This document shows positions 1 to 64,000 of a stretch of 64,000 bases of DNA, piece by piece. The DNA lies in the NCBI GenBank assembly GCA_937868765.1, contig CALMNL010000004.1, positions 1,066,749 through 1,130,748 of the forward strand, given 5' to 3'. Every line of letters starts with the position of its first letter. The stretch's first letter is position 1. The notes under the pieces were generated by a model. The model ran no database searches and was not told the origin of the DNA. It was given only the letters and a program-made list of their open reading frames with translations. The stretch comes from an uncultured Desulfatitalea sp. (GTDB lineage: Bacteria; Desulfobacterota; Desulfobacteria; Desulfobacterales; Desulfosarcinaceae). The position numbers and the translations under genes were made by a program.

Positions 1-505
1 GCGGAACACCATCCGGCCGGAGGACCGGCCATTGAGCGGTTGGAAGCTCGTATCATGCTGGTCGTTGCGGGCCGTGGAACCATGGCCGATGTGGTCTGGG
101 ATCAATCCCACCCAAGTGTTGTTGGGCAGCAGGGCAGAGGCTTCGAAATCGAGTTGGATCTCTTCGTTGGGCGCATAGACTTGCTTGGCCAGCTTCAGCC
201 GATTGCCCTCCACGGGCACTGCCACCTCGAAGGCCACGGCGGCCAACTCCTTGCCATTGGTGGTCTCGTTCATGCGGAAGCCGTATTTGCCGATCTTCTT
301 CGGCGCGCGGAACACCATCCGGCCCGATGCGCGACCATCGACATTCTGAAAGGCCATGTCGTGCTGGTCGTTGCGAGCCGTGGAGCCGTGGGCGATATGA
401 TCCGGGATCAGCCCCACCCAGGTGTTCCTGGGCAACAGCGGCGAAGCTTCGAAATCGAGGACGATCTCTTGGTTGGGGGCGTAAATCGTCCTGGCCAGCT
501 TCAGC
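1..505 (-). repeat. Tandem 306 bp domain repeats inside the giant gene
   Basis: One full unit (about 200-505) and a second, edge-truncated unit (1-199) encode near-identical copies. Both share LKLA..(I/V)YAPN(Q/E)EI, NTWVGLIPDHI.HGS, ARNDQHD and GRMVFR. The period is about 102 residues. More copies may lie beyond the left edge. Confidence 0.85.
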
Positions 506-3500
506 GTGGTGCCGGCCGTGGCCGCCTTGACCGGTGGGTGGGGTGGCACCGGTCTGGGTGGCGACGATCCGCCGGGAGGCGTGGCCTCTTTCTTGGCCTG
601 CTCGGCCAGCTTCTGTTTGGCAAAGGCGATGGAGGCGGCGATATCCTGCTGCCGCGCCGGGCTGAGCTCGCGCTGCTGGGCGGCCAGGGAGTTGTCCAGC
701 ATGGCCTGCCAGTTCTGCGCCTTGAAGTACTGGGCGTTGCGCGCTTCCCAGTCCGATATGAAGGCGCTGTACGCCGCAAAAACCTGGTTGAAACCCTTCT
801 GGATATGCCGGTTCAGGGGACTATCGCCGCCACCGGGCATGTCGCGTTGCAGTTCCTGGATCTCCAGCAGGGCCTTCTGGGCCGAGAAGGGTTTCTGCTC
901 GGCGACATGGCGGTCGAACTCCGGCACCTTGGCCTCCACCCGGGGCCAGATCTTTTCGAAGCGCGTCAGCTTTTCCAGTTTGGCCTGGGTGTCGGCATTG
1001 CCCGGGGCCAGGCGATCGGCCACCTGTAGGTCTTCCCGTGCCTTGGCGAAATCACGCTGGTTGACGGCCCGCCAGCCGCTCTGCTTGGCGGCCTTGGTCA
1101 CCTGGGCGATCACGGGCGCCGCCGTTTGGGGGTCGATTTCCTGGGCCTTACGCACCGCTTTTTCGGCCGCCGGCATTTCGCCGCGGGAGAGATGTTCGCG
1201 GGTCTGCTCGATCATCCGCTGGGCGGCCGCTCTCTTTTCGGCCGGCGTCTGGGGCGCGGTCTTGGGGGCGGCCGCATCCTTGCCCCCGGCGGGCGCTTTG
1301 GCCTCGGCCGGCGCAGGCACCAACCCGATCACCTCCACCGTGACCTCGGCCTCGCCCAGCTTGTTGCCATCCCGGTTCAAGGCGGTGACCCGGGCCACGA
1401 TGGTGCCCGGTTCGCTGCGGGATACCGTTGGGCTCTGGGAGATGTCGTTGCTCAAAGAGGTGCCGGAATTGACCTTCCATTGCCAGCGCACGACGTCGGG
1501 AAGGACATCGCCGACCAGTTCCGCTTTGAGGAAGATGCGTTCGTGGGTGGCCCGGCTGGTGCGGGGGATGGTTTTCAACCCGCCGGCCTTGGGGTCCCAG
1601 GTGCGCGGCAGGTTGGGCGGCTGCACCATCCAGGCATTGACGCCGTACGCCATGCCCGTATAACTGCCCTCCACATCGCCGAGTTCGTCGCCGTGTACCG
1701 GCACCCGGGCCTTGGCCTTGAGCGCAATGGGATTGGTGTCCCGCACGGTGAAGGCCATGCGCCGGCCGTTGGGGTCTAACTCCCAGCGGTTGGAGAAGGG
1801 GGGGTCGAGCCAGCGAAAATCGATCAATTTGCCGTCCACACCGGGCTTGGCGTGCACGGTGGCGACAACCTGCTGGCCCACATAGGCCCGGCCGTTGGCC
1901 GGTTCGTAGCTGATGCTCAGGGCCGGCGGCACCACGGTGACCGTCACCGGCTCGCTTTCGGCCACGGTCTGGTAGGCGCCGTCGATGAATTTGAGCAGTT
2001 GGCACCAGATTTTGACTTCGTCCAGGCGGTCATAGGTGACCTGGGTGGTGGGCCTGGGCCCTTCGGGCGGATCGAAGGTCACGCCGGGCTCGGAGAGCCA
2101 GACCACCTTGCTCGGGTGTTGGGTTTCGGAGGGCTCCTGCTCGTACTCCTTGTCCGGATCCGGGATCCACGCGTATTCCCGGGAGTTGCCGTCATCCGGT
2201 ATTTTGCGCCGCGCATCAGGAGTATAGGTGGCGGTGCCTGAATTTTTGTAATCCACGCAGAAGGGATTGCTTCCATCCTTGGAACAATCCACTGAGGTTT
2301 GGGGCTTGGGAGGCGGTGCCGGAGCTTCCAGGCCCATGCCCGAAGCGCTCAACAATGCCTGGCTACCGTAAAACACCTCGCCCTCGGCCCCCTCGATCTT
2401 GACCTTGGCGGGTCCCACCCGCACCGTGGCCACGGCATCGCCGGTCTGGCCCCTGGCATCGGTCACCTGCACCGAAATGCCCCAGTCGCCCACGTGGGCG
2501 GGCGTAAACGATGTGCCGGCCGAACTGCCGCTTACGCCCGACCAGCGATAGCGGTAAGGTGGCACGCCCCCGCCCGCCGAAGCGGAAAGGGTGACCGTTT
2601 GGCCCACCGCCACCACCTGGGTCGGCGCCTTGAGGGTCACCGCCAGGTTTGCGGGCGTATCTTCTTTGTCCTTGTCTTTATCTTGGTCTTTTTTATCCTG
2701 GTCATCGTCTTTTTCTTTGGCATCGCCCGGCACCACGCGCATAGAGGCCCGGGCCAGCAGCTTGGCGTTTTCCCGGAAGTCGTCCATCATCTCAACGACC
2801 ACCGTGCCGGGGCCGTCCACGGTGACCTCCACTTCGGCGCCGTGGGGCGATTTGAAACGCAATTCGCCCTCTTTCTTCCAGCGGAAGAAGTATTCGGCCG
2901 GCGGCGTGCCGGCGCTCAGGGTGGCCTTGGCGCGGGTGGTCCTGCCTTTGGCCGGCACCAGGGGAGACAGGGAAATCTCCACCTTCAGGGCGGCCATGAG
3001 GCAGGATTCCAGGGCCTTGCCGGCCTCGCCGGTGAGAAAACCGGCATACTCGTAGTCCCGCATGGCCTGGTCCATCTTGATTTTGAAATCGCCGGCCGTG
3101 CTGCGGTAGAGATCGCGCTCTCCCGCGGCCAGGGCGTAGGGCATGGCGGCCACGAAGGTGACCACGGCGTCGCCGAGCGCGGCCGCGGCGGCATCCGCCT
3201 GAGTGACGGGTATTTCGGCATAGCGGTCGCGCACTTCGACGTAGCGGGCGCGGGCCGCGTCATAGGCATCGCTCCAGGCCGATTCGGCCTCGGCCAGGGT
3301 GGTGAAGTACTCGACCAGGTTCTCGATGAAGCTGACCTTGTAGCGATGGCCCAGCAGGATTTGCAGGGCCTTCTGGTGGCAAGGATTGGCCGGGTCGAAG
3401 CCGCCCTTGGCGGAAAAGCCGAAGTCCCGGATCAGCTTCTCCACCTGGCGCACGGCGTGCTCCCGCCCATTGGCCAGCATGGCGTCCAGCTTGACCATGC

Positions 3501-6500
3501 GCGGCCGGTCGAACTCGGGATAGCCGGTGAGGTGCCAGCTGCCAGGCTTGTAGCCGTCGGGCACCTCGGCCAGGCGGCTTGCGATCTTGCGGTGCAGTGC
3601 GGCGATCTGCCGGTACTCCTGCAGGTAGTGTTTGTAGATGCGGAAACGGGACAGCGGCAGGCTCTCCTGTTCCATCTTGTTCTGGATCACCTTGAGGTAG
3701 GCCTGGGCACTGCTGTCCGCGTGGGCCACCAGGGTGCCGACCTTCAACTCGGATTGCAGGGCGCGCAGCTCCTCCTTGGCCTTGTTGATCTCGCCCTCGT
3801 AATCCCGGGCCACCCGGAACTCTTCTTCGGCCCACTGCTTGAGATGAGTGATGGTCTGGTTCAGGGCCTGGGTGCGGATCCGGCGGTATTCCGCAAAGAA
3901 GAGCAGGGCGGCTTTGCCGCCGTGGGCCTGCACTTTGGTTTTGGCATCGAACTCATCTTCCCAATCCTTGTCGTTGAAATTGGGGAAGAGCAGTTTCAGC
4001 GATTCGCGCAGCTCCTTGATGCGCGGATACTGGGGGAAGATGTACTTTTCGGCGTAATCGCGGATGGAGGCGTTGATGGTAGGCACCGCGAAATAGCCGT
4101 CGGCCTTTTCCGATTCGTAGGGTGCATCCCCCTTGGCGGTCAACAGATCCGCATAGGTCAATTCGTGGAACACGTGGGCGCGGTCGAACAGGCCGGTGAG
4201 CACCATGGGCTGGTCGCCGCCGCCCTCCCAGTTGCCCGAGGCGATCCAGGCCTGGACCAGGTTCTGGGCCTGGCGCGCATCGTACACCCCTTCGGCGATG
4301 GGCGCGCCGGCCATGACCATACCGGCCACCACCGCCGGAATCTGGCCGCCGGGCACGCAGCCCATGATGCCGATGCTGACGAACAGGCCGGCCTCCAGGG
4401 CCTTGCGCTTGTTGCCGGTAAAGCCCGCTTCGATTCCCGAAAGGAGGCCGTCGGCAAAATCGCCCACGATGGGCAGCGCCGTCACCCAGGCATTGGCCAG
4501 GGCCAGGTTTTCCTCTTCCGGTTTCATGGCCGGGCTGCTGTTTAAGATGGTGTAGGTCTGATACAGACCAACGGCCACCGAGAAGACCGCATCCATGGGG
4601 CCCAGATCGCCGGCCTGCCCCAATTCGGTGGGCGTCAGGCTGAAGATGTACTGACGGCTCTTTTGCTGCCATTCCATCAATGAAAGGGCTTGCTGGGCCA
4701 GCCGGTGTTGCAGGCGGGCGGCCATATCCGCCATCTGGTCGGGCAGCAGTTTGATTTTAAGCCGGGTCTCCATGGGCAGCCGGATCTCGGCCTCGAGCCA
4801 GCCCAGGGCCTGCAGATCCCCGGGCTGCAGGGTCTTGAGTTCCATCACGGTCTGGCGGATCTCGTCGGGCACCGCGCGGATCAGGGCCGTGCTGCGCTGA
4901 CGGCGCCAATCGGCCACCACCTCGTCGATGGAGCCGGGTCCGCCGCCCAGTTCCAGCATGTCCACCGAGCTCAGGTACAACACCTCCTGGCGGGCCTGCC
5001 GGAGCTTGGCCGCCGCCGGACCGGCCGGTATTTGGGTGCCTTCGCGGATGTGGCGGTTGAGTTCGTAGTACTCGTCCGGGGAGATCTCGTTGGTGGTCAG
5101 CAGGGTCAGCAGCAGCCGGCGGCTGATCTGGTCGGCCGACTCCCCCGTGAAGAGTTTGAGCTGGCGTTCGACGTACCCCAGCACGTTGGGCCCCAGGGCC
5201 CGGCCGCCGAATTCGCGCTGCAAGGTCTTGAGGACCGCCTCGGGCTGGGCGCCGGGCACGTCGCCCAGGGCGGCCAGGCCGTTGGCCAGGTCGTTGAGAT
5301 CGAATTTGATGAGCTGCTTCTGGTAGAGGGCCTCCAGGTCGTCCAGGGTCTTGGCGCCCTTGGCGGCCTCGATTTTTTCCAGCTCGGTAAGCAAACGGTT
5401 TACATCCAGCAGGAGCTGATTCTCCACGGTCTGGTGCATGGCGCGTTTTACGCCTTCGATCACCTGGATTTCGCTCAATCCGGCATCCGCCAGGATGGCG
5501 GAGGCGGCCGACGGGCGCTGGGCGATGTCCCGGGCCGTGAGGATGGCCTTGCCCTCATCATCATCCATGTAGGAGATCAGGGCGATCTCGTCCACGTCGC
5601 CCCAGATGCGATCCACATACTTGGCCGTACCGCCGATGCCCCCCTCGCCGTGTTTGAAGAACATGGCATAGTCGCTGGCCACCTTGGCGAACAGGGCCCG
5701 GCGGCTGGTGGGCATGAGCGCCGTGACCTGCGCGAGCAACAAATCGGAAAGCGCTTCGGGGCCGCCTGGTTTCAGTACCCATCCGCCCCCTTCCGGGACG
5801 ATGCGCCGGACTTTATCAGGGTCGCCCAGATAGCTGGTGACGAAAAAGCGCTGGCCGGCGCCGCCCCGGTACATGTCCTTGGCCGAAGCGGCCACCTGGG
5901 CATCCAGGTTGCGCATGAGGGCCGCGTGCATCTCTTTTTTGAGAAGCGCCGCGGCATCCCCGTTGCCGGTTTTTTGAAGGTCGCGCGCCTTGGCAAGGGC
6001 CGCCTTCAGATCGTTGTACCCGAAATTGGGCAGATCCGAGGCTACCACATCCATGGCGGCGCCGTTGAGACTTTTGGGAAGCGCCAGGCCTTGCTGGCTG
6101 GCGGCCTGGAGCACCGGATCCGCCGCGCCTTTGGTCAAAATGCCGGCGGTGGTCTGGACGATGGCGCCGTCGATGGCCTGCCGGGCTCTGGGGGTATCCT
6201 TGCCCACGTAAAGCAGGTCGATGTCACGACCGGGCTTGCAGGAACCGCTGGCCAGGAAGATGTCGGCCGGTTCCCCCATGGCTTCGGCGGCGGCGCGGGT
6301 GGACTCGCCCACCACCCGGATGCGCAGGGCCTGCACCTGGTCCTGCAGCGCCTGGGGCAGCTGCCCCATATTCTTTTCATACCATCCCAGGTCGCGGGTG
6401 ATGAGCAGCAGCACGGCTTCCGAATACGCGGCATTGGGTTTGGCCTTGATCTCTTTGAGAAGAAATTCGCCGAGCGCGTCGCACCGGGCTGTCACCGGAA

Positions 6501-6579
6501 AAAGCAGAAAGAAAAAGCACAACAGGGAAGATGCCCACCGGCGCCAGGCGGGCTGGAACAAAGAGAAAAGTGGCGTCAT
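1..6579 (-). CDS. Giant secreted multidomain protein, C-terminus outside window
   Basis: An unbroken reading frame of 2193 codons runs from an ATG at 6579 to the window edge. The ATG follows a good ribosome site (AGGAG, about 8 bases upstream). The N-terminus is a signal peptide (basic start, hydrophobic run about residues 16-30). Residues about 35-1270 are mostly helical with no family I recognise, with a Gly/Ala-rich hydrophobic stretch near 723-755. A Lys/Asp-rich linker near 1285-1306 leads into a PKD/Ig-like domain (about 1308-1383) and further beta domains. A TPR-like helical part lies near 1780-1935. The end holds tandem domains about 102 residues long with the motif NTWVGLIPDH and a basic/aromatic pattern reminiscent of SKICH-like beta sandwiches. 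Likely envelope-associated or exported. Function unknown. Gene reality is near certain from start, ribosome site and length. Confidence 0.85.
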   Translation of the reverse strand, partial: MTPLFSLFQPAWRRWASSLLCFFFLLFPVTARCDALGEFLLKEIKAKPNAAYSEAVLLLITRDLGWYEKNMGQLPQALQDQVQALRIRVVGESTRAAAEAMGEPADIFLASGSCKPGRDIDLLYVGKDTPRARQAIDGAIVQTTAGILTKGAADPVLQAASQQGLALPKSLNGAAMDVVASDLPNFGYNDLKAALAKARDLQKTGNGDAAALLKKEMHAALMRNLDAQVAASAKDMYRGGAGQRFFVTSYLGDPDKVRRIVPEGGGWVLKPGGPEALSDLLLAQVTALMPTSRRALFAKVASDYAMFFKHGEGGIGGTAKYVDRIWGDVDEIALISYMDDDEGKAILTARDIAQRPSAASAILADAGLSEIQVIEGVKRAMHQTVENQLLLDVNRLLTELEKIEAAKGAKTLDDLEALYQKQLIKFDLNDLANGLAALGDVPGAQPEAVLKTLQREFGGRALGPNVLGYVERQLKLFTGESADQISRRLLLTLLTTNEISPDEYYELNRHIREGTQIPAGPAAAKLRQARQEVLYLSSVDMLELGGGPGSIDEVVADWRRQRSTALIRAVPDEIRQTVMELKTLQPGDLQALGWLEAEIRLPMETRLKIKLLPDQMADMAARLQHRLAQQALSLMEWQQKSRQYIFSLTPTELGQAGDLGPMDAVFSVAVGLYQTYTILNSSPAMKPEEENLALANAWVTALPIVGDFADGLLSGIEAGFTGNKRKALEAGLFVSIGIMGCVPGGQIPAVVAGMVMAGAPIAEGVYDARQAQNLVQAWIASGNWEGGGDQPMVLTGLFDRAHVFHELTYADLLTAKGDAPYESEKADGYFAVPTINASIRDYAEKYIFPQYPRIKELRESLKLLFPNFNDKDWEDEFDAKTKVQAHGGKAALLFFAEYRRIRTQALNQTITHLKQWAEEEFRVARDYEGEINKAKEELRALQSELKVGTLVAHADSSAQAYLKVIQNKMEQESLPLSRFRIYKHYLQEYRQIAALHRKIASRLAEVPDGYKPGSWHLTGYPEFDRPRMVKLDAMLANGREHAVRQVEKLIRDFGFSAKGGFDPANPCHQKALQILLGHRYKVSFIENLVEYFTTLAEAESAWSDAYDAARARYVEVRDRYAEIPVTQADAAAAALGDAVVTFVAAMPYALAAGERDLYRSTAGDFKIKMDQAMRDYEYAGFLTGEAGKALESCLMAALKVEISLSPLVPAKGRTTRAKATLSAGTPPAEYFFRWKKEGELRFKSPHGAEVEVTVDGPGTVVVEMMDDFRENAKLLARASMRVVPGDAKEKDDDQDKKDQDKDKDKEDTPANLAVTLKAPTQVVAVGQTVTLSASAGGGVPPYRYRWSGVSGSSAGTSFTPAHVGDWGISVQVTDARGQTGDAVATVRVGPAKVKIEGAEGEVFYGSQALLSASGMGLEAPAPPPKPQTSVDCSKDGSNPFCVDYKNSGTATYTPDARRKIPDDGNSREYAWIPDPDKEYEQEPSETQHPSKVVWLSEPGVTFDPPEGPRPTTQVTYDRLDEVKIWCQLLKFIDGAYQTVAESEPVTVTVVPPALSISYEPANGRAYVGQQVVATVHAKPGVDGKLIDFRWLDPPFSNRWELDPNGRRMAFTVRDTNPIALKAKARVPVHGDELGDVEGSYTGMAYGVNAWMVQPPNLPRTWDPKAGGLKTIPRTSRATHERIFLKAELVGDVLPDVVRWQWKVNSGTSLSNDISQSPTVSRSEPGTIVARVTALNRDGNKLGEAEVTVEVIGLVPAPAEAKAPAGGKDAAAPKTAPQTPAEKRAAAQRMIEQTREHLSRGEMPAAEKAVRKAQEIDPQTAAPVIAQVTKAAKQSGWRAVNQRDFAKAREDLQVADRLAPGNADTQAKLEKLTRFEKIWPRVEAKVPEFDRHVAEQKPFSAQKALLEIQELQRDMPGGGDSPLNRHIQKGFNQVFAAYSAFISDWEARNAQYFKAQNWQAMLDNSLAAQQRELSPARQQDIAASIAFAKQKLAEQAKKEATPPGGSSPPRPVPPHPPVKAATAGTTLKLARTIYAPNQEIVLDFEASPLLPRNTWVGLIPDHIAHGSTARNDQHDMAFQNVDGRASGRMVFRAPKKIGKYGFRMNETTNGKELAAVAFEVAVPVEGNRLKLAKQVYAPNEEIQLDFEASALLPNNTWVGLIPDHIGHGSTARNDQHDTSFQPLNGRSSGRMVFR

Positions 6580-6745
6580 CGAAAATCTCCTCTTGTGGAA
6601 ATCGGGCACTGCTCCGAAGCTCTGCCAAGGCGGACCGCCAACGACCGGTCAAGCGGCGGGCGTCCATCCGCAAAGGGCCCTGTTAAGATTTTGTGTCTGG
6701 ATTGTTACAGATCCGATCGGCTATCCGCCCCTGGTCGTATTGTGT

Positions 6746-7816
6746 TTATCGACCCGGGGATTCACAACTTGAGGCTTGATTCAACAGATTCTGATCGTAC
6801 CAGCGCACCTCCCCCGGCCCATAGGCGATGCGCGCCGGGCGGCCCGGGGATAGGGCGGCAAGGGCGGGGTGGCCGGCGGGCAGGGGCACGCTGAACTCGG
6901 TGGGACCGACGGCGACGACGACGTGGATGCCGCCGGTGGGGCGGTCCAGGGCGAGGCGGGTGACGATGCCTTCCATCACTTCCCGGCCTTCAGGGGGCGC
7001 TTCGCCGGGTTGCAGCAGGGTGAGGCGGGCCGGGTCGATGGCGGCCGTGAGCGCTGTTTTTTCTTTCTCGGGGCGCAGGGCGATGAAGCGCTGGGTCTCG
7101 CCCAGGGCCATGGCGACTTTGCCCGGGGACAATTGGCGCCAGGGGCCGAAGAGCAGGGTCTGCTGGCCCCGGCCCAGGATGCGGCCGGCGAAGAGATGCA
7201 CCACATCGGTGCAGATTTCGTGGAGCCAGGGCAGGTCATGGCTGGCGACGACCAGGCTGGTGCCCCACTGGCGGTGGGCGTGGAGCGCGGCCGCTTTCAT
7301 GAGCTGGGCGCTGGCGCCGTCGACGCTGGTGGTGGGCTCGTCGAGCAGCAGCACCCGGGGCCGCAGCACCAGGCGGGCGGCCAGGGCCGCGCGGCGGGCC
7401 TCGCCGCCGGAGAGCGCGAACCAGGGCCGCCGGGCGAAATTCTCCGGGGGCAGCCCGACCCACGCCAGGGACTGGGCCACCCGCTGGCGCTCCTCTTTGC
7501 GGTCGTTGCGGACGCGCAGGCCGTAGGCCACGTTGGCGTAGACCGTGCGTTTGAGCAGGTGGGACTCCTGGGGCAGCAGGGCGATGCTGCGTCGGGCCGC
7601 CGGGTCCAGGGGGGGCACAGGACGTTCGTCGAAGAGAATCTCTCCTTGGGCCGGCCGCTCCACGAAGCCGAGCAGCTTGAGCAGCGTGGTTTTACCCGAG
7701 CCATTGGCGCCCACCAGCCCGGTGATGCTGCCTTGTGCCAGTTCCAGGCCGTCGATGGAGAGCACCGTGCGGTGGTCGTAGCGCTGGATGATCCGGTTGA
7801 GTCGGTAAAGGGCCAT
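6746..7816 (-). CDS. tupC: Tungstate ABC transporter ATP-binding protein TupC
   Basis: This is the ATPase of a TupABC-type oxyanion importer. The Walker A GANGSGKTT (about 36-44), Q-loop (LLPQE, about 81-85), signature LSGGE (about 135-139), Walker B LLLDEP (about 156-161) and switch His (ASHDLP) are all intact, so it should hydrolyse ATP. At 356 residues it is longer than a bare nucleotide-binding domain. The extra C-terminal beta-rich part (from about 270) resembles a TOBE-like regulatory domain that could bind the oxyanion. It is the last gene of the regulator-tupA-tupB-tupC operon, 9 bp after tupB. Tungstate rather than molybdate is inferred from the TupA partner. Confidence 0.92.
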   Translation of the reverse strand: MALYRLNRIIQRYDHRTVLSIDGLELAQGSITGLVGANGSGKTTLLKLLGFVERPAQGEILFDERPVPPLDPAARRSIALLPQESHLLKRTVYANVAYGLRVRNDRKEERQRVAQSLAWVGLPPENFARRPWFALSGGEARRAALAARLVLRPRVLLLDEPTTSVDGASAQLMKAAALHAHRQWGTSLVVASHDLPWLHEICTDVVHLFAGRILGRGQQTLLFGPWRQLSPGKVAMALGETQRFIALRPEKEKTALTAAIDPARLTLLQPGEAPPEGREVMEGIVTRLALDRPTGGIHVVVAVGPTEFSVPLPAGHPALAALSPGRPARIAYGPGEVRWYDQNLLNQASSCESPGR

Positions 7817-7825
7817 GGCGGTTGC

Positions 7826-8512
7826 CTACTTTCTGCGCAGCAGGGAGACCGTGGCGGTCACCGCGAAGGCGATGAACAGCAGGATCAGGCCCAGGGCGAT
7901 ACCCATGGCGAACATGCCCTTGTTGGTCTCCAGGGCGATGGCCGTGGTGATGGTGCGGGTGTGCCACTTGATGTTGCCGCCCACCATCATGGAGATGCCC
8001 ACTTCGGTCATCACCCGGCCGTAGGCATTGAGCGCGGCGGCCAGGATGCCGTGGCGCGCCTCCCACAGGGTATCGCGCATCAGCTGCCAGCGGTCGGCTC
8101 CCAGAGAGAGCAGGGTGACCCGCAGGTTGGCATCCATGCTCTCGACGGCCGTGGCCGTCAGGGCGACGACCACGGGCAGGGCCAGCAGGGTCTGGCCGAT
8201 GGCGATGCCCGGCAGGGTGAAGAGCAGCCCCAGGTCGCCCAGGGGGCCTCTACGGGAGAGAAAGGCGTAGACCAGCAGGCCGATGAACACCGTGGGCAGC
8301 GAAAGCAGGGTGTCCACCACCAGGCGCGCCTGGCGCCGGCCGGGAAAACGCAGATGCCCCAGGATAAATCCCAGGGGCAGGCCGATCAGCAGGCTGGCCG
8401 CCATGGCGTAGCTCGAAACGCGCACCGTGGCGGCCACTGCCGAATAGGTCTCAGGGTCCCCGCCGAGCAGCAGCCGGCAGGCCTCCAGCAGGCCCTGAAA
8501 AAGGTAATCCAT
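7826..8512 (-). CDS. tupB: Tungstate ABC transporter permease TupB
   Basis: This 228-residue inner-membrane protein has about five hydrophobic segments and the cytoplasmic EAA-type loop around GADRWQLMRDTLWEAR, which contacts the ATPase. The size and the MDYLFQGLLEA start are typical of TupB/WtpB-type permeases. Its ATG shares one base with the tupA stop codon (TGATG), indicating translational coupling. It would form the channel for tungstate delivered by TupA. Confidence 0.93.
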   Translation of the reverse strand: MDYLFQGLLEACRLLLGGDPETYSAVAATVRVSSYAMAASLLIGLPLGFILGHLRFPGRRQARLVVDTLLSLPTVFIGLLVYAFLSRRGPLGDLGLLFTLPGIAIGQTLLALPVVVALTATAVESMDANLRVTLLSLGADRWQLMRDTLWEARHGILAAALNAYGRVMTEVGISMMVGGNIKWHTRTITTAIALETNKGMFAMGIALGLILLFIAFAVTATVSLLRRK

Positions 8513-9354
8513 CAGTGCGGGGCGTTGGGGGTGAAGAGCTGCTTGCCCATGAGCTTGAAGTCGCCGATCAGCTTCTGGGCCTGGGGACCGGTGATCCAGA
8601 CGGCGAATTGATGGGCCAGGGCATTATTGACCTTCTCGCAGCGCTTGGGGTTGACCTCGATGACGCTGTACTGGTTGCGCAGGGGCGCATCCCCCTCCAC
8701 CAGGATCACCTGGGGCGCCTTGCCGGCCTTGTCGCTCTCATACTTGATATAGGTGCCGCGGTCGGTGAGGGTGTAGCCGTTCTTTTCGGCGGCCACGTTG
8801 ATGGTGGCCAGCATGCCCTGGCCGGTGGAGATGTACCAGCTCTCCTTTTCGGGCTGGGCCAGATTGCTCGCCTTCCACAGCTCCTGCTCCATCTTGTGGG
8901 TGCCGGAGTTGTCGCCGCGGCTGACGAAGACCGCCTTCTTGGCCACGATGGCCGCCAGGGCCTCGGCCACCGTCCTGCCTTTGATGCCGGCCGGATCGCT
9001 GGCCGGGCCGGTGATCACGAAGTCGTTGTACATCACCAGGGTGCGGTTGATGCCGAAACCCTCCTCGACATATTTGATCTCCGCCTTGGGGGCATGCACC
9101 AGCAGCACGTCCACGTCGCAGTTCTTGCCCAGTTCCAGGGCTTTGCCCGTGCCGGTGGCGGTCCAGCGCAGCTCATAACCGGTGGCTTTCTTGAAATGGG
9201 GCGCCAGGTAATCGAGCAGCCCGGTGTCGTCGGTACTGGTGGTGGTGGCCATCATCACCGCCTGCGGTTCGGCGGCCCAGGCTGCGCCGCACAGCAGCGC
9301 CAGCAAAGCGATCATCAAAAGAGAGCCTTTGGCCAGGAACCCCTTGTGTTTCAT
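8512..9354 (-). CDS. tupA: Periplasmic tungstate-binding protein TupA
   Basis: This 280-residue exported solute-binding protein has a signal peptide ending near AAWAAEP. Right after it comes the hallmark ATTTSTDDTGLLDYL, the TTTS motif that coordinates tungstate in the TupA family. The later SRGDNSGTH segment is also typical. Tungstate supply fits W- or Mo-dependent formate dehydrogenases and aldehyde oxidoreductases common in anaerobes, though none is in this window. Its ATG overlaps the stop of the upstream regulator by 4 bp. Confidence 0.95.
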   Translation of the reverse strand: MKHKGFLAKGSLLMIALLALLCGAAWAAEPQAVMMATTTSTDDTGLLDYLAPHFKKATGYELRWTATGTGKALELGKNCDVDVLLVHAPKAEIKYVEEGFGINRTLVMYNDFVITGPASDPAGIKGRTVAEALAAIVAKKAVFVSRGDNSGTHKMEQELWKASNLAQPEKESWYISTGQGMLATINVAAEKNGYTLTDRGTYIKYESDKAGKAPQVILVEGDAPLRNQYSVIEVNPKRCEKVNNALAHQFAVWITGPQAQKLIGDFKLMGKQLFTPNAPH

Positions 9355-10307
9355 TGTGCCTCCTCAGATTGAAGGGTGGAATTATTTTCACTCTTGGCCC
9401 GCGGGTGGGCGAAAATCATCTTGCCGCTGATGGTGGTGTCGTACCCCTTGAATCCGGCGGCCATGCGGTGAAAGGCCGTTTCATGGAGCAGGCCCAGGAA
9501 GAGCTGGATGGTCTGGTCGAAAAAGCGCTCCTTGTGGATCATCAGATCATAGCGCTCCCAGCGCCATGGGATGAATTCGAGCCCCAGCACTTCGGCCACC
9601 GGCTGGATGCCGGGTCCCGCGTCCGCCTTGCCGGAGAGCACCGCCAGGCCCACATCCATGTGGCGCTGCACTTCGTCGTAGTACCCCTGGATCTGGGCGC
9701 CGTTGACCCCGGCCTGCTGCAATTCGCGGTCCAGCAACTGTCGCGTGCCGGTGCCCAGGCGGCGATTGACCATGCGCAGGCCGGATTGACCGAGGTCGGA
9801 GGTGGCTTTGATCTTGCGGGGATTGCCCTTGGCCACGATGAGCCCCTGGCGGCGGCGGCAGAAATTGACTACCACCGGCATGGGGTTCATCAACTCGCCG
9901 GCGATCTCGAAATTGTAGTCACTGCCATTCTCCTGGAGCATGTGGCTGGTGGCCATGTGGCACAGCTCTTGTTTCAGGGAACGGATACCGCCCATGCTGC
10001 CCAGATTGCCGAAGACCGCCAGATGGTCGGTGTGGGTGGCATTGAAAAGGCCGATGGCCTGTTCCAGCAGAGGGTCGTTGCTGCCGGCGATGATCAGCAA
10101 TCCCTGCACACCGGGCATGGCACCGGCCCGGGCCGGCAGGTTGATGGTGTGGGCCTCGACCCACTGGTCCACCAGATGCTGGGGAAAGACCCATTTGCCG
10201 GTCACCTTGGAGGCCGGCAACCCCTTCTCGGCAATGAGCGCATAGACCATCTTCTCGTTGACCCCCAGGTGGCGCGCCACCTCTTTGGTACTGAGCAGCT
10301 TCCCCAT
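9351..10307 (-). CDS. Excisionase-type HTH / periplasmic-binding-fold regulator, probably of tup
   Basis: The first 50-60 residues form a MerR/excisionase-like DNA-binding domain (LLSTKEVARHLGVNEKMVYA, then KVTGKWVFP). The rest is a PBP-like fold without signal peptide (about 70-300) resembling molybdate-responsive one-component regulators. Being cytoplasmic, it likely senses the oxyanion itself or a Moco/W-co state and controls the downstream tupABC genes. It is the first gene of the operon and overlaps tupA by 4 bp. The domain architecture is clear. The target and ligand are inferred from context. Confidence 0.85.
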   Translation of the reverse strand: MGKLLSTKEVARHLGVNEKMVYALIAEKGLPASKVTGKWVFPQHLVDQWVEAHTINLPARAGAMPGVQGLLIIAGSNDPLLEQAIGLFNATHTDHLAVFGNLGSMGGIRSLKQELCHMATSHMLQENGSDYNFEIAGELMNPMPVVVNFCRRRQGLIVAKGNPRKIKATSDLGQSGLRMVNRRLGTGTRQLLDRELQQAGVNGAQIQGYYDEVQRHMDVGLAVLSGKADAGPGIQPVAEVLGLEFIPWRWERYDLMIHKERFFDQTIQLFLGLLHETAFHRMAAGFKGYDTTISGKMIFAHPRAKSENNSTLQSEEAQ

Positions 10308-10346
10308 ATTTACGTCTCTTTCCAGGTGGATGATCGGATAGCCTCA

Positions 10347-10374
10347 AATATGAATTTTAGTTTCTAGGTGTCAA
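10347..10374 (-). promoter_or_regulatory. Probable sigma-70 promoter of the tup operon
   Basis: On the minus strand TTGACA (10374-10369) is followed 16 bases later by CATATT (10352-10347). This is a perfect -35 with a four-of-six -10, about 40 bases before the regulator start. Confidence 0.5.
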
Positions 10375-10598
10375 TATGTTTGTAGGGCCGTCAGCAAGAA
10401 GCAACCAAATCCAACCCAAAATAACACAATGCCGGGTGGCCGGGACCGGACCATCAAATGCCCCGCCGCGGCCATCTGGTAATCCTTGACAGGGCGGATG
10501 TAATTTTCTATTGCTTTTTCCACCAGATCCAACCGGATGCGCTCATCCCCCCTGTCATCCGGCGATCCAATCAACAGAGTTGCTTGTAGTGGTTGCAT
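10371..10598 (-). CDS. Possible small membrane protein (75 aa), unsupported family
   Basis: A short frame starts at ATG 10598 behind GGGAG and ends at 10371. The middle looks amphipathic (LVEKAIENYI) and the last 25 residues form one hydrophobic helix (IVLFWVGFGCFLLTAL). I do not recognise it. The frame ends right at the -35 of the tup promoter, and its start lies 15 bases past a run of eleven C. It may be a real small gene or chance. Confidence 0.3.
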   Translation of the reverse strand: MQPLQATLLIGSPDDRGDERIRLDLVEKAIENYIRPVKDYQMAAAGHLMVRSRPPGIVLFWVGFGCFLLTALQTY

Positions 10599-10742
10599 CG
10601 CTCCCGGGCGCGGCCCCCCCCCCCTGAACCGCCGCCGATAGATGGGTTTTACGATGGACCGGAGCATGGGGTGCATCCATCGACACCCCGGCTGCTCACG
10701 CGATCTCGCCGCCCGACGTAAAGTCACAATCAAAGGTGTGCC
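10599..10742. other. Intergenic stretch with an 11-base C run
   Basis: Together with 10308-10598 this makes a 435 bp interval without a confident gene. It holds eleven consecutive C at 10614-10624. A plus-strand TTGACA with TATTGC 17 bases later (about 10487-10516) could serve the gene at 10743, but the leader would be long. No RNA gene was seen. Confidence 0.4.
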
Positions 10743-11498
10743 ATGGTGGGAAAAATTACGACCGTATTGGTCAAGAGGGAGGCGGAGGCCTACTGTGCCC
10801 AGGGCTTGCACCAGGAGGCCATGAACCTCTTTTCAGGGCTGCTGGCCAGTGCCAAAGAGATGGATCCGGCCATTCAAGCCGCCATCAAGGCCCAGCTCCA
10901 GGGCATCCGCCAGGAGATGCAGGCGACCCAGGCCGAGCGCCAACGGACCTTGTGCCCCGAGGAGATCCGGCGGATCCGGGACGGTTGGGGCGACCAGGCC
11001 ACGGAGACCGACACCCTGGTGTGCGCCCAGGCTTTTTATCAATTGGGATCGTACGGCGAGGCGCTGCACGAGTTGAAAAAGTTGCTCCGCAGCCCCACGG
11101 CCAAACGGATCCACATCACCGCGGCGGCCGACTGCCTGGCCCGCCTGCATCTGCCCGAGCAATTCCCGGCCGCTGCCCAGGCGCTGGCCGGGGAAATGCG
11201 CGCGGACGGCAAGGCGGTCTGGGCGGCTCTGCTGGTAATGGCCAAACACCTGGAAGCCAGCCACCGCCGGGAGCATGCCCTGGCCCTTTATCTTCACCTG
11301 GCCCTGGTACCGGAGCTGTCCGCTTCCCTGCAGGCGCGCATCGACACCCTGAGCTGCCGTCGCCCGCCCCCACCACTTGGGCCGCCCCCTCCGGCGGCCA
11401 TGGCGCCGCTTCCCACCGAGCCAACAGTGGACCGGCGGAAGACCCGGCGCTTCACGCTCCAACGCTTGGGCAGGCTGTTCAAGAAAAGATCCCCATAA
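10743..11498 (+). CDS. Helical-repeat (TPR-like) protein of unknown function
   Basis: This 251-residue soluble protein has no signal peptide. Residues 5-200 are alpha-helical with TPR-like spacing (AYCAQGLHQEAMNLFSGLLA; AFYQLGSYGEALHELKKLL). A Pro-rich stretch (RRPPPPLGPPPP) leads to a basic tail ending KTRRFTLQRLGRLFKKR, which could bind membrane or nucleic acid. AAAGG precedes the ATG at a usable distance. It sits 196 bp ahead of the sensor kinase on the same strand and may be cotranscribed. No enzymatic motif is visible. It probably works as a protein-interaction scaffold. Confidence 0.75.
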   Translation: MVGKITTVLVKREAEAYCAQGLHQEAMNLFSGLLASAKEMDPAIQAAIKAQLQGIRQEMQATQAERQRTLCPEEIRRIRDGWGDQATETDTLVCAQAFYQLGSYGEALHELKKLLRSPTAKRIHITAAADCLARLHLPEQFPAAAQALAGEMRADGKAVWAALLVMAKHLEASHRREHALALYLHLALVPELSASLQARIDTLSCRRPPPPLGPPPPAAMAPLPTEPTVDRRKTRRFTLQRLGRLFKKRSP

Positions 11499-11694
11499 CC
11501 GGCCGCGGGGAAGAGCATCAATAATCGGTTTGCATTTTGCCCGGTCAGTGGTAGATTGCTGGCAAGTGCTCGGTGGCATTTGCTCAGACATCGCAATCCC
11601 CATTTCTACCTCCGCTCTGCGCTGGCCGCTTTCCCAGCCTGCCGAAACCCTTTACTGCCATAAAATTACCTCCTCAATCGCACAAGGGTCGTGC

Positions 11695-13254
11695 ATGGAA
11701 CTTGACCGGAACCATTCGCCAAACCATGTCCAGGTGCTGATCGCCGACGACGATCAGCTTGCGGCCAAAGCGTTTCAGCGCATGCTCTCCGCCGAAGGCC
11801 GCGCGGTACATGTGACCAACTGCTTCACCGATGCCGCCGGCCTGCTGCAGGCCCAGCCGTTCGATGCGTTGCTGGTGGATATCTTCCTCGGTCAGGACGA
11901 CGGCATCGCCCTGCTGGAACTGAGCCAGAGGGTGCAGCCGGACACGCCGGTGATCCTGATCACGGGCAAGCCCACGGTGGAGACCGCTTCGGCCGCCGTG
12001 CGCCTCAACGCCTATGACTACCTCTCCAAGCCCATCTCCAAGGACCGTTTGTGCCATACAGTGGCCAAGGCACTGGAGATCAAGCAGCTGCGCAGCGCCA
12101 AGAAGAAGATCGAGCTGGAGAACCAGCGTTACCAGCACGATCTGGAGGCGTTGGTGACGGCGCGCACCGAAAAGCTGATTCAGAGCAATCTGCGCTATCA
12201 GCTGCTCTTCGAAAATTCCAAGGACGCCATCTTCATGGCCTCCCGGCAGGGCCAGTTCCTGGCGATCAACGAGGCGGCCGTCCAGCTCTTCGGCTACGGA
12301 CAGGCCGAATTGCTGCGGATTGCGGCCACACTGCTGTGGACCGATGCCGGAGAGTATGAGCGCTTTCAAAGGGAGATCGAAACCAAAGGCTTCGTGAAAG
12401 ACTTCGCGGTGCGCTTCACCAAGAAGGACGGCATGATTCTCGATTGCCTGCTCACCGCCCATCTGCTGCACCATCCCGAGGGCTACATCGAGGGCTACCA
12501 GGGCATCATCCGCGACATCACCGAAAAGAAGCGGCTCGAGTCGGTGGCCGAGGCCGCCAATCTCATGGAGAACCTGGGCTATATCTTCGCGGGCATCCGC
12601 CATGAAATCGGCAACCCCATCAATTCCATCAAGATGGTGCTCTCGGTGCTCTCCCTGCATCTGGATCGCTATCCGCCCGAAACCATCCGTCAGTTTCTGG
12701 ACCGGGCCATGGGCGAAGTGGCGCGGGTGGAATATCTGCTCAAGGCGCTGAAGAACTTCAGCATGTACGAGACCGCTGAAGCGGCACCGGTACCCATGGA
12801 GCCGTTCATGCGCCGGTTTCTGGCCCTGGCCGAAGAAGATTTCGCCCGCAAGGGCATTCGAATTCAGTTCAAGGTGCCCGAGACCGAGACCATCGCCATG
12901 GCCGACGAGCGCATCTTCCACCAGGTGCTGCTCAACCTGCTGACCAATGCGGCCGACGCGCTGGAGCGGACCGAATCGCCGCGTATCGACATCGTGGTCC
13001 AGCAGCTGCCCGGGGCCGTGCAGGTGCAGGTTATCGACAACGGCTGCGGCCTGTCCGCCAGCGAACAGGCCAATCTGTTCCGACCGTTCTTTACTTCCAA
13101 ATCCCACGGCACGGGACTGGGGCTGGTGATCGTCCGCAAGATGCTGGCCAAGATGAACGGCACCATCCAGATCGACTCCAGACACGGGCAGGGCACCACC
13201 GTCACCATGACCCTGCCGGGAGAAGAATATCATCCAGGCACAGACTACCCATGA
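11695..13254 (+). CDS. REC-PAS sensor histidine kinase
   Basis: The chosen ATG (AAGGGT upstream) gives 519 residues with no membrane segment, so this is a cytosolic kinase. Order: receiver domain about 14-130 with phospho-acceptor D62 (LLVDIF); coiled coil about 130-165; PAS domain about 165-285 (LLFENSKDAIF... ITEKK); a HisKA-like dimerisation domain with H303 in GIRHEIGNPINS; and a HATPase_c with N-box (NLLTNAADAL), G1 (DNGCGLS) and G2 (GTGLGL). The HEIGNPIN H-box is typical of NtrB-like kinases that partner sigma-54 activators. The next gene is such an activator, 10 bp downstream. The N-terminal receiver suggests that it is itself controlled by an upstream phospho-donor. Confidence 0.92.
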   Translation: MELDRNHSPNHVQVLIADDDQLAAKAFQRMLSAEGRAVHVTNCFTDAAGLLQAQPFDALLVDIFLGQDDGIALLELSQRVQPDTPVILITGKPTVETASAAVRLNAYDYLSKPISKDRLCHTVAKALEIKQLRSAKKKIELENQRYQHDLEALVTARTEKLIQSNLRYQLLFENSKDAIFMASRQGQFLAINEAAVQLFGYGQAELLRIAATLLWTDAGEYERFQREIETKGFVKDFAVRFTKKDGMILDCLLTAHLLHHPEGYIEGYQGIIRDITEKKRLESVAEAANLMENLGYIFAGIRHEIGNPINSIKMVLSVLSLHLDRYPPETIRQFLDRAMGEVARVEYLLKALKNFSMYETAEAAPVPMEPFMRRFLALAEEDFARKGIRIQFKVPETETIAMADERIFHQVLLNLLTNAADALERTESPRIDIVVQQLPGAVQVQVIDNGCGLSASEQANLFRPFFTSKSHGTGLGLVIVRKMLAKMNGTIQIDSRHGQGTTVTMTLPGEEYHPGTDYP

Positions 13255-13264
13255 CCGGACCCTG

Positions 13265-14599
<1,335 letters not shown>

Positions 14600-14753
14600 C
14601 TGACCCAGCCATTCTCTTTTTGACTGTTTCGCTTTCGGGCCTACAGTTTTCTCTTGCCGGCGCGGCCTGTCGGGTCGACTCCGGAGCGACAGAGCCCCCG
14701 ACATCGATATCTGCCGTCGATTTCCAGCCCCGCATGGGTAAAGGAGCAGCATC

Positions 14754-14890
14754 ATGGCTCGAACCGCAAGCACCCCTTTGACCATCGCGCCATGGGGCAA
14801 GCACAATCAGGCGCTGGCATCCCTGGTGCACCCCAGGATTGGAATAACCCAAAGCCGGCGGACCGCTACAATCTGGTGGTCATCGGCGCC
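14754..14890 (+). pseudogene. N-terminal remnant of a mercuric-reductase-like FAD oxidoreductase
   Basis: A ribosome site (AAAGGAGC) and ATG open a frame reading GKHNQALASLVHP. The homologous continuation QDWNNPKPADRYNLVVIGA lies one frame over, starting at 14834. A four-C run at 14831-14834 has evidently lost one C (HP-QDW would need five). The match stops at the FAD-binding strand VVIGA. The Gly-rich loop and the remaining gene (about 450 codons) are gone. The family assignment rests on the characteristic W.NPKP..RYNLVVIGA start of pyridine-nucleotide-disulfide oxidoreductases annotated as mercuric reductase in deltaproteobacteria. Confidence 0.65.
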
Positions 14891-14893
14891 GAC

Positions 14894-14928
14894 TGCCCCA
14901 AAACAGGGCACTGTCCCATTCTGGGTCA
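14894..14928. promoter_or_regulatory. Candidate upstream activator sites (two GC-rich dyads)
   Basis: TGCCC-N7-GGGCA (14894-14910) is followed by TGTCCC-N5-GGGTCA (14912-14928). Centres are 18 bp apart, about 120-140 bp before the expected start from the -24/-12 promoter. Location suits NtrC-type enhancers. The recognition sequence is unproven. Confidence 0.35.
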
Positions 14929-15015
14929 CCCAGGATGCCGCAGCCTGGAGTCCACCGCATTTCTATCCGTCATACAACCATTCAATATCATTATAAATCT
15001 GAGATGTTTTGGCGA

Positions 15016-15032
15016 CTGGCACATGCCTTGCT
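15016..15032 (+). promoter_or_regulatory. Sigma-54 (-24/-12) promoter
   Basis: CTGGCAC-ATGCC-TTGCT matches the sigma-54 consensus at every key base. GG (15018-15019) and GC (15030-15031) have exactly 10 bases between them. It lies 35 bp before the ATG of the REC-PATAN gene and downstream of an NtrC-family gene. Confidence 0.88.
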
Positions 15033-15066
15033 CCACCTTTACCCATTTCAGGTTGGAGAGCCGGGC

Positions 15067-16233
15067 ATGAAATGCGTGTTGATTGTTGACGACGAAGAAC
15101 AATTGCTGCTCACCATGCAGGCGGGCTTCGAGCCCTACCGGGAGCGGTTCGAAGTGCTGACCGCGCGCCACGGCAAGGAGGCCTGTGCCCTGCTGGCGGC
15201 AACCCAGGTCAACCTGGTGGTGACCGATCTGAAGATGCCGGAAATGGATGGTTTTGAACTATTGGCTTTTCTCCAGAACAATTTTCCGGAGATCCCGGCC
15301 ATCGTCATGACCGCCTTTGCCACCCCCGAAATCGAAAACCGCCTGGACCAGAGCGGCCTGATCCGCATGCTGGAAAAGCCGGTGGATTTCGACGAGCTGA
15401 CCCAGTTGATCCTGGGCCTGCTCGAACACGACACGGCCGGCGGCGTCCTGACCGGCATCTCCCTGCCCAGCTTCCTGCAGCTCATCGAAATGGAGCGCAA
15501 CACCTGCCTGATGGAGATCAAAGGGCCGGACGGCGTCCAGGGTCTGCTCTATTTCAACGAAGGCGCCCTGTGCGACGCGGTGCTGGGAAAACTGGCCGGC
15601 GAAGAGGCGGCCCTGGTGATCCTGGCCCTGGACAACGTCAAGATCAGTTTTCGCAGCCTGCCGGCCAAAAAGCTCAAACGGCGCATCACGACCCACCTGA
15701 TGAACCTGTTGATGGAGAGCGCCCGGATCAAGGACGAACGGATGCTGGCGCAGGAATCCGAAAAATCCGCGGCGGCGGCCTCCGCCGATTCGCCGTCCAA
15801 GGACGGCAGTGCGGGAACATCCGCGAAAGGAGACGACAAAATGGCGAGTATCAAAGAAGTATTGGAAAAATTCAAGAGCGTGGACGGCTTTCAGGCCGTG
15901 GGGGCCTTCTCGCCCAATGGCGAGATGGTGGCCGAATGCAACGCCGCCGGGGTGAACCTGACCGAACTGGGTGCCCTGGCCAACGACGTGCTGCTCAAGG
16001 CCCAGAAGACCACCGAGATGATGAACGTGGGCCGCGGCCAGCTGGTGCACGTGGAAGCGCCCAAGGCCCACGTGATCTGCCGCTGCCTCAACGAGGCCAC
16101 CGACTTCGCCACCACCTCTTCGGGCCGCGCCCACGTGCACATGGTGCTGATCCTGGGCAAGGACGGCAACGTGGCCATGGGAAAGATGAAGGTCGCTTCC
16201 CTCATTCAGGAGCTGGCGGAACACTTCCGGTAA
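15067..16233 (+). CDS. REC-PATAN(DUF4388)-Roadblock/LC7-like regulator
   Basis: ATG 15067 follows GGAG by about 8 bases and gives 388 residues. Residues 1-120 are a receiver domain (LIVDDEEQ, phospho-acceptor in VVTDLKMPEMDG, KPVDFDEL). Residues about 125-225 match PATAN/DUF4388 (GVLTGISLPSFLQLIEMER ... GLLYFNEGALCDA). An Ala/Ser/Lys linker (about 226-258) joins a Roadblock/LC7-like domain (259-388; VDGFQAVGAFSPNGEMVAE). Roadblock proteins usually dimerise and act on small GTPases (MglB type), while PATAN occurs in phototaxis and motility regulators. It is the first gene after the sigma-54 promoter and so the likely output of the kinase/NtrC pair. The last domain seems also to be made separately (see 15841). 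Confidence 0.88.
   Translation: MKCVLIVDDEEQLLLTMQAGFEPYRERFEVLTARHGKEACALLAATQVNLVVTDLKMPEMDGFELLAFLQNNFPEIPAIVMTAFATPEIENRLDQSGLIRMLEKPVDFDELTQLILGLLEHDTAGGVLTGISLPSFLQLIEMERNTCLMEIKGPDGVQGLLYFNEGALCDAVLGKLAGEEAALVILALDNVKISFRSLPAKKLKRRITTHLMNLLMESARIKDERMLAQESEKSAAAASADSPSKDGSAGTSAKGDDKMASIKEVLEKFKSVDGFQAVGAFSPNGEMVAECNAAGVNLTELGALANDVLLKAQKTTEMMNVGRGQLVHVEAPKAHVICRCLNEATDFATTSSGRAHVHMVLILGKDGNVAMGKMKVASLIQELAEHFR
15841..16233 (+). CDS. Probable internal-start product: free Roadblock/LC7-like domain (130 aa)
   Basis: Exactly where the linker ends, codon 259 is ATG preceded by AAAGGAGA (15826-15833; AGGAG 8 bases before the ATG), a stronger ribosome site than that of many genes here. Translation from it gives MASIKEVLEKFKS onwards, a complete single domain of the size of free-standing Roadblock proteins. 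The parent frame stays open through it, so both fused and free forms could be made from one mRNA. Internal initiation is inferred from sequence only. Confidence 0.5.
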   Translation: MASIKEVLEKFKSVDGFQAVGAFSPNGEMVAECNAAGVNLTELGALANDVLLKAQKTTEMMNVGRGQLVHVEAPKAHVICRCLNEATDFATTSSGRAHVHMVLILGKDGNVAMGKMKVASLIQELAEHFR

Positions 16234-16276
16234 TCGCAAGCGCCAAAGACAATGCCACGAGAGGTGGTTTCAAAAA

Positions 16277-16903
16277 GTGGGCTCATGGCGGTATCATATT
16301 GACCTGCATGTCCACACGCGCCGCTACTCCGCCTGCGCCGAAACCCTCGACCCCGGGCAGCTTCCCCTGATCATGGCCCGGCGAGGGTTGCACGGCGTGG
16401 TGCTCACCGAGCACGACCAGCTCTGGCCCGCCGCGGAGATCGCCGCCCTGAACCGCAGCCTGGCGGGCCGGCGCATCTACCGTGGCGTGGAGGTGAGCAG
16501 CCGCCACGGCCATTTTCTGGTAATCGGCCTGGACCACATGGACGGCATCCGCAAAGGCATGGCCATCGAAGAGCTGGCGGACAGGGTCCGGGCCGCCGGG
16601 GCGGCCATGGTCTGGGCCCATCCATTGAACAACTACGGCAGCACTTCCCACTGTTTGACCCTGGAGACCATGCCGCCGGGCATCCATGCCGTGGAAACGG
16701 CCGGCGGCCGGACCCGCGAAGAGGCCGCCCCCCAGGCTCTGGCCTTCGCCCGCCGCATGGGCTATACGCCGGTGGCCGGCAGCGACGCCCATGTCATCGA
16801 CCAGGTGGGCAGCGCCTATACCCGTTTCGCGCGGCTGCCCAAAGACGAAAAGGCCCTGGCCGCCGCGATTATGGCCGGAAGATGCAGAACCATTGATGGA
16901 TAG
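16277..16903 (+). CDS. PHP-domain metal-dependent phosphoesterase
   Basis: GTG 16277 follows GAGAGGTGG. The 208-residue protein is a single PHP domain with all metal-binding motifs in order: HIDLHVHT (start), LTEHDQLW, RGVEVSSRHGHFLV, VWAHPLNN and the closing AGSDAHV. Proteins of this short type (PHP only, like the trpH/RNase-AM group) cleave phosphoesters in nucleotides or RNA ends; the substrate cannot be told here. It is the second gene of the sigma-54 unit, 43 bp after the Roadblock gene and 9 bp before the ATPase gene. Confidence 0.9.
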   Translation: MGSWRYHIDLHVHTRRYSACAETLDPGQLPLIMARRGLHGVVLTEHDQLWPAAEIAALNRSLAGRRIYRGVEVSSRHGHFLVIGLDHMDGIRKGMAIEELADRVRAAGAAMVWAHPLNNYGSTSHCLTLETMPPGIHAVETAGGRTREEAAPQALAFARRMGYTPVAGSDAHVIDQVGSAYTRFARLPKDEKALAAAIMAGRCRTIDG

Positions 16904-16912
16904 AGGCCCCCA

Positions 16913-17497
16913 ATGCTCCTGGTGATCGCCCCCGCCCAGGCCCTGCGGCTCATCGATTCGCCGCGGCTGGCGCGGGAAGACAATGTCGTGCCCGCCCAGT
17001 TCCCCGAGCACGCCGATTCACCCTATCAGCCGGAATACAGCTGGTTGTTTCTCTACGAGCGGCAGATCGCCGCCTTTCTGGAAGAGTGGTTGCGGCCCTT
17101 TCGCTACGAACTGATCGGCGAAAAGGGCATCCTCTGCGAAGCCTTGTCCAATGCTTTCTGTCACGGCCACAACAAGGATCCGCATAAGCCCATCACGGTG
17201 CGGGTATGGCTGGGCCGCCAGGGGCTGATCGTCCAGATCCAGGACTGCGGGCCGGGCTTCGACGTCCAGGGGGTCTACCAGCGCTTCATCCACAACCGCG
17301 ACTACTACTCCACCGCCGGCAACGGCCTGCGCCTGATGGCCCACTCCCAGCGCTTCGGCGTCTTTCATGACCCCACCGGCCGGCGCTTTCACCTGCTTTA
17401 CTTCTACAGCGACAGCCTGGAAATACTGCCGGAGAAAATGGTTCTCAACGCCCCGGCCGAAGGCGGCCTCGGGAGATCACCGAAAAATCTTCCCTGA
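16913..17497 (+). CDS. HATPase_c protein, anti-sigma-factor (RsbW/SpoIIAB) type
   Basis: This 194-residue protein has one GHKL ATPase domain: N-box EALSNAFCHGHNKD, G1 box QDCGPGFD and a short lid with GNGLRLM. There is no His-phosphorylation domain, as in RsbW-type serine kinases and anti-sigma factors. The first 50 residues carry no recognised domain. It would phosphorylate an anti-sigma antagonist or sequester a sigma factor, but neither partner is nearby. It ends 11 bp from the convergent beta-CASP gene with no clear terminator between. Confidence 0.85.
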   Translation: MLLVIAPAQALRLIDSPRLAREDNVVPAQFPEHADSPYQPEYSWLFLYERQIAAFLEEWLRPFRYELIGEKGILCEALSNAFCHGHNKDPHKPITVRVWLGRQGLIVQIQDCGPGFDVQGVYQRFIHNRDYYSTAGNGLRLMAHSQRFGVFHDPTGRRFHLLYFYSDSLEILPEKMVLNAPAEGGLGRSPKNLP

Positions 17498-17508
17498 CGC
17501 TCCGCTTT

Positions 17509-19086
17509 TCACTTGATCACCATCGTCTGCCCCACCATCGGCACCACTGCATCGTAGCCCTTCTCGCGCAGCAGATTTCCGAAGGCCAGGCTTTGTGCTT
17601 CTTCGCCGTGCACCACGGCGATCTTCTTGATCCGCAGCTGGGATTCTTTGAGAAAGCGCAGCATTTCGTTGCGGTCGGCATGGGCCGAAAAGCCGCCGAT
17701 TTTGACCACCTGGGCCTGCAGGGGATACTCTTTGTTCAAGATCTTGACCAGCGGCGGCTGGCCGCTGCGGCCATTGGCGGCATAGGTTTCGCCCAACTCC
17801 TGGATACGACGGCCCAGGGTGTGCTGGGCCATGAAACCCACCATGAGAATGGTGTTCCTGGAGCTGTGCACCTTGTAGCGCAGGTGGTGCAGGATGCGCC
17901 CGGCCTCGCACATGCCCGAGGCGGAGATGACGATGTGCGGATTGTTGTCGCGCATCAGGGCCATGGACTCCTCCACGGTCTGGACGAAATGCACCTGTTT
18001 GAAGTCGAAGGGGTTCTTGCCCCGGCTCAGGAAGGTTTCATGGCTCTCCTGGTCGTATACTTCCGGGTGCTCGGCGAAAACCTTGGTGATGTTGGACGCC
18101 AGGGGGCTGTCCACGTAGACCGGCATGCGCGGCACGGCCCCTTCGTCGTACAGTTCGTGGATCAAGTACAACAGTTCCTGGGTGCGGCCGAAGGCGAACG
18201 AGGGGATCAGCACGCAGCCCCCGCGCTGGAAGGTGGCGTTGAGCGCTTTTTGCAGTTGGGGTTTGAGGTCCGTCACCGGTTCATGGTCGCGGTCGCCGTA
18301 GGTGCTCTCCATGATCAACAGGTCGATATCGCGGTCCTGGGGGTCGAAGTTGTGGCAGGGATTGCGCAGGATCGGCTTGTCGAAACGACCGATGTCGCCG
18401 GTGTAGGCCACCGTGCGCGTGCGGCCGTTGGCCGTGTGGCGCAGGATGCTCACGGCCGATCCCAATATATGGCCGGCCTCGTAGAAGGTGCAGGTCAGGT
18501 CCTGGCCGATGGTCACGGTCTGACGGTAGGGCACGCCGTCCACCTGGCCGAGGGCCTGTTCGGCGTCCGCCACGGTATAGAGGGGCTCGATGGCCTCCAG
18601 GCGGTATTTATACATCAAATCGGCGATGGCTTCCCGGTTGATCTGGTTGCGCCCCTTCTTGAGCATCTTGCGCAGCTGCTCGTATTTGCGCGGGCCGATG
18701 GGCTTGCCGTTCAACGAAGGGCCGTGGGAGAGGGCGCCGCGCACGGTCTTGTAGTTCAGGTACTCGGCGTCCTGCTCCTGGATGTGAGCCGAGTCGGGCA
18801 GCAGGTACGCGCAGGCGTCGGCCGTGCCCCGGGTGCACACGATGCGGCCGGCAAAGCCCTTGTTGACCAAAAGGGGAATGCGGCCCGAGTGATCCACGTG
18901 GGCGTGGGAAAGCACCATGTTGCTGATCATGGCGGCATCGAAGGGCAGCACCCGGTTCTTCTCGGCGGCCTCCCTGCGCCGTCCCTGGTGCAGGCCGCAG
19001 TCAAGCAGTACATGGTCCGTGTCGGTGCCGATGAGATGCATTGAGCCGGTCACTTCTCTGACCGCGCCGTGGAAGGTGACGTGCAT
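17509..19086 (-). CDS. Metallo-beta-lactamase/beta-CASP RNase-like protein
   Basis: Start MHVTFHGA at 19086 follows GAAAGGAAA by about 8 bases, giving 525 residues. It has the MBL zinc motif SHAHVDHSG, beta-CASP motifs (ESTYGDRDHEP, PSFAFGRTQELL, SPLASNITKVF), ASGMCEAGRILHHL and the C-terminal RMMBL GFSAHADRNE. This is the YSH1/CPSF-73-like bacterial group that processes RNA as endo- or 5'-exonuclease. It sits 70 bp after the phosphopantetheinyl transferase on the same strand and may end that long operon. The RNA target is unknown. Confidence 0.93.
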   Translation of the reverse strand: MHVTFHGAVREVTGSMHLIGTDTDHVLLDCGLHQGRRREAAEKNRVLPFDAAMISNMVLSHAHVDHSGRIPLLVNKGFAGRIVCTRGTADACAYLLPDSAHIQEQDAEYLNYKTVRGALSHGPSLNGKPIGPRKYEQLRKMLKKGRNQINREAIADLMYKYRLEAIEPLYTVADAEQALGQVDGVPYRQTVTIGQDLTCTFYEAGHILGSAVSILRHTANGRTRTVAYTGDIGRFDKPILRNPCHNFDPQDRDIDLLIMESTYGDRDHEPVTDLKPQLQKALNATFQRGGCVLIPSFAFGRTQELLYLIHELYDEGAVPRMPVYVDSPLASNITKVFAEHPEVYDQESHETFLSRGKNPFDFKQVHFVQTVEESMALMRDNNPHIVISASGMCEAGRILHHLRYKVHSSRNTILMVGFMAQHTLGRRIQELGETYAANGRSGQPPLVKILNKEYPLQAQVVKIGGFSAHADRNEMLRFLKESQLRIKKIAVVHGEEAQSLAFGNLLREKGYDAVVPMVGQTMVIK

Positions 19087-19156
19087 GATGGTTTCCTTTC
19101 TCTCTTCTGCTTTCTCGTATTCGTCCGCGTACGATTTGTGGGCTTGCTGGCTATGC

Positions 19157-19729
19157 CTAAACATGCCACTGCAAATCCACATGGTCCGACGTCACCGTGG
19201 CCAGGTGATCGTTGCCCACCCAGCAGTGGGTGACGCCCCAGGATTCCGTTTCATACGACAGCCGCAGGCGGTCATCGTCCACGATGGCCTGCACCCGACA
19301 GCGTTCGAGCCCGGTCAAACCTTTTCCCACGGCCTTGAGCACCGCCTCCTTGGCCGTCCAGAAGCGGTAGAAGAGCCGCTCGCTCCGATCCGGGGCCAGG
19401 CCCCACTCGTCGGCATCGGCGATGCGGTCGTAGAGCCGTTCATATACGGGGGCCATCCGTTCCAGGTCGATGCCCACCGGCCGGGGGGAGACCACGGCCG
19501 CCACCATACGCTCCTTGTGGCTCAAGGACCAGTAAAAACCGTTGCTGGGAAGCGGCACGCCGGCGTCGTCCTTTTGCAGTTCGCCCAGAGTCCAACCGCC
19601 ATAGCGGGCCGACAGGACCGCGGCCTCGCGCGCCCGGCGGCGCAGGGCCGCCACCTTGGCACGACGGACCAGGCGCTGGTCATCAGCGCTCACCGCCAGG
19701 ATGACCGGGTGGAGGACGATCTCAGGCAT
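19157..19729 (-). CDS. 4'-phosphopantetheinyl transferase (Sfp type)
   Basis: This 190-residue protein transfers phosphopantetheine from CoA onto acyl or peptidyl carrier proteins. The Mg-binding motifs are clear: VGIDLERM and RFWTAKEAVLKAVGKGL; YWSLSHKE marks the CoA-binding strand. It is somewhat shorter than Sfp (about 225). It overlaps the end of rsmI by 8 bp. No PKS or NRPS is in the window, so a general role in fatty-acid synthesis or a distant cluster is possible. Confidence 0.92.
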   Translation of the reverse strand: MPEIVLHPVILAVSADDQRLVRRAKVAALRRRAREAAVLSARYGGWTLGELQKDDAGVPLPSNGFYWSLSHKERMVAAVVSPRPVGIDLERMAPVYERLYDRIADADEWGLAPDRSERLFYRFWTAKEAVLKAVGKGLTGLERCRVQAIVDDDRLRLSYETESWGVTHCWVGNDHLATVTSDHVDLQWHV

Positions 19730-20609
19730 CAGCCTCCCCGTTTCCGGCCTTCAGTGCCAGGGCCCGTTCATAGACCTGCTTGCGGCTCACCCGGAAACGA
19801 ACGGCCAGCTCCTTGGAAAGGGCCTTGAGGGAGGATTTTTCCCCGGCCAGGGCGCGCCGGATGGCCGCATCCAGATCCTCCACCTCGGCCGGCACCGCAA
19901 CGGCTTCGGCGCCCGCCACCAGCAGCGTGCACTCACCCTTGACGCTTTCCCGGCCCCTGAGGTCGGCCAGGATCTCCGAAAGCCGCCCGCGCAGAAACTC
20001 TTCGTGCAGCTTGGTCAGTTCCCGGGCCAGGACGGCCGGGCGATCGCCCAGGGTGCGGGTGAGCTCTTCCAGAAAAGAGATGAGGCGCTGGGGGGATTGG
20101 TAGAAGATCAAGGTATGGGGCAGATGGGCCAACGCCGCCATTTGCCGGCGGCGTTTGCTCTGGCCGCGCACCGGAAAGCCCACGAAGGTGAACTGGTCCG
20201 TGGGGAGCCCCGCAGCGCTCAGGGCGGTGACGGCCGCCGAGACCCCGGGGATGGGAAAGACCGGAATGCCTTCGGCCACCGCGGCCTGGACCAGCCGGAA
20301 GCCCGGGTCCGAGACCGAGGGCGTGCCGGCATCGGAGACCAGGGCGATGACCGCCCCCTGCGCCAGCTGGACGATCAGCTCGGCGGTGCGCCGGGCCTCG
20401 TTGTGTTCGTGGTAGGAGACCAGTCGGCTGCGGATCTGATAGTGGTCCAGCAGCCGCCGGGTATGTCGGGTGTCTTCGGCGGCGATCAAGTCCGCGCCGG
20501 CGAGCACGGAAAGGGCCCGCAGGGTGATATCGGCCAGGTGGCCGATGGGAGTGGCCACCACGTAGAGCCCGGGCGCCGGCTTTTCAGAGGTAGGCGAGAT
20601 CGAAGGCAT
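19722..20609 (-). CDS. rsmI: 16S rRNA (cytidine1402-2'-O)-methyltransferase RsmI
   Basis: This 295-residue tetrapyrrole-methylase-fold enzyme has the RsmI landmarks LYVVATPIGHLADITLRAL, AEDTRHTRRLL, LVSDAGTPSVSDPG and GFPVRG. It 2'-O-methylates C1402 in the ribosomal P site together with RsmH. Its start overlaps yraN by 26 bp and its end overlaps the next gene by 8 bp. The yraN-rsmI neighbourhood is conserved in many bacteria. Confidence 0.96.
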   Translation of the reverse strand: MPSISPTSEKPAPGLYVVATPIGHLADITLRALSVLAGADLIAAEDTRHTRRLLDHYQIRSRLVSYHEHNEARRTAELIVQLAQGAVIALVSDAGTPSVSDPGFRLVQAAVAEGIPVFPIPGVSAAVTALSAAGLPTDQFTFVGFPVRGQSKRRRQMAALAHLPHTLIFYQSPQRLISFLEELTRTLGDRPAVLARELTKLHEEFLRGRLSEILADLRGRESVKGECTLLVAGAEAVAVPAEVEDLDAAIRRALAGEKSSLKALSKELAVRFRVSRKQVYERALALKAGNGEADA

Positions 20610-20955
20610 TGGCGATCACCTCCACGCGGGGCCGGCCCTGTTCCTGCCGCACGGTCACCACATCGAAACGGGCCTTGGTCTGGGTGCCGCCCCGGGACTT
20701 GAGAAAAGACAGGGCCACCATGGAGAGTTTGCGCTGCTTGGTGGGCGTAAGGGCGGTCTTGGGATCGCCGAACCGGCCGGAGCGGCGGGCCTTGACCTCC
20801 ACGAATACCCACGCGCCGTTGTGCCGGGCGATGATATCGATTTCGCCCAGTCGGGTGCGATAGTTGCGCGCCACGATGGTATAGCCCCGGCTTTCCAAAA
20901 ACGCAACGGCCAGACTTTCGCTGCTCTGGCCATATTGCTGCCGTTCATGGGGCAT
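20584..20955 (-). CDS. yraN: YraN/UPF0102 endonuclease-fold protein
   Basis: ATG 20955 gives 123 residues (MPHERQQYG...), the family norm. A TTG 36 bp further out is less likely. The restriction-nuclease-like core GEIDIIARHNGAWVFVEVKA carries the D...E-x-K residues of the PD-(D/E)xK fold, and ARRSGRFGDP is typical. Its biological role is unsettled, with a link to recombination or replication suggested. It overlaps the end of rnhB by 11 bp. Confidence 0.92.
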   Translation of the reverse strand: MPHERQQYGQSSESLAVAFLESRGYTIVARNYRTRLGEIDIIARHNGAWVFVEVKARRSGRFGDPKTALTPTKQRKLSMVALSFLKSRGGTQTKARFDVVTVRQEQGRPRVEVIANAFDLAYL

Positions 20956-21604
20956 CGGCAGGCATCCCAACGGCCGGGGTCGGCGTTTCAAATTTACAGA
21001 CGTGTTCGCAGACGCCCTTGAAGGTGCGGCGGTGGATGGGGCAGGGCCCGTGGCGGGCGATGGCCGCGCAGTGGGCGGCGGTGGGGTATCCCTTGTGACG
21101 GTCGAAGCCGAACTGGGGAAACTCCTCGTGGTAGCGGTGCATGAGCCGGTCCCGGCTCACCTTGGCCACGATGGAGGCGGCGGCGATGGAAACGCTGCGG
21201 GCATCGCCTTTGACCAGCGGCTTCTGGAGGCAAGCCGAGGCGATGCCGAATTTGCCGTCGATGAGCAGGTAATCGGGCTGCGGCCTGAGGTTGGCCACGG
21301 CCATGACCATGGATAGGCGGGCGGCCTGGAGGATATTGATCCGGTCGATCTCGAGGGGGTCCACGATGCCGATGCCCACGCTTTCGGCGTGGGCATAAAT
21401 GCGATCGTAAAGCCGGGCCCGTTGCAAGGCCGTCAGCTGCTTGGAATCGTTGATCCCGGCGGCATCGAAAGTGGACGGCAGAACGACGGCCGCGGAAACC
21501 ACCGGACCGGCCAAGGGGCCGCGGCCGGCTTCGTCCACGCCGGCGATTTTCGCATACCCCTCGGCCCGCAATGCTTTTTCAAAGGCCCAGAGATCCGCCG
21601 CCAA
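20945..21604 (-). CDS. rnhB: Ribonuclease HII
   Basis: RNase HII removes RNA primers and misincorporated ribonucleotides from DNA. The active-site strand GVDEAGRGPLAGPV holds the first Asp/Glu, and DYLLIDGKF a further Asp; SIAAASIVAKVSRDR and GYPT are family hallmarks. The predicted start is TTG at 21604, only 5 bp after the rplS stop; no ATG or GTG gives a complete fold. rplS-rnhB-yraN order is common in bacteria. Confidence 0.96.
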   Translation of the reverse strand: MAADLWAFEKALRAEGYAKIAGVDEAGRGPLAGPVVSAAVVLPSTFDAAGINDSKQLTALQRARLYDRIYAHAESVGIGIVDPLEIDRINILQAARLSMVMAVANLRPQPDYLLIDGKFGIASACLQKPLVKGDARSVSIAAASIVAKVSRDRLMHRYHEEFPQFGFDRHKGYPTAAHCAAIARHGPCPIHRRTFKGVCEHVCKFETPTPAVGMPADAP

Positions 21605-21608
21605 CGGC

Positions 21609-21956
21609 CTAGTTCACCCGCTTTTCGCGGATACGGGCCGCCTTGCCCTGCAGTTTGCGCAGGTAGTAGATCTTGGCGCGCCGCACCCGGCCGCGGGTGA
21701 TTTTTTCGACGTGGTCGATGATCGGTGAATGGAACGGGAAAATGCGCTCCACGCCCACACCGTAGGAGACCTTGCGCACGGTGAAGGTGGCGTTGATGCC
21801 GCCTTTGCGTTTGGAAATCACTATGCCCTGGAACACCTGAATGCGCTCTTTGTCACCCTCTTTGATCTTAACGTGCACGCGCACGGTGTCGCCCGGCAAA
21901 AAATCGGGCATATCCATGCGCATCTGCTCCCGGTCCAACTGCCTGATCACTTCCAT
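21609..21956 (-). CDS. rplS: 50S ribosomal protein L19
   Basis: At 115 residues it matches L19 along its length ([52 protein letters not shown]). L19 lies at the 30S-50S interface. The ATG is preceded by AGGGAGACAACC. It belongs to the rpsP-rimM-trmD-rplS ribosome/tRNA operon. Confidence 0.98.
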
Positions 21957-22027
21957 GATGGTTGTCTCCCTTTTTTCGATAAGGCGTTCAAGCTATAGGC
22001 GTACGCCAATTTTACCAGCAGAATGAA

Positions 22028-22606
22028 TCAGCTTTCCACTTTCTGCGTTTCATCTCCGGCGCCACCGGCAAACATCCGGTCCAGCACGATGGACACCGCC
22101 GAGCGCACCGACAGGTGGTTGTATCCGTTGCGACCGGCAATGGGCGCCAATCTGAAGTCCGCCTGGGCCATCAGCTCCGGCGAAAGGCCCCAGGCCGTGC
22201 CGAAAACGAGCAGCACCGGCTGCTCGCCCGCTGCCAGGCGTCTCAGGCCGTTCCAGTCCAAGTCGCTGGCGGCCATCTGGGCGCTGGTGACCACGGTTCG
22301 GGCCGGCTGCCGCCAGCGCGCGCCCAGATCGTCCAGGGCCGACTGGAGCGACGGTTGCAGCCGGATCAAGGCCAGCGCGTCGCGGCGGTCCGGGTTGTAG
22401 CGCGCGCCCGCGCCGGTCACCCAATGGTCGATGATCTGACCCACCAGCCGCTGCTGGTCCACCAGGGGCGTCACCACGTAAAAGGCCTCTACCCCGAAGG
22501 TCCTGGCCGCCCTGGCGATGTCGTGCAGGTCCAGGTTGGTGACCGCCGCGGCAATGGTCTTACCGTTCTTGTCCACCACCGGGTGATGGATCAGGGCCAA
22601 TGCCAC
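22028..22606 (-). CDS. SPOUT RNA methyltransferase (Methyltrn_RNA_4 family)
   Basis: This SAM-dependent RNA methyltransferase of the TM1570-like group typically follows trmD in deltaproteobacteria and Thermotogae. Visible motifs: AVTNLDLHDIARAARTFGVE near the N-terminus, VLLVFGTAWGLSPEL, and the knot motif NGYNHLSVRSAVSIVLDRM. GTG at 22606 (VALALIHHPVVDK) aligns best with the usual family start and gives 192 residues. A GTG at 22636 is an alternative and neither has a strong ribosome site, so coupling to trmD translation is likely (47 bp overlap). The RNA substrate is unknown. Confidence 0.85.
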   Translation of the reverse strand: MALALIHHPVVDKNGKTIAAAVTNLDLHDIARAARTFGVEAFYVVTPLVDQQRLVGQIIDHWVTGAGARYNPDRRDALALIRLQPSLQSALDDLGARWRQPARTVVTSAQMAASDLDWNGLRRLAAGEQPVLLVFGTAWGLSPELMAQADFRLAPIAGRNGYNHLSVRSAVSIVLDRMFAGGAGDETQKVES

Positions 22607-23357
22607 CTTGGCTGCGTATGATGCCTTCGAGCTCACGATGCCATGCGCCAAGCAGCGCCTTCTCCTCTTGGCTGAGCGATGCCCCGCGCAGCAAATCGGG
22701 CCGCCGGGCGAACGTCCGCAGCAAGGCGTCAGCTCGCCGCCAATGGGCGATGCGGTCGTGGTGCCCGGAGAGCAGCACTTCGGGCACCGCCTGCCCCTGG
22801 AACTCCGGCGGCCGGGTGTAATGGGCGTGGTCCAGCCGCTGGTGACCGAACGAGTCCTGCTCGGCCGAATCTTCGTTTCCCAGCACGCCGGGCAGCAGCC
22901 GGATGACGGCATCCAGGACCACCATGGCCGCCACCTCACCGCCGGTCAAAACGAAGTCGCCGATGGAAACCTCCCCATCGACGAACTGTTCGCTGATCCG
23001 TTCGTCCACGCCTTCGTACCGTCCACAGACGATCACCAGCGCCTCGCAGGCAGCCAGTTCCCGGGCCATGGCCTGGTCGAAGCGCCGTCCCTGGGGGCTC
23101 ATCAGCAGCGTGAGGGCCCCGGGGGTCTTCTGTTGGACCTGCCGCAGGGCCGCCGCCAGCGGCTCGGGCTTCATGACCATGCCGCACCCGCCGCCGTAGG
23201 GCCGGTCGTCGGTCACCTTGTGCCGCCCCTGGGCAAAATCCCGGATGTTGACGGCCTCGGCGGCCACGGCGCCGCCCTCGATGGCCCGGCGCATGATCCC
23301 ATTCTCCCAGAAGGCCTGCATCAGTTCCGGAAAAATGGTCAGAACGACTACCTTCAT
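22560..23357 (-). CDS. trmD: tRNA (guanine37-N1)-methyltransferase TrmD
   Basis: This 265-residue TrmD forms m1G37 to prevent frameshifting. It carries the knot motifs CGRYEGVDERI and SIGDFVLTGGE, plus RPYGGGCGMVMKPEP (Cys where Pro or Ala is common). The final 40 residues overlap the next gene in another frame. rimM lies 8 bp upstream. Confidence 0.97.
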   Translation of the reverse strand: MKVVVLTIFPELMQAFWENGIMRRAIEGGAVAAEAVNIRDFAQGRHKVTDDRPYGGGCGMVMKPEPLAAALRQVQQKTPGALTLLMSPQGRRFDQAMARELAACEALVIVCGRYEGVDERISEQFVDGEVSIGDFVLTGGEVAAMVVLDAVIRLLPGVLGNEDSAEQDSFGHQRLDHAHYTRPPEFQGQAVPEVLLSGHHDRIAHWRRADALLRTFARRPDLLRGASLSQEEKALLGAWHRELEGIIRSQGGIGPDPSPGGGQER

Positions 23358-23365
23358 CTAATTGC

Positions 23366-23911
23366 CTATATCAACCCTTCAGGCAATCGAACTTCCATAC
23401 GCTGCCCGGGCACATCGATCTCGAGGACCACCGATTCGATGGCCGGCAGCAAAACCTCCTTGACCGCATGGCCCGGGGGCGTCTGCACCACATAGACATC
23501 GTTGGCGCCCGTGGGGATGATCTGGGTGATCTGCCCCAGATGCTCCCCCTCCGTCGTGTAGACGGCCATGCCGATCAGATCGCTCCAATAGTAGGTATCG
23601 GCCGCAAGGGGCGGCAGATCCTTCTTGGCGATATAGACGCCCCAACCAGCCATGGCTTCGGCCTGATCCCGGCCGGCCACGCCGTCCAAGCCCAGGCGCA
23701 TCACCTGCTTGTGAGGTCGGGACCAGACGATTTCGCGGCGATGGATGCCGCCCTGCGCATCCATCAACATCACCGTGGTATGCACGGCGAAGCAATCGGC
23801 CGATTCGGCGTACGAATAAACCCGCACCGCCCCACCGATGCCATGGGCACCGAGGATCTTGCCGATTTGAACCAGATCGCCTGGGGCAAGAGAGCTATTC
23901 GATGATTTCAA
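23366..23911 (-). CDS. rimM: 16S rRNA processing protein RimM
   Basis: This 181-residue RimM helps mature the 30S head. It has an N-terminal beta-barrel ([19 protein letters not shown]) and a PRC-barrel C-terminal domain ([20 protein letters not shown], then NDVYVV and [13 protein letters not shown]). It overlaps khpA by 17 bp and is followed by trmD, the standard order. Confidence 0.97.
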
Positions 23912-24125
23912 GGACCGAACGCTTTTTCATCTTGGCGGACGCGGCGCTCAAAAGGGTGCGAATCGCCTGGGCGGTGCGTCCCTGCTTACCGATGACCTTG
24001 CCCAAATCATCCTTTGCCACTTTGAGCTCCAAGACCGAGGTCTGGTTGCCCTCCACCTCGGTCACCGTAACCTGCTCCGGATGATCCACCAATGCCTGCG
24101 CAATGCTCTTTACCAGGTCTTTCAT
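23895..24125 (-). CDS. khpA: KH-domain RNA-binding protein KhpA
   Basis: This 76-residue single type-II KH domain has the [15 protein letters not shown] loop that binds RNA (GxxG is present as GKQG). It sits between rpsP and rimM as in Firmicutes and deltaproteobacteria, where KhpA acts with KhpB/Jag on small RNAs and cell-wall growth. No khpB is in this window. Confidence 0.95.
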
Positions 24126-24182
24126 CGCGTACCTCCCCGGATCAACGGTTGCTCAAATTGCGGCGATGCTGCTTCGATGGAG

Positions 24183-24458
24183 CTATTGGGCCGGCTGGGC
24201 CGGTTGCGCCGCCGGGGTGCTCACCCCCTGCTGCTTGAGAAGACTCTTGACGGTGTCCGTGGGAATCGCGCCCTGCTGCAGCCAATAGAGCACCCGGTCG
24301 GTCTTCAACTCCACCTTGGCCGGCGTCTGCAAAGGGTTGTAGGTGCCGACGTTCTCCAGATACCTGCCGTCCCGCGGGCATTCGCTGTCCGCCACCACGA
24401 TGCGGTAGAAGGGTCTCTTGGTGGCGCCGTGTCTGGCCAATCTCATTTTAACTGCCAT
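24183..24458 (-). CDS. rpsP: 30S ribosomal protein S16
   Basis: S16 (91 residues) has the typical start [20 protein letters not shown] and the central [13 protein letters not shown] 10-residue Ala/Gln/Pro tail extends the normal end. AAGGAGAAC precedes the ATG. It is second in the operon headed by ffh. Confidence 0.97.
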
Positions 24459-24484
24459 TAACTCGTTCTCCTTTTAAATTCCAT

Positions 24485-25822
<1,338 letters not shown>

Positions 25823-26010
25823 CGTACAACCGCTGGTGCCTTTCCATCAATAAAACTTTGGAAATAAACTTATATAAATGATAAGTCAAGCAAAGAAAAA
25901 AGAGCCGCGCCGACAAGGGGGCCGTCTCGTGGGCCTGCTTCCAGAACGGCGTGCTATAACATTTATAAAGGTGCCGGGCAAGTACCGCTGTCTCTAAAAC
26001 AGGAAAGAAC
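25823..26010. promoter_or_regulatory. Divergent ffh/rlmN promoter region
   Basis: This AT-rich 188 bp gap separates two divergent genes. On the minus strand TTGACT (25889-25884) has TATTTC 17 bases on. On the plus strand TATAAC (about 25952) could be a -10 for rlmN. AGGAAAGAAC supplies the rlmN ribosome site. Assignments are tentative. Confidence 0.4.
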
Positions 26011-27081
26011 GTGCGCGACGATATCAAAGCATTAACCCGGCCGGAGTTGCTCACCTGGCTCGAAACCCGGGGCGAGCGGGCCTTCCGGGCCGACCAGATT
26101 CTCAAGTGGCTCTACGTGCGCCTGGCGGACCGCTTCGAGCAGATGACCGACCTGAACAAGGCCCTGCGCAGCCTTTTGACCGAGCAGTTCGTCATCCATC
26201 GCCTGGGCGTCGCCGACACACGCACGGCCGCCGACGGCACGCGCAAGTTTCTCTTTCGCCTGACCGACGGCCAGACGGTGGAGTCAGTGCTGATACCCGA
26301 GCGCGATCACTTCACCCTGTGCGTCTCCAGCCAGGTGGGCTGTGCCCAGGGGTGCCGCTTCTGTCTCACCGGACAGGGCGGCCTGGTGCGCAACCTGAAC
26401 CATGCCGAGATCGTCGGGCAGGTGTGGGAGACCCGCAAACAGATGGACGACCCGGGCCAGTTGACCAACCTGGTGTTCATGGGCATGGGTGAGCCCCTGG
26501 CCAATTACGACAATCTGGTTAAGGCCATCGAGGTGCTGACCAACAGCGACTGGGGCATGAAGTTCGCCACGCGCCACGTGACGGTTTCCACATCCGGACT
26601 GGTGCCCCGCCTTCTGGATCTGGGACGTGATACGCGCATCAACCCGGCCATCTCCCTCAATGCCGTGGACGACGCCACACGCTCCCGATTGATGCCCATC
26701 AACCGCAAATACCCCATCGCCGACCTGTTGGAGGCCTGCCGGCAGTACAATCTGCCCAAGGGGCGCAAGCTGACGTTCGAGTACATTCTGTTCAAGGACC
26801 TCAATGACGGACCGGAGCAGGCGCGCAGGCTGGCCAAGCTGCTGGCACCGTTGAAGGCCAAGATCAACTTGATACCCTTCAATCCCTATCCGGGCAGCGC
26901 CTTCGACCGCCCCAGCGAAACACGCATCGAGGCCTTCAAAGCGTTTCTGATGGAGAAGCATTTCACCTGCGTGGTGCGGTACAGCAAAGGGCAGGATATC
27001 ATGGCCGCCTGCGGCCAGCTGCGCGGCCAGTCCGGGAAAAGCGGGTCTGGAGGGACCGGCGCAACGGAAGAACCCTCTTAA
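26011..27081 (+). CDS. rlmN: 23S rRNA/tRNA (adenine-C2)-methyltransferase RlmN
   Basis: This 356-residue radical-SAM enzyme makes m2A2503 in 23S rRNA and m2A37 in some tRNAs. The cluster motif is CAQGCRFC (C111, C115, C118), followed by FMGMGEPLANYDN and VTVSTSGLVPR. The C-terminal catalytic Cys appears in IMAACGQLRGQ. A GTG start behind AGGAAAGAAC fits the family N-terminus (LTRPELLTWLETRGE). Confidence 0.97.
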   Translation: MRDDIKALTRPELLTWLETRGERAFRADQILKWLYVRLADRFEQMTDLNKALRSLLTEQFVIHRLGVADTRTAADGTRKFLFRLTDGQTVESVLIPERDHFTLCVSSQVGCAQGCRFCLTGQGGLVRNLNHAEIVGQVWETRKQMDDPGQLTNLVFMGMGEPLANYDNLVKAIEVLTNSDWGMKFATRHVTVSTSGLVPRLLDLGRDTRINPAISLNAVDDATRSRLMPINRKYPIADLLEACRQYNLPKGRKLTFEYILFKDLNDGPEQARRLAKLLAPLKAKINLIPFNPYPGSAFDRPSETRIEAFKAFLMEKHFTCVVRYSKGQDIMAACGQLRGQSGKSGSGGTGATEEPS

Positions 27082-27100
27082 AGACCATCCGGCGATGGCC

Positions 27101-27475
27101 CTATTTGAAAAAACCCTGGTCGACGATCATTTGGTGCAGCTGGGCCTCGCCTTCGATGATCGCTTGGCGCTGTTTTTCGCTCGTAGCCGTCTGGCGGGCC
27201 TGATTCATGATGTGGGCCGCCGTTTCGAAATCCCCATCGCGCCCCAGCGCGATGGCCAGCCCCACGTAAGCTTCGGTGAAAAAGGGATCGAGCTCCTTGG
27301 CGCGTTCGAACTCACGACCGGCATCCTTCCATTTTTCCTGGACCAGCAAGGCATTGCCGTTGGCAAGATGCTGGGCCGGCGTATCCAGGGAGGGTCGCAG
27401 GAAGATGGTGTCGGGACCGCACCCCAACAGCAAGCAGAAGACGATCAACCACCACAAACGCCGGTGCTTTGGCAT
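27101..27475 (-). CDS. TPR-containing lipoprotein
   Basis: ATG 27475 follows a perfect AGGAGG and gives 124 residues. The N-terminus is a lipoprotein signal (MPKHRRLWWLIVFCLLLGC) with lipobox LLGC. The mature part contains about two TPR-like helix pairs (HLANGNALLVQEKWKDAGRE; LDPFFTEAYVGLAIALGR). It likely sits in the outer membrane as an assembly or interaction factor. It lies 20 bp downstream of the LPP20-like gene on the same strand and converges with rlmN. Confidence 0.85.
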   Translation of the reverse strand: MPKHRRLWWLIVFCLLLGCGPDTIFLRPSLDTPAQHLANGNALLVQEKWKDAGREFERAKELDPFFTEAYVGLAIALGRDGDFETAAHIMNQARQTATSEKQRQAIIEGEAQLHQMIVDQGFFK

Positions 27476-27495
27476 GCTGCCTCCTCGCAAACGGG

Positions 27496-28368
27496 TCAAT
27501 CCATAACGATGATGACCCGGCACTGCTTTAAGAAACCCAGGTTGGCCGAAGCGTCGCGCAACCTGTCGGCATCGACATTGCTGATCACGATGTCGCACTC
27601 ACGGCCCTGCAAGGTGCGCAGTCCTTTGATGGTCAGGGGGTGGGAGGCCACCCGTTCGCGTCGGGCCGCCACCTCCAGGCTGCGCTCATATTCGCAAACC
27701 CCGTGCTGCACCGCAAACTCACGGCTGATGAAAGCCGGCCCATAGACCACTTTTCCGTTTTCGTCGAGCAACAAGGGCACCAAGGCCGGCTTGGCACCGA
27801 TGCCGCGCGCGTCCACGATCAGCCCGCTGAATCCGTCGGCGGCCGGCGGGACGGGCAGAGCAGACGGCCGGGTCCCGGCCGGGGTGCCCCGACCCGGGGC
27901 CGGCATCTGAATAATGGACTCCACCTGCTTGATATCGGAAGGCAGCACCAGCTGGGCGAATCCCCCCAGCAACTCCAATTGAACGGCGACCCGCACCGCG
28001 CCGATGGTCAAAGGCTGAATCTCGATCACGCGCGCCGCCGCGGCCATCTCCCGAACCCTTGCGTCAATTTGCGCGTCCGCCGCCATCAGCTGGGCGATGC
28101 GCCGACCGCTGTCCAGACGCACCGCCTGCAGGGTGCGCAGGGTATTGCGAACCGCCTGCTGCTGCGCCATGGCGATGTTATGTTCCGGATTCACCTCCGC
28201 CGGCGTCGCGGACCGTTCCGGGGTAAAGGTGCCCCTGGCCACCAGAACGCCTTTGGACCAATTGACGCTGCCCGATGGAAAGCTTTCCACCAGTTCTATC
28301 CCGGGTTCGGCGAGTCCGATCCGCGGCACAAGCAGCAGACCGGCGCACAATAGCAGGTATAGGCGCAT
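27496..28368 (-). CDS. LPP20-like exported protein
   Basis: From ATG 28368 the protein has 290 residues with a signal peptide (MRLYLLLCAGLLLVPRIGLA). The mature region resembles LPP20/FlgP-type envelope proteins: a V..GTF / A...A.RN.LR.LQ block in the first 100 residues and a later C-terminal beta domain (GLIVDARGIGAKPALVPLLL; CDIVISNVDADRLRDAS). Neither that start nor a GTG at 28386 has a clear ribosome site. It is divergent from the mla operon and could be functionally linked to the envelope, but no enzyme motif is seen. Confidence 0.75.
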   Translation of the reverse strand: MRLYLLLCAGLLLVPRIGLAEPGIELVESFPSGSVNWSKGVLVARGTFTPERSATPAEVNPEHNIAMAQQQAVRNTLRTLQAVRLDSGRRIAQLMAADAQIDARVREMAAAARVIEIQPLTIGAVRVAVQLELLGGFAQLVLPSDIKQVESIIQMPAPGRGTPAGTRPSALPVPPAADGFSGLIVDARGIGAKPALVPLLLDENGKVVYGPAFISREFAVQHGVCEYERSLEVAARRERVASHPLTIKGLRTLQGRECDIVISNVDADRLRDASANLGFLKQCRVIIVMD

Positions 28369-28403
28369 TTTATTATGGTAGTTCACTAAGTTAGGTAAAC
28401 CGG

Positions 28404-28431
28404 TTGACCGTGTCGGTTAATATATTGTAAG
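28404..28431 (+). promoter_or_regulatory. Probable sigma-70 promoter of the mla-like operon
   Basis: TTGACC (28404-28409), a 16-base spacer and TGTAAG (28426-28431) predict a start near 28438. This places ATG 28483 inside the transcript and argues against an upstream TTG start at 28435. Confidence 0.45.
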
Positions 28432-28482
28432 AATTTGGGTAAGTCAACCAAGCCACCTGCAGCCACCGCGCTCGGTGGGGAG

Positions 28483-29283
28483 ATGGAGGGGGCCAACACC
28501 AAAACCATGGAACGGGTTACCGGTTACATCGGCCGCAAGGCCATCGACTCCATCACCCATCTGCTGGACCTGTTCGCTTTCCTTTACCGCATTTTCTCCC
28601 AGATCTTCGCCCACCCCGAAACCGGCCGCATCCTGGTGGGCCGCATCATCGTCCAGCAGCTCTACTTCACCGCCGTCCAGGCGCTGCCCATCCTGATCCC
28701 CATCGCCCTGCTGGTGGGCAGCATGGTGATCATCCAGTTTTCCAGGCTCTCGGGCCAATACGATTTCAGCCGCATCTCGGTGCTGCTCATCGTACGCGAG
28801 ATCGGACCGATCATCACCGCCCTGCTGGTGATCCTGCGCTCGGCCACCGCCGTGACCATCGAAATCAGCTACATGCGCGTGCTGCACGAGTTGGATACCC
28901 TGGAAATGGCCGGGGTGGACCCGGTGCGAGTGGTCTGCGTCCCGCGCCTGGTGGGCATCACGGCCGCCATGGTGGGTCTTTTCGTGGTTTTCGACCTGGT
29001 CTCGATTCTCGGCGGATACGCCATCATCTGGCTGGCCACCGACATCCCCATGGGCGGCTTTCTCTACCAGATCGCCAAGGCCATCACCCCGGCCGACATC
29101 GGTGCGGGCCTGCTCAAGGCACTGCTTTTCGGCATTATTATCACCGGCACCTGTTTATATCGCGGCTTTGAGATGAAACGGCAGATAACCGAGGTGCCCA
29201 TCGCCACCTCCCGTTCGTCCATCGAATGCTTTTTGTACTGCCTGGTGATCAACGTGTTTATTTCAACGGTATTTTACCTGTGA
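28483..29283 (+). CDS. mlaE: MlaE-family lipid transport permease
   Basis: From ATG 28483 this is a 266-residue MlaE permease with about five membrane helices and the family signature around LLIVREIGPIITALLVILRS and LHELDTLEMAGVDPVRVVCVPR, the EAA-like coupling helix. In Mla systems it is the inner-membrane channel moving phospholipids between inner membrane and MCE proteins. Next come an ATPase-like gene (4 bp overlap) and an MlaD-type gene. No MlaC or MlaB partner is in the window. Confidence 0.93.
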   Translation: MEGANTKTMERVTGYIGRKAIDSITHLLDLFAFLYRIFSQIFAHPETGRILVGRIIVQQLYFTAVQALPILIPIALLVGSMVIIQFSRLSGQYDFSRISVLLIVREIGPIITALLVILRSATAVTIEISYMRVLHELDTLEMAGVDPVRVVCVPRLVGITAAMVGLFVVFDLVSILGGYAIIWLATDIPMGGFLYQIAKAITPADIGAGLLKALLFGIIITGTCLYRGFEMKRQITEVPIATSRSSIECFLYCLVINVFISTVFYL

Positions 29284-29981
29284 GCCTTCATCTGATCGAG
29301 CTGTCGGATTACAGCCTGCGGGCGGTGGGGTCGGGCACCGGCATTCAGGGCTTTTCGTTCGCCCTGGATCCGGGGGACGTATGCGCCATCGACAGTCAGC
29401 AGGCCGACGATGCCTATTTGTTTTTGCGGGCCCTGGCCACCCTGACCCGCCCGCTCAAGGGCCGCTTCTATTTCAAAGGCCGAAAGTGCGACTTGCGGCA
29501 ATACCGGGAGATGCTCGCATACAAGCGCCAGATCGGCTATGTGGCCCGGGACACCGCCTTGATCAGCAATCTGACGGTGCGCCAGAACCTGCTGCTCCAG
29601 CGCTACTACCACGAAAATACGCTTTCCATCGATCTGACGCCGGAAGCGCTGGAATTGTGCGAAGCTTTCGGCATCCGTGAAAAACTGGACCGCCGGCCCT
29701 CCGGCCTCAACGCCATGGAGACCCAGGCGGCCATCGTCATCCGGGAGATCAGCAAGAAACCGGCGGTGCTGCTCCTCGGTCAGCCCGAGGATTTCATCGG
29801 CCACGCCAAGTTCGACCTGATCACCCGGCTGTTCAGTCAGCTGATCGCCGAGCGGTTGCCCATCGTGTTCCTCTCCTTCGACCGGCGCCTGGTTCGGCGT
29901 TTCGCCAACCGCAAGGTGATGATTGCCGACGGCGGCCTGACCACGGTGACGGTGAAACCACCCCCCGGCGCGGAGCAATAG
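29280..29981 (+). CDS. Degenerate MlaF-like ABC ATPase (pseudo-ATPase)
   Basis: GTG 29280 overlaps the mlaE stop (GTGA) and gives 233 residues. Overall layout follows an ABC nucleotide-binding domain, but every catalytic motif is altered. The Walker A place reads AIDSQQADDAY, with no GxxxxGK[S/T]. The Q-loop Gln is replaced (IGYVARDTAL). The signature reads PSGLNAMETQ instead of LSGGQ. The Walker B end reads LLLGQPEDF where LLLDEPT is expected. The switch His is lost (FLSFDRRL). The frame is intact, of normal length and sits between mlaE and mlaD, so it is probably a functional structural subunit rather than a decaying gene. An active ATPase may be encoded elsewhere. Confidence 0.85.
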   Translation: MSLHLIELSDYSLRAVGSGTGIQGFSFALDPGDVCAIDSQQADDAYLFLRALATLTRPLKGRFYFKGRKCDLRQYREMLAYKRQIGYVARDTALISNLTVRQNLLLQRYYHENTLSIDLTPEALELCEAFGIREKLDRRPSGLNAMETQAAIVIREISKKPAVLLLGQPEDFIGHAKFDLITRLFSQLIAERLPIVFLSFDRRLVRRFANRKVMIADGGLTTVTVKPPPGAEQ

Positions 29982-29983
29982 CC

Positions 29984-30982
29984 ATGGAAATGGAATTTTC
30001 GAGACTGGAAAAGATCGTGGGCACGTTCATCGTGGGCGTGGTGCTGCTGCTCATGGCCACCCTGGTGATCATCGGCCGCGGCAAGGACTGGTTCGAAAAA
30101 TATATCACCTATTACACCGCCTTTGCCGAAAGCTACAACCTGCAGGAGAACGCCGCGGTGAAGCTGTTCCGCACCGACATCGGCAAGGTGGTCAAGATCA
30201 CCCTGGAAAAGAACCGGGTTCAGGTCAAGCTGGCCATCCTGGAACGCTACGCTTCGCGCATCCGCCAGGATGCCGTGGCGGTGGTGGAGAGCCCCACCCT
30301 GATCGGCTCGGAGTACATCGCCATCCTTCCCGGTTCTCCGGATGCGCCGCCGATCGAGCCCGAAGGGGAGATCCGCTCCCGGGAAAAACGCTCGCTCACC
30401 GACATCCTGGCCGAATTCCAGGTGGAAAAGACCGCTTTGCTGGTGGTCAAGGCCATCCAGGACATCAGCCAGGTGACCCAGCGCCTGGGCGACCCCAAGG
30501 GGCCGCTGATCGCCTCGGTGGAGAACATCGAAAAGGTCAGCGCCAACGTCGAACGGATCACCAGCGACCTGCAGGCGGGCAAAGGCGCCATCGGCTCGCT
30601 GCTCAAATCCGAAGAGGTGTGGCAGCGCATGGCGGACAACATCCAGCGCATGAGCCGCATCATGGACAACCTCGAGGCCACCACGGCCCAGGCGCCCCAG
30701 ACCATGACCCTGGTGCAGGAAAACCTGGTGGCCCTGCAGGCCAGCATCAAGCAGACCGAACAGATCCTGGCCGAGATCAAAGCCATCACGGGCGACATCA
30801 AGGCCGGCAGCCAGAATATCCCCCAGATCTCCGTCACCTTCAAGGAAGGCGTCCAGGAGATCCGCCAGGGGGTCGAACAGGTCAACCGCGTGGTGGACTC
30901 GCTGCAGAAAAGCTACCTGATCCGCGGCAACCTGCCCCCCGAATCCATTCCGCCCAAGACCGATGCCGGGGCACGGCCATAG
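29984..30982 (+). CDS. mlaD: MlaD-type MCE-domain protein
   Basis: This 332-residue protein is anchored by one N-terminal helix (about 12-30, IVGTFIVGVVLLLMATLVII). It has one MCE domain (about 38-120; FAESYNLQENAAVKLFRTDIG, SPTLIGSEYIAILPG) and a long alpha-helical, coiled-coil C-terminal half (about 150-310). MCE hexamers form periplasmic tunnels for lipids; long helical tails in other MCE proteins build needle-like channels. It follows the pseudo-ATPase by 2 bp and ends 13 bp before the palindromic element. Confidence 0.92.
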   Translation: MEMEFSRLEKIVGTFIVGVVLLLMATLVIIGRGKDWFEKYITYYTAFAESYNLQENAAVKLFRTDIGKVVKITLEKNRVQVKLAILERYASRIRQDAVAVVESPTLIGSEYIAILPGSPDAPPIEPEGEIRSREKRSLTDILAEFQVEKTALLVVKAIQDISQVTQRLGDPKGPLIASVENIEKVSANVERITSDLQAGKGAIGSLLKSEEVWQRMADNIQRMSRIMDNLEATTAQAPQTMTLVQENLVALQASIKQTEQILAEIKAITGDIKAGSQNIPQISVTFKEGVQEIRQGVEQVNRVVDSLQKSYLIRGNLPPESIPPKTDAGARP

Positions 30983-30995
30983 TAGGTTACGGGCT

Positions 30996-31139
30996 GGTGT
31001 CCGTTCAGAAATGGTAGCTTGTGGTCCAGATCAAGGCGGCGCATTTTTGCGACCACAGGCGTAGTTTTACTACGTCGAGGATCGCAAAAAGGTGCCAACG
31101 AAAAGCTGGGCCGCAAGATGCCGTTTCTGAACGGACACC
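30996..31139. repeat. 144 bp palindromic (MITE/REP-like) element
   Basis: The ends are inverted repeats: GGTGTCCGTTCAGAAATGG (30996-31014) pairs with 31121-31139 at 18 of 19 bases. Imperfect pairing continues inward to a central CGTAG-TTTTA-CTACG, so the whole stretch can fold into one long hairpin. It contains no gene, sits between the converging mlaD and nadK, and its last base is the first base of the nadK stop. It looks like a non-autonomous mobile or REP-type element now acting as a two-way terminator. Confidence 0.8.
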
Positions 31140-31993
31140 TACCGGCTGCCGCTCCATTTTAGCTTGGTCCGCAGCACATCGAAGAAGTTGCGCTCGGGCA
31201 ATGTGATCAGATTCACCGGCCGGTCGGCCTTGCGGATCAGAATGGTGTGGCTTTCATCGATGGGCAGCCCGACCTGGCCGTCGAAGGTGAGCATGATGTC
31301 CGCCGAGCGCTCGGCCAGCTGGATCTTGATGCGCGAACCCGGCGGAACGATCAGCGGCCGGTTGGTCAGGGTGAAGGGACAGATGGGGGTGAGCAGGATG
31401 CCCTCCACGGCGGGATGCATGATCGGGCCGCCGGCCGCCAGGGAGTAGGCCGTGGAGCCGGTGGGGGTGGCCACGATCAGGCCGTCGGCGCGGTAATCGG
31501 TGAGGTGGCGGTCGTCGACGTGGGTCTTGATCAAGGCCAGGCGGGCCAGGGCCCCCTTGTTGATCACCACGTCGTTGAAGACGATTTCGTGGGCCAGGCG
31601 CTCGCCGCCCCGCCAGATCTCCGCCTCCAGGCGCATGCGCGGCCAGGTGGTGAAGTGGTTGTCCAGGATGGCCTGCACGGCCATGTGGATCTGCTCTTCG
31701 CCGGCCTCGGCCAGAAAGCCCAGCTCGCCGAACTTGATCCCCAGAATCGGCACCTGGTTGTCGCCCAGCCAGCGCACGGCGCTCAAGAGGGTGCCGTCGC
31801 CGCCCAGCACCAAGACGAAATGCAGATCGTCCGGGGCCACCTCGTTGCCGGGGCGCGGCGTGGTGGAAGTGTCCGCATCGCTGGGCCGTCGCACCACCGT
31901 ATGGCCCCTTTCCGCGAGCCAGCGCTCCAACGCATCGGCGTGGCGCCGCGCATGGGCATCCGGTTTGACCACCAGCGCAATGTTCTTGGCCAT
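31139..31993 (-). CDS. nadK: NAD kinase
   Basis: ATG 31993 (AAGGAG upstream) gives 284 residues. It phosphorylates NAD to NADP: GGDGTLLSAVRWL is the GGDG nucleotide loop, followed by GELGFLAE, the NDVVI segment and ADGLIVATPTGSTAYSLAAGGP. Length and order fit bacterial NadK. Its stop codon touches the palindromic element. Confidence 0.97.
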   Translation of the reverse strand: MAKNIALVVKPDAHARRHADALERWLAERGHTVVRRPSDADTSTTPRPGNEVAPDDLHFVLVLGGDGTLLSAVRWLGDNQVPILGIKFGELGFLAEAGEEQIHMAVQAILDNHFTTWPRMRLEAEIWRGGERLAHEIVFNDVVINKGALARLALIKTHVDDRHLTDYRADGLIVATPTGSTAYSLAAGGPIMHPAVEGILLTPICPFTLTNRPLIVPPGSRIKIQLAERSADIMLTFDGQVGLPIDESHTILIRKADRPVNLITLPERNFFDVLRTKLKWSGSR

Positions 31994-32219
31994 TGACCGC
32001 TCCTTTTTCAATGGTTGGATCTCCCGGCGCTGCTGCCGACCCAGGCCGCTTTCTGCCGGAACTATTACGGCGATTGGATGCCAGCGTCAAATGGTTAATC
32101 GCCAAGGGCCCGTTTTGGACCGAACGAATCGCGTTTCAGGATACATTGCTTGCAAAATTAGCCCGTTACCTGTAAGGGAAAACTAAAGTTCGATGAATTA
32201 CATGGGCAAGGAGGAGAGG

Positions 32220-33389
32220 ATGAACGTTCGCATCTCGGGTCGGGCGCCCCTCATGGCCGCCATTTTTCTGATCGCCTTCGTTTCGCTCTGGACCGCATGT
32301 TCGCAGAAAGAAGGTGCCCCCGTCGCCAGCGAGCAAAAAAACCTGCCGCCCATCAAGATCGCCGTGGTGGGCTCCCACAGCGGCGACCTGGCTTCGTACG
32401 GCATCCCTTCGGTGCGCGCGGCCCAGCTGGTGGTGGACCAGCGCAACGCCGCCTGCGGGATCGCCGGCCGGCGCATCGAACTGCTGGTGGAGGACGATGT
32501 CTGCAAGCCGGAACTGGCCGCCAACGCCGCCACCAAAGTGATCGGCGACGGGGCCCAGGTCGTGGTCGGCCACATCTGCTCGGGCGCCACCAAGGCGGCC
32601 CTGGGAATCTATAAGGAGGCCCGCCTGGTCGCCATGTCCCCCTCGGCCACCAACCCGGCGTTAACCCAGAGCGGCGAATATCCCAATTTCTTCCGGACCA
32701 TCGCCTCGGACGACGCCCAGGCCCGCCTGGAGGTGGATTTCGTGTTGGGTCGGCTCAAGGCCCAGAAGATCGCCGTGCTGCACGACAAGGGCGACTACGG
32801 CAAGGGCTTGGCCGAATTCGCCAAAGGCTTCATCGAAGCCGATCCGCGCGGCGCGGTGGTGCTCTTCGAGGGCATCACGCCCGGCGCGGTGGATTACTCC
32901 GCGGTGGTCAACAAGATTAACCAGTCCGGCGCCCAGGCCGTGATCTACGGCGGCTACCACCCCGAAGCCTCCAAGATCGTGTCCCAGATGCGCAAGAAGG
33001 CCATGACCATCCCCTTCGTCTCCGACGACGGCGTCAAGGACGACACCTTCATCAAGGTGGCCGGCGAATTCGCCGAAGGGGTCTACGCCACCGGCCCGGT
33101 GGACACCACGCGCAATCCCATCGCCATCGAGGCTGTGGCCGCCCACAAGGCGAAGTACGGGGAAGATCCGGGCGCCTTTTTCCTCAACGCCTACGCCGCC
33201 ACCCTGGCCCTGGTCAACGCCTTCGAGAAAGCCTGCGCCACCGACTACGACGCCATCGTCAAGGCCCTGCGCTCCGAGTGGGTCGCCACCCCCCTGGGCA
33301 TCATCCGCTTCGACGAACGCGGGGACGCCATCGGCGTGGGCTTCGCCATGTATCAGGTCCAGGGCGGTAAATATGCGGAGATCAAATAG
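32220..33389 (+). CDS. livK: Branched-chain amino-acid-type ABC substrate-binding protein (LivJ/LivK)
   Basis: ATG 32220 lies just after AAGGAGGAG. The 389-residue type-I periplasmic-binding protein has a lipoprotein-like signal (FVSLWTACSQ; the lipobox -3 Trp is unusual). The mature fold is typical: IKIAVVGSHSGDLASYG, the ligand-loop VVGHICSGATKAA, and PSATNPALTQ. It delivers Leu/Ile/Val or related amides to LivHMGF. It heads the five-gene operon, 12 bp before livH. Confidence 0.93.
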   Translation: MNVRISGRAPLMAAIFLIAFVSLWTACSQKEGAPVASEQKNLPPIKIAVVGSHSGDLASYGIPSVRAAQLVVDQRNAACGIAGRRIELLVEDDVCKPELAANAATKVIGDGAQVVVGHICSGATKAALGIYKEARLVAMSPSATNPALTQSGEYPNFFRTIASDDAQARLEVDFVLGRLKAQKIAVLHDKGDYGKGLAEFAKGFIEADPRGAVVLFEGITPGAVDYSAVVNKINQSGAQAVIYGGYHPEASKIVSQMRKKAMTIPFVSDDGVKDDTFIKVAGEFAEGVYATGPVDTTRNPIAIEAVAAHKAKYGEDPGAFFLNAYAATLALVNAFEKACATDYDAIVKALRSEWVATPLGIIRFDERGDAIGVGFAMYQVQGGKYAEIK

Positions 33390-33401
33390 CGGACGGTCGC
33401 G

Positions 33402-34310
33402 ATGAACTGGGACTACCTGCTATCGCTCTTCATGGGCGGCCTGACCCGGGGCAGCATCTACGCCCTCATCGCCCTGGGTTACACCATGGTCTACGGCATC
33501 ATCTCCCTGATCAACTTCGCCCATGGGGAGATCTACATGATCGGCGCCTTCACGGCCTTGATCGTCATCGGCGTGCTGACCCTGGCCGGCTGGAACGGCA
33601 TGGCCATCCTGCTGATCGCCGCCGCCGCCGCGGTGGTCTATGCCGCCGCCTACGGCTGGACCATGGAGCGCATCGCCTACCGGCCGCTGCGCCGGGCCCC
33701 GCGACTGTCGGCCCTGATCAGCGCCATCGGCATGTCCCTTTTTTTGCAGAACTACGTGCGCATGGCCCAGACCGCCAATTTCCTGCCCTTTCCCAATCTA
33801 ATCCCCGACTTCGCCTGCTTGAAACCGGTGGCCCACATCGTGCGCGCTTCGGAGATCGTGATCTACGCCGTCACCGCCCTGGTCATGCTGCTGCTCACCC
33901 TGCTCGTCAAATTCACCCGCATGGGCAAGGCCATGCGCGCCACGGCCCAGGACCGGGAAATGGCCATGCTCTCGGGGGTGGACGTCGACCAGGTCATCTC
34001 CCTTACTTTCATCATCGGTTCGGCCATCGCCGCCATCGGCGGGGTGCTTATCGCCTCGCACGTCGGCCAGATCAATTTCTACATCGGATTTCTCGCCGGC
34101 ATCAAAGCTTTCGTGGCCGCCGTGCTCGGCGGCATCGGCAGCATGCCCGGCGCCGTGCTGGGCGGCCTGGTGCTCGGCTGGACCGAAAGCTTCTTCACCG
34201 GCTATGTCTCCAGCGACTATGAGGATGTCTTCGCTTTTCTCTTCCTGGTGGGCATCCTGATCTTCCGGCCCAGCGGGCTATTGGGGCGCAAACAAACGGA
34301 GAAAGTATGA
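33402..34310 (+). CDS. livH: Branched-chain amino-acid ABC permease LivH
   Basis: This 302-residue integral membrane protein has about eight helices. It has the LivH start LTRGSIYALIALGYTMVYGI and INFAHGEIYMIGAF, plus the ATPase-contact segment GKAMRATAQDREMAMLSGV. It forms one half of the channel with LivM. Confidence 0.96.
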   Translation: MNWDYLLSLFMGGLTRGSIYALIALGYTMVYGIISLINFAHGEIYMIGAFTALIVIGVLTLAGWNGMAILLIAAAAAVVYAAAYGWTMERIAYRPLRRAPRLSALISAIGMSLFLQNYVRMAQTANFLPFPNLIPDFACLKPVAHIVRASEIVIYAVTALVMLLLTLLVKFTRMGKAMRATAQDREMAMLSGVDVDQVISLTFIIGSAIAAIGGVLIASHVGQINFYIGFLAGIKAFVAAVLGGIGSMPGAVLGGLVLGWTESFFTGYVSSDYEDVFAFLFLVGILIFRPSGLLGRKQTEKV

Positions 34311-34343
34311 TCAGAGTATTCATTACTTGCACGGAGGCAGGCA

Positions 34344-34404
34344 TGTGCGGCAAGCATTAGCATCCCTTGTTTCGAGGTGTGTGTCGCGCAGCGTTTGCCG
34401 CACA
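34344..34404. repeat. Inverted repeat between livH and livM
   Basis: TGTGCGGCAAGC (34344-34355) and GTTTGCCGCACA (34393-34404) pair at 11 of 12 positions across 37 bases. They lie in the only sizeable gap (129 bp) of the liv operon and could form an mRNA hairpin that adjusts livM-livG-livF levels. Confidence 0.6.
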
Positions 34405-34439
34405 CGCCGGGGAGTTTATCAATAAGCCATTAGGAAAAG

Positions 34440-35665
34440 ATGGACCCGAAAGAAGAAATCAAAAAATCATTCATCGCCGCCATCTGGTTCATGTTCCTGA
34501 CCTTCCCGATCATGGTCGTGCGCGTGGACACCATCGAGCATACCGTGACCTGGCGCTGGGAACGGCTGATCTGGGTGGGCGCGGCCTTCTTCCTGCTCTC
34601 CTTCATCTGGCGCCGCCTCCTCGACCGCAAGCTTACCGGCCCGAGCGCCACCGATACCGCCCCCGCGCATGCCGCCCCCCGCTGGAAGCATCTGACCGCC
34701 GATTCACGCCTCAAACGCCCGGCCCTGGCCGCCGCCGCACTCTTCTTCCTGGCCGTGCCCCTGCTCTTCTCCTGGAACAAAACCATCCTCGTCACCAACG
34801 CCCTGATCTATGTGGTCATCGCCCTGGGACTCAACATCGTCGTGGGACTCGCCGGCCAGCTCGTGCTCGGCTACGTGGCCTTCTTCGCCGTGGGGGCCTA
34901 CGGCTACGCCCTGCTCAACCTGCACTATGCCGTCGGCTTCTGGAGCGCCTTGCCCATCGGCGCGGCCCTGGCCGCGCTCTTCGGCCTGCTGCTGGGCTTT
35001 CCCGTGCTGCGGCTGCGGGGCGACTACCTGGCCATCGTCACCCTGGGCTTCGGCGAAATCATCCGCATCGTTCTGGAGAACTGGAACGAGCTCTCCTTCG
35101 GCCCCAGCGGCATCGACAACATCCCGCCGCCCGACTTCTTCGGCTTGATCCTGAACCTGCGCCAGACCCACATCGCCATCTACTACCTGATGGTGGTGTT
35201 GACGCTGCTGACCATCCTGGTGGTTTCCCGCCTGCAGCATTCGCGCATCGGCCGCTCGTGGGAAGCACTGCGGGAGGATGAAACCGCGGCCCAGGCCATG
35301 GGCATCGACACCACCCGTGCCAAACTCAGTGCCTTCGCCCTGGGCGCCTGCTGGGCCGGCATGGGCGGCGTGGTCTTCGCCGCCAAGCAAAAGTTCATCA
35401 ACCCCGGCAACTTCACTATCTGGGAGTCGATCCTGGTGCTGTGCATCGTCGTCTTGGGCGGCATGGGCTCCATCACCGGTGTGGTACTGGCGGCCCTGGT
35501 GCTGGTGATCCTGCCCGAAGCCCTGCGGGTCTTCGCCGATTACCGCTGGCTGGTCTTCGGCGCCATGCTGGTGCTCGTGATGGTCTTTCGGCCCGAAGGC
35601 TTGGTGCGCGCCCGGCGCCGGGTCTACGCCTTCGAACCGACCGAATCCGACAAGACGGAGGGCCC

Positions 35666-35669
<4 letters not shown>
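34440..35669 (+). CDS. livM: Branched-chain amino-acid ABC permease LivM
   Basis: This 409-residue permease has an N-terminal extension of about 80 residues with two extra helices, then the conserved core NALIYVVIALGLNIVVGLAGQ and GDYLAIVTLGFGEIIRIV, and SWEALREDETAAQAMGID as the ATPase contact. Its final codons overlap livG by 4 bp (ATGA). Confidence 0.95.
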
Positions 35670-36440
<771 letters not shown>

Positions 36441-36454
<14 letters not shown>

Positions 36455-37166
36455 ACCTTTGCTCAAGATCGACGACATCCACAGCTTCTACGGCAACATC
36501 GAGGCGCTCAAGGGCATCCGCCTGGAGGTGGCCGAAGCGGAGGTGGTGACGCTCATCGGCGCCAACGGCGCGGGCAAGAGCACCACCCTGATGTCGATCT
36601 GCGGCCTGACGCCGCCGCGCCGGGGGGCGATCTACTTCCAGGGCGAACCGATCCACGGCCTGGCCCCCCACCGGATCGTGGCCCGGGGTATTGTCCAGGT
36701 GCCCGAGGGCCGGCGCATCTTCCCCGAATTGACCGTGCTGGAAAACCTGGGAATGGGCGCCTTCCTGCGCCGGGACCCGCAGGGTATCAAAGCCGATCTG
36801 GACGACCTGCTCGGGCTCTTTCCCATCCTGGCCCAGCGCCGGCGCCAGCCTGGCGGCACCTTGTCCGGCGGTGAGCAGCAGATGCTGGCCATCGCCCGGG
36901 CCCTGATGGGCCGGCCGCGCCTGTTGCTGCTGGACGAACCCTCCCTGGGCCTGGCCCCCCTGGTGGTGCGGCGCATCTTCGAGACCATCGCCGCCATCAA
37001 CCGCGAACGACGCACCACCATCCTGCTGGTCGAACAGAACGCCAATCTGGCTCTCAAGGTGGCCCACCGGGGCTATGTCCTGGAAAACGGCCGCATCACC
37101 CTGGCCGCTGACGCAGCGGCGCTGGTCGCCGACGAACGGGTGCGGCAGGCCTATCTGGGAATTTGA
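36441..37166 (+). CDS. livF: Branched-chain amino-acid ABC ATPase LivF
   Basis: This 241-residue ATPase has Walker A GANGAGKST, VPEGRRIFPELTV, signature TLSGGEQQML, Walker B LLLDEPSLGLAP and VEQNA in the switch position, all normal for LivF. It ends the transporter operon, but the next gene (AlgB-like) begins only 31 bp later and may be cotranscribed. Confidence 0.96.
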
Positions 37167-37197
37167 AGCCTCAGTTGGAAATCGAAAGGCAAGCATC

Positions 37198-38565
37198 ATG
37201 GCGAAAACCGCCCCGCCCGAAACAGAAATCCAGCCCCTGAACGTTCTGGTCGTGGACGACGAAGCCAACATCCGCAAGACCCTTGCCCTGTGCCTGGAGT
37301 CCCGGGGCCACCGGGTGATCGCGGTGAGCAATGCCGGGGATGCTCGCCGGGAAGCCGACCGGCAGGCGTTCGACCTGGCTTTCGTCGACCTGCGCCTGGG
37401 CACCGAAGACGGGCTCGAGCTGGTCAGCGCCTTGCAAGCCATCGCGCCCTGGACCAAGATCGTGGTGATCACGGCCTACGCCAGCATTGACACGGCCGTG
37501 GGGGCCATGCAGCGGGGCGCCACCGACTATATCCCCAAGCCCTTCACCCCCCAGCAGGTGATGCTGGTGACTGGGCGGGTGGCCAAGGTGCGCGCCATGG
37601 AGCAGCGCATCGCCGTGCTCAAGGAGGACCTGGGCCGCCTCCACCCGGCGATCTCGTTCGCTTCCCAGCACCCGGGCATGCAACAGGCCATAGGGATCGC
37701 CCGGCAGGCGGCGCCTTCCGAAGCAGTGGTGCTGCTGCGCGGCCCCAGCGGCACGGGCAAGACCGTTCTGGCCCGGGCCATCCACAGCTGGAGCCGCCGG
37801 GCCCACAAGCCCTTCGGCACGATTTCCTGCCCCACCCTGAGCCCCGAGCTGCTGGAGAGCGAACTGTTCGGCCACGTCAAGGGGGCCTTCACCGGCGCAC
37901 TGCGCGATGCCCCGGGCCGGGTGGCGGCCTGTGAGGGCGGTACCCTTTTTCTGGACGAGATCGGCGACCTGCCGCTGCCCCTGCAGCCCAAGCTGCTGCG
38001 CTTTCTCCAGGACCATCAATACGAACGCGTGGGCGACGCACAGACGCGCACGGCTGATGTGCGGCTCCTGGCGGCAACCCACACTGATCTGGAAAAGGCC
38101 TTGAAAGAGGGTCGCTTTCGGGAGGACCTCTACTACCGCATCAATGTGATCCAGTTGGAGTTGCCACCGCTCAGCGAGCGGCCGGAGGACATACGACGCC
38201 TCGCCGAGGAGATGCTGGCCTTCTTCGGCGTCCAGAACCACAAGGTGTTCAAGGGATACAGCGACGAAGCCATGGCCGCGCTGCAAGCCTATGCCTGGCC
38301 CGGCAACATCCGCGAACTACGCAACGTGGTCGAGCGGGCCGCCATCCTGTGTGCCACCGAGCTCATCGGAACCAACCACCTTCCGGCGGCCATCGCGCCC
38401 CAGGCGCCCCCCGTGCGCCTTGGCGACCACCTCTCCCTGCAATCCATCGAAGAGCACCACATCCGCCGGGTGCTGGCCTCCACCCACTCCCTCCAGGAGG
38501 CCGCCGACATCCTCGGCATCGACCAGGCCACCCTGTGGCGCAAGCGCAAGCAGTACGGAATCTGA
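37198..38565 (+). CDS. AlgB-like sigma-54 response regulator
   Basis: ATG 37198 (GAAAGG upstream) gives 455 residues: receiver (phospho-acceptor D64 in VDLRLGTEDGL), AAA+ domain (Walker A GPSGTGKT, GAFTGA at 229-234, Walker B FLDEIGD, FREDLYYRIN) and a Fis-type HTH ending AADILGIDQATLWRKRKQYGI. From memory of the family it closely resembles Pseudomonas AlgB, notably LGRL..APW.., ARAIHSWSRRAHKP and the RKRKQYG end. It precedes a KinB-like kinase and the kdp genes, with a -24/-12 promoter between, so it probably activates kdp. Confidence 0.92.
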   Translation: MAKTAPPETEIQPLNVLVVDDEANIRKTLALCLESRGHRVIAVSNAGDARREADRQAFDLAFVDLRLGTEDGLELVSALQAIAPWTKIVVITAYASIDTAVGAMQRGATDYIPKPFTPQQVMLVTGRVAKVRAMEQRIAVLKEDLGRLHPAISFASQHPGMQQAIGIARQAAPSEAVVLLRGPSGTGKTVLARAIHSWSRRAHKPFGTISCPTLSPELLESELFGHVKGAFTGALRDAPGRVAACEGGTLFLDEIGDLPLPLQPKLLRFLQDHQYERVGDAQTRTADVRLLAATHTDLEKALKEGRFREDLYYRINVIQLELPPLSERPEDIRRLAEEMLAFFGVQNHKVFKGYSDEAMAALQAYAWPGNIRELRNVVERAAILCATELIGTNHLPAAIAPQAPPVRLGDHLSLQSIEEHHIRRVLASTHSLQEAADILGIDQATLWRKRKQYGI

Positions 38566-38580
38566 AAACCTTCGAGGCGA

Positions 38581-38629
38581 CCTTGCAATTTACAAGGCCG
38601 GTGGATACCCGGCCTTGCCCATCGCAAGG
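38581..38629. promoter_or_regulatory. Paired dyads, candidate activator-binding sites for kdp
   Basis: Two copies of CCTTG-N7-CAAGG occur at 38581-38597 and 38613-38629, exactly 32 bp apart (three helical turns). Their centres are about 119 and 87 bp before the expected start of the -24/-12 promoter. The inner half-sites also form a hairpin (38593-38617). Position and pairing fit enhancers of the adjacent AlgB-like regulator. Confidence 0.6.
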
Positions 38630-38680
38630 CGTGGCGGGCCTTCTCATATCCTAACCAATCGATAACACGGGCATTTCAGT

Positions 38681-38697
38681 CTGGCACACCCTATGCT
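38681..38697 (+). promoter_or_regulatory. Sigma-54 (-24/-12) promoter of the kinase-kdp operon
   Basis: CTGGCAC-ACCCT-ATGCT has the invariant GG (38683-38684) and GC (38695-38696) ten bases apart, with one departure (A for T) at the start of the -12 box. It is 35 bp ahead of the kinase ATG and directly downstream of an NtrC-family gene. Confidence 0.75.
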
Positions 38698-38731
38698 CGA
38701 CTATAAAAGCGAAAACGACGGGAGGCGAATC

Positions 38732-40594
38732 ATGATTGGCATCGGAAAAAAGCTCATGCTGGGGTTCGGCGGGTTGCTGGCCGTGGTGGTGGTGCTGGGG
38801 GTGCTGACCATCAACCAGATCGATGCCCTGGGCAATGCCATCGACGTGATTCTGCGGGAGAACTATCGCAGCGTGACGGCCTGCCAGGAGATGAAGGAGT
38901 CGCTGGAGCGCACCGACAGCGGCCTGCTTTTCACCCTGGCCGGACAGGATGCCAGGGGAGCGGCACTCGTCCAGACGCATCTGCCGAGGTTCCGCGCGGC
39001 CCTTGCGACAGCGCGCGGTAACATCACCCTACCCGGCGAAGGAGAGCTGGTGACACGCATCGGCCGGCTCTTCGAGCAGTACAGCGCCGCCATCCCGGCC
39101 GCGGTGAATCTCCGCCGGCCGCTGGAATCCCGGCGCAGCGATTACTTCGCCACCTTGCTGCCCCTGTTCGACGGCATCAAAGACAGCGCCCAGCAGGTGC
39201 TGCTCATGAACCAGGCCAACATGTCCGAGGCCAACAATGCCGCTCGGCGCCTGGCCGCCGCGGCCCACCGGCGCCTGCTGGGGGCCATTGGGGTCTCGAC
39301 AATGATAACATTGCTCTTCGGCTGGCTGGTGCACGGGTGGATTCTGCGCCCCGTGCGCCGTCTGATCGAATCGACCCAGCAGATCCGCCAGGGCAATCTC
39401 GACCTGGTGCTGGAGAGCAACGCCCGGGACGAGATCGGCCGTCTTTCTCGAGAATTTAACCAAATGGCCGCCGCTTTAAGGGCCACCCGCAAACAGGAAC
39501 GGTTGCACCTGGCACGCACCCAGCACGCCACCGGCGAACTGTTCAAGGCGCTGCCGAGCGCCATCGCGGTGCTCGATCTGGAAGGCCGTGTGGAGCTGGC
39601 CACGGAAACCGCCACGCGCCATTTCGGGTTGCGCCCGGGCGTGGCGGCGGGCGGCCCGGGGTTCGAATGGCTGTCGGAGTTCCGACGCAAGGCCCTGGAG
39701 GAGAACCGGATCGTGGCGCCCGGACGGGAAGAAGCGCTGATCCAGCGGTTCATCGAGAACCGCGAGCATTTCTTCCAGCCCTCGGTGGTCCCGATCCCCT
39801 CGGGTCCGGGATCTATGGAAGCCAGCGGCACGGCCCTAATCCTCAGGGATGTGACCCAGGAGATCGAGCAGCGCGAAATGAAACGCGGTGTAATCTCCAC
39901 GGTGTCGCACCAGTTGAAGACGCCACTGACCGCGCTGCGCATGTCCATTCATCTGCTGCTGGAAGAGCGGGTGGGCGGGCTCAATGCCAAGCAAACCGAA
40001 CTGCTCCTGGCGGCCCGGGAAGAGAGCGAACGGCTGGTGGAAATCATCGGCGACTGGCTCGATCTGGATCGAATCGCTTCGGGCAAGGCGCAGTTGACGC
40101 TGGGACCGGCGGCCCCCCGGGAGTTGGTTCAAGAGGCCGTGGCGAGCTTGCTGGCCGAGGCCAGGGACAAGGGAGTCGGGCTGATGAACGAAGTCTCCGA
40201 AGAATTGCCAGAAGTGCTGGCGGATGAATCTAAGCTCCGCCAGGTCTTCCTCAACTTGTTCTCCAATGCGCTGCGTTTCACTCCGCCGGGCGGCACGGTC
40301 CGCGTGCAGGCTTTCGCGGAAGAAGAGCGGGTGCGCTTTACGGTGCAGGACACCGGGGCGGGCATCCCGCCGGAGCACTTGCCGCACATCTTCGAACCCT
40401 TCTACCGCGGCGCTGAAGGCGACAACAAATCCGGCGTGGGCCTGGGGCTGACCATCGTCAAGCAGCTCGTCGAGGCCCATGGCGGCAGTGTCGGCGTCGA
40501 GAGCACCACCGGCCAGGGGACGACCTTCAGCTTCACCCTGGCCGTAAATCCCAACCTCGCCGGGAAACCGTCGCCGACGGCCAAGGAGGCCTGA
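38732..40594 (+). CDS. KinB-like HAMP-PAS membrane histidine kinase
   Basis: ATG 38732 follows GGGAGG and gives 620 residues. Two membrane helices (about 12-32 and about 188-212) bracket a helical periplasmic sensor, then come HAMP (about 212-265), PAS (about 275-385), HisKA with H393 in TVSHQLKTPLTALRMS, and HATPase_c (FSNALRFTPPGG, DTGAGIPPEHL, GVGLGLTIV). The H-box and layout match KinB, partner of AlgB. It replaces the usual full KdpD sensor at the head of this kdp operon, and its gene is followed directly (1 bp) by the 28-residue peptide gene. Confidence 0.92.
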   Translation: MIGIGKKLMLGFGGLLAVVVVLGVLTINQIDALGNAIDVILRENYRSVTACQEMKESLERTDSGLLFTLAGQDARGAALVQTHLPRFRAALATARGNITLPGEGELVTRIGRLFEQYSAAIPAAVNLRRPLESRRSDYFATLLPLFDGIKDSAQQVLLMNQANMSEANNAARRLAAAAHRRLLGAIGVSTMITLLFGWLVHGWILRPVRRLIESTQQIRQGNLDLVLESNARDEIGRLSREFNQMAAALRATRKQERLHLARTQHATGELFKALPSAIAVLDLEGRVELATETATRHFGLRPGVAAGGPGFEWLSEFRRKALEENRIVAPGREEALIQRFIENREHFFQPSVVPIPSGPGSMEASGTALILRDVTQEIEQREMKRGVISTVSHQLKTPLTALRMSIHLLLEERVGGLNAKQTELLLAAREESERLVEIIGDWLDLDRIASGKAQLTLGPAAPRELVQEAVASLLAEARDKGVGLMNEVSEELPEVLADESKLRQVFLNLFSNALRFTPPGGTVRVQAFAEEERVRFTVQDTGAGIPPEHLPHIFEPFYRGAEGDNKSGVGLGLTIVKQLVEAHGGSVGVESTTGQGTTFSFTLAVNPNLAGKPSPTAKEA

Positions 40595-40595
40595 A

Positions 40596-40682
40596 ATGCT
40601 GCTGGAGCTGCTTTGCCTGCTGGTCGGTCTGATCGTATTCGGCGCCCTGGCCGCGCTGGTCGCCTGGTGCGATCGCTTATAG
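40596..40682 (+). CDS. 28-residue membrane peptide upstream of kdpF
   Basis: ATG 40596 (CAAGGAGG upstream) encodes MLLELLCLLVGLIVFGALAA then LVAWCDRL: a single membrane helix with a short charged tail. Similar tiny frames ending in C(D/E)RL precede kdpF in several bacterial kdp operons as I recall them, but they are usually left unannotated. It has its own good ribosome site and sits 11 bp before kdpF, so it is very probably translated. A role as an accessory Kdp subunit is inferred. Confidence 0.7.
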   Translation: MLLELLCLLVGLIVFGALAALVAWCDRL

Positions 40683-40693
40683 GAGAAGAAGTC

Positions 40694-40774
40694 ATGATCT
40701 ACCTGGCCGGCATCGCCCTGACCATATGCTTGGTTTATCTCATCTATGCCATCATCCACCCGGACCGTTTCTAG
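40694..40774 (+). CDS. kdpF: Potassium-transporting ATPase subunit KdpF
   Basis: This 26-residue single-helix peptide (MIYLAGIALTICLVYLIYAI then IHPDRF) has the typical KdpF ending YAIIHPDRF. It stabilises the KdpFABC complex in the inner membrane. AGGAG precedes the ATG. Confidence 0.9.
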   Translation: MIYLAGIALTICLVYLIYAIIHPDRF

Positions 40775-40819
40775 CCGGCGGACAGGAGGCGGGTTTTCTC
40801 ATCCACAATGGAGGCCATT

Positions 40820-42496
40820 ATGGCGTTTCTTTTCATCATCGCACTTCTCGGGGGTCCGGCCTTGCTCTCCTGGCCGCTGGGACGGGGCATGGCCTGGGTG
40901 ATGGAGCCGCCCGCGACACCCGGCCGTTGGCGCGCCAGGTTTGAGGCATTGCTGCTCACATGCGGGGGCAGGGCGATCACCGTGGGGCAGGACTGGAAAC
41001 AATATGCCTTGTCTTTACTGCTGTTCAACGCCGTCATGTTCGCGGTGGTTTACCTGGTGCTGGTCTTGCAGCCGCTGCTGCCCCTCAATCCGGACGCCAA
41101 GGGGTCCATCGAACCCAGCCTGATCTTCCACACGACCGCCTCCTTTGTCACCAATACCAACTTGCAGCACTACGCCGGCGAAGTGACCATGAGCTATTTT
41201 TCCCAGCTCTTCGGGTTGATGTGGCTCCAGTTCATGTCGGCCGCCACCGGTATCGCCGCGCTCTCGGCCCTGGCCCGGGGAGTGGCGGGCCGAACCGTTC
41301 TGGGCAACTTCTACGCCGATCTGCTGCGGGCCACCTTGCTCATATTGCTGCCGCTGTCCGTCATCGTTGCCGCCCTGCTGGTGCTCGGCGGCCTGGTCAT
41401 GACCTTGCAGGGCGCGGCCATGGCCAAGACCCTGGAGGGTGCGGTCCAGACCATCGCCCGGGGGCCGGTGGCGGCCTTCACGGCCATCAAGCAGCTCGGC
41501 ACCAACGGCGGCGGGTTCTTCGGCCCCAACGCCACGCATCCTTTCGAAAATGCTTCATTCTTCACCAATGTCGTCGAAAGCGTCTGCATCGTGCTGATTC
41601 CCATGGCCAGCGTGTGGATGTTCGGCCGCATCATCGGTCGCCTGCGCCACGCCGCCGTGATTTTCGCAGTGATGGGGGTGCTGCTGGTGGTTATGGTGGG
41701 TCTGGCCAACACCTTCGAAAGCGCCTCGACGGCTGCCCTGAAAGGGTTGCCCGTGGCCCCCTCGGCCAACCTGGAGGGCAAGGAACTGCGCTTCGGTCTT
41801 CCCGCCGGGCCTACCTGGGGGGCGCTGACCACCGCCACCAGCAACGGCTCGGTGAATGCCATGCACGACAGCTTCAATCCACTCACGGGTCTGGTGGCAC
41901 TGGCAGGGATGTGGCTCAATGTCGCTTTCGGCGGCGTGGGCGTGGGCCTGATCAACCTGTTTCTCTACATCATCGTCGCCGTGTTCATCGGCGGCATGAT
42001 GGTGGGCCGAACCCCGGAATATCTGGGGCGCAAGGTCGAAACCCGCGAAATGAAATTCGCTCTGCTGGCCATCCTGATCCACCCCCTGCTCATCCTGAGC
42101 GGCACGGCGCTTTTCAGCGCCACGGCCTGGGGGGCGGCCACAGTGGGCAACCCCGGTTTTCATGGGTTCACGGAGATCCTTTACGAATTCACCTCGGCAG
42201 CGGCCAACAACGGTTCAGGATTCGCGGGGCTGACCAACAACACCGTGCCCTGGAACTTGGCCACGGGCCTGGTCATGCTGTTGGGGCGTTACATTCCGAT
42301 TGTTTTCCCGCTAGCCATCGCCGGCGCCTTGGCCGCCAAACCGGCCGCACCCGAAACTGCCGGCACGCTGCGCACCGACACACCTCTTTTCGGATTCGTG
42401 ATCCTGGGCAGCGTGCTCCTGGTGGGGGCGCTGCTCTTCATGCCCGTGGCGGTGCTGGGGCCCATAGCGGAGCATCTCTCCATGATTCATCCATAG
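40820..42496 (+). CDS. kdpA: Potassium-transporting ATPase subunit KdpA
   Basis: ATG 40820 (GGAGG five bases upstream) is preferred over ATG 40808. The 558-residue channel subunit shows the four selectivity-filter regions: TTASFVTNTNLQHYAG, LGTNGGGFFGPNATHPFEN, TATSNGSVNAMHDSFNPLTG and AAANNGSGFAGLTNNT. It carries K+ through the membrane and couples to KdpB. Confidence 0.98.
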   Translation: MAFLFIIALLGGPALLSWPLGRGMAWVMEPPATPGRWRARFEALLLTCGGRAITVGQDWKQYALSLLLFNAVMFAVVYLVLVLQPLLPLNPDAKGSIEPSLIFHTTASFVTNTNLQHYAGEVTMSYFSQLFGLMWLQFMSAATGIAALSALARGVAGRTVLGNFYADLLRATLLILLPLSVIVAALLVLGGLVMTLQGAAMAKTLEGAVQTIARGPVAAFTAIKQLGTNGGGFFGPNATHPFENASFFTNVVESVCIVLIPMASVWMFGRIIGRLRHAAVIFAVMGVLLVVMVGLANTFESASTAALKGLPVAPSANLEGKELRFGLPAGPTWGALTTATSNGSVNAMHDSFNPLTGLVALAGMWLNVAFGGVGVGLINLFLYIIVAVFIGGMMVGRTPEYLGRKVETREMKFALLAILIHPLLILSGTALFSATAWGAATVGNPGFHGFTEILYEFTSAAANNGSGFAGLTNNTVPWNLATGLVMLLGRYIPIVFPLAIAGALAAKPAAPETAGTLRTDTPLFGFVILGSVLLVGALLFMPVAVLGPIAEHLSMIHP

Positions 42497-42526
42497 ACAG
42501 GCCCGGAAAAAGCAAGGAGCGGTCAT

Positions 42527-44605
<2,079 letters not shown>

Positions 44606-44613
44606 GAGGAACT

Positions 44614-45198
44614 ATGCAGACCAAAACACGACCCACCCTAAGCTCTCAGCTTGCTGCCGGCGGCCGGATCATGCTGGTCACCCTGGCGATCTGCGGCCTG
44701 GGCTATCCTCTGTTGATCCTGGCGATCGGTCAAAGCGTGACGCCCTTTACGGCCAATGGCTCCCTGCTGCGCGATCCTGCCGGTCAGGTCGTGGGCAGCG
44801 CGGCCCTGGCCCAGGGGTTTTCACGGCCGGAATACTTCTGGCCAAGGCCTTCGGCCGTAGATTACAATGCCGCTGCGGCGGGCGGCAGCAACCTATCGCC
44901 CACCAACCCGGCCCTGCATGCCAGAGCCCAGGAACTGATCGGTCGACTGAACACCTCTCCGGCTATGCCGGTGCCCGCCGATCTGGTGACCGCCTCGGGC
45001 AGCGGTCTGGACCCGGACATCACCCTGTCCGCAGCCAGTTGCCAGGTGCGGCGAGTGGCCGCGGCCCGCGGTCTGCCGGAGGCGACCGTGGCGGCCCTGG
45101 TAGAACGGCATGCCCGGCGCCCAGGGGGTTGGTTGACCCCCGAACCGCTGGTGAACGTGCTCCTGCTGAACCTCGCATTGGATCGAGAGAACCCATGA
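44614..45198 (+). CDS. kdpC: Potassium-transporting ATPase subunit KdpC
   Basis: This 194-residue KdpC has one N-terminal membrane helix (about 20-42) and the periplasmic domain with RPEYFWPRPSAVDYNA, GGSNLSPTNPAL and SGSGLDPDITLSAA..QV.RVA. AGGAGG precedes the ATG and the stop overlaps the KdpD-like gene (ATGA). Confidence 0.97.
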   Translation: MQTKTRPTLSSQLAAGGRIMLVTLAICGLGYPLLILAIGQSVTPFTANGSLLRDPAGQVVGSAALAQGFSRPEYFWPRPSAVDYNAAAAGGSNLSPTNPALHARAQELIGRLNTSPAMPVPADLVTASGSGLDPDITLSAASCQVRRVAAARGLPEATVAALVERHARRPGGWLTPEPLVNVLLLNLALDRENP

Positions 45199-46340
45199 CC
45201 ATCCCTGACCATCGTGCCGAAAGCTTTCTGCGAATGATCCGCCGCGCCCGGCGGGGCCGGCACAAGATCTACCTGGGCTACGCCGCCGGCGTGGGCAAGA
45301 CCTATCAGATGCTCCTGGAGGCCCACCGGCTCAAAGCGGACGGCATCGATGTGGCCGTGGGCCTGGTGGAAACCCACGGCCGGGCCGAAACCGAGGCGCT
45401 TCTCGCCGGCCTGGAACAGATCCCTCGGCGCAAGCTCACCTACCGCGGCATCACCATCGAAGAGCTGGATCTGGCAGCCGTGCTGGCGCGGCGGCCGGCG
45501 GTGGCGCTGGTGGACGAACTGGCCCACACCAATGCGCCCGGAAGCGGAAACGATAAGCGCTACCAGGATGTGGAGGACCTGCAGGCGGCCGGCATCCACG
45601 TCATCTCAACCCTGAACATACAGCACCTTGAAAGCCTATACGAAACCGTGGAGCGCGCCACGGGCGTCAAGGTGCGCGAGCGCATTCCCGATCCAGTGGT
45701 GCTGGAGGCCGACCAGCTGGTCAATGTGGACATCACCACCGAAGATCTGCGCCGGCGCCTCGAGGAGGGCAAAGTCTACACCAACGAGCGCATCGAAACC
45801 GCATTGACCCATTTTTTCCTGCCCGCCAACCTGGAGCAGTTGCGCGAGCTGGCCTTGCGCGAGCTGGCGGCCCAGATCGACGCTCGCCGACGCGATCCCC
45901 AGGCCGACGAATCCTCCGCCAACTCGGACCAGGTGATGGTCTGCCTCAGTTCCCGCGGCCCGAACAGCGGGGCGCTGCTGCGCTACGCCTCGCGCCTGGC
46001 CGGCCGGCTGAACCGCAACTGGTACGCCCTTTATGTGCAAACCGCCAAGGAGGGACCTGCGGCCATTGACGCGGCCACCCAACGGATGCTGGCCGACACC
46101 TTGACTCTGGCCCAGCAACTGGGGGCCACTGTATTTACCTACAAAGGCGACGATGTGGTTAAGACCATCCTTCAATTCGCCAGGGAGCACCGCGTAGGGC
46201 ATATCGTCATCGGCACACCTGGCCGCCCCCCCCGCTTACGGCAGCGGTTGCGGGGTATCGGCAGCATTGTCGACCGGCTCATCCAGGAAGGCACCGGCAC
46301 CACCGTTGTGGTGCTCGACACCAAGCGGCTCGCCGGATGA
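45195..46340 (+). CDS. Truncated KdpD: cytosolic sensor plus USP domain only
   Basis: At 381 residues this holds only the N-terminal part of KdpD (normally about 900): the KdpD domain with Walker A GYAAGVGKTYQML and VALVDELAHTNAPGS..KRYQDVEDL (about 20-230), then a universal-stress domain (about 250-375; VGHIVIGTPGRPPRLRQRL). It ends naturally with a stop after VVVLDTKRLAG. There are no membrane helices, HisKA or HATPase, and no downstream KdpD remnant. It may lend c-di-AMP or nucleotide sensing to the KinB-like kinase. Stand-alone short KdpD forms are known in some bacteria. Confidence 0.93.
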   Translation: MTIPDHRAESFLRMIRRARRGRHKIYLGYAAGVGKTYQMLLEAHRLKADGIDVAVGLVETHGRAETEALLAGLEQIPRRKLTYRGITIEELDLAAVLARRPAVALVDELAHTNAPGSGNDKRYQDVEDLQAAGIHVISTLNIQHLESLYETVERATGVKVRERIPDPVVLEADQLVNVDITTEDLRRRLEEGKVYTNERIETALTHFFLPANLEQLRELALRELAAQIDARRRDPQADESSANSDQVMVCLSSRGPNSGALLRYASRLAGRLNRNWYALYVQTAKEGPAAIDAATQRMLADTLTLAQQLGATVFTYKGDDVVKTILQFAREHRVGHIVIGTPGRPPRLRQRLRGIGSIVDRLIQEGTGTTVVVLDTKRLAG

Positions 46341-46450
46341 GCAGCCGGCCAGAGGACCTCCCATGACAGCCAACGCCTTGCATTCCATGGATATCTGCAA
46401 TAATAGAAAAGCATCACCCACTGGAACCCCATAAATCGCGTGATGCCCCC

Positions 46451-47938
46451 ATGAACACTCTGACCGGCACCTTCTCGACTCCCAGTCCCATACCGCTGAA
46501 ACTCTTCGTGCGCACGGGCCTTTCGGCGGGCGTCGAATATGCGCCCATGGGGGAGTTCGTCATCGGCCGGGGTTCGAGCTGCCTGGTGCAGCTCAAGGAC
46601 GAGGTGGTCAGCCGCAGCCACTGCAGGGTGTTCTGGGAGCAGGGCCGGTGGTGGATCGAGGACCTGAAGAGCGCCAACGGCCTTTTCCTCGACGCGCAGC
46701 GCATCGACCGGCAGCCCATCGACGAACGGATCGTCGTGCACCTGGGCGCCGGCGGCCCGGCCATCGAACTGGCAACCGCACCGCCCGCGCCGCCGCCCCC
46801 GACACCGCCGGAGTCGGCGCCGCCGGTGCGCCAAACGCCGGCCGACCTGGATCACTACAAGGCCCATTACTTCGGCGACGCCGAAGCGCCGGCCGGCGAG
46901 CACACCATCATGGTGCGCCGGGCCTTCGCCGAAGTTCAGCAAAAGCAGCGCCGGTTTTACTTCGGCATCATCGCCGGGGTCGTCCTGCTGCTGGTCATAA
47001 CGTCGGGCTATGCACTTTACCGCCACGTGCAGTATGGCCGCCAGCGGGAGATCGCCGCCGATATTTTTTACAAGATGAAAGCCCAGGAACTCCTGCTGGT
47101 GCGCTTCTTGGCCGAGGCCGAGCAGCGGCGCACGACCGAATCTGCCGCCCGCGTCAAAGATCTGCGGCAGCGCCAGAACGAAATGCAAGCCAGCTACGAC
47201 CAGTTCACCGACACCCTCGACATCTACAGCAAGGGCCTGAGCGCAGAGGAACGCCTGGTGCTCAAGACGGCCCGGGCTTTCGGCGAGTGCGAGTTGATCA
47301 TCCCGGAAGACTTCCAGCGCACGGTGATGCAGTACATCGCCCGCTGGAAAGAGAGCGGCCGCCTGCAGCGGGCCGTGGTCCGCGCGAAGGAAAAGGGGTA
47401 TATCCCCATCATCACCCGCGCCCTGGCCGAACAGGGCCTCCCGCCCCAGTTCTTCTACCTGGCCTTGCAGGAGAGCGGCCTGGATGTGAATGCCGTGGGG
47501 CCGCCCACGCGCTTCGGCATCGCCAAGGGCATGTGGCAGTTCATGCCGGCCACGGCCGATAGATACGGCCTGCGCACCGGACCGCTGACCGAGGAAGCGC
47601 AGCCCGATCCGGATGACGAACGTCACCACTTTCAGCGCGCCACCCTGGCCGCGGCCCGTTACCTGCGCGACATCTATGCCACCGACGCCCAGGCCTCCGG
47701 GTTGCTGGTGATGGCCGCCTACAACTGGGGCGAAAACCGGGTGGTGCCGTTGCTGCAGAGCATGCCCCAGAATCCGCGCCAGCGCAACTTCTGGGAGCTG
47801 CTCGGCAAATACCGGCAGAAGATACCGGACGAAACCTACGACTATGTCTTCTCGATCTTCTCGGCCGCGGTGATCGGCGAAAACCCGCGCCTGTTCGGCT
47901 TCGATTTCGACAACCCCCTGGCAGGGGCCAAGCCCTGA
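46451..47938 (+). CDS. FHA-transmembrane-lytic transglycosylase
   Basis: This 495-residue protein joins a cytoplasmic FHA domain (about 20-108; FVIGRGSSCLVQL, VSRSHCRVFW, SANGLFLD) by a Pro-rich linker to one membrane helix (about 175-195). A helical periplasmic stalk and an SLT transglycosylase domain (about 320-470) follow: catalytic Glu in ALQESGLDVNAVG, KGMWQFMPATADRYGL, AAYNWGENRV. The FHA part reads phosphothreonine, so peptidoglycan cleavage outside may follow Ser/Thr-kinase signals inside. It is likely a regulated remodelling enzyme, possibly for a trans-envelope machine. Confidence 0.93.
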   Translation: MNTLTGTFSTPSPIPLKLFVRTGLSAGVEYAPMGEFVIGRGSSCLVQLKDEVVSRSHCRVFWEQGRWWIEDLKSANGLFLDAQRIDRQPIDERIVVHLGAGGPAIELATAPPAPPPPTPPESAPPVRQTPADLDHYKAHYFGDAEAPAGEHTIMVRRAFAEVQQKQRRFYFGIIAGVVLLLVITSGYALYRHVQYGRQREIAADIFYKMKAQELLLVRFLAEAEQRRTTESAARVKDLRQRQNEMQASYDQFTDTLDIYSKGLSAEERLVLKTARAFGECELIIPEDFQRTVMQYIARWKESGRLQRAVVRAKEKGYIPIITRALAEQGLPPQFFYLALQESGLDVNAVGPPTRFGIAKGMWQFMPATADRYGLRTGPLTEEAQPDPDDERHHFQRATLAAARYLRDIYATDAQASGLLVMAAYNWGENRVVPLLQSMPQNPRQRNFWELLGKYRQKIPDETYDYVFSIFSAAVIGENPRLFGFDFDNPLAGAKP

Positions 47939-48777
47939 CACCCCGCCTTCACCCCCGCGCGGGCATACAACTCATAAAAGTGGTGGGTCGGCCCGTGGCC
48001 CTTGCCGATGGCCAGGGCGTGGCCGATGGCGCCGGTGACGTATTGCTTGGCGCGGCGGACCGCCTCGGTGAAGGGACAGCCGCGGGCCAGCCAGGCGGCG
48101 ATGGCCGACGAAAAGGTGCAGCCGGTGCCGTGGGTATGCCGCGTGGCGATGCGTGCATCGCTCAGTTCGGTGAATTCCGCGCCGTCATACAGGATATCCA
48201 CCGAATGGTCGCCCCCCAGGTGACCGCCCTTGACCACCACCTTGGGCACGCCCATCTGCACGATGCGCCGGGCTGCCGCCCGCATCTGCTCCGCATCCTT
48301 GATCTCGGCGCCCACCAGCAGTTCGGCTTCGGGGACATTGGGCGTGACCACCCGGGCCAGAGGGAATAGCCGTTGGATCAATGCCTGGCGCGCGTCGGGC
48401 TGGAGCAGGGCATAGCCGCTCTTGGAGACCATCACCGGATCGAGCACCACCGGCGGCCGCCGGACCGAACCCAGGGCCGCGGCGATGGTTTCGATGAGCG
48501 CCACGCTGGAGACCATGCCGATCTTCACCGCCTGGATCTCGGTGTCTTCGAAGAGGCAGGTGATCTGATCGTGCACGATCTCAGGGGTCATCTCCTGGAT
48601 GGCATAGACCTTCTGGGTGTTTTGCACGGTCACGGCCGTAATGGCGCTCATGCCGAAAACCCCCAGGGCCTGGAAGGTTTTCAAATCGGCCTGGATGCCG
48701 GCGCCGCCCGAGCTGTCCGATCCGGCGATGGTCAGCGCGATGGGCAGACGCGGCAGGTTTTTCCGTGTGACAGGCAT
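47842..48777 (-). CDS. thiD: Hydroxymethylpyrimidine (phosphate) kinase ThiD
   Basis: ATG 48777 follows GGAGGTGAG and gives 311 residues. ThiD phosphorylates HMP and HMP-P in thiamine synthesis; ALTIAGSDSSGGAGIQAD binds substrate, PVVLDPVMVSKSG and HGTGCTFSSAIAAWLARG form the active site. The C-terminus runs about 35 residues past the normal end, antisense to the transglycosylase gene (97 bp convergent overlap). No TPP riboswitch motif was seen upstream. Confidence 0.95.
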   Translation of the reverse strand: MPVTRKNLPRLPIALTIAGSDSSGGAGIQADLKTFQALGVFGMSAITAVTVQNTQKVYAIQEMTPEIVHDQITCLFEDTEIQAVKIGMVSSVALIETIAAALGSVRRPPVVLDPVMVSKSGYALLQPDARQALIQRLFPLARVVTPNVPEAELLVGAEIKDAEQMRAAARRIVQMGVPKVVVKGGHLGGDHSVDILYDGAEFTELSDARIATRHTHGTGCTFSSAIAAWLARGCPFTEAVRRAKQYVTGAIGHALAIGKGHGPTHHFYELYARAGVKAGCQGLAPARGLSKSKPNRRGFSPITAAEKIEKT

Positions 48778-49098
48778 TTCTTTCTCACCTCCGTTGGAAG
48801 CAAAGCAGATCTTCTCGCACGACTCAGTTCCTATCCTGAAAAACGGTCGTTGCCAATAGGCCTGCGCCATCTGGTTGACACAGGGGCCGACCCGAAGCCC
48901 GCAAAGCAAGAATTGTAAGGGTATCGAGGCGGTTAAGCGCCGCGCCACGGTGGGCGCGTGAATTTTTTTATTACCCGGGCGCAAATTTTTGTACTTTTGG
49001 ATGCACTCATTCTGCACTCGCGAGCCAACCCTCCGTATCTGGAACTATAAAGGATCAAATTTACACCAGATGAAGGCCTCGGCATACACCATGGCGCC
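48778..49098. other. 321 bp thiD/surface-protein divergent spacer, mostly featureless
   Basis: After the thiD ribosome site I see no further gene. An AT-rich stretch near 48962-48995 and a direct repeat TGCACTC-N4-TGCACTC near 49000-49018 lie about 90 bp before the sigma-54 promoter and might bind its activator. The rest shows nothing. Confidence 0.4.
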
Positions 49099-49115
49099 TT
49101 GGCACCCCAATTGCA
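49099..49115 (+). promoter_or_regulatory. Sigma-54 (-24/-12) promoter ahead of the riboswitch
   Basis: TTGGCAC-CCCAA-TTGCA matches the consensus fully, with GG (49101-49102) and GC (49113-49114) ten bases apart. Expected start is about 49126, just before the aptamer. Confidence 0.87.
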
Positions 49116-49144
49116 TCACGTATGCACTGGCTAAGTTCTGTGGA

Positions 49145-49304
49145 ACTTGCTCGATAAAGGCAACCCACGCCGAAAGGCGTGGGGCGCATAGCCACTGGCC
49201 TAATTCTACTCTCTTCAAGAGCAGAGATGGCGGCAGGGCGACCGAAGGCAAGCGGCTGCGACCCTCTGTGGATCCACCGGTTGTCTCAAAATAATTCACG
49301 GAGG
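49145..49304 (+). promoter_or_regulatory. GEMM c-di-GMP-I riboswitch with Shine-Dalgarno sequestering stem
   Basis: The core AAAGGCAACCC (about 49157-49167), a CCCACGCC-GAAA-GGCGTGGG hairpin with GNRA loop, then GCGCATAGCC and GGCCTAA, then GGCGGCAGGGCGACCG reproduce the GEMM-I consensus. Closing stem CTTGC/GCAAG is present. The base equivalent to Vc2 G20 is G, which favours c-di-GMP over cGAMP. Downstream, CCTCTGTGGAT (49263-49273) can pair with ATTCACGGAGG, burying the GGAGG ribosome site (49300-49304). This suggests translational control of the next gene. Confidence 0.9.
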
Positions 49305-49311
49305 TTCGCGC

Positions 49312-51204
49312 ATGAAAGTCCATTTCCGCGAAAGGGGTAGAAGTGTATTCGCAGCAGCACTTCTGGTCGGTGCCATCACCCTGTTTGCTGCGCCGCTGTT
49401 CGCCGCTCAGGTGACGCTCCAGTGGGATCCCAACACGCCCACCCCCCAGGGATACCGCGTTTATCAACGTCTTTCCGGTGCCGCATACAACTACAGCTCA
49501 CCGGCATGGACCGGCACCGCCACCACCTGCACCCTCAATAATCTTCAGGATGGGGCGACTTACTATTTCGTGGCCCGCGCCTATACGGGAACGGATCAAA
49601 GCGGCAACTCCAACGAAGTACAGTTTTCTTCCAGCATAACACCGACCCCGACGCCCACACCGACGCCCCGGCCCACTGCCACGCCGACGCCGACACCCAC
49701 ACCGACGCCCCGGCCCACTGCCACGCCGACGCCCACGCCCACACCGACGCCCCGGCCCACCGCCACGCCGACGCCCACGCCCACACCGACGCCCCGGCCC
49801 ACTGCCACGCCGACGCCGACACCTACACCGACGCCGCCTGTGGACGCCGACGCAGATGGCTACACGGTCAGCCAGGGCGACTGCAATGACACCGTAGCCG
49901 CCATTCACCCCAACGCTGCCGAGGTTTGCGGGGACGGTATCGACCAGAACTGCGACGGCGGCGACCTGGCGTGTGCGGAAGCATCCGAAAGCGTGACAGT
50001 CGTCTTCGGCAATACAGCAGATGCCGATTACCCCGGGACCGCGCAGGATACCTTCATCAATATCAACACCGGCGTGGGGTTCACCAACACCCAGTTGAAC
50101 ACCTACACCTGGCCGCGCAACATGCCGGCCAACGCCGTGCTGATGAAATTCGATCTCTCCCGGATACCGGCCGATGCGCGCATCGAAAGCGCCGTGCTCA
50201 CTCTGTATCAGACCGGCGCCGGCGGCGATGCGACCTATGACGTCTCCGCGCACAAGGTCATCCATCACAATCCCAACCTGCGCAGCGCCACCGGTTACAC
50301 CTACGATGGCGTGAACAACTGGACCGCCAGCACGCTCTGTTACAGAAGTATCCCCCTGGCCCAGTCCGACATCGCGCCGGCCGAATACGTGAACCACCTG
50401 AACACCAGCCCGGGATACAAGAACTGGGACGTCACCGCCATGGTGCGGAATTGGACGGCCGATCCGGCCGCCAATTACGGTCTGATGCTCAACTCCGACG
50501 CCGTCGCCGCTGCCAACAGCCACCGCTTCTTCGCCTCCAGCGAAGCGGCCAACACCGCCCAGCGGCCCACCCTGGAAGTGACCTATTCACGGCCGGTGGT
50601 GAAGACGGAAGTATTCGGCAATGTGCCCGATGCCGAGTACCCCGGCACGTTGCAGGATACCTTCATTAACATCAACACCACCGTGGGCGTCGCCAGCGGT
50701 CAGCTGAACACCTACACCTGGCCTGTCAACCGGCCGGCCAACGCGATACTGATGAAGCTCGATCTCTCCCGCATCCCGGCCGGGGCGCGCATCGAGAGCG
50801 CCGTGCTCACGCTCTATCAAACCGCGGCCGGCGGCGATGCGACCTACGACGTCTCCGTGCACAAAGTAATCCACTACAACCCCAACCTCAGCGCCGCCAC
50901 CGGCTACACTTATGACGGCGTTCACAACTGGACCGCCAGCACGCTCTGCTACAACGGCATCCCCCTGGCCCAGTCGGACGTCGCGCCGGCCGAGGATGTG
51001 AACCGCCTGAACACCAGCCCGGGATATAAAACCTGGGATGTCACCACCATGGTCCAGGAGTGGGTCGACGCCCCGGCCACCAATTTCGGCCTGATGCTCA
51101 ACTCCGACGCCGTGGCCGCCGCCAACAGCCACCGCTTCTTCGCTTCCAGCGAAGCGGCGACGGCCGACCAGCGGCCCTGCCTGGTGGTCACCTATACTTA
51201 TTGA
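49312..51204 (+). CDS. Secreted FN3-like / Pro-Thr-rich / MopE-motif / DNRLRE-domain protein
   Basis: This 630-residue exported protein has a signal peptide (about 1-31, ending AAPLFA) and a fibronectin-III-like domain (about 32-108; [28 protein letters not shown]). A Pro-Thr spacer (about 110-175) follows, then a MopE-type metal-binding motif ([25 protein letters not shown]) and two 203-residue DNRLRE-like beta domains (about 230-630). Such layouts are typical of adhesins or matrix proteins. Control by sigma-54 and a c-di-GMP riboswitch supports a role in attachment or biofilm. No enzyme motif is seen. Confidence 0.92.
49639..49839 (+). repeat. 42 bp tandem repeats coding for a Pro-Thr linker
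   Basis: About four copies of a 14-residue unit ([14 protein letters not shown]) plus a partial copy. Units differ only at wobble positions, so copy number may vary between strains. It forms an extended, probably glycosylated, stalk. Confidence 0.92.
50002..51204 (+). repeat. 609 bp duplicated DNRLRE-like domain
   Basis: Copy 1 (about 50002-50590) and copy 2 (50611-51204) share long blocks such as [44 protein letters not shown] and [15 protein letters not shown]. They are near-identical at many places, pointing to recent duplication or gene conversion. Confidence 0.9.
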
Positions 51205-51214
51205 TGATGATCCA

Positions 51215-51242
51215 AAGCGTCGGCAGCCATCTGCCGACGCTT
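51215..51242. terminator. Perfect 12 bp hairpin after the surface-protein gene
   Basis: AAGCGTCGGCAG-CCAT-CTGCCGACGCTT begins 10 bp after the stop. It lacks a T run but is very stable. Confidence 0.65.
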
Positions 51243-51255
51243 CGGCTGACAGCAA

Positions 51256-51289
51256 GAAGACCCCGCGGGATCGCTTCCGCGGGGTCTTC
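51256..51289. terminator. Bidirectional 13 bp hairpin between convergent genes
   Basis: GAAGACCCCGCGG-N8-CCGCGGGGTCTTC lies between the surface-protein gene and prfB, with CGCTTTT following on the plus strand. It probably ends both transcripts. Confidence 0.8.
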
Positions 51290-51304
51290 GCTTTTGATCG
51301 GGAA

Positions 51305-52403
51305 TCAGGCCTTGCCCGCCAGCAGCACGCCTTCGATGAGGGCGTCCAGATTTCCGTCCAGCACGCTGTTGACGTTGCCGACTTCCATGTTGATGCGGTG
51401 ATCCTTGACCAGCTGGTAGGGATGCAGCACGTAGGAGCGGATCTGGCTGCCCCAGGAGATCTCCTCCTTGCTGTCGTGGAGCTGCTGCAGTTCGGCGTCC
51501 TGTTTTTGCTTTTCGGCCTGGTACAACCGCGAGCGCAGGACTTTCATGGCCATATCCTTGTTGCGGTGCTGGGACTTCTCCTGCTGGCACTGCACCACGA
51601 TGCCGGTGGGCAGGTGGGTGATGCGGATGGCACTGGAGGTCTTGTTGACATGCTGACCGCCGGAGCCGCTGGCGCGGAAGGTGTCGATGCGCAGATCTTT
51701 TTCTTCGATCTGGATCACGATATCGTTGTCCACTTCCGGATAGACGAAGACCGATGCGAACGACGTCTGTCGCTTGCCGCTGGCATTGAAGGGCGAGATG
51801 CGCACCAGTCGGTGCACGCCGATCTCCGATTTGAGGTAGCCAAAAGCGTATTCGCCTTTGACCGTGAAAGTGGTGCTCTTGATGCCGGCCTCGTCACCGG
51901 GCTGGATGTCGACGATCTCGGTCTTGAAGCCACGCTGTTCGCACCAGCGCAGGTACATGCGGAACATCATCTCGGCCCAGTCCTGGGCATCGGTGCCGCC
52001 GGCGCCGGCATTGATGGAGACGATGGCATTGTTGGCGTCCTGTTCGCCGTCGAGCATCATGTCCAGGGAAAAAGCGTGCACGCGTTTGGCCAAATCGTCG
52101 GCCTGCCCCTGCACATCGGCCAGGGTCTGTTCGTCTCCCTCTTCCAGGGCCATGGTGACCAGCAGCTCGTTGTCGTCCAGTTCCGATACCAGGGCGCGGT
52201 AAGCATCCAGGCGTGACGTCAGGAAGGTTTGCTCTTTGAGCAGGGGTGTGGCGGCTTCGGGGTTGTCCCAGAATCCGTTTCTGGAGATGATGCTCTCCAG
52301 CTCCTTGAGGCGGTTTTGCTTGGCTTCCAGGTCAAAGACATTCTCCGAGCTGGGTGAGTTTGGCGCGCAGGACTTTCAGTGTTTGCTTGATTTCGACGGA
52401 CAT
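51305..52403 (-). CDS. prfB: Peptide chain release factor 2 with programmed +1 frameshift
   Basis: Translation starts at ATG 52403 (AAGGAGGT upstream) and reads 23 codons (MSVEIKQTLKVL...LGECL) to an in-frame TGA at 52334-52332 within CTT-TGA-C (52337-52331). Slipping +1 gives DLEAKQNRLKEL and continues to 51305, 365 residues in all, the normal RF2 length. GGAG lies just upstream of the slip site as the internal stimulator. The stop-recognition tripeptide SPF (RISPFNASGKRQTSF) and catalytic GGQ (GSGGQHVNKTSSAIR) are present. RF2 thus limits its own synthesis by reading its UGA. Confidence 0.96.
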
Positions 52404-52433
52404 GGCGGCGACCTCCTTGGTTTTTTTGGCGCT

Positions 52434-52461
52434 ATTCTATACCTGGATGAAAACATGTCAA
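52434..52461 (-). promoter_or_regulatory. Sigma-70 promoter of prfB
   Basis: On the minus strand TTGACA (52461-52456), 16 bases, TAGAAT (52439-52434): a perfect -35 and five of six at -10, about 30 bp before the start codon. Confidence 0.75.
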
Positions 52462-52564
52462 GCACGAGGATCGCTCGGCAGCACGGATAGGGGACGGCGG
52501 TAACGGATCCGCTGCTCAAAGCGGCTCCGGTTCCATCCGGCTGCACCCGAGTCTATCGGGGATG

Positions 52565-54142
52565 CTACATGCGGCGGGACGAGGCGACGATGTCATTCAA
52601 GGCATTGGCCAGGCGCATCAGGCTTTCGGCGCTGGCATTGACCTTGGCGCTGTTGGCGGCCACCTCGTCCGCCGCGCTGCTGACGCTGGCGATGCCCCGG
52701 GAAATGTTGTCGGCGGCTTCGCTGTTCTGGCGGACGTGCCCGCTGATGGTCGATATCTCTCCGGAAGACTCGGATACGGAGGATGAGATCGCCTGGGTGG
52801 CGATGGATTGCTCTTCCACCGAGTCGGCGGCCGCAGCCGCGGAGTGGTTGATTTCGGAGGTTCTTTCGGAGATCCGGCCGATTTCGGTGACGGTCTCGGC
52901 AATGGCGGCCTGAATCATGTTGATCTGCTGTTTGATCTGCTGGGTCGCTTCGTCCGTCTGGGCGGAGAGCGCCTTGATCTCATTGGCGACCACCGAGAAG
53001 CCTTTGCCCGCCTCGCCGGCGCGCGCCGCTTCGATGGTGGCGTTCAGCGCCAGCAGCTTGGTCTGCTCGGAAATCTCTTTGATCGTCTCGGTGATCTTGC
53101 CCACGGCCTGGGCCGACTGGCCCAACTCACCCACCTTGCGGGTGGTGTGGCCGGCCTGCTCGACGGCGTCGACGGCAATGGTCTTGGTATTCCGGGTGGT
53201 CTTGGCGATGGTTTGGATGGTTCCCGACAAGGCATCGACGGAGCGCACCACCTGCTCGGTCTGGCCGTTCAAACGCTGCATGGAAGCGGCCATTTCCTTG
53301 GAGTTGTTGTTGAATCCCAGCGCCGCATCCGACACCCGGGCCGACTCCTTGGACATGCCATCGGCGCTATGGGACATCCGGGCGGACACCGCCGACAATT
53401 CCATCGAGGCTTTCTTGAGGGAATCGCTGTTTTTGGCGATCTGCTCGAACACTTGTTCCAGGTCCCGCTTCTGCAGGTTCATGGTTTCGAAGTTCAGGGC
53501 GCCGTCCCAGAACATCTGGTTGTTATCCTTGACCAGAATCAGACAGGCGACGAACAGGATACACAGGAGAATGCTCATGGAGACCGATGCCCGGGTGCCG
53601 TGGAACAGGCCCACTGCGATGATGGGGCCGACCATGAACAGGACGTAGGCCCTGGCCAAGGTGGGTTTGGGCGCCAGTGTGGAGGTGGCGGCGGCTGAAA
53701 TCCCGGTGGTGCTCAGAACGATTAAAAGATAGACCCATTCGGTGTGGTAATAGGTGAAGGCGAGCCCTACGAAGACGCCCCACAGCAACGCCACGGCCAA
53801 GGTGGCAACGGCAAATCGGAACAGCCAGGCGGAAGAGACGAGCACCTCCTCGGAGGGGTAACGGCCGACGAGGACCCGCCATATGCAGCCGGCCAGGATC
53901 AACGCCGCGAACACCATCGCGGTGCCGGGATGTTCGTTGTAAAAGGGGGTAATGAAGATATAGACCATAAAGATGACGAAAATGCTCATCGAGGCCTTGG
54001 AGCGTTGGGCAAGCTCCTGGTGGGTCCTGAGTTTCAGGATATCCTGCAGAACCCTTTCCCGCTCCGATTGGCGAGCGTCTTCCCTCTGACTTGAACTGGT
54101 CGAAGTCACATTGGCGAGCGCCTGTACTGCTTGTGTCTGCAT
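52565..54142 (-). CDS. Methyl-accepting chemotaxis protein with membrane-embedded sensor
   Basis: This 525-residue protein has a charged N-terminal stretch (about 1-50), then six or seven membrane helices (about 50-245) with only short loops and no large periplasmic domain. A cytoplasmic signalling domain (about 255-525) has the MCP hairpin EQTKLLALNATIEAARAGEA and FSVVANEIKALSAQTDEAT. There is no HAMP domain or CheR-docking pentapeptide. The embedded sensor may detect membrane or redox state or a lipophilic signal. It is expressed from a flagellar-type promoter (54221-54247). AAGGAG precedes the ATG. Confidence 0.93.
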   Translation of the reverse strand: MQTQAVQALANVTSTSSSQREDARQSERERVLQDILKLRTHQELAQRSKASMSIFVIFMVYIFITPFYNEHPGTAMVFAALILAGCIWRVLVGRYPSEEVLVSSAWLFRFAVATLAVALLWGVFVGLAFTYYHTEWVYLLIVLSTTGISAAATSTLAPKPTLARAYVLFMVGPIIAVGLFHGTRASVSMSILLCILFVACLILVKDNNQMFWDGALNFETMNLQKRDLEQVFEQIAKNSDSLKKASMELSAVSARMSHSADGMSKESARVSDAALGFNNNSKEMAASMQRLNGQTEQVVRSVDALSGTIQTIAKTTRNTKTIAVDAVEQAGHTTRKVGELGQSAQAVGKITETIKEISEQTKLLALNATIEAARAGEAGKGFSVVANEIKALSAQTDEATQQIKQQINMIQAAIAETVTEIGRISERTSEINHSAAAAADSVEEQSIATQAISSSVSESSGEISTISGHVRQNSEAADNISRGIASVSSAADEVAANSAKVNASAESLMRLANALNDIVASSRRM

Positions 54143-54220
54143 AGCCCTTCGGCTCCTTCAAAAGAGTCCCCATGGTCGCGATGAACTGGTGTGCGGGCAA
54201 AGCTTTGAATGTCAGAGAAA

Positions 54221-54247
54221 GTATCGACTTAAATAACGGAAACTTTA
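54221..54247 (-). promoter_or_regulatory. Sigma-28 (FliA) flagellar promoter of the MCP gene
   Basis: On the minus strand TAAAGTTT (54247-54240), 11 bases, GTCGATAC (54228-54221). The -35 is perfect and the -10 matches GCCGATAA at six of eight bases, with exact spacing. It is about 80 bp before the MCP start. Confidence 0.83.
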
Positions 54248-54287
54248 GAAGTGGGAAGCGGCCTGATTCCTCTTTTTCAACAGCCTG

Positions 54288-55865
54288 TTATAGGGCAGGT
54301 TCGGGCTTGTAGTAAGCGCGGCCGGCGACCACGCACGACACCACCAGCACAAGGCTCAGAATCACCAGCGGCAGGTCGCCCCAGCGGGTATAAAGGGTGC
54401 GGCGCTGCAGCAGGCGGACATCGGCCACCGGAGCGGCATCCTGGTAAAGCGCCGTGGCGTCGAGCACCCGGCCGCAGGGGTCGATGTAACCGCTGATGCC
54501 GGTATTGGCCGCCCGGGCGAGGAAACGGCGGTTTTCCACCGCCCTGAAAACCGCCATGGAGAAGTGCTGGTAAGCGGCGCTGGTGCGGCCGAACCAGGCA
54601 TCGTTGGTGATGTTGACCAGGAGTTGGGCGCCGTTGGCCGCCATGGCCCGCGCCAGGTCGGGAAAGATCGCTTCATAGCAGATCAGCATGCCGATGGGGT
54701 GCTGCCGCCACATCAGGGTGTCCCCTTTGAGCCCGGCCTTGAAGTCCCCCACCTGGGCCACCATCTTGCCTAAAAAGGGCAGCCAGCGCTTGAGGGGCAC
54801 GTATTCGCCGAAAGGCACCAGGTGGACCTTGTCGTACTTGCCGATCACCTGGGCTTGGGGATCAAACAGGTAGGCCCGGTTGTAATAGACGAATTCGCTG
54901 CCGACCTGTTCCGCCGCGGGACAGCCGATGATGAAGTACTTGCCGGCGGCCCGCACCCCTTTCAGAACAATGTCGGTCAGATCGGCATCATGGAACATGT
55001 AAAAAGGGGCGGCCGTTTCCGGCCAGATGATCAAATCGGCCCCCCGGTGGGCGGCTTTCAGGGAAAGATCCACATACTTTTCAGTGGTTTGGCGTTGAAA
55101 GGCCACGTCCCATTTATGGGCCTGGTCGATGTTGCCCTGAATCACCGCCAGGCGCGCCCGCGGCGCAGCGGCCATCTCGGCATCGGTGGCCTGCAGACGA
55201 TAGAACCCGTATCCGGCCACCGCCACCAGCAGCACGCCCAGCAGCAGGCCGGCACGAGCCGCCAGGCCGCGGCTGACCATGCCCTCGCGCCAGGGCAATC
55301 GGCGCCAATGCAACCAGACCAGACAGAGCACCGTGTTGCCGAAAAAGATCAAGGCCGAAAGACCGGTTACGCCGAACAGATCGGCGACCTGGATCAACGG
55401 CAGGTAGGCATGCTGGCTGTAGCCCAGCAACTCCCAGGGAAAGCCGGTGAACAGCCAGGTGCGCAGCCATTCCGTCAGCACCCACACGGCCGGGCCGCCG
55501 ATGAGCAAGTGCCACGGCGCGCGGCATGCCAGACACAGCCCCATGGTGCCGACAGCCCAGAACGCCGCCAGAATGGCGGCCAGCAGCGACAAGGCGCACA
55601 CGGCCTGGGGCATGGGCACATCGCCGTAGACATTCATGGTGTAGGCCGTCCAATAGATCAGACCCAGGTAATGGGCCATGCCGGCCGCAAAGCCGAGGGC
55701 GAATCCGGTGCGGCCGCCGGCCCGGCGCAGCACCACTAAAAGCGGTACCAGGGCGAACCAGGCCACCCAGCCCTGGTTGATTTTGGGAAAGGCCAGACAG
55801 AGCAACAGGCCGCTGAACGCGGCCGACAGCAATTCGTAACGGTGGTTCCGGATATGATGCCACAT
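54288..55865 (-). CDS. lnt: Apolipoprotein N-acyltransferase
   Basis: From ATG 55865 the protein has 525 residues: about seven N-terminal membrane helices (about 10-225) then a nitrilase-fold domain (about 240-500). Catalytic landmarks are IIWPETAAPF (Glu), the Lys in YDKVHLVPFGEYVP and the Cys in GMLICYEAIFPDLAR, with NITNDAWFG following. Lnt adds the third acyl chain to lipoproteins. The ribosome site is distant (AAGGA, about 13 bases), so the exact start is uncertain. Confidence 0.95.
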   Translation of the reverse strand: MWHHIRNHRYELLSAAFSGLLLCLAFPKINQGWVAWFALVPLLVVLRRAGGRTGFALGFAAGMAHYLGLIYWTAYTMNVYGDVPMPQAVCALSLLAAILAAFWAVGTMGLCLACRAPWHLLIGGPAVWVLTEWLRTWLFTGFPWELLGYSQHAYLPLIQVADLFGVTGLSALIFFGNTVLCLVWLHWRRLPWREGMVSRGLAARAGLLLGVLLVAVAGYGFYRLQATDAEMAAAPRARLAVIQGNIDQAHKWDVAFQRQTTEKYVDLSLKAAHRGADLIIWPETAAPFYMFHDADLTDIVLKGVRAAGKYFIIGCPAAEQVGSEFVYYNRAYLFDPQAQVIGKYDKVHLVPFGEYVPLKRWLPFLGKMVAQVGDFKAGLKGDTLMWRQHPIGMLICYEAIFPDLARAMAANGAQLLVNITNDAWFGRTSAAYQHFSMAVFRAVENRRFLARAANTGISGYIDPCGRVLDATALYQDAAPVADVRLLQRRTLYTRWGDLPLVILSLVLVVSCVVAGRAYYKPEPAL

Positions 55866-56105
55866 GGTGTGAAAGAATTCCTTATCGGTCCGCCCCGCGT
55901 CTCGGGGCAGGCAGCCTATATCACATTCGGACCTTTGAAATAAGGAGAATTTGGCCGCCGGCTCCCTGGGATGGCCTTCATCCCTTGCGCCGCCGGGTTT
56001 CGGACTTAGTGTTTCCGCATCGGCAACAGCCGTCAAGCGACACACAGCGTTCGAGTGGCCTCGGCCGGCATCGGCCGGGCCGCTTCCGATAAGGAGGTGA
56101 GTACC
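55866..56105. other. 240 bp divergent lnt/Hsp20 spacer
   Basis: It holds GC-rich short inverted repeats (around CCGGCC..GGCCGG near 56060-56090) and the Hsp20 ribosome site. I could not identify a clear sigma-32 promoter or CIRCE element. Confidence 0.4.
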
Positions 56106-56408
56106 ATGTCAGAGGAAAGACAACGGGTCGCCGCCCAATTTTGCACTTATGTGGATGAAGATACCAACGCCCTCAATCTGGAGATCTCCATCCCCGGGGC
56201 CAAGAAAGAGGATATCCGCCTGCGCATCAACAGCGATGCCTTCCATCTGGTCGCACCCCGTGACGATTATGACTATGTGACCACGTCCGGGTTCTGCTGC
56301 CCGGTAAAGGCCGATGCGGCCACGGCAGCCTACGAGAACGGGCTGCTCAAGGTGAGCGTGCCGTTCAAGGACCCCATGGAGGATGCCTACAACGTCACCA
56401 TCGTATAA
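56106..56408 (+). CDS. Small heat shock protein (Hsp20/alpha-crystallin)
   Basis: ATG 56106 lies behind AAGGAGGTGA and gives 100 residues, shorter than typical Hsp20 (about 140-150). The alpha-crystallin core is recognisable: [20 protein letters not shown] and the closing [14 protein letters not shown] (A-x-x-x-N-G-L). The N-terminal arm is only about 10 residues and the C-terminal IXI tail is reduced to VTIV, so large oligomers may not form. It stands alone with its own terminator. Confidence 0.88.
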
Positions 56409-56444
56409 TCCCGGCGCGGCCGAGTGCCGGTTTTCAGCACCCTG

Positions 56445-56478
56445 ACGGGGGAGGCGAACGACGCCTTCCCCGTTTTTT
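56445..56478 (+). terminator. Rho-independent terminator of the Hsp20 gene
   Basis: ACGGGGGAGGC (56445-56455), a 7-base loop and GCCTTCCCCGT (56463-56473), with one G-T wobble, followed by six T. Confidence 0.93.
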
Positions 56479-56719
56479 GTTTTCCGCCGGGCGGGATCGC
56501 TCACGCGACGCTCACATCGGCCGGTCAGGGTGGCTGCCGAAATGGGTCCAACCCCGGGCTTGTGCGGATCGGCCCACTTCGGTTATAGTTCGTGCATGCG
56601 CAACCTCTTGGAACGGCACCATCCTTCGCCAAGATCGCGGCCAAGCCGAAGCCACCCCCGCCTTTCCGTCCATTCCATGCCCAACCCAACCCTTCAGCGA
56701 CAGCGACCCGAGGAGGGCT

Positions 56720-57913
56720 ATGAGCCAGAGCAAAAATTACGTCGTGGACACCAATGTGTTGCTGGACGACCCCGATGCGCTGTTCAAACTGCGCAACGGC
56801 AGTGAAAACCACATCTTCATTCCCTATCACGTATTGCTCGAACTGGATAAATTCAAGAAAGACCCGCGCCTGGGCCACATCGTGGCCAAGGTGGTCGAAC
56901 ACCTCTGCGATCATCCGGACCAGTTCACGGTCCTGCGCACCGAACAGGTTTCCCCGTCGTTTCATCAGCAGGTGGACAGCCACATCCTGCAGGAGATCCA
57001 GAACAGCCGGCTGGACACCCCCATCCTGGTCACCAACGACAAGGTGATGCAGCTGCAGGCCTCGCTGCGCGGCATCCGCAGCGAAAACTTCAAGGATTCT
57101 GCGCCGTTCAAGTCCGAAGCCGAGCATGTCACCGGCTTCGTCGCCTCGCCCCAGGAGGCCTTCGCGAACTGCTTCATGTGGAGCGACACCGGCAAGCCGG
57201 TGTTTTTCGGCAACAGCGGCGAAAAGGTCATCGACTACCAGCACAAGATCTGGAACGTCACCCCGCGCAACGTTTACCAGAACCTGGCCCTGGAGCTGAT
57301 GACCGACCCCACCATCAGCGTGGTCTCGATCCAGAGCGAGGCCGGCTACGGCAAGAGCTACCTGGCCCTGGCCAGCGCCCTATATCTGCTCCTGGAAAAA
57401 AAGAGCGTGGAAAAGATCTATGTGGTCAAACCGATGATCGAAATCGGCCAGAAGATGGGGTACCTGCCCGGCGACGTCGAGGAGAAGATGGCGCCCTACA
57501 CCCGCTACATCGTGGACCTGGTGCTCAAGCTGCACAAGACCCGGCCGGCCAACCGCATCTTCATCGACGCCGAGCAGCACCCGCCCCAACTCAACCCCAT
57601 GCGCTTCGAGCTGCTGCCCCTGACCTACATCCGGGGCATGAACATCGAGAACGCCGTGGTGATCATCGACGAGATCCAGAACATGACCCGCAGCGAGTGC
57701 CGTACCCTGCTCTCGCGCATGGGCGAGGGGGTCAAATGCTTCTGCCTGGGCGACACCCGCCAGGTGGACCACCCCTACCTGAACGCCGAGAACAACGGCC
57801 TCAACTGGCTGGTCAACAAATTCAAGGGCAACCGGATCTACGCCCATCTGGTGCTCAAGGGCGACCGTTCGCGGGGTCCGATCACCGACCTGGTGATCAA
57901 GTCCGGGTTGTGA
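56720..57913 (+). CDS. PIN-PhoH ATPase (PhoH2 type)
   Basis: ATG 56720 follows GAGGAGG and gives 397 residues. The N-terminal PIN domain (about 1-150) carries acidic residues in YVVDTNVLLDDPDALF and ILVTNDK. The C-terminal PhoH helicase-like ATPase (about 180-397) has the P-loop SEAGYGKSYLALASAL, the IDEIQNMTRSE Walker B and LGDTRQVDHPYL. The first P-loop Gly is Ser here. PhoH2 proteins unwind and cut RNA. The MOSC-MobB gene follows after 36 bp. Confidence 0.93.
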   Translation: MSQSKNYVVDTNVLLDDPDALFKLRNGSENHIFIPYHVLLELDKFKKDPRLGHIVAKVVEHLCDHPDQFTVLRTEQVSPSFHQQVDSHILQEIQNSRLDTPILVTNDKVMQLQASLRGIRSENFKDSAPFKSEAEHVTGFVASPQEAFANCFMWSDTGKPVFFGNSGEKVIDYQHKIWNVTPRNVYQNLALELMTDPTISVVSIQSEAGYGKSYLALASALYLLLEKKSVEKIYVVKPMIEIGQKMGYLPGDVEEKMAPYTRYIVDLVLKLHKTRPANRIFIDAEQHPPQLNPMRFELLPLTYIRGMNIENAVVIIDEIQNMTRSECRTLLSRMGEGVKCFCLGDTRQVDHPYLNAENNGLNWLVNKFKGNRIYAHLVLKGDRSRGPITDLVIKSGL

Positions 57914-57949
57914 TACAAGCCAGGGAAATCACCAAGGAGATCCGTTCCC

Positions 57950-58876
57950 ATGCAAGTCGTCGCCATCAGCATCAGCAAGAAGAAAGGCACCCGCAAGAGC
58001 CCGGTGAACGAAGCCCTGCTCATCGCCGGCCACGGCGTGGCGCACGATGCCCATGCCGGCGACTGGCACCGCCAGGTGAGCTTTCTGGCCTCCGAAAGCA
58101 TCGGCCGGGCCAGGGAGGGCGGCTTGGCCGTGGATTTCGGCGACTTTGCCGAAAACATCGCCACCCGGGGCATCGACTGGCTGAATGTTCCCGTCGGCAC
58201 CCGCCTTGGCATCGGCGACCAGGCCGAGGTGCAGATCACCCAGATCGGCAAAGAGTGCCATCGCAAGTGCGCCATCTACTATGCGGCCGGGGATTGCATC
58301 ATGCCCCGGGAAGGCATCTTCGCCCGGGTGCTCAAAGGCGGCACCGTGCGGGTCGGCGATGGGATCCGGTTCTTGCCGCCGCCCATCGTCTCCATCGTCA
58401 GCAAGAAGAATTCCGGCAAGACCACCCTGCTGGAGAAGCTGATTCCCGAGCTGTGCCGCCGGGGATACCGGGTGGGCACGGTCAAGCACGACCACCACGG
58501 CTTCGACATCGACCGCGAAGGCAAGGACACCTGGCGCCACAAGCAGGCCGGGGCCGCCACGGTGGTGATCTCCTCGCCCAAAAAGATCGCCCTGGTCAAG
58601 GATGTGGACGCGGAGATGGACCTGGACCGGATCGTGACGCGCTTCTTCGGCGACATGGACCTGGTGCTTACCGAAGGCTACAAGCAGGGCGGCAAGCCCC
58701 AGATCGAAGTCTTCCGCAAGGCGGCCCACGACACGCCCCTGCACACCAAGGCGGAACCGGGCACCCTGATCGCCGTGGCCTCGGACGTGGCCGTCGACCT
58801 GGGCGTGCCGCGCCTGGATGTCAACGACATCCAAGCCATCGCCGATTTCATCGCAGCACGCTTTCTTACCCGATAA
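57950..58876 (+). CDS. MOSC-MobB fusion protein of molybdopterin metabolism
   Basis: This 308-residue protein joins a MOSC domain (about 1-145; GVAHDAHAGDWHRQVSFLA, IGKECHRKCAIYYAAGDC with candidate sulfur-carrying Cys) to a MobB GTP-binding domain (about 150-308; IVSKKNSGKTTLLEKLIPEL, VKHDHHGFDIDREGKDTWRH). MobB assists MobA in attaching GMP to molybdopterin; MOSC may handle sulfur ligands. The fusion fits bis-MGD tungsten/molybdenum enzymes. Its end overlaps the convergent mobA by 11 bp. The first P-loop Gly is Ser. Confidence 0.93.
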   Translation: MQVVAISISKKKGTRKSPVNEALLIAGHGVAHDAHAGDWHRQVSFLASESIGRAREGGLAVDFGDFAENIATRGIDWLNVPVGTRLGIGDQAEVQITQIGKECHRKCAIYYAAGDCIMPREGIFARVLKGGTVRVGDGIRFLPPPIVSIVSKKNSGKTTLLEKLIPELCRRGYRVGTVKHDHHGFDIDREGKDTWRHKQAGAATVVISSPKKIALVKDVDAEMDLDRIVTRFFGDMDLVLTEGYKQGGKPQIEVFRKAAHDTPLHTKAEPGTLIAVASDVAVDLGVPRLDVNDIQAIADFIAARFLTR

Positions 58877-59489
58877 GGGTCTCGTCCTCGTTTTTCAACG
58901 CCTGGTAGACCTCGGGCGTATTCACATTCAGAAAAGAGCGCAGGCGGGGGTCGACCGCCCGCAGTTGGGCTTCGCCGATCTGTTTGACGCGGATGTGGCG
59001 GAAGAAGCCGGTGATCTTGAACTCTTCCCGGGCCAGCTGGGCCGCGATGGGGGCCAGGCAGTTCCTGGCGTATACGGCGCACAGGGGTTCGTAGTACTCG
59101 CCGATACGCGGCACCACCGCATCCACTTGCGGAGAGATTTCATCCAACAGCAGTCGCACCAGCGCCGGCTGGATGAACGGGGCATCGCAGGGGCAGACGA
59201 ATACCCATTGGGTGTCGGCGTGGGCCAGGGCCGCGTGGATGCCGGTCAGGGAAGATCGGGCCTGGAAGATATCTGCCACGATGCGCAGGGCCCGGCCGGC
59301 GTACAGCTCGGGCTGGCGGGTGACGATCACGACCTGCGGGAAAAGCGGGGTCAGGGTCTCGATGAGTCGATCCACGATGGCCCGGCCGTCGATTTCCAGA
59401 AAGGCTTTGTTGCGGCCGGCCATGCGGGTGTTGAGGCCGCCGGCCAGGATCGCGGCACAGCAGTCGGGAGCGCTTTGCGCATGAGCCAC
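58866..59489 (-). CDS. mobA: Molybdenum cofactor guanylyltransferase MobA
   Basis: This 207-residue nucleotidyltransferase transfers GMP from GTP to molybdopterin. Motifs: AAILAGGLNTRMAGRNKAFL (GTP loop), VCPCDAPFIQPALV (Mg-binding Asp) and FLNVNTPEV at the end. It lies 5 bp downstream of moaA in one operon and faces the MOSC-MobB gene. Confidence 0.95.
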   Translation of the reverse strand: MAHAQSAPDCCAAILAGGLNTRMAGRNKAFLEIDGRAIVDRLIETLTPLFPQVVIVTRQPELYAGRALRIVADIFQARSSLTGIHAALAHADTQWVFVCPCDAPFIQPALVRLLLDEISPQVDAVVPRIGEYYEPLCAVYARNCLAPIAAQLAREEFKITGFFRHIRVKQIGEAQLRAVDPRLRSFLNVNTPEVYQALKNEDETLIG

Positions 59490-59494
59490 CGCGC

Positions 59495-60499
59495 CTATCC
59501 TCCGATGTCGGTCATTTGGGTACGCAGCCGACAGTCGCCGCCGAAGCTCAGGCGGTGCTCCCCGCGCTTCATGGCCAGGGCCCGGGCGAACAGGGCGGCA
59601 ATCTCTTCATCCCCGGCACCGCCGCGCAGGGCGCCCATCACCGCCACCTGGTCGTCGGCCAGCAGGCAGGGGCGCAGATGGCCGTCGGCCGTCAGCCGCA
59701 GGCGATTGCAGCGGCTGCAGAAATGCTCGCTCATGGAGCCGATGAACCCCACCTCGCCGGGTGCGTCTTCGAAGCGGAAGCGCCGGGCCGGGCCGTCGCC
59801 GTTCTGCGAAGGCAGGGGCACCAGGGGCCCCAGCTGCTCCAGGCGCTGCTGGACTTCGGCCATGGATACGAAGCGGTCCTGGGCCGACAGGGTGTCCACG
59901 CCAATGGGCATGTACTCGATGAAGCGCACATGAAACGGCTGGCGCCGGGTCAGTTGGGCCAGCGGAACGATCTGGTCCTCGTTGCTGCCGCGCATCACCA
60001 CGCAGTTGATCTTGATGGGGTTGAACCCCACCGCCGCCGCCTGGGTGATGCCCTGCCAGACGGTATCGAGCAGGTTGAGGCCGGTGATCTGGTAAAAACC
60101 GGCGGCATCCATGGTGTCCAGGCTGATGTTGATGCGCCGCAAGCCGGCGGCTTTGAGGGCCTCCGCCTTCTGGGTCAGGAGGGTGCCGTTGGTGGTCAGG
60201 GTCAGGTCCTGCAAGCCTTCCAGGCGGCTCAGCCGGGCGATCAGATCGACGATGCCCTTGCGGCAGAGCGGCTCGCCGCCGGTCAGGCGCACCTTGGTGA
60301 TGCCCAGTTCCACGCCGATGGCCACCAGGCGTTCGATCTCTTCCAGGGTGAGAATGGCGCCCTTGGGCAGCCAGCGGGTATGGCTGGTCATGCAATAGCG
60401 GCAGCGCAGATTGCAGCGGTCGGTCACCGACACCCGCAGGTAGTTGACGGTTCGCTGAAACGAATCCACCAGATGGTTTTGGGTCTTCACGGTTTTCAT
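59495..60499 (-). CDS. moaA: GTP 3',8-cyclase MoaA
   Basis: This 334-residue radical-SAM enzyme performs the first step of molybdopterin synthesis. The N-terminal cluster is CNLRCRYC (C29, C33, C36), followed by KVRLTGGEPLCRKG and LTTNGTLL. The C-terminal cluster and substrate site are FCSRCNRLRLTADGHLRPCL. The usual C-terminal double-Gly is present at the very end (DIGG). moaC and other moa genes are not in the window. Confidence 0.97.
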   Translation of the reverse strand: MKTVKTQNHLVDSFQRTVNYLRVSVTDRCNLRCRYCMTSHTRWLPKGAILTLEEIERLVAIGVELGITKVRLTGGEPLCRKGIVDLIARLSRLEGLQDLTLTTNGTLLTQKAEALKAAGLRRINISLDTMDAAGFYQITGLNLLDTVWQGITQAAAVGFNPIKINCVVMRGSNEDQIVPLAQLTRRQPFHVRFIEYMPIGVDTLSAQDRFVSMAEVQQRLEQLGPLVPLPSQNGDGPARRFRFEDAPGEVGFIGSMSEHFCSRCNRLRLTADGHLRPCLLADDQVAVMGALRGGAGDEEIAALFARALAMKRGEHRLSFGGDCRLRTQMTDIGG

Positions 60500-60568
60500 C
60501 AGGATTGGTTATGGCACGCGGCCGAGCCTATTTCAATGCCGTTTTGAATCGCGCCAAATCGGAAAGCA

Positions 60569-60596
60569 AAAGGCGGCCGGAGGACCGGCCGCCTTT
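60569..60596 (-). terminator. Terminator downstream of the C10 protease gene
   Basis: AAAGGCGGCCGG-AGGA-CCGGCCGCCTTT: a 12 bp perfect stem; on the minus strand it is followed by TGCTTTCC. It separates the protease from moaA. Confidence 0.85.
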
Positions 60597-60618
60597 CTCG
60601 AAAAGGATCGACGTCGAT

Positions 60619-62265
60619 TTATTCCATCGCGCCGAGGGACAGGATGAAGCAACCGCCGCCTCCGCCACCACCGCCGCCGCCGGTATTGGCCACGGTGACG
60701 GTAACGGTGTCCGCGGCCCAGGCCCGGTTGAGATCGTCCGCCCTGAGCTGGAACACCAGGTTGGTCTGGGAACTCACGCCGGGCGCGGTAAAGATCGGGG
60801 TCAAGGTGGTGGCGTTGGCAAGGGTGACGGCCGGGCCGCTGGTCTGGGTCCAGCGATAGGCCATGCCCGCGGCCTCGGGATCGGTGGCGCTGCCGCTCAG
60901 CTGTACCTGGGTCGCCTCGTTCACGCTCTGGTCGGCGCCGGCATCGACCACGGGCGGGTCGTTGTCGGGCTGGATGCCTACGACGAATTGGTGGTTCTGG
61001 GCCTCCCATGTATAAGGATCTGTTTGGATGTCGTTATCAAAGTTAAAGTAGCCATCGTAGGACCCCTCCCAACCAAAGTTAATGTGAACGAAGTTTCCAG
61101 TATCCGTAGTCTGGTAACCGTCCACAACCACTTCATGGCCCACATCTTCTGCGGCAGTAAAAATAGAAAGGATCGCCGGCCGGGGTGGGTCGGCATCCAA
61201 CTCCGCCTTCAGAATAGCAAATCGTTCGGTGCTGATTAAACCCGAGAGCTCTGCCGGCCCGTAATAGGTCGCCCCGGCCTGATACCGGAAATAGATCGGC
61301 AGCACCTCATCCGCCCAGGCAGAGCTGGCGGACACACTACACCCCCACTGCATTTCTGCAGCAACGCCCACATGATACATGAGCAGGGAAACGGCATCCT
61401 TCTGGGCGGCGGTGCTGTCGGACAGTGTGCTCGGCATATTGTCCCATTCGTAAGGGGCGGCCGTATCGAAATCCACGCTCAGGGTATGGTTATCGTCATT
61501 GCTGTCGGTCCATACATAGCTGGCAGTGCCGGTGCCGGTGATGGGCCAGCGCCAGTAGCGCATGAGCTGGGCCCAGGCCGTGGCCACGCAGCCGGTGAGG
61601 GTTTGACCGCAGGTATCTTCGGGAGTCTGCAGATTGTAAGGTCCGATTTGGTGCCAGGTGGTGGTGAGCAGGGGCCCCACGGTGGCGCCCCGGGCGGTGG
61701 CGGCCGTCTCCAGGAGGGTCCCCCGGGCGGCGGCATCGGCCGGCTCGCCCGCATAATAAGCCCAGGCCCTGGCGATGCGGCGGCCGGCCTCGGTGGCGGC
61801 CCCGGCGGAACGGGTCAGGGTGCCGGCGGCGGCCCTTTCCCGCACGTTGCGCACATGCCGGTGGGTTTCGGGAATGATCCAGGATTCGAGGGATTGGGGC
61901 TGCCCTGCCCGGGAGGGGTCGAAGGCGGAACGGGTGGAGTAGAGCAGCACCGGACTGATCAGATCGTCCACGGCCACCAGCACGTGGCCGCTGGGATGCA
62001 CCGCGAAGTTATAGGCCACGCTGCCGCCCTCGAAGACCACCGGCGCGCCTGCGGCCACCACAGGCCGGGTCGTCCCGTTCCAGTCGCCATAGAGGGCCAC
62101 ATGGTGGCGCAGGGTGTTATCGGCCACCCGTCGGGCCGTCGCCAGTTCCACCGGCCCGGCGAAGGCCAGTGAAACCCACATGGCCGCCAAAAAGCAACCG
62201 AGCGAAAGGATTCCTGATCTTATGGTTTTGAAATTGCCTTTATTTAAATGAAATTTGCTGCGCAT
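60619..62265 (-). CDS. Secreted C10-family (streptopain-like) cysteine protease with PKD-like domain
   Basis: This 548-residue protein has a signal peptide (about 1-36, ending SLAFA), a propeptide (about 37-170) and a C10 catalytic domain (about 195-435). Candidate catalytic C226 is in GCVATAWAQLMRYW and H377 in GHEVVVDGY, with FVHINFGWEGSYDGYF closing the fold. A PKD/K319-like beta domain (about 440-525; VDAGADQSVNEATQVQLSGSA) follows. The end is ten Gly, then CFILSLGAME. The Gly-Cys tail resembles C-terminal sorting signals but is short. It starts inside the end of the small secreted gene upstream (26 bp overlap), suggesting a pair. Confidence 0.92.
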   Translation of the reverse strand: MRSKFHLNKGNFKTIRSGILSLGCFLAAMWVSLAFAGPVELATARRVADNTLRHHVALYGDWNGTTRPVVAAGAPVVFEGGSVAYNFAVHPSGHVLVAVDDLISPVLLYSTRSAFDPSRAGQPQSLESWIIPETHRHVRNVRERAAAGTLTRSAGAATEAGRRIARAWAYYAGEPADAAARGTLLETAATARGATVGPLLTTTWHQIGPYNLQTPEDTCGQTLTGCVATAWAQLMRYWRWPITGTGTASYVWTDSNDDNHTLSVDFDTAAPYEWDNMPSTLSDSTAAQKDAVSLLMYHVGVAAEMQWGCSVSASSAWADEVLPIYFRYQAGATYYGPAELSGLISTERFAILKAELDADPPRPAILSIFTAAEDVGHEVVVDGYQTTDTGNFVHINFGWEGSYDGYFNFDNDIQTDPYTWEAQNHQFVVGIQPDNDPPVVDAGADQSVNEATQVQLSGSATDPEAAGMAYRWTQTSGPAVTLANATTLTPIFTAPGVSSQTNLVFQLRADDLNRAWAADTVTVTVANTGGGGGGGGGGCFILSLGAME

Positions 62266-62695
62266 CGTCGATCTCCACCTTCACGCCGGTCCTGCAGTCG
62301 CCGGCCACGGGCATTTTGACGGCCGCCAGGCGGCCCTGCACCACGATCTCGTCCGAAGAACGCCCGGCCAGTTTCTCGAAAATCGGCCGGTTGTCCTTGG
62401 CCTGGGCCCAGACCTCCACCGATCGCCCCTGGTCGTCGATCAGGCGGAACTTTTCATACGGCAGCTGGGGATAGTTGGTTTTGTCGAAGAGGTTGTGGGG
62501 GTCCAGCCGCCCCTGGAGCGTTACGGCTTTGCCTTCCCAGGAGATCGGCGCTCCGCACGCCAGGGGCAGCCCGCAAAAGGCATAGAGCCCTTCCAGGGAG
62601 AGCGGCGCCACCGCGACCTTGTTCGACCCCATGCCCAGCGTGCCTAAGCCGAGCAGGAGGGCCGCACATGAGAACAAGAGTGGTTTTCGAGCCAT
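62240..62695 (-). CDS. Small exported protein, possible OB-fold partner of the protease
   Basis: ATG 62695 (GGAGGAAA upstream) gives 151 residues with a signal peptide (about 1-22). The mature part reads like a small beta barrel (ISWEGKAVTLQGRLDPHN, FRLIDDQGRSVEVWAQ, SDEIVVQGRLAAVKMPVAG), similar to periplasmic OB-fold domains. Cys residues near 42, 47 and 135 could form disulfides. It overlaps the protease gene by 26 bp. A role as inhibitor or chaperone of the protease is possible by analogy with streptopain inhibitors, but is unproven. Confidence 0.8.
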   Translation of the reverse strand: MARKPLLFSCAALLLGLGTLGMGSNKVAVAPLSLEGLYAFCGLPLACGAPISWEGKAVTLQGRLDPHNLFDKTNYPQLPYEKFRLIDDQGRSVEVWAQAKDNRPIFEKLAGRSSDEIVVQGRLAAVKMPVAGDCRTGVKVEIDDAQQISFK

Positions 62696-62827
62696 GAATT
62701 TCCTCCGTCTCCGTGTCACCGGAGCAGCCTGGATATGAATGGTATCGGTCGGGAGGCGCCGGGCTTGAAATAATCGTAGGGGCAGGAGCACAGCAAAACC
62801 GAAAAGCGCGTCGGCCACAAAAGGAAC

Positions 62828-62905
62828 GGGGCGGCTGCCGCAGCCGCCCCGCCGGCTAAAGGAAGATATATTGTGAATATATCTTAGAGGCTCCCCCGCG
62901 AAGCC
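62828..62905 (-). terminator. Cluster of three hairpins after the 108-residue gene
   Basis: In minus-strand order: AGAGGCT..AGCCTCT (about 62883-62905), AAGATATATT-CAC-AATATATCTT (62862-62884) and GGGGCGGCTGC-G-GCAGCCGCCCC (62828-62850) followed by GTTCCTTTT. The last is a good terminator. The region 62696-62978 shows nothing else. Confidence 0.65.
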
Positions 62906-62978
62906 TCTGGCTTATTGTATCGGCCGGCGGGGGCAGAACTTTAGGGCAGTTTTCGGCTTCTTTTGATATGCTATTTAT

Positions 62979-63305
62979 CTATTTGTTATTGCAGATGATA
63001 CGGATCATCTTGGACGCGACCCGGGTCTCCTCGGGCAGCAGGACGCCGGCGGAGATCCAGCGCTCGATGGCCTCCTTGGGCACGGCCAGGCCGCGCACAT
63101 AGGATTCCAGATCCCCCTGGTGGGAAAAAGCGATCTCCTCGACCCGGGGTTCGGGCACGGGGGCCCTCATTTCGGTTGCGGCCTCCGCCGTCGCGCAGTG
63201 GGTGGTGTCCACAGGGGGCGGCATGACTGTTTCGCGCACATATTCAAAGCGTTGGACCGCTTTGGGGGTTTTGAAAAATTGACGTATGGTTTGAATCATT
63301 TTCAT
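62979..63305 (-). CDS. Small protein of unknown function (108 aa)
   Basis: ATG 63305 lies about 10 bases after GGAGG. No signal peptide or membrane helix is visible. The N-terminus is basic (MKMIQTIRQFFKTPKAVQRF), the middle Pro/Thr/Ala-rich, and the last 45 residues form a helical domain (YVRGLAVPKEAIERWISAGV, SKMIRIICNN). I do not recognise the family. It has its own hairpin cluster downstream and a normal ribosome site, so expression is plausible. Confidence 0.65.
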   Translation of the reverse strand: MKMIQTIRQFFKTPKAVQRFEYVRETVMPPPVDTTHCATAEAATEMRAPVPEPRVEEIAFSHQGDLESYVRGLAVPKEAIERWISAGVLLPEETRVASKMIRIICNNK

Positions 63306-63471
63306 GGAACATCAACCTCCGGAAAATAGTACCCAGCTCCGACCAACCGGCCTTTCTATAGGATTCCATGATCGTTGGCCATCTCTTTTTTGGGCAGAAT
63401 CCCCAAGCCGGAGCCGGCGGCAACCGCCGCTTTTCCTATCGGCTGTCTTGCGCAAAAGTTGAGCGGCAAAA

Positions 63472-64000
63472 TCATGTTCCCATCACGATGCCCACATACC
63501 CCACGAAGCTGTCCCCCGGGCTTTTTTCGTAACTGGTGGCATAGGCCACTGCTCGGGCCTGGGTGGCGCCCAACTGCCGGGCGGCGGCCACGGCCGTGGC
63601 CGCCGCTCCCGAGCAGCAGGCGTTCTGGTTTTCCAGTCCCTGGCGGATCACGGCTTCAGGGGTCATGGCCAGCATGGCGTCGATGACCTGGCGGTCGTTC
63701 TGGTCGCGCACCCAGGCCACTGCCTGGGGCCCGCGGCCATGGGGGAAGAACCCATAATTGGCGCCGTAATGGGTCAAATCGGTGGAACCGATGATCTTCA
63801 CCCGCTTGCCGTTTTCCCGGGCCCAATCGGCCACGGCCCTTCCGATTTCCAGGGATGGCGGCGCGGGCGGCACGCCCAGCGCCAGGATGGCCGCCGGATC
63901 GAGCAGTTTCTTGATGAAAGGCAACTGCAATTCCACGGTGTTGTCCTGGTTGAAGCGGCGTGGGGTCTCTATCTGGAAATCGAAGCGGTCCCGCAGCGCC
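63472..64000 (-). CDS. amrB: AmmeMemoRadiSam protein B (Memo family), N-terminus outside window
   Basis: The C-terminal 176 residues of a Memo/AmrB protein are visible; the frame continues past 64000. Family features: DNTVELQLPFIKKL, then IIGSTDLTHYGANYGFFPHG, and the closing YATSYEKSPGDSFVGYVGIV. AmrB is related to class-III extradiol dioxygenases and usually neighbours AmrA and a radical-SAM protein, which would lie beyond the edge. Confidence 0.92.
   Translation of the reverse strand, partial: ALRDRFDFQIETPRRFNQDNTVELQLPFIKKLLDPAAILALGVPPAPPSLEIGRAVADWARENGKRVKIIGSTDLTHYGANYGFFPHGRGPQAVAWVRDQNDRQVIDAMLAMTPEAVIRQGLENQNACCSGAAATAVAAARQLGATQARAVAYATSYEKSPGDSFVGYVGIVMGT

What the first reader, a model, noticed from the sequence alone, without database searches (positions are those of the whole stretch)
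37198..46340. kdp operon wired to an AlgB/KinB-type sigma-54 system instead of KdpDE
The locus carries a sigma-54 activator resembling AlgB, a -24/-12 promoter, a KinB-like kinase, then kdpFABC. KdpE is absent, and KdpD is cut to its cytosolic sensor. High-affinity K+ uptake would then need RpoN and an activator, a design different from the textbook sigma-70/KdpDE circuit.
Basis: partly seen in the sequence, partly recalled or inferred. Interest (0 to 1): 0.78.

Follow-up and report, generated by a model that had tools for sequence, protein, structure and literature searches.

The report
Sigma-54 control of potassium pump genes
A bacterial high-affinity potassium pump is very probably switched on by a sigma-54 promoter and its own activator instead of the textbook KdpDE pair, and the same switch with a conserved two-site enhancer occurs beside potassium importers in several bacterial phyla.

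Summary
The window carries an NtrC-type activator, a sensor kinase, kdpFABC and a KdpD cut to its KdpD+Usp part. Between activator and kinase lie a -24/-12 site (38682-38697) and two palindromes, CTTGCA-N3-TGCAAG, 32 bp apart (38582, 38614). The genome has one rpoN, no full-length KdpD and no clear KdpE.

It is not a one-off. Of 51 related loci with at least 8.5 kb upstream of KdpD, 49 hold such an activator and kinase. A -24/-12 site precedes 46 of 57 kinase genes, against 11 of 299 control genes. Of 68 enhancer pairs, 50 have such a site nearby (background 3.6%). The activators form one clade apart from 30 other activators of this genome. Variants carry a KimA-like, Trk or Kup importer. In 78 of 80 relatives KdpD-N ends in an EIIA domain; the window copy does not.

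The principle is in print for Desulfovibrio vulgaris: DVU3334, a sigma-54 regulator, controls its own kdpFABC operon, with a split kinase. New here are the spread across phyla, the enhancer code, the EIIA fusion and the exchange of importers. [quoted passage not shown] No transcript was examined.

The parts
37198..38565 (+). NtrC-family response regulator (sigma-54 activator): receiver, AAA+ with GAFTGA loop, Fis-type HTH ending GIDQATLWRKRKQYGI
38582..38596 (.). enhancer palindrome 1, CTTGCAATTTACAAG (11 of 12 consensus bases)
38614..38628 (.). enhancer palindrome 2, CTTGCCCATCGCAAG (10 of 12), 32 bp after the first
38682..38697 (+). -24/-12 sigma-54 promoter TGGCACACCCTATGCT; predicted start about 38707-38708
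38732..40594 (+). sensor histidine kinase: N-terminal four-helix-bundle sensor (modelled), HAMP, PAS, HisKA, HATPase_c
40596..40682 (+). 28-aa hydrophobic small ORF just before kdpF (ends CDRL)
   Evidence: (no family)
40694..40774 (+). kdpF
   Evidence: Potass_KdpF, 23.5 bits, over its cut-off
40820..42496 (+). kdpA
42527..44605 (+). kdpB, with the TGES motif (its serine taken as the counterpart of E. coli S162)
44614..45198 (+). kdpC
45195..46340 (+). stand-alone KdpD-N: KdpD domain (Walker A and B present) + Usp domain, no histidine-kinase part, no EIIA

Best explanation
This is a KdpDE-independent potassium-starvation switch. The membrane kinase (38732-40594) signals to the NtrC-type regulator (37198-38565). 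The phosphorylated regulator binds two palindromes 32 bp apart (three DNA turns), which begin 100 and 68 bp before the -24/-12 site, and drives one transcript from RpoN-polymerase: kinase, small ORF, kdpFABC, kdpD-N. Because the kinase is in its own regulated operon, positive feedback is expected. The stand-alone KdpD-N is most likely the off-switch: a serine kinase that phosphorylates the KdpB TGES serine when potassium is plentiful, probably gated by c-di-AMP at its Usp domain. Supported by comparative sequence evidence: gene linkage, promoter, enhancer, conserved catalytic residues, one clade of activators. Inferred: that K+ is the signal, the phosphotransfer, the binding, the transcript, and the KdpD-N role, which is carried over from published work on D. 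geothermalis and E. coli KdpD.
For: Linkage: 49 of 51 relatives with at least 8.5 kb upstream of KdpD carry both an activator and a kinase of this kind. Promoter: score 10 or more before 46 of 57 kinase genes against 11 of 299 controls; 55 of 67 against 5.5% of random 450-bp stretches in a wider test. Enhancer: best palindrome 10 or more of 12 in 35 of 58 regions against 1% of shuffles; second site 9 or more in 31 of 58 against 0.17% (the consensus was read off these same regions). Spacing of pairs is 32 bp in 52 and 31 bp in 13, other distances mostly 1-7. Of 68 pairs, 50 have a -24/-12 site of score 10 or more, 26 of them at offset 50-54 and 18 at 60-64, one DNA turn apart; background 3.6%. 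Where kdpABC is turned round (L008, L011, L014), kdpA has its own pair and its own -24/-12. KdpDE-type loci lack it: 0 of 9 have a site of 10.5 or more within about 400 bp upstream of kdpA on its strand, one of the nine showing only 141 bp. One clade of activators. The strict tandem pair is found in 1 of 198 genomes, this one, at kdp. rpoN present, diadenylate cyclase present. Precedent: DVU3334.
Against: No transcript, binding or K+ data. The -12 half is TATGCT, one base off the recalled consensus TTGC. 11 of 57 kinase genes lack a site at the threshold, and 4 of the 46 that have one (L046, L056, L060, L061) have it in the end of the preceding KimA-like gene, so it is probably not a promoter there. 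KimA-like genes have the enhancer pair but no -24/-12. The kdp cluster of Chlorobium ferrooxidans (L046) has the activator but no kinase beside it, no enhancer pair and no site of 11 or more before kdpA. Loci with the D. vulgaris gene order (L096, L097) have -24/-12 sites before kdpF but not this enhancer pair. L021 has kdpABC-kdpD without activator or kinase nearby. The GAFTGA loop is exact in 37 of 54 activators, GSFTGA in 9 more, altered in the rest. Related sequences are not independent, and nearly all loci are from MAGs.
Confidence: 0.85

Rival explanations
1. KdpD-N is not (only) a post-translational brake but the K+ input of the transcription circuit: it and the separate kinase work as a split KdpD, KdpD-N setting the kinase-to-phosphatase balance of the kinase.
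For: KdpD-N sits with the same kinase also in loci without kdpABC nearby (L015, L042, L056, L059, L060, L061, L071, L100), where KdpB is not at hand as a substrate. Rajeev et al. read DVU3335/3336 as one split kinase.
Against: KdpB may be encoded elsewhere in those genomes (not checked). The Walker motifs are present and KdpB-like proteins keep TGES in 63 of 63, as the brake needs; published work shows that the KdpD N-terminal domain alone phosphorylates KdpB (PMC11018627).
Confidence: 0.35
2. kdp is run mainly by another promoter or regulator (sigma-70, a distant OmpR-type regulator, or several regulators as in D. vulgaris), and the -24/-12 site is minor.
For: In D. vulgaris three response regulators target the kdp operon (PMC3333781). 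The genome has OmpR-type regulators.
Against: No sigma-70-like site by a simple consensus scan of 36400-41000; best match to a KdpE only 40%; promoter and enhancer are conserved over several phyla. No Rfam riboswitch at the gathering thresholds in 36000-47500.
Confidence: 0.1
3. The kinase answers to an envelope or osmotic cue rather than K+, as its KinB-like sensor might suggest, and K+ uptake is one output.
For: The sensor is modelled as a four-helix bundle, like chemoreceptor and KinB sensors; no KdpD-type membrane region (DUF4118 hits lie elsewhere in the genome).
Against: The module is found beside four kinds of K+ importer (Kdp, KimA-like, Trk, Kup).
Confidence: 0.25
4. Chance promoter match beside an unrelated regulator.
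For: Motif scans alone give sites often: 5.5% of random 450-bp stretches.
Confidence: 0.01

Closest known systems
Desulfovibrio vulgaris DVU3334-DVU3339 (sigma-54 regulator of kdpFABC with split kinase)
   Same: Two-component regulator with GAFTGA listed as sigma-54-dependent for potassium uptake, separate kinase, K+-sensor-domain + UspA protein, kdpFABC (PMC3333781, PMC4641369; passages read)
   Different: Order there, inferred from the locus numbers: kdpFABC, KdpD-N, kinase, regulator. That paper found orthologues only in D. vulgaris Miyazaki and S. fumaroxidans. DVU3334 itself was not compared.
KdpDE of E. coli
   Same: Controls kdpFABC; KdpD domain and Usp shared
   Different: Here no full KdpD, no clear KdpE, a sigma-54-type promoter, and a different kinase
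Split Kdp regulation of Deinococcus radiodurans
   Same: Stand-alone KdpD-N with the pump genes and a separate kinase (PMC5716572, passages)
   Different: There the response regulator was compared with KdpE (23.9% identity in the paper) and the kinase stands for the C-terminal half of KdpD
KdpD atypical serine kinase (D. geothermalis KdpD/Usp, E. coli KdpD)
   Same: KdpD + Usp with Walker A/B; KdpB TGES kept
   Different: Activity untested here; most relatives of the window's protein add an EIIA domain
AlgB/KinB of Pseudomonas
   Same: NtrC-type regulator plus kinase with a four-helix-bundle sensor (AlgB/KinB make-up recalled); sensor fold match to KinB 4llc
   Different: Alginate control there (recalled); low sequence identity of the sensor; AlgB not compared

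Membership tests
KdpDE two-component system | KdpD with membrane and histidine-kinase part | tested here: not met
   only KdpD-domain hit in the genome is the 381-aa KdpD+Usp protein
KdpDE two-component system | KdpE (OmpR type) beside kdp | tested here: not met
   none recognised in 33001-49000; best in genome 40%
Sigma-54 enhancer-binding proteins (NtrC family) | Sigma54_activat domain, GAFTGA loop, HTH_8, receiver Asp | tested here: met
Sigma-54 promoters | conserved -24/-12 with upstream activator sites | tested here: met
   by sequence only; use by RpoN not testable
DVU3334-type sigma-54 kdp systems | NtrC regulator + separate kinase + KdpD-N + kdpFABC | tested here: met
   compared with passages of PMC3333781
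DVU3334-type sigma-54 kdp systems | orthology of the regulator with DVU3334 | tested here: inconclusive
   clade with L096/L097 regulators, which have the D. vulgaris order; DVU3334 itself not compared
KdpD atypical serine kinase | Walker A and B in KdpD domain, serine in KdpB TGES | tested here: met
KdpD atypical serine kinase | serine phosphorylation of KdpB | not testable with these tools
   needs biochemistry
NCBIfam NF038185 KdpD-like non-kinase potassium sensor | score over the curated cut-off of 550 bits | tested here: not met
   354.7 bits
AlgB/KinB | KinB-type four-helix-bundle sensor | tested here: inconclusive
   fold match to 4llc, but other receptors match as well or better; profile E 0.027 and 0.078
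AlgB/KinB | orthology with AlgB | not tested
   no AlgB sequence at hand
Deinococcus-type split Kdp control | KdpE-like response regulator with KdpD C-terminal-half kinase | tested here: not met
   regulator is NtrC type; kinase has HAMP/PAS; the two DUF4118 hits lie elsewhere

The most novel reading that the evidence does not exclude
A sigma-54 potassium-starvation regulon shared by several phyla: one orthologous activator/kinase pair with a fixed two-site enhancer (CTTGCA-N3-TGCAAG, 32 bp apart) controls exchangeable K+ importers (Kdp, KimA-like, Trk, Kup), and a KdpD-N/Usp/EIIA fusion ties K+, c-di-AMP and the nitrogen phosphotransferase system to pump shut-off.
Probability: 0.58. Interest if true: 0.76.

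Novelty: new variant of a known kind. Interest (0 to 1): 0.62.

Why it matters
Silberberg et al. [quoted passage not shown] For many loci seen here the answer appears to be a dedicated sigma-54 circuit. It would make K+ uptake depend on RpoN, gives a short DNA signature by which such control can be sought in other genomes, points to KimA-like, Trk and Kup genes under the same control, and shows a fusion between an EIIA domain and the KdpD sensor, relevant to the old link between RpoN, PTS(Ntr) and potassium (that link recalled, and in listings only).

Tried and rejected
Chance match: rejected by conservation. Riboswitch control: no Rfam match at gathering thresholds in 36000-47500. Sigma-70 promoter: none in 36400-41000 by a simple consensus scan. 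Deinococcus-type KdpD C-terminal half elsewhere: two DUF4118 proteins exist; no OmpR-type regulator was recognised in the 3- and 10-kb stretches taken around them. Wider regulon in this genome: the relaxed tandem pattern gave kdp and one different palindrome (TTGACGTTGTCAA); nine single sites with up to one mismatch against five for the reversed control, so no regulon is claimed. Plasmid search for closer activators: all matches below 60% identity. Literature: ten searches. Apart from the two D. vulgaris papers, no listed title or abstract start told of a sigma-54 potassium regulon, a KdpD-EIIA fusion or this enhancer; listings were capped, most listed papers were not opened, and subscription papers are not held. 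PMC12316311 (a sigma-54 regulon survey of 2025) has no 'kdp', 'potassium' or 'trkA' in its main text. The strict tandem pattern over 198 genomes was too narrow to find relatives. DVU3334 and AlgB were not compared by sequence.
Full report
WHAT IS THERE. The locus reads activator, promoter, kinase, small ORF, kdpF, kdpA, kdpB, kdpC, kdpD-N, all on the + strand. Pfam confirms each part except the 28-aa ORF, which matches nothing. KdpD-N is 381 aa, KdpD plus Usp. It is the only KdpD-domain hit in the 5.36-Mb genome. One rpoN gene is present, with an EIIA-like ORF of 152 aa in the same 3.5-kb stretch (L082). One diadenylate cyclase is present. A search with a KdpE from a KdpDE-type locus gave at best 40% identity; the eight near-full-length matches are 30-40%.

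IS IT CONSERVED. A search with KdpD-N gave 299 relatives, of which the best 80 were kept, so the sample leans to close kin. Of these 80 loci, 51 have at least 8.5 kb before KdpD. Of the 51, 50 hold the same kind of activator and 49 both activator and kinase; the exceptions are L021 (neither) and L066 (kinase frame not recognised). In L046 the kinase belongs to a second cluster. The other 29 have less upstream sequence; 6 of them show the activator and 8 the kinase. Identity of these activators to the window over the AAA+/HTH part is 58-87%, while the 30 other activators of this genome that were examined, of 63 domain hits, align at 34-44%. In a tree of 94 rows the 59 module activators form one clade (support 99), joined first by L116 and the Kup-linked L120 (99), then by L096 and L097, which have the D. 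vulgaris gene order (99); all 30 own-genome activators lie outside (quick method, no bootstrap). By record title the loci with activator and kinase come from Thermodesulfobacteriota or Deltaproteobacteria MAGs, Chlorobi including the isolate Chlorobium ferrooxidans, Hydrogenedentota, Aminicenantes and Lentisphaeria, and one MAG each called Riflebacteria, Verrucomicrobia and Proteobacteria. MAG labels were not checked.

PHYLUM SAMPLE. Of 198 genomes of the window's phylum, 35, the window's included, have KdpD over the family cut-off. Of the 41 matches with E up to 7.0e-6 I took stretches around 37; left out were the window, two short fragments (G185, G042:C356) and the weak G090. Two stretches of the own genome were added. 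Full KdpD with kinase and an OmpR-type regulator: L085, L086, L087, L089, L090, L107, L108, L111, L112 and, 1.7 kb apart, L119; L092 has such a KdpD on a cut contig. NtrC type: L096, L097, L098, L100, L101, L102, L104, L109, L115, L116, L117, L120. The rest: L088 (KdpD without kinase, with OmpR type and a separate kinase); L091, L093, L094, L095, L103 (655-689-aa KdpD without kinase or EIIA, no regulator recognised); L099, L105, L106, L110, L114 (KdpD+EIIA at contig ends); L113 and L121 (kinase of this type, activator not seen); L118 (short KdpD, no activator of this type and no kdpABC seen). Both designs are thus well represented. None of the six genomes of the same order in the sample has KdpD over the cut-off, so the window's locus is patchy there.

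PROMOTER. A -24/-12 matrix (weights recalled, not fitted to these data) was run over 260 bases before and 30 inside each gene. Score 10 or more: kinase 46 of 57, activator 2 of 48, kdpA 6 of 56, kdpB 2 of 61, kdpC 0 of 30, KdpD 3 of 78, control genes 11 of 299. Four of the 46 (L046, L056, L060, L061) lie in the end of the preceding KimA-like gene and are probably not promoters. A second test with 450-base windows: kinase 55 of 67, random stretches 5.5%. The site most often lies about 38-51 bases before the kinase start. In the three loci where kdpABC is turned round, kdpA has its own site. Nine KdpDE-type loci have none of 10.5 or more within about 400 bases upstream of kdpA on its strand; in L087 only 141 bases were visible, and L108 has one on the other strand.

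ENHANCER. Upstream lies a palindrome in two copies, CTTGCA-N3-TGCAAG, read off the regions printed. In 58 regions the best copy reaches 10 of 12 bases in 35 (shuffles 1.0%), and the second reaches 9 in 31 (shuffles 0.17%); since the consensus came from these regions, this is not an independent test. The spacing is: over 1.77 Mb of loci the distance between paired copies is 32 bp in 52 cases and 31 in 13; other distances give mostly 1-7, with 12 each at 25 and 39. Of 68 pairs at 31-33 bp, 50 have a -24/-12 site within 130 bp, against 3.6% of random places, 26 at offset 50-54, 18 at 60-64 and 4 at 74-76. Of the other 18, eleven precede KimA-like genes, three belong to kinases in turned-round loci (their sites lie farther, about 120 bp), one is just under threshold (9.9), and three look like background (L030, L042, L085). 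In the window the copies are at 38582 and 38614, the -24 T at 38682. Counts are of related sequences and are not independent.

OTHER IMPORTERS. In Chlorobi a gene between activator and kinase encodes an APC permease; the one tested (L020) has a single PDB match, the K+ importer KimA (E 1.1e-62). Twelve such genes have the enhancer pair (L031 at 30 bp) but, save one site of 12.0 in L020, no -24/-12 by the matrix; TATGTT follows in all twelve. L015 has TrkA and TrkH between activator and kinase, with an enhancer pair and TGGCACGACCATTGCT 1.7 kb before trkA; what lies between was not resolved. L120 and L121 have Kup beside a kinase of this type and a diverged KdpD (29-31% identity), with enhancer pairs 30 and 32 bp apart before KdpD; their -24/-12 candidates are not at the usual distance. 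The Kup, TrkA and TrkH genes themselves have no site of 10 or more just upstream (0 of 6, 0 of 4, 0 of 2). C. ferrooxidans (L046) has two activators of the clade, one at kdp and one at the KimA-like gene; its kdp cluster lacks kinase, enhancer pair and site.

KdpD-N. In 78 of the 80 relatives KdpD-N ends in a stretch like the EIIA domain of L046 (Pfam PTS_EIIA_2; the others by BLAST); L002, L012 and the window lack it. A [AGS]-x-P-H motif, as expected for the phosphorylated His (recalled), is present in 81 of 83 fusions. Walker A GVGKT is in the window and the six commonest variants (71 of 87 rows shown), and TGES is in 63 of 63 KdpB-like proteins. Published work (PMC11018627; part 1 of 7 of the text and passages read) shows that the KdpD N-terminal domain is a serine kinase that switches off KdpB, that the short Deinococcus version answers to c-di-AMP, and that versions without kinase go mostly with absence of KdpE, leaving transcription control open.

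KINASE. The first 206 residues model well (mean pLDDT 88.4) as four helices. Fold matches include chemoreceptor domains, Adeh_2942 (4k0d) and KinB (4llc).

WHAT IS KNOWN. Rajeev et al. 2011 (PMC3333781, passages) mapped DVU3334 to its own kdp operon, saw the split kinase, found two further regulators there, and reported orthologues only in two other species. Kazakov et al. 2015 (PMC4641369, passages of tables) lists DVU3334 as a sigma-54 regulator of potassium uptake. So the principle is known; the spread, enhancer code, fusion and importer exchange were not met in the listings of my ten searches of the held library.

VERDICT. It is a new variant of a known kind, and a member of a much wider system than its reader could see.

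Noticed in passing
window 40596-40682: 28-aa hydrophobic ORF before kdpF ending CDRL. Similar ORFs (C-D/E-R/K-I/L type end) precede kdpF or kdpA in 17 of 61 NtrC-type loci by a loose pattern and in L096/L097 by eye. Possibly an unannotated subunit.
   Followed up: partly
L020, L024, L031, L032, L038, L042, L046, L056, L059, L060, L061, L071, upstream of the KimA-like gene: Enhancer pair (31-33 bp apart in 11; L031 at 30 bp), no convincing -24/-12, and TATGTT about 30 bp after the second copy in all twelve. Which promoter is used is unexplained.
   Followed up: partly
G000:C4:1268623 and G000:C5:298166/298186 (outside the window): Perfect CTTGCA-N3-TGCAAG sites within 1 kb of two other sigma-54 activator genes of this genome, one place with two copies 20 bp apart.
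   Followed up: no
G000:C4:1393973-1394016 (outside the window): Another tandem palindrome, TTGACGTTGTCAA-like, two copies about 31 bp apart.
   Followed up: no
window 46451-47938: FHA domain joined to a lytic transglycosylase (SLT) domain in one protein, just after kdpD-N.
   Followed up: no
L048:3025-3297: Short KdpB-like piece (91 aa) on the opposite strand beside extra copies of the promoter/enhancer region, perhaps a remnant of a rearranged kdp cluster.
   Followed up: no
window 36441-37198: The activator gene starts 31 bp after a livF-like gene of a branched-chain amino acid ABC transporter operon, so it may be read through from it; a simple scan found no sigma-70-like site or + strand terminator between them.
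   Followed up: no
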